In this document: positions 1 through 64,000 of the stretch, in pieces
How positions within the stretch are numbered: position 1 is the first letter of the stretch
How the letters are laid out: each line of letters opens with the position of its first letter
Made by a program: the position numbers and the translations under genes
NCBI GenBank assembly: GCA_949358305.1
Contig: OX442316.1
Location: 16,056,001 to 16,120,000, forward strand
Source: Strigamia acuminata
Taxonomy: Eukaryota > Arthropoda > Chilopoda > Geophilomorpha > Linotaeniidae
Reading direction: 5' to 3'
DNA: 64,000 nucleotides
The notes under the pieces: generated by a model
Seen by the model: only the letters and a program-made list of their open reading frames with translations
The model's database searches: none
What the model was told of the DNA's origin: nothing

Positions 1-3000
1 TTCAAAAACCCTCACATACTTTTTCTTTTTCTCTGTCACATACTGCAGAAAATATATTGCAAACAAGGTTGGAAATATATATGACAAAATGAGTGCTTGA
101 GACCAAACAACGCTTGATGCTAATGGCAAAGCCACAAGAACTGCTGAAACAATTTCCACACCGGTCCCTAAAACACTTGTCACAGCCTAGAATGTGAGCA
201 GAAATATAAGGAGTTAACATGTTGAAAACATCTTTACTTACCAGTTGCACATTTAAGACATTTTGGTGCAATAACAAGTCAAAATTATCAGTTGTTTGTA
301 CGTTGCAGTTGGTGAAATAGGACATCAAAAGTGTTGTTCTAAGCTTGTTTGAATACAAATATCCTAACACTTGCACCACATAGTGTTGCAAAACTGTTGC
401 AATCAAAGTTGTTATTGCCAGAATGGAAAATGCACCCAACATTTGAGTAGTTCTATCAAACACTGTTTCATCCTCCAAATTGGCCATTGACTACACATGC
501 AGAATGTAAAACAATCAGATTAAGGGATTGAGCAGAGCAGCAAACCTCAGGGACAGTAAGCTTAACTTACCCCAATGATTTCACAAAAGATGTAGAAAGT
601 TGTAGGGATTGTACTCCCCAAAACAATTGATCCCACACATCCAAAAAGTATGTAAGGCCAAAATGAGTACAAACATTTGAGGGTTACAAACTCTTGCTGC
701 TTGTTTTCCACTAGGAAATAAGTCTGGCTGTCTGAAGTGTGCAAAACCAATCTCCCAATTGCAGTTTTATCAGCCAATAAACCATTTTTGTGTGACAAAA
801 AAGATGGTTTTGGGTTGAATGGTAATGGTTTGTCTGCTTTGATGGGGGGAATTAATAATCTGGCATTTTGACAAACACAAAACTGGAAATTAAGAATAAC
901 AGAAATTAGCAGAAAAAATTAAACATTACCAATCTTTATTCACTCAGAGAATCCACTAAACTCTATTCCAAAAAGTATTTGAAATACTCCCATTGGTTGG
1001 GAGATTCATAACACCAGTATAAATGCATTGCGACAAAACAGCACAAGTCTAATGGAATCTGAAAACAGCATCATATTCAATACACAACTGAACTAGAGAC
1101 AAAATCTCCAATGGGAGTATTTCAAATACTTTTTGGAATAGAGTTTAATTCTCATTGGTCAGCCGAAAAAGCCGCGAAAACTTGTTCGCTTTATCGAAGG
1201 AGGGCGCTGAATATACTAAAGCGCTACGGATTAGAGTTTCAAGCATGTTATGATTTCCAGCCATCCAATGAGAATTAATGAATCATCTGAGCAGACTGAG
1301 TTTATTTATTTATTCATTACTTGTAAATGTTTTCCTAGTCTCGCAGTTGCTTTTAAGCTGGCTTTAACGACTGGATAACATGGTACTGCTTGGATGAATG
1401 TGGTTAGTCCACGAAGAAATGAAAAAAAGATCTATTTTTAGTGCGAATTAATGAAAATATATTGAATTGTTCATAATTTAAATGTTGATCTTACAACAAC
1501 TAAATTTCCAGGTCTAAATGGTGAATCTTCCTTTCTAAGATCTTCAATGATCAATTTGACCCCATACCACAACATTATGGCATTTAACAGATGGGAAAAC
1601 ATTGTAATCATTCCATTCACTGTTCCTGATGCGAGTGCAATTTTTTGCACGTATTTTTCCAAGTTATTTAATTGAAATTGATATCTGAAAAGAATTAAAA
1701 TTAGCATTTTTTAAAATTTGATTTGTTATAGTCATTTAGTTTAAAACCGACACCAGATGTCGCCCAGTAACAAAATGGCCGCAATGTTTCTCGTTTTCCT
1801 CGCTCCTCGCTTGTTTGGCGACAATTTGACCCCAGATTGGGAGTTTCACGTAAGAAAATATCGGATTAAATATGCTGATTGTTAGTTGATCGTTTTAATT
1901 AATCTCAATTTCTAGAACGAGACGATGTCCAACGACAACAAACAACGAGAACCAGACGGCAGTTTGGGCAAAGATGGCGGCTGGCTTGGCGGGATCAGTT
2001 AAAACAAGGTTTGAAATTTTACCGTTCCACCTCCGCACTTTCCTGATTAAATGCAACTACCGTGGGAACAGCTCTTAAAGTATCAAGTAGTTGAGACGTA
2101 ATCGATGCGTATCCTCGTTTGAATTTAATAATTGTGGGTTTATTCAGCTGTAAATGATTTTTAAAAATAATGTTAAACTGCCAATTGGAGGATTTGACAC
2201 AATACCTGACTAATTGTGCTCCCGTTAAGCTTTAGAATTAAATATGGGAGTAAAATCAGTGCTAGTTGCCATTTTCTGTAAAACGATAATCCCACGCAAC
2301 CAATCAAAGTGACAAAAGCTGACACTAGGAGACCAAAGTTGTTATTCAAACCCTTTTCGACTTGTCTGACATCACTGAAATTAACAAAATTTAGCCAAGT
2401 TTTAGTCGTCAGTGTGTGTGTTGTGGGAGAAAATATTCAAATGATTTGTTACTCCAAAAGGGATTTGTTTTGTCCATGAGGTGTTTGAGTTTTGGCCAGT
2501 AGAGAATGGCGCAAACGAGTGCAGAAACGAGCGCAGACGAAATCGAAGAGGAATGTCGTGAGGAAACCAGTAAGCAGTTGACATAAGCTCACAATGAGAA
2601 GACTGTAGCAGATGGTGTGGAGTGAAGCTTCGAATTTGTAATTGAGGTGGAAATTCAAACTGAAAATTGTACATTTCTTAGAAAATTAACGTTAATGAAA
2701 ATATTTTTTCTTAAAATTTAAATCAAATTATAAAAATGCAAATTTTTGAAACCATGTTAAATCAAAAGAAATCGTGTAAAAACAGAATTGAATTGAACTA
2801 TACTTTCAGCATCTCGGCCGTTTTCAAGTCTCGTTTTCCTGAGACGAGATCTCGTTCGAGACAGAGACAAATAAAATCAGATNNNNNNNNNNNNNNNNNN
2901 NNNNNNNNNNNNNNNNNNNNNNNNNNNNNNNNNNNNNNNNNNNNNNNNNNNNNNNNNNNNNNNNNNNNNNNNNNNNNNNNNNNNNNNNNNNNNNNNNNNN

Positions 3001-3798
3001 NNNNNNNNNNNNNNNNNNNNNNNNNNNNNNNNNNNNNNNNNNNNNNNNNNNNNNNNNNNNNNNNNNNNNNNNNNNNNNNNNNAGGAACGAGATCTCCGAG
3101 ACCGGATTACAAGACGAGCGAGATCCGGAAGTATAATCATGAACCAAGGATAACACGGACACGTATCCATATGTTATTTCCTATTGATTCGTTGTTCTGT
3201 GCGCTGATTGGATGACAGTAATCACATGTCATGCGTTGCTTGTCAACTAATGTAATCTCGGCTGAACGAAGTGAAGCGGAGCGAACGAGTGAAAGCCGAT
3301 AGCATTCACTCATGTAATCGGAGGTTTAACAGAATACAACGCGGCCATATATTATGTGGCGCCATCTGTGGCAAAACGCACTGAACATGTGGATACGTGT
3401 CCATGTTATCTTTGGTTCATGATTAAATCAAAATCTTGTAAAACCAGAATTGGGAAAGACACGAGGTTTTGTCACGCTTACTCCAATTCTTCACTTATAG
3501 TATGATTGTGCGCAGTCAGTGTAAGCGAGGAATTGGTGTGAGATTGGGCAAAGTGCTCGACGCTTTCTTCAATGTCATGCGCTAGTAGGTGGATGTTTCT
3601 ATCGGTTTCTTGTTCGTAGTCTGTGTGATTTTTTCCTTGTCGAAGCAGCACCGATAGTCTAGCTCTTCGGTTTGTGATGAAAAGAGTGACGACTTCTCCC
3701 ACAAAGTAAACTGCACTTGGTACGGTTAGGCCTAAAACAATGGCTGACAGGAAGCCAATGAATAGCAGAATGTATTCCAAAGGCGACAAACACTTGAA
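1..3798 (-). CDS. ABCB-type ABC transporter, partial at left edge, NBD1 not found
   Basis: ABCB/P-glycoprotein-like membrane transporter. Exons, read on the minus strand: 3482-3798, 2453-2659, 2206-2374, 2023-2147, 1495-1684, 571-882, 242-490, and 1-186 cut by the window edge. All have GT-AG borders and all join in frame. The first encodes a TM1 segment (YILLFIGFLSAIVLGLTVP) and a long loop. The next four encode TM3 to TM5, including VPTVVAFNQES, the family's intracellular-loop motif. The exon 571-882 is a linker followed by a second TM1-like segment (WPYILFGCVGSIVLG), so TMD2 begins there. Between 1495 and 882 I find no TM6, Walker A, LSGGQ or Walker B, although the splice across the gap stays in frame. 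The ATG exon upstream of 3798 is also not identified, and an assembly gap lies in the first intron. This may be a decaying copy or a rearranged but spliced gene. Confidence 0.75.
957..1147. mobile_element. 191-bp MITE, copy 1 of an identical pair
   Basis: The ends form a perfect 40-bp inverted repeat beginning TAAACTCTATTCCAAAAAG. The whole 191 bp is identical, base for base, to 31525-31715. It has no coding capacity. It lies in the intron where the first ABCB gene would be expected to have its TM6 and NBD1 exons. The target duplication is probably TA, but the ends are ambiguous. Confidence 0.9.
1145..1278. repeat. Short inverted-repeat element
   Basis: Starts TTAATTCTCATTGG and ends with its reverse complement CCAATGAGAATTAA. 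It abuts the 191-bp MITE and shares its terminal TTA. Probably another small non-autonomous element. Seen once in this window. Confidence 0.5.
1757..2002 (+). CDS. Candidate two-exon small ORF (59 aa), antisense inside an ABCB intron
   Basis: Exon 1757-1849 starts with ATG and ends at a consensus GTAAGA donor. A 66-bp intron ends TTTCTAG, and exon 1916-2002 continues in phase 0 to TAA. The predicted protein is 59 aa. It has a short hydrophobic stretch near the N-terminus (MAAMFLVFLAPRLFG) that could be a signal or anchor segment, then a hydrophilic tail ending GGWLGGIS. It lies wholly within the minus-strand ABCB intron 1685-2022. Its codons look richer in G+C than the surrounding intron. I do not recognise the family. 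It could be a genuine short secreted or membrane peptide gene, or a chance ORF with splice-like sites. Confidence 0.35.
2883..3082. other. Assembly gap (200 N)
   Basis: A run of exactly 200 N. The flanks carry similar motifs (GAGACGAGATCTCG on the left, GAACGAGATCTCCGAG on the right), so the missing sequence is probably a repeat. It sits inside an intron of the first ABCB gene. Confidence 0.99.
3142..3417. mobile_element. MITE, AACCAAGGATAAC family
   Basis: Begins AACCAAGGATAACACGGAC and ends with the near reverse complement (GTGTCCATGTTATCTTTGGTT). A second, inverted copy is at 54048-54248, sharing the terminal 35-40 bp and the internal motif GGCGCCA. Non-coding; intronic. Confidence 0.75.
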
Positions 3799-5051
3799 CT
3801 GAAAACAAAGTTTTTGTCTCGTCAGATTTGCAGATTGATTAATGTGATGCAATTATTTTGCAATTTACCACATTCCTGATTGCTGTGAAATTTGTTGAAG
3901 CTTTTGAATGACAGCCAACTTCACAATCACTATTACACACAATAGAAAGAATCATTAATTTTTTTGTTGCTAAACCAAATCTTCATCTTTTATGCAGAAC
4001 TCTGCGACCTAAACTCATTTCGTGTTCTGTAATGCTAAAAACTTCCTCAAAAACCTCACAAAAGTCTCTCAAAATCTACAAAAATGTCAAAAACCACCCA
4101 AAATTCTCTAAAAACCTACAAAAACCGGCCAAAACTCCCAAAAATGGAGGTTTGCAGCTATTGTAATTCCCCAAAGTGATGAATTTTGTAGAACGGAAAA
4201 ATAATAACAACTTATGTCGTAGTTCATTTTAAACAAATTTAATCCACCGATGATGAAGCGGGGCGCGGAAAATCGCCTTTCTTAAAAATGGGTCGCAATG
4301 CTAAAAAGTTTGAGAACCCCTGATCTATCCTATAAAAATTCTATTTTTTAATAAAGGGGCCTGCGAAGGAGTTAAAACGGCACTGATAACACACTGGGTC
4401 TCTCCTGGATCCGCCTGTATGCAAATTAGGGTCTAACGAGGTGTTTGGTTTCCACACTTTCCAGAAAAACAGACCCAGGAATTTACTGTACACAGCTTTC
4501 ACTAGCTGCATTCAAAAATAAAAATAACAATTTTAGTTTAAGTGTATTTTAAGTTTTAACATGGGTTTAAACAGGAAATGATGTCATTTTTGGTTTAAAA
4601 TTGAAGTAAAACACAAAATATGTTAGTTTTTGAATGCAGCTACTGTTAAAGAAAATAGGAAAGTTTACATACGCCATTTTGTGGTGAGATTAGATTAGTC
4701 CGAGTCGAGAACTGTCCAGGTCCACTTTACTTATTAGTTGCACCACAGAATGAATAAATCTCAATTGCTTGGCAATAAAAGGTGTAATTTTCTCGTCAAA
4801 CTTGAAGAGTTAAAAGGGAAACTACTCTGTATACGCGCGGTTGTATTGGGAGGATTTCGAAAGTTGAAAACATGCTCATTAAAGTGAAATGAAATAGTAG
4901 AAATGATATAATCGACATTTTAAATTGCAACTGTCGAAACGTCTCATTTTGATGTGAACATATAATTCTATAACGTCAAGGTCGGAGGGAAACAAATGTT
5001 GTGGCTTTGATTTATTTCTGTCGCTGGAAGTACAAAATAAATTCTAGTTTG
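3799..5051. other. Intergenic between two ABCB genes, with a small TIR element
   Basis: No exon is recognised here, although the missing first exon of the left ABCB gene should lie here or in an intron. Positions 4503-4642 form a small element with 15-bp inverted ends (AGCTGCATTCAAAAA). Around 4290-4325 the text TTTGAGAACCCCTG resembles a hAT terminus without a partner. Confidence 0.5.
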
Positions 5052-8000
5052 TTATAAAAGTGGTCTGGAAAGTCGTCGGCGCGTTCCCTGTTGGATTTGA
5101 AGGATTTCGTAGTACATGCCCCGCTTTTCGAACAACTCGTCCGGCGTGCCTTGTTCCACGATTTGTCCGTGGGAGAAGACGACGATTTTGTCCACGTTTT
5201 GAATGGTCGACAACCTGTGGGCTATTATGATGCATGTTCGACCTTCCTGCGCCTTTTCCAACGACTCTTGCACTATCTAGATGAAGAAAAACGTGAAAGA
5301 AAAATTGAAAATGAAAATTTGGACAAATTTAACCCTCCCCACCCCAACCTAGGGTCAATTTTGACCTCCAAAAATGTTTTTATTTTTTTTCTCCAAAACT
5401 ATTGGGATTTTCATTCTGAAATTTCATGTATTTTCATTTGTCATCATAACAACCAATAAAAAAAATAATAGATTTAAAAATCGCATAAAAAATTTTTCAT
5501 AAAAATCCTTTGTTTACTCACTACTTTTGAATGCAATGTCAATTATTTTTGTCGCTCTCTTTTGATAAATACCGAATTGATTAAATTTCTTCAGAAACAT
5601 GAAATCCTCAGAGAATAAAATCATTTTCACTCATTTTTGGAAAAATTTTTTCGGCTTGGGATCAAAAATGACCCGGGTTGGGTGAGTAAGGGATTTTTTT
5701 TAGGTTAGGGCTGCGAGGGTTAAAAACTTTACCTTTTCGCTCTCGTTGTCCAGCGCGGAAGTTGCTTCGTCCAATAGCAATATTTTTGGATTTTTGATCA
5801 GAGCACGAGCAATGGCCACTCTCTGTTTTTGACCACCGCTTAATTGCACACCTCGAGCACCAACTCGAGTTTCATATCCCTGTTTTTTAATAATAATAAT
5901 CAGTAAAAAAAATAAATGAATAAATGCATTGTAGTACTTGTCGCAAACTCGTTATGAATTCGTGTATGTTGGCCTTCTGGGCTGCGTCTATTATTTCGTG
6001 CATGCACACTTTTCGGTCGTTGTTACCGTAGGAAATATTCTCCGCAATGGTCCGGTTGAAGAGGATTGGTTCTTGGGATACAAGACCGATGAGGGAGCGC
6101 AGGGAAGGCACATTGATGCACCGAATGTCGTATCCATTTAATGCCTAGGAGTGGGAATAAGTCATTTAGATGGGTAAATATAAAATAAATACAGTCGAAA
6201 CTCTTTATAACGAATCGCAAGGGACCGGACAAATCGATTCGGTATAACGAGAATTCGTTAAAACGAATTAGCTGAAAAAAAATAAAATTTTATCATAAAC
6301 AACATTATTTATTCATAAAATCATGTTAATTTTATCCCGATTCTTAAAAACTGTTGAAATTGTAAAACGGGACAAATTAAACTCAACTGCTACAATTGAT
6401 AGCTTCTTGCCATTGTTAATGTTCAACTTGTCCTAAATCAAAATTTATTTTCATTTGGCAGCCATTTTAAAACAGAAAATTTTTTATTTTTTCTAAATGT
6501 GTTCCTAACATGGGCATAGGATGTTGTGAGTCATGTGATCAGTTTTGAAAATTCGTTATAACGAGGGCTTGTTGGTATTACAGTGTACTTGAAAACTTGT
6601 TTGTTATAACGAATAATTCGTTATATTGAAATTTGTTATAACGAAAATATTTAACATGGTGTTCTATGGCTGGCCAACCAAGTCATTCTTAACAATTCGT
6701 TATATCGATAATTCGTTATATCGCGATTCGTTATAAAGAGTTTCGACTGTACAGAATTGGGTGTAAATGAATTTTGTTTTGGTACTGTACCACTCCGCCT
6801 GATGTGGGGTCGTAAAATCTCTGAAGTAACTGCATCGAAGTGGATTTGCCGCAACCACTTGTACCCACAAATGCTACCGTTTGTCCGTCTTCGATCACCA
6901 GGTTAATGTTTTTGAGGATTTGGTCGGTGGTTCGTGTTGGGTAGGAGAAACATACGTCACGGAATTCGATTTTCGGTTGGAATTTGGCGGGCTGTTTAAA
7001 AATACATTGAAAAAGTTATTATTAATTTTGTTTTATATACTGTTACTGGATTTGGGATTACCATTTGAAGTCCTGCTTCTTTGGAATTGTCAATTAGTGG
7101 TTTTCTTTTCAGTAATTTCAGTATTTTATTTGCTGACACACAAGCTTTAGTGTAGCTCGGTGTTGCAGATAAAACGTGGGAAACTTCCATCAAATTTACA
7201 ATTAACATGGAATTAATCCTGAAAAAACATCATGAAATTTAAAACAAAAATGTTAAGTGGTTGATAGCAGGCAAATTCTACACACGTGTTAAATGTTGAA
7301 TAATCGGCTTGTCCTCGGTACATGAGGTAGGCGCCGTATGCTAGAGATACAGTGAAACCGAATATGGGTAAAGCGTCAGATGCTGCAACAGCTAAAGATC
7401 TTAACTGAGCTTCTTTGTTGAATACTCTGTAACAATTACAACCATCTTCAATTTTAAAGTGAAAATAATAGTGATTTTAATGACATTAATGGTGCTCCTA
7501 ACTACAAACAATTAATCAAATCATAGGCCTTTTGATCTAATGATCATCTTCAATGGTCTTGACCACCAAGATAAGCTGCGTAGCGACAAATCGTCTAGGC
7601 GCGCCAAAATCCGTCTTAAGCTATACTCAAAACCACCACAACGTTGACCTATTCCAGCCGGTTTACGCCTAACTGTGGAAAAGTAGTTCTGTTTATTTTC
7701 AATGAGTTTAAGTGTAAAAAGAGATTAGAATGATGAGTTTTATTTAAGTGATAATAAAATGTTTATTTATTTTCCTAAATCTGCTGTTTTGTTTATTTTT
7801 ATTCTATCAAAAATGTTATGAACTACTTTTTTTGTGCCACTACACCAGTGATACAGCTCGAACAATAGGTCAACGTTGTGGTGGTATTGAGTATAGGTTC
7901 ACACTTTTGTTCACAATAGACGCAATGCAAGAAAACTGACGTAATGCAAGCTGCTTGCGTCCAAAAATTCTTGACGTTGACGCCAATTCCTGCTTCAAAT

Positions 8001-11000
8001 CCAAGTGCATATTATATGCGCATATAACAAAATTTATTTTGCATATATATCCGAGGTCTACTTATTACATACCCACATACAGGGGTCGCGTAAAGATTTT
8101 TCAAGTGCAAAGGGGTTGCGGGTGGAAAAAGTTTCAGAAGCCCTGGACTAGAAATTGAACACCTACAGTCTTGGTTGGCCCAAAGAATCGTTGTAGAGGG
8201 TACAAATTTTGTCTTGGATGTGCAACGCTACCACAGTGCGAAAGTTACGGACGGCTTCAATGGCCATCTGAAATTTGCAAGAGAAATTAGAAAGGATGTC
8301 AATTAAAGACTGGATTGTTTGTTTACATTGTTGGCATGGTCTTCAGGAGTCATTAAATTGAGCAGCATTCCATGATCAATTTTACCTTTCAAATACTGAC
8401 AGGCAAATACTAGCAGTGATAAACAACTAACGGCTAATGCCAGTCTCCACTGTAATAAGTAGCTAAGGGTTGTCAGCACTGCAACGGCTACTGTTGCATA
8501 AAGCCAGGTTCCTAACATGGCACCTGGGATCTAAGTTTATTGTTAAAAAGTAAATAAAACATTTGTGGTCTGGAAAAGTTACTTTTTTGACGTTTTCGGC
8601 ATCGATGGTAACCATAGCGCACAAGTTGCCAACATTGTTTGATGGTTCGTCAAACCAACCGACTTCCTGTTGCAAAATGGCTCCCAGAAGGCGACGTCGG
8701 ATGCGAAAGAGCAGATTTTCTTCAGCTAAAGTCTGTGCCCACAGTTTTAAAGCGACTACGACGAAAGCTAAAAATCCGATAAGGACATATATTGACGGCC
8801 AAAAGACGACGATGTAACTATTGTTTTGGAGTGTTCGAACGACCACAGTCTGTTAAAAGAAAAAGGACAGACCAATTGATAAAATGTTATACAAGTCCAG
8901 GCTTAATACTGCTAAATATCAACTGGAATTAGGAAATCATTTTGCAGAAATGGATGCGCAGTGTGAATTTGGCAACAAGTTACCAGGCGCAAAGTAGTTT
9001 TAGCGAGGAAGCACTTACATTAGTGAGTTGTCCAAATACATAAGCTCTTGCAGGATGGGATAGTGAGTATAGTGTGGAGAAAATGAGGACAGTTGCTACT
9101 ATCATTTTGTCACTTTTACTGAAAGCAAGCATCCTCCAAAATGAGCGGCGTAGTTCTTTGTTTGTTCGTATCTGCAATAAATAAAAATGGCAAAACATTA
9201 GAGATGAAAGAATACCACCAGTAATTCTTAAATCCTGATACATAAACTCTCAGTCGATACAACGTTGTCCTATTTCCAGCCGTATCACTGGTGTAGTGGC
9301 ACAAAAAAGTAGCTCAAAACACCAGAACTGTAATCGAACTCCAGACATTGTGATCGATTACCAATACTTGTTTCATTGTCAAAGGTGATGCTTTGACATA
9401 GAAATACTTTTCCGTGTAGTAGAGCACAGTCCACAGTTAGGCGTAATATAGCTGGAATTAGATCAACGTTGTACGATTCAGAGTATGCTAGCGAGCAAAA
9501 GAACAAAGCTTAAAGCTATAACCGGCAAGCCGTCTTTTTATTTGCTATCTATCAAGAGCAAACTTGTGAGTAAGTTTAATTACTGTTCCGTCTTCATCCT
9601 CTTGTAAGCCCTCATAAGGGAAGAGAAAATCATCCACATCATCATCTTCTTCTAAATTGGAGTCTATTGACTGTTGTTCTGATTCTTCTTCTTCTTCATC
9701 TCCTTCGCAAGCTTTTGAAATGAATAACAGAACATATTTAGGTATGGCAGCAAGATCACTTTTTGGGACAAAGTGGTAGTAGAATTTTTTACAGTTGTTG
9801 GGTTTAGTAACTTACATTCAACAGTCTTCTCTTGTCCAGATTGAGTTTGAAGCAATTGGTAGTACACTCCTTCCTTGTCCATTAACTCTTCGTGAGTTCC
9901 TTGTTCGACAACTCGACCGGCTTTAACGGCAACTATTCGGTCAACGTAACGGATTGTGCTTAAACGATGAGCAATGATTATCACAGTTCTTCCGTCTCTG
10001 GCCTTATCTAAAGACTCCTGGACAATGACTTCGCTTTCATTGTCCAAGGCAGAAGTGGCTTCATCCAAGAGCAGAATGGATGGATTTCTGAGGAGTGCAC
10101 GGGCAATTGCTATACGTTGTCTTTGGCCTCCGCTTAACAGGGAGCCTTGTTCGCCCACCACTGTGTCGTATTGCTGGAAACATCACGCTAAGTTCTGGTT
10201 ACTCAAACCATCAATATTTGACTTACTTGCGGTAGCTTAAGAATAAAGTCATGGGCATTAGCTTCTTTGGCAGCAAAAATTATATCTTCCTCGGTTGCTT
10301 TTTGGTTTCCATATTTGATGTTTTCTCTGATGGTTGTGTTGAACAAACTTGGCTCTTGGCTCACAACTCCAACATTCTTTCTAAACCATCCAATATTGAA
10401 TTCAGTCAGTGGAGTTCCATCTACTTTGACCTGTAAAAATCACCAAAGACTAATAGAAACACACCAACAATTTCTCTGCTGTAATTGTTGCTAGTTATAC
10501 TCTAAACTGATACAACGTTGACCTAACTCCAGCCGTATCACTGGTGTAGTGGCACAAAAAAGTAGCCCATAACACCAGAATTGTGATCGAACTCCAGACA
10601 TTGTGATCGATTACCAACACTTGTTTCATTGTCAAAGTAAACAGAACTACTTTTCCGCATAGTAGAGCGCAGTCCACAGTTAGACGTAATCCGGCTCAAC
10701 CAATTGGAAATAGGTCAACGTTGTATGGTTCAGAGTATAGTAATAGCGACAATTAGTGAAAGGTTGTTAAGACTAAACATTCTTCTTCAATAACATAGTT
10801 AAACTTTATGACTAAAGGCTAGTTCACATGGATGCGTTGACGCATGCGTTATCGCACCAAAGCTGCTTCGTCACATGCGTTGCATGTGGACTGGTATGCA
10901 GCGCCAACGCGCGTTGACTGAAGCACGTTATGATTTCGTACGTCATATCGCACAACGCACGAGTTGACAATTTTCAACTTCAACGCAGCGATGAACTTTA

Positions 11001-14000
11001 GTTGCCAGAATATCCCGCTAGGTGATACGGCGCTGCTACATGTGACTATTCATTGTCAACAAAAATGGCTACAGCTACAAACAACCCGCATATTCCTTTT
11101 TGTTTGTCAAAACAATGTGAACATGTGAACTGGTATGCGTTGTTTGTTGCTGCGTTGACAATGCGCGATGGCACATGCTTGCGCGTTCTGCTTCATGCTT
11201 GCGCGTTGAAGCTGATGCAGCAACGCATCCATGTGAACTAGGCTTAAAAGACTTGTTGAATGCAGCAACTTACTTTTCCTTTTTGGGGATCATAAAACCT
11301 CTGAATGAGTTGCAGAATTGTCGATTTACCTCCTCCACTTGGTCCTACCAGTGCCACTGTTTCACCAGCATTGATCTTTAAAGTAAGACCTCGAAGAATC
11401 CTCTGTTGTTTTAAGAATTAGTGGCAAAAATAGTACGCAAAACAATATAAGCATCTCACTCTTTCTCCTGGACTTGATGGAAACCAAAAGTGAACTGATT
11501 GTAATTCTATATTACCAGTTAGACTTTGTAATATTTTGCCTCCTGGATCACTGCTATCAATGTCAGGTTTCTTAAATAATAATTCTAGATTGAGCGCACA
11601 TTGTTCTACAATATCGAGTTATTTCTTTACCCTTTCTATCACATTTATAACGTCAGCTGCTGCGCTAAATCCTCCATTTAGCATTTCCAATAAAGGAACT
11701 GCTTGTCTAATGAACACACCAGACATTAAAATCATTGAAACAATCTGAAACAATTAAAATGTGATAAATATTACATTGAACCAGTCATCTTGTAGTTGTA
11801 TTTTAATTTAAATCGCAGGTAAATTACCACAAGGACATCCTTGACAGTGTATTCAGCATCAGTATCCAATATGTTATCACTGGTACTTCGTATCAGCTGG
11901 ATGCCATACCAGAAGCCAAGTGCTATAAAGCATTGGATTATCAGCAGAACAAAGCTAAAATTTGTTGCAGCTGCAAGCCCTTGTTTGATATTCATTCTTC
12001 TAGTTGCTTGAAGACGATTTGTGAATCTACAAATGAAGAATGTCTTGTTAAAATGAAATATATTATAAATATAATATTTTTTTTTTACCTTGCCATTTCC
12101 ACTTCTTCTCCACTGAATGCAAAGACAGTTCTAATGGCACCAAGCACTTCTTGCACAATTCCTGCTAATTCTCCATTGATAACTCTGATCATCTTGTTCA
12201 TTTTCATTTGAAACTAGATAAAAAAAAGGCTTATATGGTAAACTCAAGCAGAATACTTGGAAAATACTTACTTTGACATTAAATTTTCCTGTGCCAATTA
12301 AAATTGGGTAAAGGCAGGACATAACTAGTGTGAGTTTCCATCCGTGCCAGAAACAGAAGATTAAACTAACTGTAACTTCTGATAAACAGTAAAGGAATAC
12401 ACCCAGTTTTTCTCCCAAAGCAATTTGTACCAAAGTCAAATTTCTTGAAAATGATGAAATATGAAAAAAGAGAATAATTAGTTGTGTTGTTTTGGTGTAA
12501 TTATAATTTATTACCTCATAATACTGGACGTTAGTTCCCCTTGAGTTCTTGTGTCAAACCAACAAATGTCTTGCTTCAGGAGTGCTTTGAAATATAATTT
12601 TTTCAAGTGAAAAACAATTCTTTCAGATGTGAAATTGAGGATGAAAACCAACAAATATCCAGTAATTAATTGCAAAAGTCCAGTAAGGACTGCTGGAATA
12701 GTGAAATCTAAGATTGATTGGTTCCATTCTTCTGCACTGGGATAACTATGGAAAGAGATGAATTAAGACTATTAAGGAACAATTAAACACACGTTGAAAT
12801 GACTGAATTTCATCAACACCAAGGGCAAAAAATACTTTGTGACAATAGCTTGGAAATAAGTTAATTAGTTTGTTAAGGAAAATTTTTTATCAAGGTTAAG
12901 TGAAAGGAACTCACTGAAAATTGTCTTCCTTCATTTGCTGTGATAAATTGCAGATTCTTTGATCATCTAATGTCAAGTTGGTGTAATTAGCATGTTGCAA
13001 CATTGAGCATGATGTGTTTTTTAATTTTCCAGCTAGTTTCAAGAGGTCTGCACTTGTTAAAAGTACGGAAATAGTTTGACCAAATGAAGCCAGGAAGAAA
13101 TTGAACAGAGGCCAACAGATGCCATTTATAATTGCTACGGCACATCCACACAGGAGAAGTAGTTTGTCCAAGAAACTTGCATGACTTAGCTAGAAAAAGA
13201 AATGATGACCGTAGATCAGTTATTCGGTTCATGTGACCAAATGCTACAAACTAAACGCCAGTTTATTCTTTGTAATACAGTCGAAACTCTTTATAACGAA
13301 TCGATTTTTGGAAAATATGCATTAATAGCAGATTTTGGCTTTATATTGAATATAAATATATTCCATGCATTTATGCATTTATCCGGTCTCTAGTTATAAC
13401 GAGAATTCTTTATATCGAAATTTTTTAACTTGGTGTTTTATGGCCAGCCAACCAAACCGGCCATTTTTAGGTATTCGTTATATCGACAATTCGTTATATC
13501 GCGTTTCGTTATAGAGAGTTTCGACTATTGTGCTTTCACATATGGTTCAAAATACATTGGAATTATATTATTGCAGCGTATTTTGAATTGCATTACTTGT
13601 AGGTGCGTTTCAATCTTAAATGGATTTCTTTGATTTTTTTTGATATTTCGCTAATTTTCTTGATTTCTGGAGACCGGAAATGATGATTTTTACAGCTGTG
13701 TATTGTAAAATATATTTTTGAACCATATGGATTTTTCAGTGGGTTGCGGTACAACACATTGTATGTGCAAAAACTTGAAAATGACGCATGAATCTCCAAA
13801 TCCGTCGTTTGGAATTCGTTTGAAATTTGGTTAGGATGTTTAGACCAGCAACCAAAGAGAGGCAGCGTAAATGCCAAATTAAATTACCCGATTAAGGGTA
13901 ATTTAATTTCTGATAATTTTTTACTAGAGGACTTGTTGTTAATTACATAATGGATAAAATTGGCTATTATTCCTATGTTGCAATTTGTACAATTGAATGG

Positions 14001-15299
14001 CGTCAATGCAAGGAAGTGCGGAATTGTTACAATGAAATTTCCTTAAGTATTTACTCACAACTTTATAGGCGATTACTAGTGTTGAAGCTGATGTCTTTTC
14101 CGCTTGGTTCGATTTGGCCAAACTGTATAAATTTTTTTTAAAAAAAGAAATGAATTAATTTTGAGAAATTGAGATAAGAAATTACAATATTTCTTAATTT
14201 CCACTTCCCTGAATTTAATTTTCAAAATTTCAAAATTTTGTTTTCGAAGAAATAAAAATTTTCTCAAGAAAAAAATAAAAATCATCATTTTTGTCGTTAT
14301 GATTGAAGGGTTGGAGCCCAATCTTTTATAATTATGGCTAATAAAGGCGGAATTGACCTTCGTAAGGGGTTTGGGCGATGCAGTGAAGCCCAACGATAGG
14401 CGGGGTTTTTCCAAATAAAAATAAAAAATAAATATTAGTTGGAAAAAATCAATTATTTAGAAAAGAAGAAAGTAAATGGAATAGTTAAAGGTACAAAAAC
14501 CGACCGTTGACCTGGGGGTGCAGTAAATTACATTTTATTATTTAAGTTTATTACCCTATGGTTTAAAAATATTTTTATCACTAGGAAAAACTAAAGAAAA
14601 AAATTTATTTGCAAAAATTTATTTTTTTGTAAAAATGAAAATTAAATTTTATAGTTTTGGAATGATCAGGAACCGCTTGTTTTAGATGTAAGTTAAACGC
14701 GTTTTGAATTTTGCACGGTTACGAGTACAATCGGAGAGCTGGTCCTGAGCACCTGCTCGCCTTCGAAATTATACCGTAGGTGGTGACACAATTTCCAAGT
14801 GCTCAAGAGCACTTAACAAGTCAAAGTTCAAACTAATTCTGCGCCAAATAAAAGGTTGCAATCAAAAGGGTAAACTTGGGTTAGGATGGAAGGACCAATC
14901 AGAGACAGTTAGAGTAGCCTAAAGAGACGCATTGGTGAATAATGATGAGCTGACTCGTCTAACACATGACAAAACAAATGCAAATTAAATGGGAGAAAGT
15001 AAAGAATAAACGAGGGGAAACGCGAGTAAAACATCAAATAGACCGGTCCAAATTGTCTAATTCAATCACTCAAGTCCAAACCAGACAGGAATGACAGATA
15101 AACAAAAGGGCCGAGGCTATTTCCCCAAAAGTGTTGGGAAATAACATTTACCTTATTTCCCCACACGTGTGGGGAAATAGACATTTCGTTAAATTTAAAA
15201 ATAAATTTACCTGATGGTCCTTTTAAGCGAAACGCTTGCAAAAGTTGTTCGGTGTCTGCTACGCCTTCTTATCGTCTTCCCAGCATTGTCGAAGCCCAT
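5052..15299 (-). CDS. Full-length ABCB (P-glycoprotein-like) multidrug efflux transporter, 1333 aa
   Basis: ATP-driven efflux pump of the plasma membrane with TMD1-NBD1-TMD2-NBD2 order. There are 23 exons: 15211-15299 (ATG), 14059-14122, 12915-13189, 12515-12745, 12272-12443, 12089-12213, 11828-12026, 11631-11744, 11460-11570, 11274-11402, 10227-10430, 9816-10173, 9584-9711, 9019-9171, 8583-8849, 8327-8530, 8167-8267, 7286-7426, 7062-7218, 6791-6991, 5938-6144, 5733-5879 and 5052-5276 (TAA). All phases agree. NBD1 has Walker [10 protein letters not shown] (about residue 480), LSGGQ (584) and [11 protein letters not shown] (catalytic Glu about 609). NBD2 has GTSGCGKST (1117), LSGGQ (1223), [12 protein letters not shown] (Glu about 1248) and the H-loop His (about 1279). 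A very acidic linker (EGDEEEES...) joins the halves. All ATPase residues are present, so it should be active. Substrates cannot be read from the sequence. Confidence 0.93.
6192..6749. mobile_element. pogo/Tigger-like MITE with TA target duplication
   Basis: Ends are CAGTCGAAACTCTTTATAAC and its reverse complement, with TA on both sides (6190-6191, 6750-6751). The interior is rich in CGTTATAACG repeats, as in pogo-type terminal regions. No transposase ORF. It lies in an intron between NBD2 exons of the complete ABCB gene. Confidence 0.8.
7622..7896. mobile_element. MITE, TATACTC family (copy 1)
   Basis: Starts CTATACTCAAAACCACCACA and ends with a matching inverted terminus (TGGTATTGAGTATAG). 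Both ends carry CAACGTTGACCTATT. It contains the GTGGCAC/TAGTGGCA motif seen in the copies at 9238 and 10496, in opposite orientation. Intronic in the complete ABCB gene. Confidence 0.7.
7897..8005. repeat. Fragment of the TAGGTTCAC element family
   Basis: Matches, in reverse orientation, the right end of the element at 22926-23505 (shared CAGCTTGCG and GTGTGAACCT motifs and the intervening sequence, with mismatches). It abuts the preceding MITE and has only one terminus. Confidence 0.55.
9238..9489. mobile_element. MITE, TATACTC family (copy 2)
   Basis: About 250 bp, closely similar along its length to 10496-10741. It has inverted ends containing ACAACGTTG and a shared core (TGTGATCGATTACCAA). 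Intronic, between the linker exon and the TMD2 exon of the complete ABCB gene. Its ends are slightly degraded. Confidence 0.7.
10496..10741. mobile_element. MITE, TATACTC family (copy 3)
   Basis: Ends TATACTCTAAACTGATACAA and CAGAGTATA form inverted repeats, consistent with a TA duplication as in Tc1/mariner-type MITEs. It is the best preserved of the three copies. It sits in the intron between two NBD1 exons. Confidence 0.75.
10815..11246. mobile_element. MITE with CTAGTTCACATGGATGCG ends
   Basis: Left end GGCTAGTTCACATGGATGCG and right end CGCATCCATGTGAACTAGGC are inverted repeats. The interior is rich in GCGTTG/CAACGC. Non-coding, in the same intron as the preceding MITE. Only one copy in this window. 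Confidence 0.65.
13278..13526. mobile_element. Degraded pogo-like MITE
   Basis: The left end CAGTCGAAACTCTTTATAAC matches the element at 6192. The right end is eroded (AGAGTTTCGACTATT). The interior shares about 75 bp (ATATAAATATATTCCATGCA and neighbours) with 47780-47880. Intronic. Confidence 0.65.
15154..15179. promoter_or_regulatory. Perfect 26-bp palindrome centred on an E-box
   Basis: The core CCCCACACGTGTGGGG is extended symmetrically by TATTT/AAATA on each side. It lies 32 bases downstream, on the minus strand, of the first coding exon of the complete ABCB gene. An imperfect relative (TATTTCCCCAAAAGTGTTGG) lies just upstream at 15119. It could be a bHLH-type binding site or a cruciform. 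Regulatory function is inference. Confidence 0.35.
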
Positions 15300-16486
15300 G
15301 TCAGCACTGAGCTCTCCGCGCGAGAGAAATCTATCACTGTATTCTTCACACCTGTGAGTTTGATTTATAAGTTGTCAGTGATGTGACGTCATGTTATGGC
15401 TCGTTGGTTTGTGTTGACCAAGAGAAATTCACACTCTAGCGTCTTCCCCGTTAAGTTGTTTTTGTTGTATTATTATTATCATTATATTTTATTCATTTTT
15501 ATTTTCTAAGAAAGTGGAATTGACGAGTAGGAAAATCCTGACAGGATTTATGAAGAGGAATTGGGATTTAATTGAGTGCGTACAAGGAAAAGTGTTCTAC
15601 TTTTTTCTCAAGAAAAAGGGAAAGTTGTGGTTTTTATTTATTAAAATTAAAATTGTGTAATTTGTTGAAGGTCAAATGCATTATGACTTAATATTTTTGA
15701 CGCTCAAGTATTAAAATGTACACGACAACTATCTGAAATGTAGACTTGGGTGTTTGTGTCTTAAGGCTGGTTTACAGATGGGTTCCTCCAATACTTGTTA
15801 TGAGAGACTGCATTAGGAAACAAAATTTTACTGAAGTCGAACAACTCCAGATGGCAGACTGATGCAGATAGGTTCTTAGAACACTCACCTAGTGGGGGAA
15901 GCTTGTACTAGAAGGGTCTGCCCACCAGAAGAGAATTTTGGTTATTTTTGGGTACCCACGCGTATAGTATATATGTGCAGGTATTGCTAATACAGTATGT
16001 CTCAAAAAAAGGCGACAAATGATGGTACTCACCACATACAGTGTATTCTGTACGGACCAGACATAGGACCGAGGCTGCCTGGTGGGCATTTAGCATTGCT
16101 TAATATAGGTTGAGTCCTAACAAACTTTTCCAGACCGCAGAGAGCAGCACACTGTACTTGAATTTCCTGTACTAATGTTCAATCTTTACGCATTGAAGAC
16201 CCATGGTGTGCAATTTAAAATAAATGCTGTGAATTAAATATGTAGAATCGACATGTTTATTAAATTTAATTTATTACATGGCAGATTCGCTGATTAATAG
16301 AAATGTATTAAATTGATATGTTTTTATTTGTGGACCTTTTTGTGGACCAGAATCAATCACTATTGTATTTTAGAACGACTTGCTGCTGATGTGGCAACAA
16401 TGTGGTGTGTCGCAGGCAGTTTTAAAACTGTTTTAAAATATTTTTACATTTCTAGCTGCAACACATTTTGCTGGGTTTCTATTTAG
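15300..16486. other. Intergenic between two ABCB genes
   Basis: Holds the promoter region of the complete ABCB gene (transcribed leftward) and the 3' flank of the degenerate one. I see no exon, RNA gene or paired terminal repeat. The text around 15765 (GGCTGGTTTACAGATGGG) resembles a MITE end but has no partner. Confidence 0.6.
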
Positions 16487-19400
16487 TTAATCTTCTTCCA
16501 TTCCAGATGTTGAAATACTTGCCCTTCGCGACTGGGACTGCACTTCGCGACGCCATTGCAAGCTGAAGTGGCTGTTTCGATCCAACAGGTCAGTAGGTGT
16601 ACCACTTTCCAACACACTGTTTCTAAGAACAACAACCCAGTCCACGGATTTAGCGGCTAAAACACTTTGAGAAACCAACACACACGTTCGGCCATTTTTG
16701 ATATTGTCCAAAACATCCTTTAAACCCTGAAAGATGGAGGAAAATTCATTTCAATGTACTCTGTTCACATTGTAAGATTGTACGCATCCTTACTCTCACT
16801 CTGTCTTCTTTTTTGGTCAACAATACGTCATCGACTAAAATTATTTTTGGTTTTCTCAAAATGGCTCTTGCTGCTGAAATTTGGAATTTCTGTAAATTTG
16901 TCAGCAAGTGGTCGCATTCCCCTAAAACTGTGTCGTAACCCTGAAAAAGCAATGCTGGTTTTAGCAATCAATTGCTTTATAATATGGGTAGTTAAATTAG
17001 TTTAATTTGTGCCGAAACCGTGTCTCCTTTTTAAAAAGAAAACATTTAACTTAAGATGACTAAGATAAATTGGATAGTACTAATTTGATGGTGCTCTACA
17101 ACTTTGTAATTGACTTTTTTGCTCTAACCTGATTGGTTTAGAAGTTAGCAAGTGAATGACCTTGAAAATGACCTTCAAGGTCAAATTTGATGACGTCATT
17201 GGATTGCGCTCACCCAACTTACTATACGATCGCTTCATCAAAATTGGTCTAGATGCAATTGCTCAGGAAATATTTGGAGGGGTACAGAGTTTTAGAACAC
17301 CCTGTATATTAGGTGCGTTCAATCTTAAATGGATTTCTTTGATTTTGCTGATTTTTTTTATTTCCGGAGACCGTAAGTGACGATTTTTACGTCATGAAAA
17401 CGAAATCGGATTTCAGAAAATTCGATTTCGGGAAAACCCTTGGTTTATGGTTAAACTTACTTTTGGCAATGTTTTGATGAATGTATGAATGCGAACGGTC
17501 TTAGCTGCCTGTTCGACTTCGGACAATTTAACGCGTCTCATGTTGTCACCATAAGCGATGTTTTCTATTATGGTTCTGTGGTGGAGCAAAGAATCGTGGG
17601 AAAGGACGGCCATTTGAGATCTCAGCCAGGGAACATTCAAATTTTGCATGTCGATTTGATCCATTACCTGTGTAAGGATTTTTGGTCGGTCTGTTTTTGG
17701 TTGCTTAATTTGAGACTGTGCTGTATACTTACTACAGAGCCGTGTTGAGGGTCGTAAAACCTTAAAATTAATGAGATGCACGTGGTTTTACCACCGTTGG
17801 CAGGTCCGACTAAAGCCGTTGTTTTTCCTTCAGGAATTTCAAAAGTGGCATTTTGCACTATTCTTTGAGATGATTTTTTCATCGGGTAATTGAAAACAGC
17901 CCTTTCAAAGTTGATGGTTCTGTGGCTTCTAAATGGCTAAAGAGAGTATTCAGTTCAATAGCTTACTCTGTATAGACGGGCACTATATGCTCTTGTTCGA
18001 GTTAAAAGGGTTCCTAACTCCCATTGGTCGAGTCTCATTATACTAACTCCACGCTGTATACTACCACTAGGAGAAGTAGTTTTATTTTTTAATTATTTTT
18101 TGATTGTTTTGACCATTTAAGTTTTTATAATTTTTGATTTTTTTTATTAAATTATGTTATTTCCATTTATGAAATAAAGTTTTATCAGTGTTGTATCGAA
18201 CGCGAACTAAGTTCATTAGTTCGCGAACTAAGAACGGGAACTAGTTCACTTTTACAAGTGAACGGAAAAAACGAACTTAGTTCACTTTTAACAATGAACT
18301 AGAACGAAGTTCGCGTTCACCATATTTGATGATGAAAACGTCGCAAAAACGTAACTTTTTGCATAGGTTTTAAACGTTTTGATGACGTTTTCATCATCAA
18401 AACATTCAATTTGATCACTTTTTACAACGAAAAAAGCAAAATCAGTTGTATTCATCATTAAAAGCAATGAAAACAACTGCTTTGAACTAGAACTTAGTTC
18501 ACTTTGAAAAAAAGTGAACTGAACGCGAATGTGAACTAGTTCACATGGTGATGAACGCGAACTTGAACTAGTTCGCGATTTGATGAACGAGATACAACAC
18601 TGCGTTTTATGCACATATAAATGTAAAACTCATGTTTGTTCTGTTTATTGGCTGCTTTGTCTGGTAAGCAAACAATTTCCTAACAATAGGTAATCGATTA
18701 AAACGTCTGTACATTGTAATGCAATTCTGGTGTTTGGGTCTATTTTTTGGATCACTACACCAGTAAAATGGCTCGACCAATGAACCCTTTTGACTCGAAC
18801 AAGAGTATACATTGCAATATAATTCCAATGTATGTTTGACCGTTCGGGTAAGATCGAGTGTTGTAAATTGTGTGTATTTACCAACATAAATCCGGCGTTA
18901 ACCGAACCGTCAATTCTGGGTCGTCTGTCGAGCAAGCGAAAAATTCTATGTGCAGTCTCCAGTCCCTGGAGTATAGAAAAGACTAATGGCACTGCTTGGG
19001 CCATAGCGAAAAATGCCGCTTCCGTTAGTTGCTGAACTCTGAAGGTGAAAAAATAACATTTCAAAACAAAAGAAGTATCAAATCAACTGGCATGATAGCA
19101 GTAAACAGTAATTGTGTAGCTTACACTATGACTTTTTGATGAGGTAGATTATAAAACATGATCAAATAACCCCCTAGAGAGTTGACTGCTGAATACAAGA
19201 GCAAAGGAGAACATCTCATTATGCCAAACAAAAGTCCTCGAATTGAATACATATCTAAGGACAACCTGCAATAAGAACAATAGTGAGATTGCACATTGGG
19301 TGTATTGTTATTGGAGGGAAATACCTGTGGACTCTCTCAAGGGCAGTTTTGTATTGAGTTAAAACAACATTTTCAGCACTTAGTGATGCTAAAGTTTTGA

Positions 19401-22400
19401 TGTACGATAGAGATTCTGATGCTATCTGATGAATACAATGCTTATTTTGGTTGTGGCCATGTGATTATGAAGTATTACTGACTTTTCCAGCTGCTTCTTT
19501 GGCGCTGTACTGCAATGCTGAGTCTGCTGCATTCACTTTAGCTTGTAAGCAGGCTATGAATACAACTAAAATGGCAAACAACGACGCTACGAGAGCGGTT
19601 TTCCACGAATAGATGACGGTTATGAGTGCTGCTGCTGCTGTCATGGTACTAATCTGCACAAGTTTACCCAAGGCTGCTGTCAACATCTAAATATAATTTA
19701 ATTATCACAATTGGGGTATGACAATTGGAAATTTAGATGTGAAAGATTTGGAATCTTTTTGGGATTTAGAAGGGTCTGATTGCGGAGGTTCAGAAGATAC
19801 AGAAGGGATTCAGAGGATACAAGATGAACCAAAAGGATTTAATAATATTCAGAAGGACTTAGAAAGATTCAGAAGGATTTTAGAAAGATTCAGAAGGATT
19901 TAATAATATTTAGAAGGATTTAGAAAGATTCAGAAGGATTTAATAATATTCAGAAGGATTTAGGAAAATTCAGAAGGATTTAGGAAGATTCAGAAGGATT
20001 TATGAAGATTCAGAAGGATTTATGAAGATTCAGAAGGATTTAGAAAGATTCAGAAGGATTTAGAAAGATTCAGAAGGATTTAGGAAGATTCAGAAGGATT
20101 TAGAAAGATTCAGAAGGATTTAGGAAGAGTCTTAAGGATTTAGAAAGATTCAGAAGGATTTAGGAAGAGTCTTAAGGATTTAGGAAGGTTCTCACTAACG
20201 GAACCACAGACCTCCTTTATTAGAAATGGATCTTTGTGCAATCGGACTGATAATAACTTAGGATTATTCAAAGGATCGTCGAACCAATTCATCTCTTGAT
20301 GCATTATCGAAGTGAACATTTGTTTTCGCAAACAATTTGCCACTCGCTCGCCATAGTATGTGAAGAAACTGTTCTGTAATTGTGGAAAGTTTGAATTATT
20401 ATCGTAATGACCACCAAGTCCTCTTTGATCTGTACTTGTAAGAATGCAAAAAATCCTCCGAAGAATCCAACTACTACAGTCACAATCGAGTAATGTTTGG
20501 ACAAACTTGTGATTTTGTCAACATCTTGTGCTAGAAGCTTTGTGCAAGCAGAAGAAAAGTTTTATTGCTTTGTTTTTACCAGTGTTGTGTTCTTTGTCAA
20601 TCAACTTACACCGAGGTAATGACCCAACACGACTGTGAAGACAACGAACAGAAGTCCACCAGCAAATGCTCCCAGAAGTCCCATTGCAGCGAAGAAGAAA
20701 TACGGACTACTTGTGTGTAACAATCGAAGTAGTGTAGGGGTCACACGAAATTCACTAGCATCCATCTTGGAGAATCAAGAAAACTAAATGAATCGTTAAC
20801 CCTTCCAACCCTAAGACGGGTCTTTTTGTGACACCATTTGTAAAAAATCATTATTTTTATGTGAAATCGTAAAAAGCGTCATATACCCAATTGGTGTGCT
20901 TGCTTATTCGAATCCTAGAAACAGGATACAGTCGACCTCTATCACTATCTGTTTGCGCTGCTGCTCCATCTGCTGCTTCTTCTTTAATTGGTTTCTCTAT
21001 TTCGTCGTCATCTTCGAGCCATTCTTTGCAATTTGAAAATATTCTCTTGAGTTTTGTCTTCATTGCAAATGATAATTACCTACCGGGGACTTCGGGTTTG
21101 TCGTTTTTAATCTGTTGTTTGGTAATTATAGAATATTTTTAATTTTTGTGCACTGAGGAAATGGTTAAAGTGTGAGTACCTCATCTTTGAATTGTTGGTA
21201 ATAAACTCCCTTTTGTTGCATCAAACTTGCATGATTGCCAAGCTCAACGACCTTGCCGTCACTTAGTACTACAATATGCTCAATGTGCGTTATGGAAGAT
21301 ATTCTGTGGGGTACTAGGAAGGTGGTACGACTTTCCCTGGCTTTTTCCAAGGCTTCTAACACAATGGAATCAGGGTCTGAATCCAACTTGGCAGTTGCTC
21401 CATCTAGAAGGAGGATCTTTGGGTTTCTGATGAGTGCTCTGGCTATTGCGACTCTCTGCTTTTGACTGTCCGTCAGAATGGTGCCGTGTTCGCCAACTAT
21501 TGTATCGTATTGCTGAAAATAATTGCTGTTAAGTGTATTTTTATTGTGGTTTTTCGGTGCAAATGCAAGGTTGTCCACACAGTTAAAAAATATTGGAAAA
21601 ATTGGAATTGTATTGAAACGTATTTTGAAATGCATTGGGTTTTGCGAGATTGCATTTGGTTCGACTACTAGATTTGCATCAGGCTAATGGCCTAGGACAG
21701 GGGTCGGCAACCTGCGGCTCTTTCGATGTCAGAGAACGGTGAGAATAGGTGGAATAGAGAGTGGACGGATAGCTGACGGCCGTGTTAGTGGCTCTTTAAT
21801 TGTAACTTTTGGCTCTTCCGTCTCAAAAGGTTGCCGACCCCTGGCCTAGGACTGTCAACTTAAAAGGAATAAAGTTTATTATTTCTCACCTGGGGTAATT
21901 TGGTGATAAATTCGTGGGCATTTGCGGCTAAAGCCGCCGACTCGATATCGGCAACGGTAGCACTTTGTCGGCCGTATCGAATGTTTTCTCGGATTGTGGT
22001 TGAGAAAAGGATGGGTTGGGAGTCCACGAAAGCCACTTGCTCTCGCAACCAAGCCACATTGATGTCACGTATGTTGTGCCCTTCAAGGCTTATCTTGAAA
22101 ACAAACCCAAAATTGAGCTAAACTCTTGCAAACATGGATTCAAAGTTGATGTGTCAGCCATACTTGACCACTAGTTGGGTCATAAAATCGTTGTAGCAAC
22201 TGCAAAACCGTTGTTTTGCCTCCTCTAGATGGACCTACAATGGCCACTGTATCTCCAGCTTGCACTTGTAAACTGAAGTTTATCAGCACCTGAACGATTA
22301 ATGGAGTTAATACATATTTAAGGAAGATGTTGTGGGATACTTGCCTCTATTTCCGGTTCTACGGGATATGTGAAACTCACATTTTCAAAGCTGATTGTTC

Positions 22401-25400
22401 CATCGACAGTTTCAGGTTTTAGGCCTTCGGAAGAACTGCTGTCAATTGTAGATTTCTGAAAAAGAATTGATTGAGGTTTGATTGATTGATTGGTGGTTTT
22501 CTTTGGTGTAGTTACTGTCTGCAATAATTCCAGTGCTTGAATGGAAGCTGGTGCTGCCCGCCGAATATTGACGACGTATGGTATTAGCTGACTTGTCGTT
22601 AAAGCGGCGACAAATGCCGAAAAGAGAACCTGTTTTGATCAAGTCAAAGACATTGCAATCACTTCCAGCTACCACCACAGTGCACGTGGGATATTTACTA
22701 TGTAAACTTCTTTTGTTGTGAATTCTTTGGAATCGGTAGCTAGCGTGTTTAAGGTGAGCTTTGTCCCGTACCAATAAGCTATTGCAAATGCTACGTGTTT
22801 TGATAGCGCCATGCCAGCTAATATGAGGCCACAAACCCAGCCTTTTTTCTCACCAATCAATCTTATTCCACGTGCCACACCACCAAACCTGGCAAGGGAA
22901 AACAAAGGTTAATAATTCACTAAAGGTAGGTTCACGCTTGTGTTTACACTAGAGCAGGGGTCGGCAACCTGCGGTTCTTTCGATGTCAAGATGCGGCTGT
23001 ATGGGACCTAATTTAATATTGTAGTGGCTCTTTAACAACTGGGAAATTTTGTAAATTGTAACTTTTGGCTCTTCTGTCTCAAAAGGTTGCCGACCCCTGC
23101 ACTAGACGCAACGCAACGCAAGGAAAAATTAGTCAAACGCAACGCAAAGTCTGTTCTCACTTTAGGGCATGTGTGAACAGAGCTGAAACAATTGATGCTG
23201 CATCTGGCCAATCAGGTGTTTTCAATGAAACCTGGAATTGGATCTAGTTCTAGAACTAGTTTCGGAATCCGAAAATGGCGGCCTGTTTGCGTGTGGCAAA
23301 GTCTCGCCAACCAGACGTGAATCGACGAGAGTTGGAGTCGATCGTGATCGGTTGGCCGCAAGCCTTTTCCTTGCGTTGCGTCGCTTACTTCAACTCGGAG
23401 TTGAAGCAGGAATTGGCGTCAACGTTAAGAATTTTTGGCCGCAAGCAGCTTGCGTTACGTCAGTTTTCTTGCGGTGCGTCTAATATGAACACAAGTGTGA
23501 ACCTAGCTTAAAGGTTTTTTAGGCGTCATAGACCTTTGTATTTCTTTGGCCTCTCCGCTGAAAGCTGCTACAGTCCGGATTGAAGCAAGTGTTATCTTAG
23601 CTGAAGATTGCATTTTTTCACATTCTTGGTCTTGGCTTATCGAGTACTTAAATTCCACCTGTTTAAATTGAATATTCAAGAGTTATCACTGTGCAGGCAT
23701 CCGATCGACAGATTCTGTCTACTTACTCTGGAAAAAAACCAAGCGCCAAGAGCATACAATGGTAAGAGGCAAAAGAGAACAAGTGCAAGTTTCCATCCAT
23801 AAATCAACGCTTCAATTATGCATCCTAACACCGTAGTTACAAGGCAAATCAATAGTCCTAAGTTTTCACCTAGAACATTTTCAAACCGATTCAAACCTCT
23901 GGGAAAAGAATGAATTGTCAAATTAAGTGATTAGGCCGAAGTATGACACTCATATGGCACTGGTATTGTATGGCACTGGTATTGTTGTGGGAGCAAGAGA
24001 GTGTCACACTCTTCTGTTGGTTTACCTGTGTTTAACTTACACTTCCATCAACTGCTGCAACTGTTTCTTGTCTTGTTGTTCGAACCACGCCAAGTCTCGA
24101 TGCAGCAAAGTTTGCAGGACATGTTGCCGGAAACGATACATGAAACTTTCAGTTGCCATGCACAGACAGACCACCATGATGAAACCCACAACGAAAGCCG
24201 TCAGGCCTAAAATAGCCATTCCGAGTGCGAAAGCGGTGGTTTCCGGGTACAAGAGATCTTCGTTTCTAAATGAAACAACAATGAGTGAAATTGATCGAAA
24301 TAATTAATTACGTGTGTTCAAATTGGTTAAACAAATACTTAAAAATAAGTGAAACAGAATGACCCCATATCGTATTATACCGATTAAGAGTCGCCCTCGA
24401 ATAGTAGCCGCGGCTGAGACACCAAGAATACCGTATTTTTGCAAAAGTACGGTATTGTTTCCGTATTTAACCTCACGAACGATGAACGCAGCTTTGTTCG
24501 TGACGTTCAGACTTTGTTTGTTACATTAAACAAATGTAAAAAACGAAAAAAGCGAAAATGCGGGACTGTTTATGAAATTGTGCATTTAAGCATTGTTTTC
24601 TTAACCAATTTGAATATACCGATTGTTTTTCTACATGATCGTTTTGTGGTCTCTGGTATCTTTGAGCACGGCTCCTTCGTCCAGGTTGATAATGAAGTTA
24701 TCGTCATCATTTTCTTGTGGCGTGGGCGCAGTCGTTTGGTTGAGATCGATTGTTTGATTGGTGATTTCGTCGACGATTGTGGCGATAGTTGTCGACAGAT
24801 TGGTTATTATCGGCGTTTGAGTTGTGGTCGAATTGGTTGTTTGGCTTTTCAGCAAACGAGCGTGAACTATGAATGCCTCGATCAAGCTTCCGTAGGCGTA
24901 GATGACGTAGGGCGAAATGAGACCGAGGAAAAATGCGGATAGAATCCCGAGGAAGAATAAAATCTTTTCGAATGTTGACAAGAGACTGACCTGAAAATGC
25001 GCAAAAGATAAAAGTGAATTGAAAAGGAAAAGAAACAAGAAAAACACCTTTCGTCTAGGTCTGTGCCACGCGTGCATTTTGCAACGAATCTGGTCAAATT
25101 TATGACTCAATTAGTCGCCAAACCGGCTTTAGTTCATTTAAATTTTATAAGAAAATGTTTGACCAACGGAAGTCCGAAAAAGAGTCCGAAAACCAGGAAA
25201 ATCAACACGATTGCACGTTTTATTGCATCTAAACAACAACAAACACCTGTTAGGCTATTGTTGGAAATTTGACCTGGATTTTGAACGCATTTTTTGACCA
25301 AAGTGACATTTATTTATTTGCCGCATTTTTCCTTATCGTTTTTATTGCAGAAAAGAGGAAATAATAAAATAATAATAATAATAATAATACCATTATTTTA

Positions 25401-25853
25401 ATTGCTGTCTTCCATTCTATTATGAAGTTGACATGCGGTTCCTCTTCGTCATCACCGGGTTGGCTGTAAAAATAATTTATTTTTATTTTTATTTTTATTT
25501 TTAAAAAATGAAGTGACGTGTGTCAAGGTTCACCTGGTTTCGACATCGATTTGCGTTGGTGGTGGATCCGGTGTCGTTGTTTCTTCAAAAACTTCATTAT
25601 CGTCGTTTTCCCGCGTCGTTTGTGAACTCTCGGCTTTCTCGTCGATTTTCTCGTCGATTTTCTCGTCGACTTCATTGAGTTGTATATTTTCCAACGCTCG
25701 TCGCAGCTCGTCGGCCTCGACGACTTCATCCTCGAAACTCACGTGGCGAACTCTTTTCAACTTTCCATGCGAACTCGACGCTTCTTTAGTGTTTTCCGGC
25801 GAACTCGATGCACCTTTTGTAGTTTCCGGCTCCGCCTCCTCTTTCCCATCCAT
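16487..25853 (-). CDS. ABCB-like full transporter with degenerate ATPase sites, 1448 aa
   Basis: TMD1-NBD1-TMD2-NBD2 protein in 25 in-frame exons: 25534-25853 (ATG), 25391-25463, 24635-24990, 24041-24265, 23727-23898, 23534-23658, 22699-22888, 22516-22629, 22345-22455, 22164-22289, 21890-22093, 21180-21512, 21084-21111, 20887-21023, 20610-20765, 20436-20537, 20200-20373, 19483-19686, 19325-19425, 19125-19265, 18882-19038, 17733-17936, 17461-17667, 16794-16940 and 16487-16726. The N-terminus is long and hydrophilic, with KIDEKIDEK repeats. NBD1 keeps Walker A (GPSRGGKTT, about 581) and the H-loop His (about 741). Its signature is LTDSQ instead of LSGGQ, and the Walker B glutamate is Gly (LLLDG, about 710). 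NBD2 has Walker [10 protein letters not shown] (about 1227), signature LTNLQ, Asp for the catalytic Glu (LVDDV, about 1358) and Gln for the H-loop His (about 1389). It may bind ATP but probably hydrolyses it poorly or not at all. The intron after 22345 uses a GC donor. It lies directly upstream of the canonical ABCB gene. Confidence 0.88.
18186..18602. mobile_element. hAT-like MITE, GAACTAGTTC-rich
   Basis: Ends CAGTGTTGTATCGAACGCGA and its inverted counterpart (GAACGAGATACAACACTG). The flanks are AGTTTTAT and CGTTTTAT, an 8-bp duplication with one mismatch, as in hAT elements. The interior repeats GAACTAGTTC and TTCGCGAAC-type motifs. It lies in an intron of the degenerate ABCB gene. A diverged relative is near 46000-46395. 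Confidence 0.7.
19850..20190. repeat. 20-bp minisatellite
   Basis: About 15 copies of a unit close to AGAAGGATTTAGGAAGATTC, with looser copies back to about 19790. It fills the intron right up to the donor of exon 20200-20373 of the degenerate ABCB gene. Confidence 0.9.
21698..21843. mobile_element. hAT MITE with perfect 8-bp target duplication
   Basis: Starts CAGGGGTCGGCAACCTGCGG and ends GTTGCCGACCCCTG. It is flanked by GCCTAGGA at 21690-21697 and 21844-21851. 146 bp, non-coding, intronic in the degenerate ABCB gene. Same family as 22955-23099 and 52138-52282. Confidence 0.92.
22926..23505. mobile_element. TAGGTTCAC-family element carrying a nested hAT MITE
   Basis: Outer ends TAGGTTCACGCTTGTGTT and AACACAAGTGTGAACCTAG are inverted repeats. 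The interior has many ACGCAACGCAA-type motifs. A hAT MITE interrupts it near the left end (22955-23099). It lies in the intron between exons 23534-23658 and 22699-22888. Confidence 0.75.
22955..23099. mobile_element. hAT MITE nested in another element
   Basis: 145 bp, CAGGGGTCGGCAACC...GTTGCCGACCCCTG. Flanks are CACTAGAG (22947-22954) and CACTAGAC (23100-23107), an 8-bp target duplication with one mismatch. Nearly identical in reverse orientation to 52138-52282. Confidence 0.9.
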
Positions 25854-26588
25854 TTGAACAGAAAAATCGTGTAAAAATAATTATTTCTAAAAGATAAATT
25901 AAAATAAAATTAAATCGTGGTAAAATTAAACCGATTTTGATTCATTTCTCGATAACTCAGTAAACTCACCATGATTTTAAATGCTGAACTTTAAACTTGA
26001 CGTTGTTCGCGATGAAAAGAGATCACACAACAAAAAGCGGATGGAATTGTAATTGAAAATAAAATACTACACATACAGAGCGACGAGCAGGAAACGTGAC
26101 GTTCGGAGCTCTTTGAATACGTTTGTTTGCGAAAGGGCTCGCCATGTGATCGAATGCATTCAGCCGTGAATTGTCCTTATATTGATGAGTCAAATATCAA
26201 TCGAACTGATCAAACATGGACGGAAAAAAGGCTTCGCGGTCCCGTAACACAATGCTAGAAATTAATGTTACGCAACGTGCATTTTTTCTGCTTGGACAAC
26301 TGCGATAAGAAAATTTGTGTATTCATTATGTTGTCGCTTCGATCTCGAGACGGATGAGCGATTTGAATGAATTATTTGGCCTTGTGTTAGTGAATTGCGG
26401 TGGCAGTGTGTTGCCATCTGTGTCCCAGTTGACATAGGATAAATAAAACATGTGCGGTGTAGAGACGGATTGTTTTATGTGGAAAAATAATTTAATTTTA
26501 ACAAGTTGACAATATTATGTACAAAACGTTACATATAAATAAAATAAATATTAATATTGATAAATTAATTTGGAAGGATTAATTGTGG
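25854..26588. other. Intergenic and 5' region of the degenerate ABCB gene
   Basis: No coding exon recognised. At 25972-25975, on the minus strand, a CATG|GTGAGT donor-like site could end a leader exon spliced to the ATG exon at 25853. The rest is AT-rich with no paired repeats. Confidence 0.4.
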
Positions 26589-29500
26589 TTAGATGTTGGT
26601 GGGTTCCGTCGGTTCCGGTTCATCGGTTTCGATGGACGGAGTTTCCTCTGCGGTCGGCGGCGCGCGGGGTGTAGTTGTCGGCTCGTCTTCGTCGAGTTGC
26701 GGACTCGATTCAGATTGCGCGATGGGCGATTCCGGTCGCGGAGTACTGGATTCTAATTGTGCGATGGGCGATTCCGGCCGCGGAGTACTGGATTCTGATT
26801 GTTCGATGGGCGATTCCAGCTGCGATGCAGTTTCCGACTCAGTTGTTGGCGGTTGCGCAGAAATGGTTTCCGGGTCGGGCGCACTTGTTTCGGGTGGAGA
26901 CTCGATTGTTGGTGGCTGCGGCGCACTGGTTTCCGGCTGCGGCTGTTCTTTAGTCGGCGAGTTTTCTCTCGTGTGCGGTGGAGTTTCGTCGATCGCTCCG
27001 GTTGATGCTTCGCTTATTGAACTGTCGGTACCGGGATCCATTTTTTCGACGTCAAGTTGACGCTTGCTTCGATACTGCTCATGTAAAGACGGATTTTGAA
27101 TTTAAAAATATTTTTTTTAAGGTGTAATTAATTACCAGTTGCACGAAATAGGCGATCCAAGGAAACAAGAAACTAGTGTCCACTTCCTTGTGTTTTCTGA
27201 ACGTGAACAAACTGACGATGAGTCCCGAGAGAATAACTATTCCGCTGGAAATTGGCGCAATCCAGAGAAAGGAAAACTTGTACATCGGATCAAATATAGT
27301 CCTAAAATTTTTAAAAAATTAATTTTTTTTTTAAATATTTTTTTTTTTAATTAAAAATTGTTTACTTTTCTACTGCCACAGTGGACGCGAGTGTCGCCAT
27401 TGTTGTAACTTGTGGTGTCGTGTAGTTTGCAACGGCACAACCGCTCAGCGACATCGGAATTGTGGCTTTATCGTCCGGATAGTAAACAATGTGACCAACA
27501 GTCATCCAAATAGACACGACCAGACCGAAAACCAACCCTGTAATTGCACCCTAAAAAAAAAAAAAATTTAAGCTCAATAAAATCAAGATTGTCAATCAAA
27601 CCTCTCTATTGGCCCATGGGATGAACAATCCCAAGCTGAACACGCCAAACAATGGTCCGCCGAAGGCAGTGAAAATCTGAACACTCAACTGAAAGAAAAA
27701 ACGATAAAAATTTTAAAAAATTGATAAATTAAATTAACCCACCATAAATATATTTGTAAAGTTTGGCTCCGCAAAGATTGAACCAAGAATGATAGTCAGG
27801 AATAACAGCACTGAAATTTAAGTAACAATGCATAAATAAAAACCAAAAATAAAATTTTTGTTTGGTCACAACTTACTGCTACTGCGATGTATGCATTGGA
27901 TACTTGAAAGTCCATTCCGGGGCAAAAATGGCTGGAGACATTCAATCACAGTCAAATTAGTGATTGCATATAATGCAAAACCAATATATCTATTGTTTAT
28001 AAATTTAAAAAAAAAAAATTTATAAATATTTTAATTTTTTTAATTTTTTTTTTATACCCAACAGTCCACGCTAACATGCAGGCAATGAATGGGCCTAGGA
28101 GATACGAAGTCTGCGAGTCAGCCATTAAGAGGTAAATTATCACCTAAAATTAAGAATTTTGGTTTAGATGTTTGGGTCGAGGTTGTTGGGGGCAATACTT
28201 ACACTTTCTAGATGGAAATCTTTGAATTTTGATATTGGATCACAGGTGGAGAAGACAGAGTATGCAATCAAGCCACATACGGTTGCGAGTGTTATGATTA
28301 TTCCTATTAAGACGAGGCTTAACCAAACTGCGCTGAAAGTGTCAGAAAGTAAAGGTTTTTTGAAGATTAGACGGGAATTTTGGGATTTGCGCGAAGCTTA
28401 CAGTTTGGATTGGTTGACGCGCTTCACTGCTAAGCATCTGTCCATTATTATTGGGTTGAAACACATGAAGCTGCACCACATGACTGCGGAACCAATCACT
28501 AAGCTCCAGATTGTGTGGGGTTCGGTGTAGTCGAAAGAAGCGCTGGAAAAATTATTTAAATTTATTAATTTTTTTTTTTGGTGAAATTTAAATGTTTTTA
28601 CCTGGGAAGTTTGAATGCGTGAGTGTTTTGGTTACTCCAGAGGAAACCGAAGCCGCCAGCGATGTATACACGAATTATAATTAAGATTAGAAAGAGGGCA
28701 ATCGATAAGATGTAAGTCAGGCAGTCGTTCCATGCTGAAGCTCGGATAGAATTCTAAAAAAAAAAATTTACCGATAATTAGAAATTTCGAAAATTTATGA
28801 TTTTTTTTGGAAATTTTTGCGATTTTTTTGGGATTTTTTGGAAATTTTTGCGATTTTTTTGGATTTTTTGGAAATTTTTGCGATTTTTTTGGGATTTTTT
28901 TTAGAAATTTTTGCGATTTTTTGGGATTTTTAACTTACGCAAAAGGTCGGTGGAATCAAGATGATTAAAATCATCACGAACACAACCCACATTTCGGAAC
29001 CAATAGCTGGAAACAAATTTTTTTTAGGGTTAAAATTTTTTAGTCGCCATATTGTTTTTCCACAAAGCCGAATTCTCACCATGTTTAAGTATCAGCGCCG
29101 GCGTAATGACAACAAACGGCAAAAAACACACCTAGAGAAAAAAAAAATTATCAAAGATATTAATAAACTCGATAAGACCGAAAAACTTATCGAAAATAAA
29201 TTTCTCGAATTGATAAAAAATGTTTTCAACACTCACATGCTGAAAAACGACCAAACACGCAACAATCACACGCACAACACGTCCAAATCTCTTCCCAATA
29301 TACTAAAAAAACCAAAAAAATCAAAAAAATTAAAAACCTTTAACAAAAAACCAACAAATTACCTGAAAAGAACTAACGACGCAACACTTGAAGAACACCG
29401 ACACATAAATATGAGCAGTGACGAGCACAGCCACAAAAAAGCCGAGCAAATGGAACCAAACGACGGTGCCGTTAAGATAGACTTGACTTAGAATTCCGAC

Positions 29501-29731
29501 GCTGATTACGGGCGGAACACACGTCGCGGCGACGGAAAACGCTGCTAATATCACGGATAACGTTTCCCCGGTCGGTCCGACGGCCAGTAAAGACCTGCTG
29601 TGGTCCCAGTAGTAGAAATTAAAGGCCCAGAAGACGGCGAGAATTCCCAGTATGAGAAAGAAAGTGACGTGGTCCACCAAAGACAGCTCGTAGTGCGGAG
29701 TCAAAGCGGCGGAGACGTTGCTCGTGGTCAT
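26589..29731 (-). CDS. Divergent SLC5-family sodium/solute symporter, 722 aa, with long P/S/T-rich tail
   Basis: LeuT-fold membrane symporter. There are 14 in-frame exons: 29363-29731 (ATG), 29237-29302, 29080-29131, 28939-29006, 28602-28753, 28402-28542, 28203-28332, 28058-28143, 27877-27989, 27743-27810, 27602-27688, 27366-27550, 27136-27301 and 26589-27074. The exon layout (a 22-codon exon YIGKRFGRVV..., a 52-nt exon ending ITPALILKH, then a 68-nt exon) mirrors the neighbouring SLC5 genes, and FGGPLFGVFSLGLFIPWAN is a clear family motif. It lacks the RTTNEFL/DR motif after TM1 found in its neighbours (here SLLAVGPTGETLS), so substrate or coupling may differ. The cytoplasmic tail of about 160 residues is hydrophilic and includes a repeated STPRPESPIAQ block. 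The exact subfamily cannot be fixed. Confidence 0.88.
28795..28936. repeat. Short tandem repeat, TTTTTTGGAAATTTTTGCGA
   Basis: Four to five imperfect copies of a roughly 30-bp T-rich unit containing GAAATTTTTGCGA. They fill an intron of the divergent SLC5 gene. Confidence 0.75.
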
Positions 29732-29938
29732 TTTGTGTCACTGTCGTATCTGGAGCTCGGGTGAGAGTGATTGATGGTTTTTTGAGGAGGTATTTATATG
29801 GTTTTGGTGGGAACACGTGATTTTTGGTAGGGAAATGAGTTGTGGTTGGTTTGATTTGAATAATTTTGGATTTTTGAGACGATTTTTTGTTTTTTTAGTA
29901 AAATATTTTTATTTATAATTTTTTTTTAGTTGTTTTAT

Positions 29939-32900
29939 TTATAAAGGTGTTATGTATTCGTTTCCGTTTGCACTTTTGAATGTTATTGTTTCTTGGCCGT
30001 TGAAAACGGGATTGTCTATTCCTATTTTTGAAATGGAGTTTGATTTCTTTTCGTTTTTCAGGCTGTCCATTGCGATGTCGGGGGAGGAGGGCATCTGGTG
30101 GCGGAAAATGGAATGTTTTAAGCGCGGTTAAAATAATGGCGGATTAAGGTTATACTTTTTTGACGCCGCAACGGAGGATTTTCTTGATTTTCTCGGGGAG
30201 ACAACAGCATAGATTATCGAAAATCGGACACGTTAAACGAGGATCTAACGTTTCTGGATCTTGTACACCTTGGAATGGAAAAAAAAGGCGGAATTTTAAT
30301 GAATTTTTGTGTCTCGAAATAACTGGGAATTATTTACCAGTTACGAGACTGACAATTAGGCCTACTGCAATTACAGTTATGGCAGCTAATAAACTGTACC
30401 ATAAATAAGATAATTTATAAATAGGTAATACTCTGCGAATAAAAAAAAAATTAAATATTATTTATGGTTTTGTTTTAATTTATTTTTTTTTTACTCAGGA
30501 TAATCAATTTGCGAAGTAACGTTCGTAATGTTCGACTGATTTGTGGTGTGGTTGGAAAAAATTGAAACTAAACTCATAGTTTCATTCACCCATGAAGTTT
30601 GATTGACCAGCATTGAATCGTTCCAAATGCAACCGGAAGTTGATACTGGAGAAGTCGGTAAGTGGATACTGGATTTATAAATTTGGGCTCCAACTGCAAT
30701 CCAAAAAACCACGGCAAAACCACTCACCAAACCGAGTCCAGCGCCCTGAATTGGATAAATATTCGAAGATTTGTAATTAAATTGGTCAAAATGAAGTGGT
30801 TTTGATACGTACGATTGAGTTTGCACATGGGAAAAATATGCCTAATGAGAATACTCCTAGTAATGGGCCTCCTACGATTCCAAATATGCTCAAAGCTGCC
30901 TGAAAATTGATAGGAGTCTAAAATAAGTTAATATACAAATACACCAAATAGCCGAGCCTCGTTATAACGAAAATTCGTTATAACAAAAATTCGTTATAAT
31001 GAGGTTCAATTGTATTTTGACCTGTAACACATTTCCTAGTTTTTCTGCTACTGCTACTAAAGCTATGCAAAGAATTCCATAGAAACATGCTGGAAATAAA
31101 ACAAAATTTAAGATAATTAGGCACAAACATGGATTTTGATGCTAATACCAGTAGCCAAGAGCCAAAGGAAAATATAAATATTTTTTTTTTATTAATTTTT
31201 ACTGGTGTCACTTACCGTACCGCTCCGTTTAAACGCCCGGGTTCAATAAAGCGCCGGCCCCGTTTTAGCGCCGGGCAGTCATCGGCGGTTCACTAAATTA
31301 GCGCCGGCCCCGAATAAGCGCCGGATTCCCAAAAATCACCGATTTTTTGTAAAAAATTGGTGATTTTAGCCGAAAAATTGCCATTTTTTGTGCAAAATTG
31401 GCGAATTTTCGGTTATGCGCCGGGTTCAATTTAGCGCCGGGTTTCAAATAGGTGCCGGGGAAGCGGCTGGAAAAAAACAATTAAACGCCCGGGCGTTTAA
31501 ACGGGGCGGTACGGTAACCACTTCTAAACTCTATTCCAAAAAGTATTTGAAATACTCCCATTGGTTGGGAGATTCATAACACCAGTATAAATGCATTGCG
31601 ACAAAACAGCACAAGTCTAATGGAATCTGAAAACAGCATCATATTCAATACACAACTGAACTAGAGACAAAATCTCCAATGGGAGTATTTCAAATACTTT
31701 TTGGAATAGAGTTTATATTAAACATTTTTCTGAAGTGGCCTCGCATTCCTGCACCACCGGTTAAGAAGTGCTGTTGAAGGGTATACCGAGAATTTTGGAG
31801 ACCAATGTGGCTCTGCGGTCCGACATTTCCGGAAAACAGCACGATTTTACGAAATCTTCAAGTGTGACTGCTGCTAGCGAGTTCATGCCGGAAGATAATG
31901 TGCTGAAAATTTGTAAGTAGTGTTGAGTTAGGGAGAAGTTTGTGAGAATGGAGTACGTGAATACCTAAGGGCTCCGCTGAATATCCCTGCTACGAAAAAG
32001 CCAGGCACACCTGGATATGCACCCAGTGTGTCCATAACATATAGTGGCAGAAGCTGAAATGAAGGAGTTTTGTGTGTTTTATGAATGTTTGTTTGGATTG
32101 TTTGGTAAGGTATTGCTTACTTGATCAGGTAAGTGGATTAAATTTGATGATAGTGGGTCACAATTCCAATATGATGCGTACATGACGAGTCCGGCCAAGC
32201 AACAGAGAGACAGTAAGCAAATTAATCCGACCAAATTCCACCAGAGGGCTCTAAGAAAAATTATTTTTGAATTGTTTTTAGTGGAGAAATTTGTTTTGAA
32301 TATTTTTTTAGCGGGAAAAAAATATTTTTGAATATTTTTTAGTAAAACAAAAAAATTTTTTGAATATATTTTGGTTGAAAAAAATTGTTTTTTGAATATT
32401 TTTCAGTGGATAAATTTTTTTAAAAATATTTTTTAGTGAAAAAATTTTTTTAAAAATATTTTTTAGTGGAAAAATTTTTTTTAAAAATATTTTTTAGTGG
32501 AAAAATTTTTTTAAAAATATTTTTTAGTGGAATTTTTGTCGACTTTTTTTATTTTCATGCAAAGTAGAGTTTGTGCATAAACCTAAAGTCTAATTCTGCG
32601 AATAAACCAGTTTTATGAACACCTACTCGTATGTTTCCCAATTAGTTTTGATAATCGGCATTCAACTGGAATAAGAAAAGGTGACCGCAATTGCTAGGAA
32701 TTGCTGTAACATTATATGGCTGATTGTGCAACAGTTTAATTCCAGTAAATTTCTAACATTTTTTCCCCTCACAATTAAATGAGTGGAAAAAAGATTGTGG
32801 AGTCGTAAAGGTGGATTATTGTGAACCTTTGTGCTGTTTTCATAGTAGGTGTTGTGAGGTAGCGTTGCACCTGGGATTGGTTGACCCCGTAGACGGCCAA

Positions 32901-34307
32901 CCATGTAAATGCTCCTCCTATAGTTAAAGACCAAAATGTGTGTCGGACTAATGGATCTGGATCAAAGCTAAGAATATATATATAAAATAATTTATTTTCA
33001 AAATGTGAATGATAATTTAGACCTACTTGAAAAATTCTAATCTTTTTCCTTGCTGGGCTCTTTGCCAAACCAGGTCAATTCCTCCCAGGTCAATACAACC
33101 CTTTATTACCACGGCTATCATGGAGCCAAACATGATGAACACTTGAAATGCGTCTGTCCACATCACGGCTTTCATCCCACCCTGGAAATATTTGATAAAG
33201 TGAATAGTTTTATCAAAAATGAAGGAGAAATTCCAAAAAAGTGAATAATTTCATTAAAATGATGGAGAAATTCAAAAAAGTGAATAATTCCTTCAAAATT
33301 GATAGAATAATTTTTAAAAAGTGATTAATTTCATCAAAAATGAATGAAGAATTCAAAAACAAATGAAAAATTCCAAAACAAATGAAAAATTCAATAACAA
33401 ATGAAAAATTCAATAACAAATGAAAAATTCAATAACAAATGAAAAATTCAATAACAAATGAAAAATTAAATAACAAATGAGAAGTTTCATTAAAATTTCA
33501 TTACCAAAGTCGTGTAAAAAGTGCAGACAAGTCCAATAGCGCATACGGAAGCCCACACATGTAAGCCGGTCACTATAAAAAAAAAGAAAACAAACATTTA
33601 AAAAAAGAAAAGCAGGACAGATGTATGATTTAGCCGTAATTGGTACCTTGACTCAAGGCCAAAGCTGGGGCATACAACACAATGGCCATGTAAATGGTCT
33701 GAATTGAGTAGAAAAAATAAATAAACAAACTTGAATGCTGTTCAATTCATCGCATACCATTTGAATGATGAACACGAATGATCCACATCTTCGAATTGTC
33801 CTGTTGAAACGACGCTCCAGGTACTAAACCAAATCCCCCCAAAAAATTAAAAAATTGAATGAATAATTCAAAAACTGAACAAAAAACACAAAAATTGGAT
33901 GAAAAATTAAAAAATTGAATGAAAAATGTAACAATTCCATCAAACCATACCTCGTAAGCACTCGTAATCCTCAATCGATAAAACACCGGTAAATAAAAAT
34001 AAGCCGCTATGGGCACGACGAACGAGTATCCAATTGCAATGAACCAATAGCTGGCATTGAAATTGTACATCTCCGCCGGCGTGCCGAGCAATGTCACTGC
34101 ACTCATGAACGACGCGAGAAGGGAAAGCGAGACCGGGAAAACACCCATGTTCCTGTCGGCCATGAGGAACTCGCTCGTCGTCCTTTGTTTACCGCCCGTG
34201 CACGCGTAAAACAGGCCGATGGTCGCCGACACGAGCAGCACGAGCGCGAACACGCCGTAGTCCCATAGTGTGAAGCGCTTGACCAGCTCGTCTTGAGTTA
34301 AAAGCAT
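29939..34307 (-). CDS. SLC5-type sodium-coupled (monocarboxylate-like) symporter, 647 aa
   Basis: Sodium/solute symporter, closest in appearance to the SLC5A6/A8/A12 branch. Exons: 33951-34307 (ATG), 33758-33823, 33647-33698, 33505-33572, 33027-33181, 32827-32967, 32121-32250, 31965-32053, 31787-31902, 31022-31089, 30813-30899, 30495-30745, 30338-30432, 30156-30268 and 29939-30094 (TAA). All are in frame. Family landmarks are [11 protein letters not shown] (TM1), [82 protein letters not shown] and [16 protein letters not shown] loop rich in N-glycosylation motifs ([11 protein letters not shown]) lies before the last TM. Its stop codon is 207 bp from the start of the next SLC5 gene downstream. 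Several T/A-rich tandem repeats and two MITEs lie in its introns. Confidence 0.92.
30952..31016. mobile_element. Short pogo-like remnant
   Basis: Copies of TTCGTTATAACGA between GAGCCTCGTTATAACG and CGTTATAATGAGGTTC give about 65 bp of inverted-repeat ends only. Intronic in the 647-aa SLC5 gene. Confidence 0.5.
31212..31517. mobile_element. GC-rich MITE with TTACCGTACCG ends
   Basis: Left TTACCGTACCGCTCCGTTTA and right TAAACGGGGCGGTACGGTAA are inverted repeats, followed inward by AACGCCCGGG. The interior repeats GCGCCGG every 15-25 bases and is much richer in G+C than its AT-rich surroundings. Intronic in the 647-aa SLC5 gene, 7 bp from the 191-bp MITE. Confidence 0.75.
31525..31715. mobile_element. 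191-bp MITE, copy 2 of an identical pair
   Basis: Base-for-base identical to 957-1147, including the perfect 40-bp inverted ends. It lies in an intron of the 647-aa SLC5 gene. Identity over the whole length indicates very recent movement or gene conversion. Confidence 0.92.
32260..32530. repeat. AT-rich tandem repeat (AATATTTTTTAGTGGAAAAA)
   Basis: Imperfect 30-40-bp copies expand the intron between SLC5 exons 32827-32967 and 32121-32250. No coding content seen. Confidence 0.75.
33205..33485. repeat. AT-rich tandem repeat (AATGAAAAATTCAATAACA)
   Basis: Two phases of a simple array. Near 33215-33350 it has longer units with GTGAATAATTTCATCAAAA. At 33355-33480 it has a unit of about 19 bp. 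It lies in the intron between SLC5 exons 33505-33572 and 33027-33181. Confidence 0.8.
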
Positions 34308-34853
34308 TTTGGATGGACGTTACTGTTTGTTAGGAAATCCGAGACATTTTTGGTGGTGCCTTGAGTGCGTGATCGAGATGCGTTGTGGCACCGGCACCTG
34401 ACAGGAACAAGTTGTTTACACCTGACTGACCCCGAACTGGGTTTGGAATATAGCTCTTGGCTATGCAGGTGAGAAAACTTTCTTTCTGCATCCGGTTTGG
34501 GCGAATTGGATTCCCCATTGTGGGGGGGAATGGTTTTTATTTTTGGGTTTTTGCAGTTGTTTGTTATTGGTATGTTTTATTGGTTATTGTTCTGGGATAT
34601 GGCCCATATCTCAGAACAATATAATATTTAATGGTTTTGATATTTGTGATGTAATGTGTTATGTGTTTATAGTGATTTATATATTTTTTATATTGTTAAT
34701 TGTTGGTTTGTTGTAAGGATTAATGGAGAATTTGTTATTTTTTGTTTTGGGAAAACCCAGGATTACAATATGACATAATAATTGTTCAATTGCCAAGGAC
34801 AGAGCAGTGAAGCCAAGTTACTTTAGGAGAAAAATATAGGACAATTGTTGAAG
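34308..34853. other. 5' flank of the 647-aa SLC5 gene
   Basis: Presumed promoter and leader region between the SLC5 start codon and the TTAA target of the large transposon. A 14-bp near-duplicated GTTCTGGGATATGG/ATATGGCCCATATCTCAGAAC inverted motif lies at 34590-34620. No gene recognised. Confidence 0.5.
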
Positions 34854-34857
34854 TTAA
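34854..34857. repeat. TTAA target-site duplication, left
   Basis: TTAA directly precedes the terminal GGGG of the transposon and matches TTAA at 41818-41821. Because TTAA is palindromic it could formally be counted as part of the inverted repeat. Confidence 0.85.
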
Positions 34858-34871
34858 GGGGCTAGCCTACC
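34858..34871 (+). repeat. Transposon left terminal inverted repeat
   Basis: GGGGCTAGCCTACC, the exact reverse complement of 41804-41817. The match stops after 14 bp. Confidence 0.9.
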
Positions 34872-35368
34872 CGCCATCTTGCCTGTTTTCTGATGCTACA
34901 AGGCGGTCTTAGTTTCGTCATAGCTAAATGACTATTGCATATTTTTTTTTTTTTTTTTTTTTCTAAATACTAATTAATAAACTGAATGTTTATATTATGT
35001 TACATTTGTGATATTTGTTCAATTTGTTTTTCAATCATTAAAATTAGAACATGATTTTAAAAAAAAAAATTTTATTTTTTTTAAAAATAGAAGTAATAGA
35101 AACCTAGATAAAACAATTTTATATGTTGCATTAATTTTTATTTATGAAAATTTTTGAAATTGTTACTGTAAACTTGAAATTACGAAGCAAATGTTTTAGA
35201 TGTGATTGTGCTGCCACCTATTAGTGAAGTGTACCGATACACTACTTTAGCATGCGTAGGAATATGATTTAGTCACGTGATTTTTTAGTCATGTGATTTT
35301 TCAGTCATATGATTTCACAGATCATTTTTTTTTCTTTTGATTCAATACGACCATTGCAATCATAAAAA

Positions 35369-38300
35369 ATGTCAAAAAGAAAAAGTACAAAAGCAAGAAT
35401 CTGGCAAAGTGCTCGGCGAAAGAAGAGGACCTGTAACCACTTAAAAAAGTTTTATGGCTTACCAAAAACTAAAAAGTAATTTATTTATTTGAAATTTTAT
35501 ATTATTTTAATTCTGGGTCATATTTTTGGATGTCGGGTCACTTTGGTGCCGATTATTTCGATGCCTAACCAAAAAAAACCCTAAATTTTCACCCAAATTT
35601 ATTGATGGATTACTTCGGCGCCATCATTTCATCGTCAATCTCTTCGTCGCCAATCATTGCTTTGGCAATCACTTCGTCACCGCTCATTTCTTTGGCAATC
35701 ACTTCGTCACCGCTCATTTCTTTGGCAATCACTACATTGACTGTCGGCCGTACGTTTTTGACTGTCGACCGTCAGCTTTCGACTGTCGGCCGTACGTTTT
35801 CGATGTCGGCCGTACGTTTTCGATGTCAGCCATACGTTTTCAACTGTTGGCCGACGACTGTCGGCCGTCAGCTGTCGCGGCATTTGTATATATATATTTT
35901 TTTTTATAAATTGTAATAAAAATCACGAAACAAAACATAAATTGCACAAATTGCAACACACACTCGGTGTATGGCAGCGATGGTCACGACAGCTGACTGC
36001 CGATTGGCGGGGAATTTGTTTGAGATTGGCGGGCCATACGTTTTCGACTGTTGGACGTCGACTGTCGACAGCTGTTTTTATGCACTTTTTGGCTAGTTTT
36101 CATGCGAGTTTTGGCCAGTTTTCATGCGACACGTTTTTCCGGCAAATTTTATAGGTGTTTGCAGGGGAATTTGAGGGGAATTTGTTTGAGATTGGCGGGG
36201 AATTTGTTGGAGATTGGCGGCAAATTTGACACGTTTTTGAGGGGAATTTGTTGGAGATTGGCGGCAAATTTGACACGTTTTTGAGGGAAATTTGTTTGAG
36301 ATTGGCGGGGAATTTGTTTGAGATTGGCGGCAAATTTGACACGTTTTTGCGCAAATTTGACACGTTTTTGAGGGGAATTTGTTTGAGATTGGCGGCAAAT
36401 TTGACACGTTTTTGAGGGAAATTTGTTTGAGATTGGCGGGGAATTTGTTTGAGATTGGCGGCAAATTTGACACGAATTTGCGGCCGTACGTTTTCGATGT
36501 TGGCCATACGTTTTCGACTGTTGGACGTCGACTGTCGGCAGTCAGCTGTCGCGGCCATCAGCTGTCTACTGTCGGCCGGTTTTCTACTAATTTCCGTAAA
36601 AAAAAATTGCAAATGCATTTGTATATTTATATTTATAAATTTTAATAAAAATCACCAAACAAAACACAAATTGCACAAATTGCAACACACACGCGTTGTA
36701 TGGCAGCGATGGTCACAACAGCTGTTTTCATGCGCTTTTTGGCCAATATTTATGCGATGTTTGACCACCAATTCTGGTGCGATTTTTGGGAATATTTTAT
36801 ACGATTTTTAGGCAAGACAGAAATAAAGATATAAAAATTTTGTCAAAGATTTTATTTGTTTTTGTACCAAATGTCATACGATTTTGGGCAAGATTTCTTC
36901 CAATTTTTGGCCATTTTTTATGCGTTTCGGGTCTGTTTTCAGGCGCTTTTTGGCCAGTTTCAAAGCGATTTTTGGCCAATATTTATGAGATGTTTGGCAA
37001 CAAATATGCTGTGAATATGCGGCAATAAGCCGTGAATTATTATTGGCAAGTAATCGTGTGATTTTGGGAATGATTTCAACCGATTTTGTACAAGATTTGT
37101 TGTGATTTTGTGCAAGATTTGTTGCGATTTTGGGTAGAATTTGTTGCGATTTTTGGCCAGATTATGTGCAATCTTGGGCCAGAGATTATGTGCCATCTTG
37201 GGCCAGTTTTGGTGCAATTTAGGCCAAGATTTGCTGCGATTTTGGGGAACTTCTTGCCCTTTATTGTTGGCAAGAAGTTGTACGATTATGGCAATGAAAT
37301 TAGCTGTTTTGTGCAAAATTTTGTTCGATTTTGGCCAATAATTTAAACTATTTTTGGTCAATGTTTCTGAGATTTTGGGGACACTTTTATACAATTTTGG
37401 ACCAGTTTTGGTTGAAATTTTGGGCCAGGTTAGGTGCGATTTTGGGTCGAATTTGGTACGATTTTGGGCCAGATTTGGTGCGATTTTATGCATTTGGACC
37501 AGTTTTGGTGGCAATTTTGGGCCAGATTAGGTGCGATTTTATGCAAGACAAATATAAAAATATAAAAACTTTAAAAATAATTGACCCAACATTAATTTGT
37601 ATTTTAAAAAAAAATTAATAGTGAATTCGAGGATCCTGAAAGCATTGAAATTGATGGGCAGTCAGAAATGGATTCAATGCTACTGTCACATTTGAGTTTT
37701 CAAAATGAGAATACTCCAATTGCAAATGAATGTGCTGTTGATCATGGAAGTGATCATTCATTTCAATTGCCAAATTCTACTGATGAATTTGACAGTGCAC
37801 ATCTTAAAATTGGAGAGTTATGTTCAACACCTAGGCCTGGTCGAAATCAAGGAGGTGACTCTCCTATAGAGATGAATACACCAATCAGTGATGAAGTTGC
37901 TGGTTCATACAGCCAAGAAAGTGAAAGGTATTCATACATCACAAAGTCAATTCTTTTACTGTGTTACAAAATTATTTTTTTTCAGTTACTTGGGTCGACG
38001 TATTGTTGACATAGGACATGTATTTTCTGCTATCAAAACCATATCAGATCACGATCCATTTGACTGCTCATTTAAAGATATGGACCTTGTCAATGAAAGC
38101 AGGGAAGGGCTGCATACAGTTTGGACATTTGTGTGCAAACTGTGTAATTTACGTAAGAAGATACGGAGTGAACCCATCGATGATGGGAAAATGAATTCGA
38201 ATGAATCTGCAGTTTCGGGAATATTAACAACAGGAGGTGGCTATTCCCAATTAGAAGAAGTCCTGACTGTGCTTGATGTGCCAGTTATGGCAAAACAAAC

Positions 38301-40488
38301 ATACAATAAGACTCAGGCAACTCTGGGAAATGTGTATCAGAAAGCAGCAATGGAAGAAATGATTTCAGCTGGGAAAGAAGAAGCAGAACTTGCTACTGCA
38401 AGCAGTGATTTGGACACTGATGGAATTCCACTGATAACTGTGATTGCTGATGGTTCTTGGGCAACTCGTTCTTACGGAACGAAATACAACTCTTCATCTG
38501 GCGTGGTAACAATCGGAAATTTATTTTTTATACTTTTTTTAAAATTTCTTAATTTTTGCACATTTCAGGCAATAATAATGGGTGCCAGAACTAAAAAAAT
38601 TCTGTTTGCTGCAATAAGGAATAAGTACTGCTCGACTTGTACCTTTTATGACACAAAGCAAGAAACTACACCTGAACATCGATGTTACAAAAACTGGACA
38701 GGTAGTTCTGGTGGGATGGAAGCCGATGGAATTGTTGAAGGCTTTCAACGAAGTTTGGAAATGCATGGCGTCAGATTCGCTCGGCTTATCGGAGATGGAG
38801 ATAGTAGTGTCTACAAAAGACTTTTGGATGCAATGCCGTACGGACATGCTTTGATCATTGAAAAAATAGAATGTCGAAATCACATTCTGCGAAACTATTG
38901 TAATAAGATCAGAGATATTGCAGGCAACACCAAGCTGGGAACACCAGCACTACGACGAATTATTAGTGGACAAGTACTCCGTCTTAGAACTGCTGTGCAA
39001 AAAGCAGTTCAGTATCGAAAGCAACAAAATGAATTAACACTTTCTGAAAGAACACAATTACTGAAGAAGGATGTTAAAAATGGCCCGTATCACGTGTTTG
39101 GTGACCACACTAACTGTGCTAATTATTTTTGCTCTGGGCCAAAAGAAAGTGAAACAAACCTCGTACAGCAATTGTCAGCAACAGGACTTTTTTCAGAGAT
39201 GCTAAAAGTAGTGGAAAGAGTGCATAATAATGCTTTTAGCTTAATCCACGATGTGACTAACAATATAGTGGAAAATGCGAATTCAGTAATAGCAAAGTTT
39301 ATAGGAGGAAAACGAGTTAACTTCAGTCGTGGGCACTCATACCAAAGTCGTTGTGAAGCTGCTGTAGTTTCAATCAACTCCAACAACAACCTACACGGCA
39401 GAGTTCATGAAGTGATGTTTAACCGCAGTCCTAGGAAATTCACTGCTTCATTTATTAGCAGACGTCAAGATAAAAAAAACTATAACATTGAAGCACGAAA
39501 GGCTGCTGCTCTGAAACCACGAAAGAAAACTTCAAACATTCTACCAATGGGAGATGCAGATTATGGAAAGAATGCCCAACAACCTGACATGGACACCACA
39601 ATCTATGAAGAGGAAAAAAAGAAGATACTGAAAAGTTTACAAGTCTCTTTAGATCAGAGGAACGACATAGAAAAGATAACTGTTGGTCAAGCCATGTCAC
39701 CTGTTTGGCTGCAGGAACGACAACGAAGATTGACAGCCTCAGTGTACGGAAAAATCTGTAAAATGAGGCCTTCAACTTCATGCAAAACCAATGTTCATAC
39801 CATTTTATATTCTGCTGTAAAAACTCAGGGCATGCGTTATGGAAATGACAGTGAGCCATTTGCTATAGCAAAGTTTGAACAAGTGTATGGGTTGAAAACA
39901 ATTGCATGTGGGCTATTTGTGGATCTGGAGAAGGGATACTTGGGAGCCAGTCCTGATGCCATAATTGGAACAGATGCAATTGTTGAAGTGAAGTGCCCAT
40001 CATGTGCGAAGAATTTGACACCTTTGCAGGCAGTTGAGGGAAAAAAAATCACTTACTGCTCAATTCAAAACGGCAAGCTATTCCTAAAACCGACCCATGA
40101 GTATTATTACCAAATTCAGGGACAGCTGCACATTACTAGAAAATTAAAGTGTTATTTTGTTTTATGGACACCTTTGGGAATGTCAGTTGAAGAAATTGTA
40201 AGAGATGACGCATTTTGGGAAAACAACATGAAGGAACAATTGGACAAATTTTATTTAAACTGTTTGTTGCCCGAAATTGTGGACCCCAGGCATACAAGGA
40301 ATATGCCGATACGAGACCCTGACTATATTCTAAATGCTCAAACCAAACAGAAAGAAAATAAAAATATTGCATTACAAAAGAAAAGAAATCAAGACGAAAT
40401 AATTGATGAGCAAACAGAAGAAAACAATCACCAAACAACGGGTAATGAAAATATACAGCCAAAGCAAGATAGGAAACGCAAAAAGTAA
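35369..40488 (+). CDS. Transposase: Mutator-like DDE domain fused to YqaJ-type nuclease, 950 aa
   Basis: Spliced gene with exons 35369-35475, 37622-37927, 37986-38505 and 38569-40488. All introns are GT-AG and phases match (2, 2, 0). The last intron is 63 bp without a stop, so the ORF also reads through it. Exon 1 encodes a very basic start (MSKRKSTKARIW, ARRKKR). The transposase core has D293 (IADGSW), a C332-x2-C335...H348/C350 cluster, D387/D389 (IGDGDSS), C413-x2-H416 (ECRNH) and E546 (NIVENANS), then IAKFIGGKRVNFSRG, typical of the animal Mutator-like domain. The C-terminal third (about 690-880) is a YqaJ/lambda-exonuclease fold: RRLTAS, E740, SPD774, E784-x-K786 and QIQGQ. A lysine/arginine-rich tail ends the protein. 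The nuclease may process ends or the donor break; that role is inference. Starts at 37668 or 37888 would lose exon 1 and are less likely. Confidence 0.88.
35640..35885. repeat. Tandem repeats in transposase intron 1, left part
   Basis: Two and a half copies of a 30-bp unit (CTTTGGCAATCACTTCGTCA) are followed by about six copies of GTCGGCCGTACGTTTTCGA-type units. The same GGCCGTACGTTTTCGA words recur at 36015-36060 and 36480-36570. Confidence 0.8.
36165..36475. repeat. 22/44-bp array in transposase intron 1
   Basis: Copies of GGGAATTTGTTTGAGATTGG alternate with GGCGGCAAATTTGACACG, giving a 44-bp higher-order period. The open frames across it (both strands) are by-products of the repeat. Confidence 0.85.
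36890..37555. repeat. Left member of the inverted tandem-array pair
   Basis: Diverged roughly 20-22-bp units such as GATTTTGGGCCAGATTTGGT, plus a GGCAAGAAGTTG motif at about 37270. It is the inverted counterpart of the array downstream of the transposase gene, which carries CAACTTCTTGCC at about 40692. Confidence 0.7.
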
Positions 40489-40524
40489 AAATTGTAAAAA
40501 TATCTAATAAAGTAATGGAAATTC

Positions 40525-40650
40525 ATAAATATTTTGAATAAATTCATTTCAAATTGTAAATATTTTGAATAAATTCATTTCAAATTGGAAATATTTTGAA
40601 TAAATTTATTTCAAATTGTAAATATTTTGAATAAATTCATTTCAAATTGT
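40525..40650. repeat. 31-bp tandem repeat after the transposase stop codon
   Basis: About four copies of a 31-bp unit containing AAATATTTTGAATAAATTCA. The AATAAA words here could serve as polyadenylation signals for the transposase transcript. Confidence 0.85.
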
Positions 40651-40779
40651 AAATGTATCGAATAAACTCACGTGAAATCATATAAATTATCACAACTTCT
40701 TGCCAATAAGAATGGGCAAGAAGTTTCCCAAAAGTCGCAACAAATCGTTTCAAAATTGTACATAATCTGACCCAAATTT

Positions 40780-41485
40780 GCATCAAATCACGGCAAATTC
40801 ACGGCAAATTCACGGCAAATTCGCCGCAAATTCGCCCCAAATTTGCCACAAATTCACGGCAAATACGTCCCAAACTTGCCGCAAATTCGCCCCAAACTTG
40901 CCGCAAATTCGCCCCAAACTTGCCGCAAATTCGCCCCAAATTCGTCGCAAATTCGCCCCAAATTCGCCGCAAATTTGCCACAAATTCACGGCAAATTCGC
41001 TCCAAACTTGCCGCAAATTGGCCCCAAACTTGCCGCAAATTGGCCCCAAACTTGCCGCAAATTCGCCCCAAATTCGTCGCAAATTCGCCGCAAATTTGCC
41101 ACAAATTCACGGCAAATACGTCCCAAACTTGCCGCAAATTCGCCCCAAACTTGCCGCAAATTCGCCCCAAACTTGCCGCAAATTCGCCCCAAACTTGCCG
41201 CAAATTCGCCGCAAATTCGCCGCAAATTCGCCGCAAATTTGCAGCAAATTCGCCCCAAACTTGCCGCAAATGCGCCCCAAATTCATCGCAAATTTGCCAC
41301 AAATTCGCCCCAAATACGTCCCAAACTTGCCGCAAATTCGTCCCAAATTCGCCGCAAATTCAAAGTAAACTTGCCCTAAATTCACAGCAAATATTCCGCA
41401 AATTCACAGCAAATTTTCCGCAAATTCACGATAAATTTGCCAGAAAATCACGGCAAATACACAGCAAAGTTGTGCAAATTCACGA
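40780..41485. repeat. 11/22-bp satellite array, right member of the inverted pair
   Basis: Units GCAAATTCGCC and CCAAACTTGCC (11 bp) alternate to give 22-bp repeats with occasional CACAAATTCACGG variants. Eleven is not a multiple of three and the unit has no stop, so long open frames appear on both strands. I do not regard these as genes. Confidence 0.92.
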
Positions 41486-41803
41486 CTATTTGCCAATAAT
41501 AATTGTAATTAACCTTTGAAAAAATCAAAATTATTACATTAAATTTTTTTTATTAAAATCTATTTTTTTTTATCACAACTGAAAAATCAAAATTCTGGCC
41601 AAAAGTTTATTCTGAATAGCATTTATTTATTTTTTAAATAAAAAACACTTGACCCCTTTAATACCCACAACCCCTTTTAATTCCAAGAAAGGATTAAGTT
41701 GGAACCCCTTTTATGCACTACTTTCTAGTGTGTGATAATATTGTAGGTGATTTGGTTTTAGTAATCAGCGCCATCTATTGACCAAAACATGTCAAAATAA
41801 TAA

Positions 41804-41817
41804 GGTAGGCTAGCCCC
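41804..41817 (-). repeat. Transposon right terminal inverted repeat
   Basis: GGTAGGCTAGCCCC, the exact inverted copy of 34858-34871, followed by TTAA at 41818-41821. Confidence 0.9.
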
Positions 41818-41821
41818 TTAA

Positions 41822-42955
41822 TGCCGTGTTATTTGATGTTGAGGATCTATTTTCGAAATTGAGGAAGTTTTTCAGTGACGAGCTGTTTACTCGCTCAGAT
41901 TTTGGTTAGACAAAAATATAAATAAAAATAAAAACCAAAAATTTGGAATAAATCGAGAAGTTTCACTTTTGTCAGATCTTTAAAGGTCATAGGAAGAGAA
42001 AAATAAAAATTGACGAGAAGATTATTTACTTTCGTAAAGTAAAAATGGAGGACGTTTAACAATTTTCCAAAGTTTAAACGAACGATATAAAATTCTAGAA
42101 ACAATTGAACAAGTATAAACAATGGATTTGGTCTAATATGACCTTTAAAGCAGTTATTTTGGATGGTTTAGAAACTACAGTCGTCGACCGGTTATTTTGA
42201 TGCCAAATTCAAACTGCGCATCCCATTTTGTGTAGGCGATTTCCTTATTCCTGTTGTTATTTAGCGGTATTAAGCCTGATAATGCTAAAATTAAGTAAAT
42301 AAACAACAATAAGCTCATTAACGAAACTGATTCATAGCGCTGGTAGGGAAATTTTGTTGCTTTATTTCCTTGTATGCAAATAAGCTTGACAATCACCATT
42401 TTAAATTCATGCGCAGAATGTTATGCGCAGTTTGAATTTGGCATCAAGATACCCAGCGTGAACTTTCGTGTTAGGTTAGTTTTGATATTTGATGCTTATT
42501 ATGTTTGTGTGCTCATTGCATAGCAACCGCCCCTCCTTGTAATCTTAGAGCTTTTTGGTTTCACTCTTAATATGGATTAATGCGTTGTTTGAGTTGCTGT
42601 TCTTTCACAATTATAACATATAGTTATCTGAATTTAGAATTGGAATTGTCTTCAAGGCTTTTTTTTTTGCAAATAAAACCAGATTTATCATAGTTGTTGC
42701 AAACCTTCAATTTACAAGCAAAAAATAACCTCAGATCAAACCTGATAAGACCTCAATTAGGTTGTAGAAGTTTCCCCAGTTTCATTGTAATTACAGTCTG
42801 TTGACTTTTCTACTCATCTTTATTAGAAAGGATGATCCATCACTGAATCATCATTTCCTGGGATAAAAAATTTAAATAAATAAAAAATATTGGGCAATGT
42901 CATTAATCTAGTTGGGTAGTCATGCAAAGAAAGCTACAAATGTTTTTCCACTTAC
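41822..42955. other. Non-coding stretch between transposon and orphan SLC5 exon
   Basis: No downstream SLC5 exon (for example YLERRF or YAPALALS) can be found here on either strand, and no paired terminal repeat. AT-rich. Confidence 0.6.
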
Positions 42956-43321
42956 TTCATAAGCACTGAGACACTGCAGCTTGTAAAAAAGAGGCAGATA
43001 GAAAGCAGATGTGATGAAGATGGTTAGTGTGAATCCAGTACACAGCCACCAAAAAGAAATACCATGGATATACACATCCACTGGTACACCAAGAAGAGTT
43101 ATTGCTGACATGAAGCTTGCCAACAAGCTCAAGGCAACTGGTGTGACACTCATTTGTCTTCCACCCAGGAGAAACTCATTTGTTGTTGTCTGTCTTTTTC
43201 CAGCAAATGTAAAGTAAATTCCTATAGCTGTGCTCAGCACAAGCAATGAACTTAAGACTATGTAGTCCCAAACAGTGAATAATTGGCTAAATGTTTGTGT
43301 TTTTGAGGTTGATAGATGCAT
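42956..43321 (-). CDS. Orphan first exon of an SLC5-type symporter (122 codons)
   Basis: Starts with ATG (43321), has no stop, and ends at a consensus GTAAGT donor in phase 0 after LSAYE, exactly like exon 1 of the complete neighbours. Landmarks are TVWDYIVLSSLLVLSTAIGI (TM1), RQTTTNEFLLGGRQM and [16 protein letters not shown]. No exons 2-15 follow before the transposon. It may be a relic of a lost paralogue. Alternatively it may be an alternative first exon that splices over the transposon to exon 2 of the 647-aa gene (33823), whose phase fits. Confidence 0.7.
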
Positions 43322-43564
43322 GATGTGTTTGGTGTAATGATGATGGATTCAATTGGAATGTAAATTAATAAATATATTAACTGCATTGGTTTAGTATACT
43401 ATCTTTAAAGATGTACAATGAAAAGTATACCGGTAATATATATTTTTATTGCTGCAGGTAATTTATACTGTTGTGTTATACGGATTAAAACCTCTGGTGA
43501 AAGAAATGTGCAATTGAGAAATTTTGATATATTTATTTGATAAATTATTTATTTTCTATTCTTG

Positions 43565-46500
43565 TCAATCTGTATAGGCATTGGAAGCTGCGATTTTGTG
43601 TTTGCCGCTGCCATTTAGTGCTAGCTCTGCATCAGTGGGTTGTCGTACCTTGAATATAAACAAAATAAAGCAGTTCAAAATAGGTGCGTTCAATTCTAAA
43701 TGGTTTTCCCCGTTTTTGCCGTTTTTCAACACCGGATGTAGACGCATTTGACGTCACATTTCGGAAATCGGTTTTTCTGAAAACGGATTTCATGAAAACC
43801 AGAAAATCGTGGTTTTCATGGATGCTCTATGTTGAAAACCGTTTTCATCGTTTTCGGAAAACAATGAAAAACGGTTTTTGAAAGCTATTTTAGAATTGAA
43901 TGCACCTATTGTGTTTGTTCAAGTGGGCAAATTTTTACTGCTTCCTTGCGTTTGCCCTTTTACGTAGAGGATCACATGAGGTGGTTAAGGAAATCCGGGC
44001 TCGTGGTGACTCAACATCATTTATATTGGACAGAATCGTACCGACGTTTGTGTTTTAAAGTAAAATAAGTAGATTGTGCACGAATAATTATTCACACAAG
44101 GGGTGAAGAATGTCTACAGGCATGTTCAATAACTTGTTCTTATTCGGAGGAATACGGTACCAGGTGCATTCAATCTTTAAAAGACGAATCATCATCTTAA
44201 ATTGCTTAAAGAAGTTAACTTAAAGAAGTGAATTTTTGATTGAACACACTAAAAACTGAACAGAATTAATAAGATGGCTACCCACAACATGTGGTAACAA
44301 TAGCTAATGGCCGGTGCGGAAGAGATAAGTCACTTTTACAAGTGATTTCAATTTCACTTAATCTTAATTCTCTTATTTGAATTCCTTCAAGTTGATTTCT
44401 CAGTGATATGGTATAAAATATGTTTCATCCTGTTTGCAGTAGTCATTTCAAACGAATAAGTCGATTTGTCTTTTGAAGATTGAACGCACCTATTGCTTTT
44501 AACCCTCAGATGGACAATCTCCAAAGACGATAGTTTGGTGCCCACAATGTACCTATTCACCGAGTTCAATTTTACCAGCTTCAATGCTTGCGTGAGATGA
44601 TCCCCGCTATCAACTTGTTTGCGCAGGCTCTTAAATTCTACCCGCTTCCTTATGTTTACACTTTTTGGGTAATTTTGTCGAAAAGATTTTCAACTATTAC
44701 CTTTTTCCAACCACACCGTAGAATTCTCAACACATTTTCGGGTAAACAACAGCAACACTTATCGAAAAGTGGGCAGATTAAATCAGGATCTAACTTTTCT
44801 GGATCTTGGAGTCCTAAAAGGTTATTTCTTAATAATATTTAAATGTGGTAAACGATAGAAAAATTGATAAAAATTACCTGTAGCAAAGCTCACAATGCTT
44901 CCAACTATGACAACTGTTACATTGGCGATTAAACCATACCACAGATAAGACACTTTATAAATAGCCAAAACACTATAATAAGAAAACGAAGAAATAAATT
45001 GTTCATTAAGTTTCAAGCGTTAAGTTTTACTGTGAATCACTAGGTGGCGCTGAACTCAATGTATCATTGATTAGCATTGAAGTATTATTAAAAATGCATC
45101 CAGAAGTTGATCTTACAGGTACTGGTGTAATGATGTCATCTTTATAGATTTGAGCTCCTGTAGCTATCCAAAATGTAACTGCAAGACCACTGAACAAGCC
45201 AAATCCAGCACCCTGAAAGCAGTGGTGAAATAATAAGACTTCCAAATAGCTTGTGAATACCATGTAAGGTCACGTACCATTGAGTTTGCATATGGGAAAA
45301 AAATGCCTAGAGAAAACACTCCCAGTAATGGGCCTCCAAATACTCCCAATAAGCTTAAAGCTGCCTATAGAAATTAATTTGTATTTTACATGATAATTGA
45401 AATAACTAAAATACCTGTAAGATATTGCCTAATTGTTCAGCAACTGCAACTAGTGCAATGCAAAAAGCACCGTAGGAAAAAGCTGTTTTGAGATGGAAAC
45501 AAAGTTGTTATTTCTATGTTGGTTTTGGTGTTTTATGTTGGTTTTTTACCAAGTATTTTTGAAATGATTGTAGCTCTTCGATCGGTCAAGCGTGGATAGC
45601 AACATCTGACGAAATCCTCAAGAGTGACCGCTGCCAACGAATTCCAACACGCAGATATGGTGCTGGATGGAGAAATTGTATTGGAATACTGGAACAAAAC
45701 GATGTTTGGTAACGTTACCTGAGTGATCCACTGAATATCCCGGCCACGAAGAACCCGGGAGCGCCTGGAAGTGAACCCAGAGCATCCATGACAAATAACG
45801 GTAAGAGCTGAAAACATTATAAGTTTCATGTATTTTTTATTCTGTCGAAGAGGGCATAATAGTCCAGTAAAAATGTCCCCTGAATTCGGTTTTGCCGAAA
45901 AAAACTCAATTTAAATTTGTCTCAAATAAGCAGTTAGGTGCATTCAAAAAGTCTAAAACGTATGCAAAACTCGTTTCGTGTTTGCGCGTGACGTCATTCC
46001 CATCTCGCGATTAAGTTCACGTTTGTCAACGTGGTAACGCGTTTGTGTTCACGTTCACTGCAATTTTTTTCAAGGCGAACTTAAGCTTACTTGTTAGTTC
46101 AAGTTCACGAAATTGAACCAAAAGTTCACATTCACTTTAAAAAATTTTTTTTTTAAATTGACATGTTTTTTGTTTCATTTTGTGCATTGCAGATTGAAAA
46201 AACCACTTTTTTTTTAGAAAAGCAGTAGTTTTCATGGCTTTTTATGATGAAAACGGCTGTTTTCGAATGGAATATGAACATTTTGATGATAAAAACATCA
46301 TCAAAACGTTTAAAATTATGATTTTTCCAACTAAAAGTAATGTTTTTGCGACATGGTGAACATCAACTAACAGTTTGCGTTCGATTCAACACTGCAAATA
46401 AGATGAAATATAAAAAATGATAAAATGAGAGGTGGATGAATATATTTTTTGTCTATTATCGGGCCATCTCGGTAGTCTGTTATTCCTAAACGCGCAACAA

Positions 46501-48699
46501 TGTGTAAGTTTTGTTGTAGGAGTTTTAAGTTTACTTGGTCGGCCTTTGTGATGCGTTTTGTCGAGAGGGGATCGCAGTTCCAGTAATTGGCGTAAATGAC
46601 GAATCCAGCTAGGCAGCAAACAAACAGTAAAACTTGTAGGCCCACAAGATTCCACCAAAGTGCCCTAAAATGAATATTTTAAATGAATATTTTAATCAGT
46701 CCGAATCTGGAGTTTGCCTGATTTCATTTACATTTGAGCAATTTTAATCGTTGGTGTCGAAAGGTAGCGTTGAACTTGAATTTGGTTGATACCGTACAAA
46801 CTTAACCACATTAAGGTCCCACCGAAGACGAAGCCCCAAACCGTATGTCGAACTGTAGGATCCGGGTTGAAACTTGAAAAACAAAACATGAAAAACAAAA
46901 CATTTAAATTTAAAACGTAAAATGTAATTTATTTTTGTCTACTCGAATAGTTGCAATCTGTCTCCTTCGAGTGCTCTTTGCCAAACCACGTGGATTCCTC
47001 CTACGTCCATGGAGCCTTTAATTATGACAGCAACCATGGCCCCAAACATGATTAATATTTGAAACGCGTTTGTCCACATGACTGCTTTCATTCCTCCCTA
47101 GAGGTGAGTGGTTAGAACTAGTAAATAGGCCAGTTATTTTCATTTTGAATTGAAAATTACAAATGTTGTGTAGAACGTGCAGACAATCCCAATTGCAGCC
47201 ACTGATGTCCAAACGTGTAAACCAGTTACTGAAGAAAATCGAACAAGTTGTTAAATTAGGGTTAAGGATGAGAGGAAATAATGAGGTACAGTACCTTGAC
47301 TCAGGGCCAGAGCAGGAGCATACATTACAATGGCGACATAAGTTGTCTGTTTGGGTTAAAAAAAATTGTAATTATTGTGTAATTTGTTTATGAAATGTTA
47401 ACGGAGGCCATTCAAGGTTTCTGTATTTCTTTCAACAGAATGGTCACCAAATTGTCGAACCGGTTGAAGCTGTTATCGAAGTGGTTTTTGCCTGGTTTTG
47501 GTTTCAAAATGGCTGCCGTAAAAGTGAGATAAGTGGGTCGAACTTGCAGGCGAAGCATCAAACACCAACAAGTAACGTGAGGGGTTGCAAATAGAAAAAG
47601 TTTAACATGTAACCAAATTTGTGTTAGAGGCAGAACTTCTTAACACTAGAATGGCCGAAAATACGTACACGATACTTGTCTTAAATAAAGGAAAAAATTG
47701 ATACATACCTGTTATGTCGTATCATTAAAAAAAGACACAAATTTCCGTTTTTTTCCGGAAAAAAGGCAATTTATGCATTTATTTACCGATTTTCGCGAAA
47801 TATGCAATTTAAGCCAATTTCAGCTTTTTATTCAATATAAATATATTCTATGCATTTATGCATTTATTCGGGGTCTAGTTATAGCAAGTTTGTTGTATCA
47901 AATTTATTAACATGATGTTCAATGGCTAACCAAACCATTTTTAAGTATCCATTATAAGAAAGAAAAATTTATATTCATTTTGTTACACAAGGTTCGACTG
48001 TATATCGGTAGGTAGTATACCCGGGGTCGCGTAAGGAAAAAGTTTAAGAAGCCCTGGTTTATAGAAGCAGCGATAAACCTCAACAGAAACTTTGAATGCA
48101 TTTAAAGATAAACTGATACCATTTGAATGATGAATATCATGGATGCGCATCTCCGGATTGCTTTGTTGAATCGGCGTTCCAGATACTGAAAGAATGCAAA
48201 CGGTAATTAAACCCCCACACACAAAACATTTTAACTGTCTGATTTTTTAGACAATTGGGAGGATGCACTTGCAATGACTGCATCACGTGGAGGCACACAT
48301 TTACAGATTAGAAACACCCAACATTGCACTCTTAATCTTTACCTCGTGCGCACTCGTGAGTCTGAGCCGATAGAAGACGGGCAAATAGCAATAGGCCGTG
48401 ATCGGGATTAAGAGGCAGAACGCGATGCTGACAAGTCCATAACTGGCGTTGTTGACGTACATCTCGGCTGGGGTGCCGAGTAACGTGATTGCACTCACGA
48501 ACGATGCGATCAACGAAAGCGAGACGGGGAAAGCGCCCATGCTTCTGTTGCCCATTAAAAATTCATTTGTGGTTTTTTGCTTGCCCCCAGTGCACGCGTG
48601 GTACATCCCGATGGCCGCCGATATAAACAACATGATCCCGAATACGCTGTAATCCCATGGTGTGAAGTGTTTGACCAATTCTTGGTCGCTTAATTCCAT
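43565..48699 (-). CDS. SLC5-type sodium-coupled symporter, 599 aa (tandem copy A)
   Basis: Sodium/monocarboxylate-type symporter. There are 15 exons: 48343-48699, 48120-48185, 47295-47346, 47161-47228, 46943-47097, 46732-46872, 46535-46664, 45719-45807, 45550-45662, 45415-45482, 45278-45364, 45031-45212, 44878-44972, 44701-44813 and 43565-43648. All are in frame. Landmarks are [109 protein letters not shown] and a Cys-rich [11 protein letters not shown] segment before the tail. I chose the ATG at 48699 ([12 protein letters not shown]) because the duplicate gene starts there. An in-frame ATG at 48861 would add 54 residues. Every exon length equals that of the gene at 49403-54680. The last intron holds two MITEs. 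Confidence 0.93.
43681..43909. mobile_element. MITE, TAGGTGCGTTCAAT family (copy 1)
   Basis: Ends TAGGTGCGTTCAATTCTAAA and TTTAGAATTGAATGCACCTA form an inverted repeat. The interior has ACGGTTTT/AAAACCG motifs. It lies in the last intron of the 599-aa copy A gene. Similar single ends occur at 13601, 17311 and 45934. Confidence 0.75.
44162..44491. mobile_element. MITE, AGGTGCATTCAAT family (copy 2)
   Basis: Left CAGGTGCATTCAATCTTTAA and right TTGAAGATTGAACGCACCTA are inverted. It is a diverged relative of the preceding element, in the same intron. Confidence 0.65.
45960..46400. repeat. Diverged relative of the GAACTAGTTC hAT-like element
   Basis: Contains GTTCACGTTCAC-type repeats, the ATCATCAAAACGTTT core shared with 18370-18400, and a TTCGATTCAACACTGC end resembling GATACAACACTG. 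The left end is not clear. Intronic. Confidence 0.4.
47640..48003. mobile_element. Degraded pogo-like element
   Basis: Shares about 75 bp (ATATAAATATATTCTATGCA and neighbours) with 13278-13526, and ends near GGTTCGACTGTA. It lies in intron 2 of the 599-aa copy A gene. Confidence 0.5.
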
Positions 48700-49402
48700 G
48701 TTGCGAGAAACAAAGTCTTTGGGAGTTGAAGTGTGTGCAGCTGCGACTGTGTATTGTGTAGCCAAATTGAAACTAGTGTTTATGAATGAATGGGGTATTG
48801 TTGTGTTGGTGTGGTTGTTGATAAGAAAGAACAAAGCCAAATAAATCTCCAATATCCGCATTACTGCAGCGCCATTGTCTGAGTGAATTTAGTACTAGCC
48901 ATTGGTGTGTGCACATCAAGGTCGCTTGTATTTGCAATGGCGGGTTTGCACGCCTAAATCACTTGTGGAGGGTTGGGTTGAGTACAAAGACGATCACGTT
49001 GCAACATGTTGGCAGATGTTTGATTAAAATCTTTACTATTCATTAGGTGCATTTAGTTTTGTAACTAAAAGCACCTTTTGTTATTTTTTTCTTTGGTTTC
49101 TTTTGTTTGCGTTATGTACAGTCATGGACAAAAGAACTTCTCTTCAGTTTAGCTATTTTTAAGACTTATCTATTGTAGTTGCATTTCTTTAATAAATTGT
49201 ATAATTTTTTTACAACTGCGCAACAAAAACACTCTAATTTTATGATGTTTTATTAAGAACCTCCAATTTACGACCAAAACACAGTAATTTGGTGATGATT
49301 TTTCATAAAAACCTCCACTTTGCGACCAAAAGAGTGAAAGAAATGTGCCATTGAGAAATGTTGGTTTATTTATTTTACAAATTATATTATTTTTAAATTT
49401 TA
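48700..49402. other. Intergenic between the tandem SLC5 duplicates
   Basis: Promoter region of copy A and 3' flank of copy B. No gene or paired repeats seen. The text just downstream of both stop codons (GTGAAAGAAATGTGCMATTGAG) is shared between the two duplicates. Confidence 0.5.
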
Positions 49403-52400
49403 TCAATCTGTATAGGCATTGGAAGCTGCGATTTTGTGTTTGCCGCTGCCATTTAGTTCTAGTTCTGTATCAGTGGGTTGTCGTACCTGGAATATAAATA
49501 AAATAAACCAATTCAAATTAAGCGCGTTCGATTACAAAACGAAGAACCGATTCTTTAAATTCTCTTGATTTTCTCTGGCAGAAATGACGCAAAATGCGTC
49601 ATGTTTTTTAGTATCGGATTATAGAAAAACCGATTCTCATAATCCACGTTTGGGGTCGATTCTTTGGATTTTGACTTCGATTTCAACTCGTTTATCTGAA
49701 TTCAATTTTATCAGCTTAAAGCCTAAAGGTTCGTTTACATTGTTGCGAAATTGCGTTCGAATTGATGCGAACGCAACAATTTCGGGCGTTTAAGTTCGTG
49801 TGGCAACCCTTCGCAAGCGAAATTTCAGAGTAGACGTGAAGTCTACCTTTTCGCTTCGCTTGGAATGTTTGCACGCATTGACCAATGACAGACGAGATAG
49901 CATAGTATGTCGTCACCAACTTTACAATTGATCCAACATGGCAGCATCACGTTGGACAAGTGAAATGAGACTTCACTTCATCAACTTCTCTTTGCTTCAT
50001 TGAGAACATGAGAAGCAAATTTTTTCATGTGAATTTTTGGGCGCGACCATTTTGCGTGCTAAATTTTGCAACAATGTAAACGAACCTTTTTGCGTGATGA
50101 CCCCTGCTGATAAGTTGTTCTCGCAGGTGTTTGCATTGTACCCACTTTTCTGCCTTTGCGCCTTTATGGTAGTTATATCCATAAACCATTCAACTGATAC
50201 CTTTTGCCAACCGCACCGTAAAATTCTTAGAACTTTTTCGGGTAAACAACAGCAACACTTATCAAAAATCGGGCAGATTAAATCAGGATCTAGCTCTTCT
50301 GGATCTTGGAGTCCTAACAGAATGTTTTTTTTTAATAGAGATTAAATGTGATAGATAAACAAACTAATAATTGCTAAACAAACCTGTAACTAGGCTCACA
50401 ATGCTTCCAACTGTGGTAACTGTTACAAAAGCTATTAAAGCGTACCATAGGTAAGACACTTTATAAATAGCCAAAACACTACAATAAGAAAAGAATGAAA
50501 TAAATTGTTCATTAAAGTTTCAAGCCTTAAGTTTTACTGTGAATCACTAGGTGGTGCTAAACTCAATGTATCATTCAGTAGCATTGAAGAACTATTAAAA
50601 ATGCATCCGGAAGTTGACATCTTAGATAATGGTACGACGATGTCATCTTTGTAGATCTGTGCTCCTGTTACTATCCAAAATGAAACTGCAAGACCGCTGA
50701 ACAAGCCAAACCCAGCACCCTGAAAGCACGTGTAAAATGATTAGAATTTTAAACACTTTGTGCTTATGGTCACATACCATTGAGTTTGCAAATGGGAAAA
50801 AAATCCCCAGAGAAAATACGCCCAGTAATGGACCACCAAACACTCCCAATAAGCTTAAAGCTGCCTGTAGTAATTAATTTGTATTTTACATGGTAATTGT
50901 AATAACTAAAATTACCTGTAAGACATTGCCTAATTGTTCAGCAACTGCAACTAGTGCAATGCAAAAAGCACCGTAGAAAAAAGCTTTTTGGGATGGAAAC
51001 AAAGTTGTTATTTTTGTTTTTTTTGTCTTTGTTTTGGTGGTTTATGTTGGTATTTTACCAAGTAACTTTGAAACTATTGTAGCTCTTCGATCGGTCAAAC
51101 GCGGATAGCAACATCTGACGAAATCCTCAAGAGTGACTGCTGCCAACGAGTTCCAACCCGAAGATATTGTGCTGGAAGTGAAAGATTTATTGGAGCATTG
51201 GAACGAAATAACGTATGGAAATGTCACCTGAGCGCTCCACTGAATATCCCAGCTACGAAGAACCCCGGAGCGCCTGGAAGTGGACCCAAAGCATCCATAA
51301 CAAATAACGGTAAGAGCTGAAAGCGTTATAAATTACCATGTTTACATGTACCCAGTTATCTGGATAAGTGAAAATGCGAATTTTATTTTTCTGGAAAACT
51401 GGTCATGTAAACAAATCAGTTTTCTAGAAAAGACAGACTTATCCTGAAAACTAAATTTCAGTTGTACGAGCAAGATTTTGGGTGTTTTGCGCATTGAAAA
51501 CTGCATGTAAACACCGTGCATGCGAAAATTCAAAAACTTGGATCGAGATATCGTCGGATCGTTGTACTAAAAATACGTTAGGCCTACGTACCAACGACAT
51601 TTGGTACCGAAATCAATGTGAAATCAGCTAAAACCACCATTTTTGGGATCAGAATTTGCATATTAGGCACCATTGCAAAGATTTGAGCAAAAACCTCTTT
51701 CCTAACCACCATTTCATTTGTTTGGCTGAAATGGATCAACAGCCATTTTGTTGTTCCAGATAATGAAAGGGCAGTATGGGTAATTCTCGTATGACTTCAT
51801 GTTTACCAGAAAACTAATGTCATGTAAATGCAAACGGTTATCCAGATAAATAAAATCTGAATATTCACTTATCTGGAAAACTGTGACCATGTAAACATGG
51901 TAAGTGTCAGCTACAGCAGAGCGTCGATTATCCAAACTGATTGGGGGATATGGGTGTTCATAAAACCGATTTGTGTGCATAATCGGTGATTAGCTTTATA
52001 CACGTACTGTATTGTATACGAAAACAAAAAATCCATAAACATCTACCAAAGAATCGATAAATATCGGTCACGGCTGTTTAGTTAACCGTTCGTTTGCATG
52101 ACTGATGTTTGGATGGTATTTCTTATTTGGACTAAGGCAAGGGTCGGCAACCTTTTGAGACGGAAGAGCCAAAAGTTACAATTTACAAAATTTCCCAGTT
52201 GTTAAAGAGCCACTACAATATTAAATTAGGTCCCATACAGCCGCATCTTGACATCGAAAGAGCCGCAGGTTGCCGACCCCTGGAATAAGGAGTTGCATGG
52301 TGGAGGAAAGGCAATCGCATAGTGCAAGTGCAGCATGGTGCAGAGAATTAGGACCGATCTTGCCATACAAGAAATTTTGAATTGTGTCCGCCATTTTCAA

Positions 52401-54680
52401 ATCAGCAACCATACAGATTTAGACTGCTGGATTGATTGAAAATGGTGGATTGCGATGACGTTACTGGGGACATATATGCGCCGAACGGAGTTGTTGGGCA
52501 CACGGATCTAGATTCGTGAACCGAGATCAGTGTTCACACCGATCATGGATCTATATCCGCATCTTCGGATGAGATCCAAAACCTTGGTGTAAACAAGGTA
52601 TAAGGCTTCTAGTTGATCTATCACGTGTTCTTGGGTGTTCTTTCTTTTTTCTTAATGTGGGGGACTAGGTCTCCCCCCTTAGACCACCCCCTTCCCCGCG
52701 AACCTGACCTTAATCGTTTTACTCGACGTTATGGGGAATTGGGCATTTAATCACGGTTAGTCGCAGTGGGCGTGCGCTCAACAATTAAACAACGGAACAT
52801 GTTTTATTGCAAGTTAAACATTACTTTATGAATGCGTCTACTGTATATGTAAGTTTTGTTGTGGGAGTTTAAGTTTACTTGGTCAGGCTTTGTGATGCGT
52901 TTTGTCGAGAGAGGATCACAGTTCCAGTAATTTGCGTAAATGACCAGTCCAGCTATGCAGCAGACAAGCAGTAATAATTGTAAACCCACGAGATTCCACC
53001 AAAGTGCCCTACAAGATGAATATGTACATCATTTGTAAGTTTGAATTCGGAGCGTGCCTGGTTTCATTTACGCTTGAGCGATTTTCATTGTTGGTGTTGT
53101 AAGGTAACGTTGGACTTGCGTTTGGTTAATACCGTACACACTTAACCATATGAAGGTTCCACCGATGGCGAGGCTCCAAACTGTATGCCGAACTGTAGGA
53201 TCCGGGTTGAAACTTGAAAAACAAAATATTTAAATTTAAAACGCAAAATGTAATGTATTTTTGTGTACTCGAATAGTTGCAATCTGTCTCCTTCGAGTGC
53301 TCTTTGCCAAACCACGTCGATTCCTCCTACGTCTATGGAGCCTTTGATTATGACAGCAAGAATTGCCCCAAACATGATGAATATTTGAAACGCGTTTGTC
53401 CACATGACTGCTTTCATTCCTCCCTAGAGGTGAGAGGTTAGAACTAGTAAATAGGCCAGTTATTTTCATTTTGAATTGGAAATTACAAATGTTGTGTAGA
53501 ACGTGCAGACAATTCCAATTGCAGCCACTGATGCCCAAACGTGTAAACCAGTTACTGGAGAAAATCGAACAAGTTGTTGAATTTAGGATTACCGGTAAGA
53601 GTGAAAGGGAATATTGAGGAGCAGTACCTTGACTCAGGGCCAGAGCAGGAGCATACATTACAATGGCGACATAAATTGTCTATTTGGGTTAAAAAAAAAT
53701 TATAATTATCGTGTAATTTGTTAATGAAATGTTAATGAGGCCGTTCGAGGTTTCTGTTTGTGCTGTTTTGAATGTTTCTATAAACGTAATAGTTATCAAC
53801 AACTTAATAAACAACTGGAGTGGTTTTGAGGTGGTTTATGCCTGTTTTTTACAAGTATATGCTTATTTTTTCTGCTTATGTTTTATATAAACGCGGAATA
53901 CTACACCAACAGAAACTTTGAAGGCACCTAACGATAAATTGTTACCATTTGAATGATGAATATCATGGAGGCGCATCGCCGGATTGATTTGTTGAATCGG
54001 CGTTCCAGATACTGTACCGAAAAAATGCAAACATTGATCACACGAAGAACCAAGGATAACATGGACACGTATCCACATGTTCAGTGCGTTTTGCCACCGA
54101 TGGCGCCACATAATATATAGCTGCACTGTATTCTGGGATGACAACAGATAACAAACATGCTTAGACACGTGATTACTGTCATCCAATCAGCACGGACCAA
54201 CGAATAAATAGGAAATAACGCACCGATATGTGCCCATGTTATCCTTGGCTGATGGTCACAACCAATCGCGTGGAGGCACACGGTTACAGATTAGAAACAC
54301 AACAGCGAACATTTAAAGTTTACCTCGTGCGCACTCGTAAGTCTCAGCCGATAGAAGACGGGCAAATAGCAATAGGCCACGGTCGGGACGAGCAGGACGT
54401 AGGCGATGCTGATGAGCACATAGCTGGCATTGTACGTGTACATCTCGGATGGGGTGCCGAGTAACGTGATGGCACTCATGAACGATGCGAGCAGCGAGAG
54501 CGAGACGGGGAAAGCGCCCATGCTTCTGTCGGCCATTAAGAATTCATTGGTGGTCCGTTGCTTGCCCCCACTGCACGCGTAGTACATGCCGATGGCCGCC
54601 GATATGAACAACATGAGCCCGAATACGCAATAATCCCATGGTGTGAAGTGTTTGACCAACTCGGGGTCGCTTAATTCCAT
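49403..54680 (-). CDS. SLC5-type sodium-coupled symporter, 599 aa (tandem copy B)
   Basis: Recent tandem duplicate of the gene at 43565-48699, with the same 15 exons of the same lengths: 54324-54680, 53946-54011, 53628-53679, 53487-53554, 53269-53423, 53072-53212, 52879-53008, 51228-51316, 51059-51171, 50916-50983, 50778-50864, 50538-50719, 50384-50478, 50201-50313 and 49403-49486. Landmarks are [84 protein letters not shown] and [14 protein letters not shown]. The C-terminus [15 protein letters not shown] is shared with copy A. Exons and some introns are close to copy A, but the intron insertions differ: this copy has elements at 49727, 51333, 52138 and 54048. Confidence 0.93.
49727..50088. 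mobile_element. MITE with AAGGTTCGTTTACATTGTTGC ends
   Basis: Left AGGTTCGTTTACATTGTTGC and right GCAACAATGTAAACGAACCT are perfect inverted repeats. Non-coding. It lies in the last intron of copy B; copy A has different elements there. Confidence 0.8.
51333..51903. mobile_element. MITE with TTACCATGTTTACATG ends
   Basis: Ends TTACCATGTTTACATG and CATGTAAACATGGTAA. Internal CAGTTATCTGG/TTATCTGGAAAACTG motifs are also symmetric and recur inside (51420 and 51840), so it looks like repeated fold-back units. It lies in an intron of copy B. Confidence 0.7.
52138..52282. mobile_element. hAT MITE (third copy, inverted)
   Basis: CAAGGGTCGGCAACC...GTTGCCGACCCCTG, 145 bp. The flanks GACTAAGG and GAATAAGG are an 8-bp duplication with one mismatch. 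Nearly identical to the reverse complement of 22955-23099. Intronic in copy B. Confidence 0.9.
54048..54248. mobile_element. MITE, AACCAAGGATAAC family (copy 2)
   Basis: Begins AACCAAGGATAACATGGACA and ends GTGCCCATGTTATCCTTGG. It is an inverted relative of 3142-3417. It lies in intron 1 of copy B. Confidence 0.75.
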
Positions 54681-55261
54681 GTTGCGAGAAAGCGAGTCTC
54701 GGAGTTGAAGTGAGTGCAGCTGCGACTACGATGGTTTTATCTCTGGGATAAAGTCCAATCGAAAATCTAAGGTCAAACTGAGAGTTGTGTGGATGGAGAT
54801 ATTGATGTGTTGATTCAAAAGAAGGAAAGTAAATAAATCGTGATTAAAAGTTATTGATTTATGTCGTGAATTAAATTGAAAATGTCACATTATTTAGTGA
54901 GTGAGTGTGTGATTCACCGCACTGAGGATTGCGGTTTACAAAGAATCGTTTTTCTGGGTTTTGATATTATGTCAAAAGATGGAGAGTAATTTGATAGATT
55001 TGGTATCTTAGATATTGAATTTTGTAATTTGTCTAGTAAACATGAAAATATTCAGTTTGTATGTGTGTGTTTTATGGTTGTTTGGTGGTGTTACAGCAAA
55101 TTGTAACTTTACAGACAAAATTCGAAATTTTTTAAGGTTTTAAAAAATAATTAATTTTAATTTTAATTGACAGGTTTTTGAGTATTCTATCTAATTAGTT
55201 GATTTGTCAAGTGTATAATTTATTGCTTGAAACATCTGTTGCTGCATTTGGTTGTTTAAAA
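54681..55261. promoter_or_regulatory. Shared divergent intergenic region between minus- and plus-strand SLC5 genes
   Basis: The start codons of copy B (54680, minus) and of the 593-aa gene (55262, plus) face away from each other across 581 bp, so this stretch must hold both promoters. No core promoter motif can be assigned with confidence. Confidence 0.5.
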
Positions 55262-58200
55262 ATGCAGCAAGTTCATCTGCGAGCGGCGGATTATGCCGTG
55301 TTTGGCTTTCTTTTGGCTGTGCCAGCGTCGATTGGTATTTACTTCGCGTGCACCGGTCGTCGCCAAAGGACCGTGCAGGAGTTTTTGATGGGCGACAGAC
55401 TGATGGGTGTTTTACCCGTCTCCATGTCGCTGCTCGCGTCTTTTATCACGGCCATTGGGATGATCAGCATGCCGGTTGAGCTCTATTTGTTCGGTGCCGG
55501 GATCAGTTATTTGTTTTTGGGCACATGTTTGGCCTTGCCTGTCGCTGCCACTTGCTATTTACCCGTTTTTTATAATCTCAAATTGACTAGTGTAAATCAA
55601 GTAAGGTTAATGGTATACTGTATATTGCAGATTGTTTAATTTAAAAAAAAAATTTTAGTATCTGGAAAGGAGATTTAATACCGTGGTACGAAAAATGGCA
55701 TCTTTTCTCTTTGTTGTACAACTGGTACGTGTACTGTATTACCATCAAGCTCCGAGCGCCGTACAGAAATCTTGAAATGGTGACCGGTGTGGTCTTCTCC
55801 ATGGCAGCCTGGGGACTGGTTACCATGGGGTGGGACGCATACTCACGTAAATAAGACAAGGAACTCCAGATTGTTGGGTTATTGGCGTTTAATCCATTTT
55901 CTAAGGGGTTGGAGACTCGTCTATCTGCGTGTTGGCAGTGCCGCGAAGGCACGCCACACCGGCAACCGACCCGTCATACGGATGTAATTCATTTTAGCGA
56001 TTTCATTTTAGCGATTTTATTTTAGCGACACACCATTTTAGCGAACATGTCATTTTAGCGACACAAAAACCTAGGTTTAATTCCTAAGAAGGGCTAACAA
56101 GGGGGGAGCTGCCCCCCCCCCCCTTGACCCCCCGCGAACCTACCTTTACTGGTTTTTTGATGAAAATCACTTTCTTGAGCCGGCTTGTCGCGGTAAATAG
56201 TGTTGCGTCGCTAAAACCTAGGTTTTTGTGTCGCTAAAATGACATGTTCGCTAAAATGGGACTTTTTTGGTAAAAATCGCTAAAATGAACGTTGCTAAAA
56301 TGACTCTAACCGCATCATACACAGGGAGGGAGCCCCATGTATGACGTGGCCGGTTAAACATAACCATTCTGTCGTACTCATCTGTACGGCCCATGCAACC
56401 ACTCATGGAGGCTTTAGTTGACCCATTGTCACACTACTGAGCTTCGCAGTGGTGAATGGGGAGGAGAGCAGAATCAGCTCCGGGCACGACTGCCCTTGCT
56501 AGCGTCAGGACCTTAGTTCACGTGTCTATCTCGGTTGTTGTGAGCGCTCTTCTCTCTACTCCCCGCACCACTCAGCTCCCTCCTTCCCTATACTGGGTCA
56601 TACCACTCCGCGAGGAGGGATGACTTTAGGGCCATTGGGTGGTGTGTGGTAGTGACGCTGGTCATCCTTGGGTGGCCAAGCTGTCACAAAACTTTTAGTG
56701 CGCTGAAATAATTTGGGAACCACTGGTGTATGGGTCAAACTTTGGTTTACGCTTGGTTTTTGTTTACTAGGTAGTTTACATGAGTTTCGTGCTTTACGCA
56801 CCTTCTCTTACACTCAGTCAAGGTATTATACAATCGATAACATGTACACGGTATACTCTGGCCGAGTATAAGATTGTGCTGTTTCCTATTGGCCCAGCCT
56901 TTTCACTAGTGTAGTGAGCCCAAAACTCAAGTGTTTTGTTATATTTTATGGTTTTATTGCGGGTTTGGGTTGGTTTTCTTTTTGTAAGTTAATCTTACAT
57001 CTTCAGTGCAAAACCTTTTGTCTTTCATTTATTCTTTGTTTTGTGTCACATCTGGTAATCAAAGTGGGTCACAACAATGACAAAGCAATTAACAAACTCA
57101 ACAGTTTGAACAGACTTGTATTTAGAAATAAAACCAGCATGACCCAATATTTTATGATTTTAAAAAACATTTTATTTTAGAAAAGAAATAAACTTACATC
57201 ATTTCAAACATTAAAATCATCATACAAATTAAAAATAGAACAAGACTACTTTTCCTGGTGGACGTACACAAGCTGGGCCAATAGGAAATAGCGCACTCTT
57301 ATACTCGGCCAGAGTATAGTTTGTTTAATTTATATTTCTACTTACTTATTTACAATAGTTACTGGCATGAGTTTGTGGGGCTCTGTCTTAGCTGTTGGCT
57401 TGTTGGGAACAATCTACACGGCTATTGTTGAGTATATAACTTACGTGGACTTGTGCATTGTAATGACGCGAGTTATGTGGTTGTTTCAGGGTGGCATTAA
57501 AGCGGTCATGTGGACGGACGTTTTACAATTAGTCATCATGTTTGCTGCTTTGGTGACTGCCATTGTTATAGGCACGATCGATGTCGGCGGGCTTGAGCAC
57601 GTGTTCGAAAGAAGCAGAGAAGGGGGTCGCTTGAAGCTGAGGTAATGTTGTCTTTGAATTTTGTTTGAAAATGAATGAATGTTTTTGTATTGTTATTTTT
57701 TTTGAAGTTTTGACTTTGATTTTCGCGAGCGGTACAGCGTCTGGGGCTTAACGTTTGGAAGTTATTTTCTTTGGTTGGGACGTTACGGAACGAACCAAGC
57801 TCAGATTCAAAGATATTTGAGTTGTCAGAGTTTACTCAAAGCCCAATTGTAAATTTAAGAGGAAATTGTTTGTTCAAATTGTATGTTTATTATTTGTCTA
57901 GGTCAGTTGTTTGGAATATTGTTGGGAATGTTACTTTTGGTTTTTTCGTGTTTCTTTGTGGTTTGTTGGTTTACACGAAATATTGGAATTGTGATCCATT
58001 GCTGAATAAATTGATAAAGAAACCTGATCAGGTATTGTAAGACGGAGGTTAGTCCACACATATTTAGATAATTTTTTGTTTTATTTCTTTTTATTTTTAA
58101 GATTTTTCCTTTGTTTGTGGCTAATTCATTTTCTAGTTATCCGGGACTGATGGGCGTTTTTGTTGCTGGCATATTCAGCGGTTCTCTGAGGTCGGTCACG

Positions 58201-59706
58201 CGGTTTCTGTGATTTATCAGTGTTGAAATAAAATTGTGAAATTTTCTTTTTTCAGTACTCTTTCTTCCGCATTGAATTCACTCGCAGCTGTGACTCTGGA
58301 GGATTTTATTAAATCCTTCGACAGATGGAGTCGCATGACGAGCGAAAAGGAGGCCGTTGTATCAAAAGTTTTGTGTAAGGGAAGTTTAAAAACTGCATTT
58401 AGATATATGTATAAAGAAATAGTATTTGTTTGCAGCTGCTTTTTATGGCGTTTTGTGCCTCGGTTTAGTCGGAGCAATTTCCAATTTGGGGACGATACAT
58501 GGGGTAATGTTGTGCAAGAATGAGTTATTTGACTTTATGCAATTTAAATTGGGGATAAATTAAAACCCCCTCAATTTCCCTGAATTTCCCACTAATAAAA
58601 CCACAACATTGGATTCACTTTCCGAATCTGAGTTTGGATACAAAAGTCTCTGCGATGCCATGTTACAGGAAGGATTGTTGATTGAATCCACAGTATTGGT
58701 GAATTTACAATGTAACACCCATGCTAAACGCATGTAAAGTAGTGATATAAATATAATTGGTGGTAAAATCAGGTAATACGGAATCCTTTGTTTAGTGGAA
58801 AACTAAATTTAGTTTTAGTGGAAAAACTAATTAATCGGGATTAAGTTAAATTAGTGGGATAAAAAAAAATGCGAAGTGGGAAATTTAGTATTTAATTAGT
58901 GGGAATTTCTGGGAAATTAGGGGGGTATTAAATAGTACCCATTTAAATTGTACTTTTTCAGACAGCTGCACACTGTACACTCACCTTTAGTGGGATTATT
59001 TGCGGTCTGTTTACTCTGGGCTTGTTCTTTCCATGGGCAAACTCATTTGTACGTGCAAATTTGACGTTTTTTCGCGTTATTTTTTTAATTTTTGTGTTTT
59101 GTTTGATTACAGGGAGCAATTGTTGGTGTTGTAGTTTCTTTAATTTTCTGTCAGTGGGTCGTTGTGGGGACACTTTTGACTCGCAGACCATTTACTTTAC
59201 CATTCCCCGCTTCCACAGAAGGATGTGCGCAAGTTATTAGCAATGTTAGTCTTGTTTCTTCTGCAGTCGTTTCAACCACGGCCAACAGGTTCAGTTGATC
59301 GCTAAAAAGTTTTTAGGTTTTATTTCAGTGGGAATTTATATTTTCAGTGGCGTTGCTGACGTGTTTCCACTCTATCAAGTCTCGTACGTTTGGATACAAA
59401 TGATTGGTATTGTTTCAGTTGTAATTGTGGGCGTAATTTCAAGTTTTTTGTTTTGTACGTAAATGTATTTTTTGGATTTTGTTTTATGTGGAATTGAGTT
59501 TTTGAATTTTTGTTGAAGGTCCGAAGAAAATTGAAGATTTGGACATTGAGTTACTCAGTCCGGTCGTTCAGTTCGCGATTAAAAGAGTTTGGCCTGAAAA
59601 AGTAAGAATGGATGTGGCATTCACACCCATTCCCGATTTTGTACTCGAACCACGACGACTTTTGAGGACGTCAAACAACATGAATGAAGAAAATTCAACT
59701 TGTTAA
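55262..59706 (+). CDS. SLC5-type sodium-coupled symporter, 593 aa (plus-strand copy 1)
   Basis: There are 14 in-frame exons: 55262-55600, 55659-55724, 56771-56822, 57359-57426, 57490-57641, 57708-57848, 57902-58031, 58102-58190, 58256-58374, 58436-58503, 58962-59048, 59113-59288, 59348-59454 and 59519-59706 (TAA). Landmarks are ADYAVFGFLLAVPASIGIYF (TM1), RRQRTVQEFLMGDR, SLLASFITAIGMIS, YLERRFNTVVRK, YMSFVLYAPSLTLSQ (a small exon that is easy to miss), [41 protein letters not shown] and LFTLGLFFPWANS. The last exon carries the cytoplasmic tail. I chose the ATG at 55262 because the paralogue starts at the same place. An upstream in-frame ATG at 55199 is less likely. It differs from the minus-strand genes in lacking the Cys-rich pre-tail segment. 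Confidence 0.92.
55989..56306. mobile_element. Inverted-repeat element of TTTTAGCGA words
   Basis: The left arm repeats CATTTTAGCGA and ends in ACACAAAAACCTAGGTTT. The right arm is its inverse (AAACCTAGGTTTTTGTGT...CGCTAAAATG). A C-rich centre contains CCCCCCGCGAACCT, also seen at 52685-52705. Intronic. Confidence 0.65.
56852..57318. mobile_element. MITE with TATACTCTGGCCGAGTATA ends and an empty paralogous site
   Basis: Left TATACTCTGGCCGAGTATAA and right TTATACTCGGCCAGAGTATA are inverted, followed inward by TTTCCTATTGGCCCAGC on both sides. The same intron of the next gene reads straight from GATAACATGTA to GTTTGTTTAATTT (62477-62505) without it. Confidence 0.85.
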
Positions 59707-61136
59707 CAAAAAAATTAATTTATACCGTAATTGCTCTAATAGAACGCGGGTGTTTTCTTGACAAAACTAGGATTTTTCTCGCAATTTTTTTTAGTGTCCT
59801 TGATCAATTTAACATTTATTTTAGTCAATTTGTTCAATTAATATATTTATTTTAGTCAATTTGTTCAATTAATATATTTATTTTAGTCATTTTGGTTAAT
59901 TTGTATACAGGGTGTCCCAAATGAACGAAGCCAGTCAAATAACGAAAAGACCATTTGAGTGAGATGAATGAAACAAATGTAGTAGTAGTAGTAAACTAAC
60001 TTGAGGGAATTTCAAAAATATGAAAAAATTTGACCTCTGATCTTTTCTTCAAGGTCATTCCAACTCTAATCGTGAAAAAGTCAAAACATTCCAAAAAAAA
60101 GTGCTTTATTTTGCTGACATTCTAAGTACTACTGCAAAAAGCCATGAATTGTTATTAATTTAACTGATATTTTAAATGATATTTAACACATAAAATTAAG
60201 AAAAAGTCGAAAAATACAAAAAGAAAAACCAAGATCAAGATTTTTTTACGATTTATTTTTTTCGTAATTTTATCTGGTATTGTGTCGGAGTAAATTTGTT
60301 GAGCAGTTTTCTACTAAAAAGAAGGTGCTCTTTCTTTTTTCAATTGAGAATTTTGCTCTACCAGTCTTAGTTTAGAAGTTAGAGTTGGAATGACCTTGAA
60401 GAAAAGGTCAGAGGTCGAATATTTTTCACATTTTTGAAATATCCTCACTTAGTTTACTAGTACTACATTTGTTTCATTCGTCTCACTCAAATGGTCTTTT
60501 TGTTAATTGACTGGCTTCGTTCATTTGGGACACCCTGTATAGAAATCAGTTGTTTTGGTCTATTTAAACCCACGTTGAATTGGCATCCCGCGTTTTATTA
60601 GAGCATTTACAGTAGTAATTTTGATAGTGGACGATGTTTGTGTTGACTTGCGGGCAAAGGCCGACTTGCTCTGGCAAAGAAATCCAATCTCGATCCAAAA
60701 AAAAAAATTAAAAAAAATAATTTTATTTAAATTCGCAATTAACTTTTCGCAGTAAAATTACACTTTTCCGTGAAGGAATCTTGCCAAATGATAATTTCCA
60801 GTCGTAACCTCACTTTCACGATTTTCAACACCGATTAAAGGGCAAACATTGACGTCACGAAATTTAATAACGCCTTAAAAACAAACTTTTCACACTTAAA
60901 AACACGAAACAAACAACAACAACCAAACCCACTAACCCGTTGGGCCATGGCCATTGACCATTAACGTTTTTGCCGGGCCCACTTAGACCTTGAATTGGCC
61001 CATTGTCATGGTAACTTTTCCTCGTACGTATTGCGTCAGTGTCTACTGTCTAATGAACTGGTATGAGCAAATAAAATTGATAGTTATTTTATTCTAATCG
61101 CGTGGACTTGTTGCTCGCAGTTGAGTCAGTTGGAAA
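59707..61136. other. Intergenic between the two plus-strand SLC5 genes
   Basis: 3' flank of the 593-aa gene and promoter region of the next, largely occupied by the mariner-type MITE at 59906-60539. No gene recognised in the remainder. Confidence 0.6.
59906..60539. mobile_element. Mariner-type MITE with about 165-bp inverted repeats
   Basis: Starts TACAGGGTGTCCCAAATGAA and ends with its inverse, with TA on both sides (59904-59905, 60540-60541). The arms match with few mismatches for roughly 165 bp each. The ACAGGGTGTCCC terminus is typical of mariner-like elements. A lone end of the same type (ACACCCTGTATA) occurs at 17298. No transposase ORF. Confidence 0.85.
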
Positions 61137-63560
61137 ATGCAGCACGAGCGAGTGCACCACTTGCAAGCGGCGGATTATGCCGTGTTTATCGTCACGCTGG
61201 CGGTGCCCATGTTTATCGGGGTTTACTACGCGTGCACCGGCGGCCGACAGAGGACCGTGCAGGAGTTTCTGTTGGGGAATAGGCGGATGGGGGTTTTGCC
61301 CATCTCGATGTCGCTGCTCGCGTGCTTTTCGTCGGCCATTGGGATGATCAGCGTGCCGGCCGAGATCTATTTCTACGATGCTGGGATTAGTTACTCCATT
61401 TTGGGCATGTGTTTGGCCATGCCTGTCGTTGCTACGTGTTATTTACCTGTGTTTTATAATCTCAAGTTGACTAGTGTTTATGAAGTAAGTTTTTTTAAAA
61501 GAATTTTTTTTTTTTTTTTTTTTTTATTTTTTTATTTTTTTTTAGTATTTGGAAAGGAGATTTAACAGTGTTGTGCGGAAAATTGCTTCGTTTCTGTTTC
61601 TTGTGCAGTTGGTGAATATATTAATAAGCTGGTTGGTCATTGCTGTTGATTTGCAGTTTGGGAAGATATTTTGTGTGTGAGGGCAAAGTTTATTTGTGGT
61701 AACGAGTGGAGAAATAGTGTTTGGGAAGGTCAGTAGGGCCGTTTTGATGGTTGGGTCAAGGGTTTGACTGCACCGGGAAGTGGGAATGGGATCAAGGAGA
61801 GTGAGGAAAGACGGAACAAGAGCTGGCGAATCTATTTTGTTTGGCGCACACACAGATCTAAATACTACGGGACTGCGCATTGCAAGTGACGCCACGAATG
61901 CTCTCCGACTTCCTGTTTTGCGTCTTGTTCCACCAAATTCAATCTTATTTTTCGTTTTTCTTTCGTTTTATTGTTTTTTTTCTCATCTTTTGCATGTTTT
62001 TTAATTTTTTTTTCTCATTTTAGACTTCTAAACCTATTGTTCGATGGGGCCATGGGGCCATGGCCACCTCCCTGGGAAGTCATAAAATTTTTTTAGTAAA
62101 AATTAAAAATTTAAATTTATTAATTTAAATTTTTATGGCCTCATAAGTGTTTTGCGGTCATTCATGGCCTCATAAGTGTTTTGCGGTCATTCATGGCCCA
62201 AAATTGCAAAACTTTGTCAAAAATGTGATCGTTCATGGAAAACTAAAATTGTCCACATATGTCCATGTGGAAAGGTCAATGACTTCCCAGACGCTGCGAG
62301 ATTTTAGAAAAATAATTTTTTGAATTGCAAGAATCAAATTAAGAAAATTGCAGCAATGAACCATTATGCAATATGATAATACCGAATAAATTTATAGTGA
62401 ATTTATTTACTAGCTACTTTACATCAGTTTCGTGCTTTACGCACCTTCTCTTACACTCAGTCAAGGTAGTACATAATCGATAACATGTAGAGTTTGTTTA
62501 ATTTATACTTTTATTTATTTATTTACAATTCCTGACTGAAATAGTTACTGGCATGAGTTTGTGGGGCTCTCTCTTAGCTGTTGGCTTGTTGGGAACAATC
62601 TACACGGCTATTGTTGAGTATATACGCGGTGAGAATCGACTTGTGCATTGGAATGACGAGTGTGTGGTTGTTTCAGGGTGGAATCAAAGCGGTCATGTGG
62701 ACGGACGTTTTTCAAATAATCATCATGTTTGTTGCTTTGGTGACTGCCATTGTTATAGGCACGATCGACGTCGGCGGGCTTGAGCACGTGTTCGAAAAAA
62801 GCAGAGAAGGCGGTCGGTTGAAACTGAGGTAAAATAAAAAAATTGTCTTATTTGTTTGAAAGTTATATTTCTATTTCTATTTCTTTTAAGTTTTAACTTT
62901 GATTTTCGCGAGCGATACAGCGTGTGGAGCGTGTCGTTTGGAAGTTATGTTTATTGGTTGTCGCTTTACGGAATGAACCAAACTCTGATTCAAAGATATT
63001 TGAGTTCGCCGAGTTTAATCAAAGCCCAATTGTAAGTTCAGTAGGAGAAACGTGATTCGTATTTTATGTTTATTATTATTATTGTAGATCTGTTTTTTGG
63101 AATATTTTTGGGAATTTGGCGTTTACGTTTTGCGTGTTTCTCGGCGGGTTGTTGGTTTACACGAAATATTGGGATTGTGATCCATTTCTGAATAAATTGA
63201 TTAAGAAACCTGATCAGGTATTGTAAGACTGAGGTTAGTCCACACGTATTTAGATAATTTTTTGTTTTATTTTTTTTTATTTTTAAGATTTTTCCTTTGT
63301 TTGTGGCTAATTCCTTTTCTGATTATCCAGGACTGATGGGCGTGTTTGTTGCTGGCATATTCAGCGGTTCTCTGAGGTCGGTCACTCGCTTTCTGAGATT
63401 TATGAGTGTTGAAATAAAATTGTGAAATTTTATTTTTTCAGTACTCTTTCTTCCGCATTGAATTCACTCGCAGCCGCAACTTTGGAGGATTTTATTAAAT
63501 CGTTTAGCAGATGGAGTGACATGTCGAGCGAAAAGGAGGCCATTGTATCCAAAGTCTTGT
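61137..63560 (+). CDS. SLC5-type sodium-coupled symporter, partial (plus-strand copy 2, continues past right edge)
   Basis: Nine exons are visible, with the same layout as the 593-aa gene: 61137-61484 (ATG), 61546-61611, 62414-62465, 62545-62612, 62677-62828, 62891-63031, 63088-63217, 63288-63376 and 63442-63560. All are in frame, with exons 2-9 the same length as in the paralogue. Landmarks are ADYAVFIVTLAVPMFIGVYY, GGRQRTVQEFLLGNR, YISFVLYAPSLTLSQ, GGIKAVMWTDVFQ, YTKYWDCDPFLNK and LNSLAAATLEDFIKS. The remaining exons (from AFYG... onward) must lie beyond 64000. Intron 2 is enlarged by unrelated sequence, including a direct duplication of about 31 bp at 62143-62204. Confidence 0.9.
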
Positions 63561-64000
63561 GTAAGAGAATATTTAAAAAATGCAAATAGATATTTATTGT
63601 TGCTGCCATGAATTATTAGAGAGTTTGCGGGATGCATTTTTCCCTTACAGTTAAAGACTATACGGCATAAAAATAGTGTAAGGGAAAAATGATAAATTAA
63701 GTTTTTGCGGGCTGCACATTTCCCTTATCACTACACTATTTCAGCCAACTACTGACAGTTAGTAATTTTGGGCCTAAAAATTCAATTTGGGGGCGTAAAT
63801 GTGCAAATTTCTGCATAAAATTCCATTATTATGCCTATAAAGTATGGTTTTGGGCCTAAAATTCAATTTTGGGCCTCATTTATCATTCAATCTACGTACC
63901 TATGACTGATGTGTTTGATCGGGACAACAAAATAATCGCCATTTGCAATGGGCGGAGCTAACAATATAGTGTTTTCAATTCTGATTGGCTGCGCTATATT
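63561..64000. other. Intron of the right-edge SLC5 gene
   Basis: No further exon before the window ends. It contains two inverted-like TTTGCGGG.TGCA.TTTCCCTTA motifs (63619-63655 and 63703-63736), possibly a MITE fragment. Confidence 0.5.

Follow-up and report, generated by a model that had tools for sequence, protein, structure and literature searches.

A likely KolobokE-type transposon, intact and recently mobile, in the genome of Strigamia acuminata

Transposons of the Kolobok superfamily generate TTAA duplications and have 5'-RR and YY-3' termini, according to the sections of Kojima and Bao (2022, PMC9587614) on which we draw. In these sections, a C/DxxH motif between the second D and the E is common to Kolobok, MuDR, P, hAT, and Dada, whereas a zinc finger between this motif and the E is given for almost all Kolobok elements except Kolobok1 and as lacking in MuDR, P, and hAT. 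KolobokE has (i) a second finger, of the CCHC type, that follows the first D and is also found in KolobokP, KolobokD, and Kolobok5, and (ii), downstream of the transposase, a lambda-exonuclease-like PD-D/ExK nuclease; a THAP domain is absent among the Kolobok features given there. In the literature searched, we found no mention of KolobokE beyond PMC9587614, and none of the Pfam family PF20700.

Element ends, gene model, and protein domains

The window, a stretch of 64,000 nucleotides (C4:16056001-16120000), contains a 6,960-bp element at 34858-41817. This is very probably a Kolobok DNA transposon of the KolobokE type, autonomous and moving by cut-and-paste. The features of the element, in window coordinates, are as follows:

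34854..34857, no strand: left copy of the target site duplication, TTAA (sequence; 4-bp duplication from empty sites of another copy)
34858..34871, + strand: left 14-bp terminal inverted repeat (TIR), starting GG (TIR match; genome-wide end count)
35369..35475, + strand: exon 1, lysine/arginine-rich N-terminus (gene model; N-terminus of homologue P0022 alike by eye)
35476..37621, + strand: putative intron 1, with tandem repeats including 21-, 22-, and 30-bp periods (gene model, repeat analysis)
37622..37927, + strand: exon 2 (gene model)
37986..38505, + strand: exon 3, in which the transposase domain (PF20700) begins and which encodes the catalytic D293 (gene model, alignment, Pfam)
38569..40488, + strand: exon 4, the rest of the residues named below, including the nuclease (gene model, alignment, Pfam, structure-profile match)
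40793..41427, + strand: tandem array whose 11-bp unit, with the consensus GCAAATTCGCC, is repeated ~58 times (repeat and phase analysis)
41804..41817, - strand: right 14-bp TIR (TIR match; genome-wide end count)
41818..41821, no strand: right copy of the target site duplication, TTAA (sequence; empty sites of another copy)

The inverted ends are identical (14/14) with TTAA outside each, as the preliminary description of this locus had claimed; counted with the TTAA, the arms give an 18/18 inverted match, and the termini read GGGG...CCCC. With up to two mismatches allowed, the window has two matches to the end motif against 0.07 expected, and 1 of 100 shuffles also reached two; this doubt is removed because both window matches are exact and because of the genome-wide end count given below. 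A chance origin of the ends is ruled out by this exactness and by the reversed control of the TTAA plus 14-mer, which had no match in the genome.

The gene model predicts four exons with GT-AG introns and a 950-aa protein free of internal stops, in agreement with the spliced gene reported earlier. Support is good for intron 3, without which the homology with relatives is unbroken, and weaker for intron 2, which sits at the edge of the conserved region. Intron 1 is the weakest part of the model, as the frame stays open with either of two acceptors.

The protein has 279 homologues, and all of the 120 listed carry both domains, with 37-50% identity. Conservation was read from two alignments sharing 11 homologues, namely A1 (the window protein and 15 homologues, 16 rows) and A2 (55 homologues). 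In A1, the catalytic D293 in exon 3, together with D387/D389, C413xxH416, and E546 in exon 4, is identical in 16/16 rows. Exon 4 also encodes the CCHC finger after the first D (C332, C335, and H348 in 16/16; C350 in 15/16) and the finger between CxxH and E (H486, H491, and C494 in 16/16; C499 in 15/16), followed by E740, D774, E784, and K786 of the YqaJ/lambda-exonuclease-like nuclease. The nuclease metal-site residues are identical in 55/55 aligned relatives (A2), where gaps occur in 5 rows at the first D and in 3 and 2 rows at the first two CCHC cysteines. All of the DDE and nuclease residues claimed earlier are thus present, and they are conserved in aligned relatives. The transposase domain corresponds to PF20700, named 'Mutator-like transposase', and the nuclease domain matches Pfam PF09588 and PDB 3syy (E 0.00013), with a further fold match of the relative P0001. 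A search for relatives of P0001 in viral contigs returned 5 pattern matches and 0 true relatives. Another homologue, the KolobokE-like P0106 of Osmia lignaria, extends roughly 250 residues further at its C-terminus, and this extension resembles a Ulp1 protease by eye; a Pfam search of P0106 at E up to 10 gave no match to a Ulp1-type domain.

The main coding exons are flanked by two repeat arrays in opposite orientation, the 11-bp array (40793-41427) and the 22-bp-period repeats of intron 1 (36100-37560), which are partly complementary to each other (longest pair, 71% over 80 nt). Every unit of 40793-41270 contains CAAA at one fixed 11-bp phase, with the other positions varying. A-tracts that recur at about the helical period frequently curve the DNA, and the fixed-phase CAAA resembles a pattern of intrinsically curved DNA. 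A further 11-bp periodicity near 2701 was discarded as an artifact, since the sequence there is a run of N. Elsewhere in the window, two similar exons at 33747-34319 (-) and 48301-48888 (-) presumably belong, judging by eye, to paralogous SLC5-type sodium-coupled transporters, and the element lies ~0.55 kb upstream of the apparent start codon of the first of these genes. Two ABC-transporter nucleotide-binding segments, at 9664-10182 (-) and 21165-21683 (-), were also seen by eye, with the motif present in the first and altered in the second.

Copies, target site, and mobility in the host genome

We searched the host genome (G000; 237.5 Mb, 157 contigs) for the 14-bp ends, so that the copy count rests on exact ends, and host relatives with other ends fall outside it. 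The 14-mer had 43 exact matches and the TTAA plus 14-mer had 42, such that TTAA adjoins 42/43 ends, as expected from the TTAA targeting proposed earlier; the sole end without TTAA is one end of a deleted copy, C4:18079412. Nine one-mismatch rows were left out of the count and taken as chance, because the reversed control yielded 20 when up to one mismatch was allowed. By coordinates, the ends form nine full-length pairs (6,936 to 6,980 bp including both TTAA), four pairs of ~2 kb, one of 3.76 kb, and one of 11.8 kb, and twelve remaining ends have no partner with an exact TTAA plus 14-mer. At 28 of 30 loci, the match to the element exceeds 100 bp (exceptions, L004 and L027). Homology runs past the TIR only at L015, which is flanked by a further arm of this family. 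The flank of L005 contains N, and the outer 30-bp flanks vary among sites by eye, save for one site pair (L008/L009 and L010/L011).

The copies at C1:53600919, C1:53668445, and C4:13110124 (L008-L011 and L020-L021) form a ~2 kb nonautonomous group with the same 14-bp ends, to which C8:10773987 was assigned from coordinates alone. The group appears older than the full-length copies, because its partial matches to the element are only about 82-92%, and, from their shared flanks, C1:53600919 and C1:53668445 look like one duplicated region. The copy at C4:15125298-15137059 (L022, L023) has ends 11.8 kb apart, ~4.8 kb above full length, and probably holds a nested insertion.

The copy at C1:50616283 is inserted in a dispersed repeat, and its flanks, joined by a single TTAA, match 204/204 bases without gaps at 6/6 paralogous empty loci read. 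Because these empty sites carry one TTAA, the TTAA is a 4-bp target duplication. The query comprised eight joined flank pairs, and all 41 rows listed lie over the C1:50616283 junction; we draw no inference for the other seven pairs, because 40 of 1,980 first-look candidates were scored. For the window insertion, no empty paralogue was found among the 80 matches listed, two of which are the flanks of this insertion itself and the rest of which fall inside query positions 402-504, in the right flank. The paralogous empty sites suggested earlier as a check exist for the C1:50616283 copy, with none found for the window copy.

Among four full copies, namely the window copy and three others of the nine, we found a single substitution and three changes in repeat length, and all four frames are open, which bears out the earlier judgment that the transposon is probably young. 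At 38266, the window copy has A where the other three have G (Thr/Ala, codon 232); the length changes are a 1-bp difference within a poly-T tract, a difference of one 11-bp unit, and a 44-bp repeat deletion (one copy). If an insect mutation rate of ~3e-9 per site per generation applies, one difference per ~6.9 kb places the age at around ten thousand generations in order of magnitude. By this comparison of copies, the element is intact and very recently mobile.

The copies at C1:60024977 and C4:18079412 have in common an internal deletion (window 37037-40257) that removes most of the coding region; they are identical across 3,753 bp, and their flanks differ, with the C4 copy lacking TTAA on one side. 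Two identical deleted copies with unlike flanks indicate that a copy lacking a working gene moved or was copied, most simply with protein supplied by an intact copy. At C3:21035692-21035869 (L014), a left end is joined to a TTAA at ~position 6805 within a right arm of this family that lies in inverted orientation. On the far side, ~7 kb on (L014/L066), the element stops near position 6800, and a 12-bp repeat of the outer flank, TCAAAACTTTAA, comes next. One reading of this apparent self-insertion scar is that one end used a TTAA in the element's own right arm and that the other side was repaired untidily.

Superfamily assignment and the fused nuclease

The locus had been thought not to fit a standard superfamily, a puzzle that arose because of the label 'Mutator-like', with Kolobok named only as another TTAA group. 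Its features instead match the KolobokE lineage of Kolobok, as outlined in the consulted sections of PMC9587614: (i) the TTAA duplication, RR...YY ends, DDE domain with CxxH, and finger before E are those of the superfamily, and (ii) the second CCHC finger after the first D and the nuclease downstream of the transposase are those of KolobokE. The assignment is a fit to the published description, and not a sequence-level comparison with Repbase families. The ends, the target duplication, and both domains likewise support the earlier reading of a complete, TTAA-targeting transposon with a transposase-YqaJ fusion. The label itself is the name that PF20700 carries, but it is not evidence of a Mutator element.

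It is very improbable that the element is a Mutator (MULE/MuDR) transposon that switched to TTAA targets. The name of the Pfam model and the match of the transposase fold to ISCth4, which we take to be an IS256-type transposase, favor such an origin, but the TIR is short and the TTAA duplication is only 4 bp, against the 8-11 bp of MULE/MuDR target duplications. Further, the element has the finger between CxxH and E, which the cited part of PMC9587614 gives as absent from MuDR, P, and hAT. Mutator membership was rejected on the duplication, the TIR, and this finger. In addition, Pfam at E up to 10, with filters that drop most matches above 0.1, returned no other transposase model, piggyBac included, and no THAP domain for the 950-aa protein. 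A piggyBac-like element, from the other TTAA superfamily, would share the TTAA duplication, but this reading can be all but dismissed: besides the missing piggyBac match, the CxxH and zinc fingers are as in Kolobok, and the GG...CC termini, of the RR...YY form, are given in the available text of PMC9587614 as a difference from piggyBac. Membership in piggyBac was rejected on these grounds.

For the KolobokE-type element, we infer catalysis by the 950-aa protein and a cut-and-paste route. Its RNase H-like DDE domain would bind and cut the 14-bp ends, and the cut ends would be joined to TTAA with a 4-bp stagger, leaving one TTAA on each side of the insertion; the end-joining chemistry is put forward by analogy with DDE relatives. 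The nuclease probably acts at the transposon, because its residues are kept across relatives and its domain is fused to the transposase. Tentatively, we propose donor-gap resection favoring copying repair as its putative role: the fused nuclease might trim the 5' strands at the excision gap, a homologous copy would then serve as template for donor repair, and copy number would rise. It is rather unlikely that, in a KolobokE element, the nuclease does not steer donor repair and works in trans, on targets such as competing DNA or host repair, or merely aids excision through removal of the non-transferred strand. The 55/55 identity of the metal-site residues means that the nuclease is kept for something, which suits these roles too, but the single-chain fusion with the transposase in all 120 homologues listed argues for action at the transposon. 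An improbable extension would be a copy-up transposon, in which the exonuclease resects the donor gap and each jump is followed by repair from a sister copy, with the opposite-orientation, 11-bp-phased A-tract arrays as curved-DNA organizers that unite the ends.

The intact copies are nearly identical, the ends have been measured, the TTAA duplication is proven, and a deleted derivative has moved; together, these make a likely working KolobokE system, which could serve to test the role of a transposase-fused exonuclease; the find is practical more than conceptual.

Comparison with described systems

In its C-terminal domain, the element resembles lambda exonuclease and LHK-Exo (PDB 1avq, 6m9k, and 3syy) in fold, as matched for the relative P0001, and in the D...E-x-K residues; these are phage-type recombination proteins without a transposase. 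With Xenopus XKol, as covered in the portion of PMC6004289 used here, it shares the TTAA duplication, purine-purine ends, the DDE domain, and an H2CH-type putative zinc finger. Kolobok transposases in that portion usually have a THAP domain, whereas our element has no reported THAP match and a fused nuclease instead. KolobokP and KolobokD, in the parts of PMC9587614 considered, have the CCHC finger after the first D in common with the element; unlike the element, they carry a His-Me finger nuclease or a DnaQ-type exonuclease as accessory enzyme, and KolobokP, also unlike the element, has long terminal direct repeats. From KolobokE itself (Repbase; PMC9587614, in the same parts) we found no difference, in a comparison by description and not by family-level sequence. 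The combination of a transposase with a lambda-exonuclease-like nuclease is already described as KolobokE, and the element in S. acuminata is a young example of this kind, not a new one.
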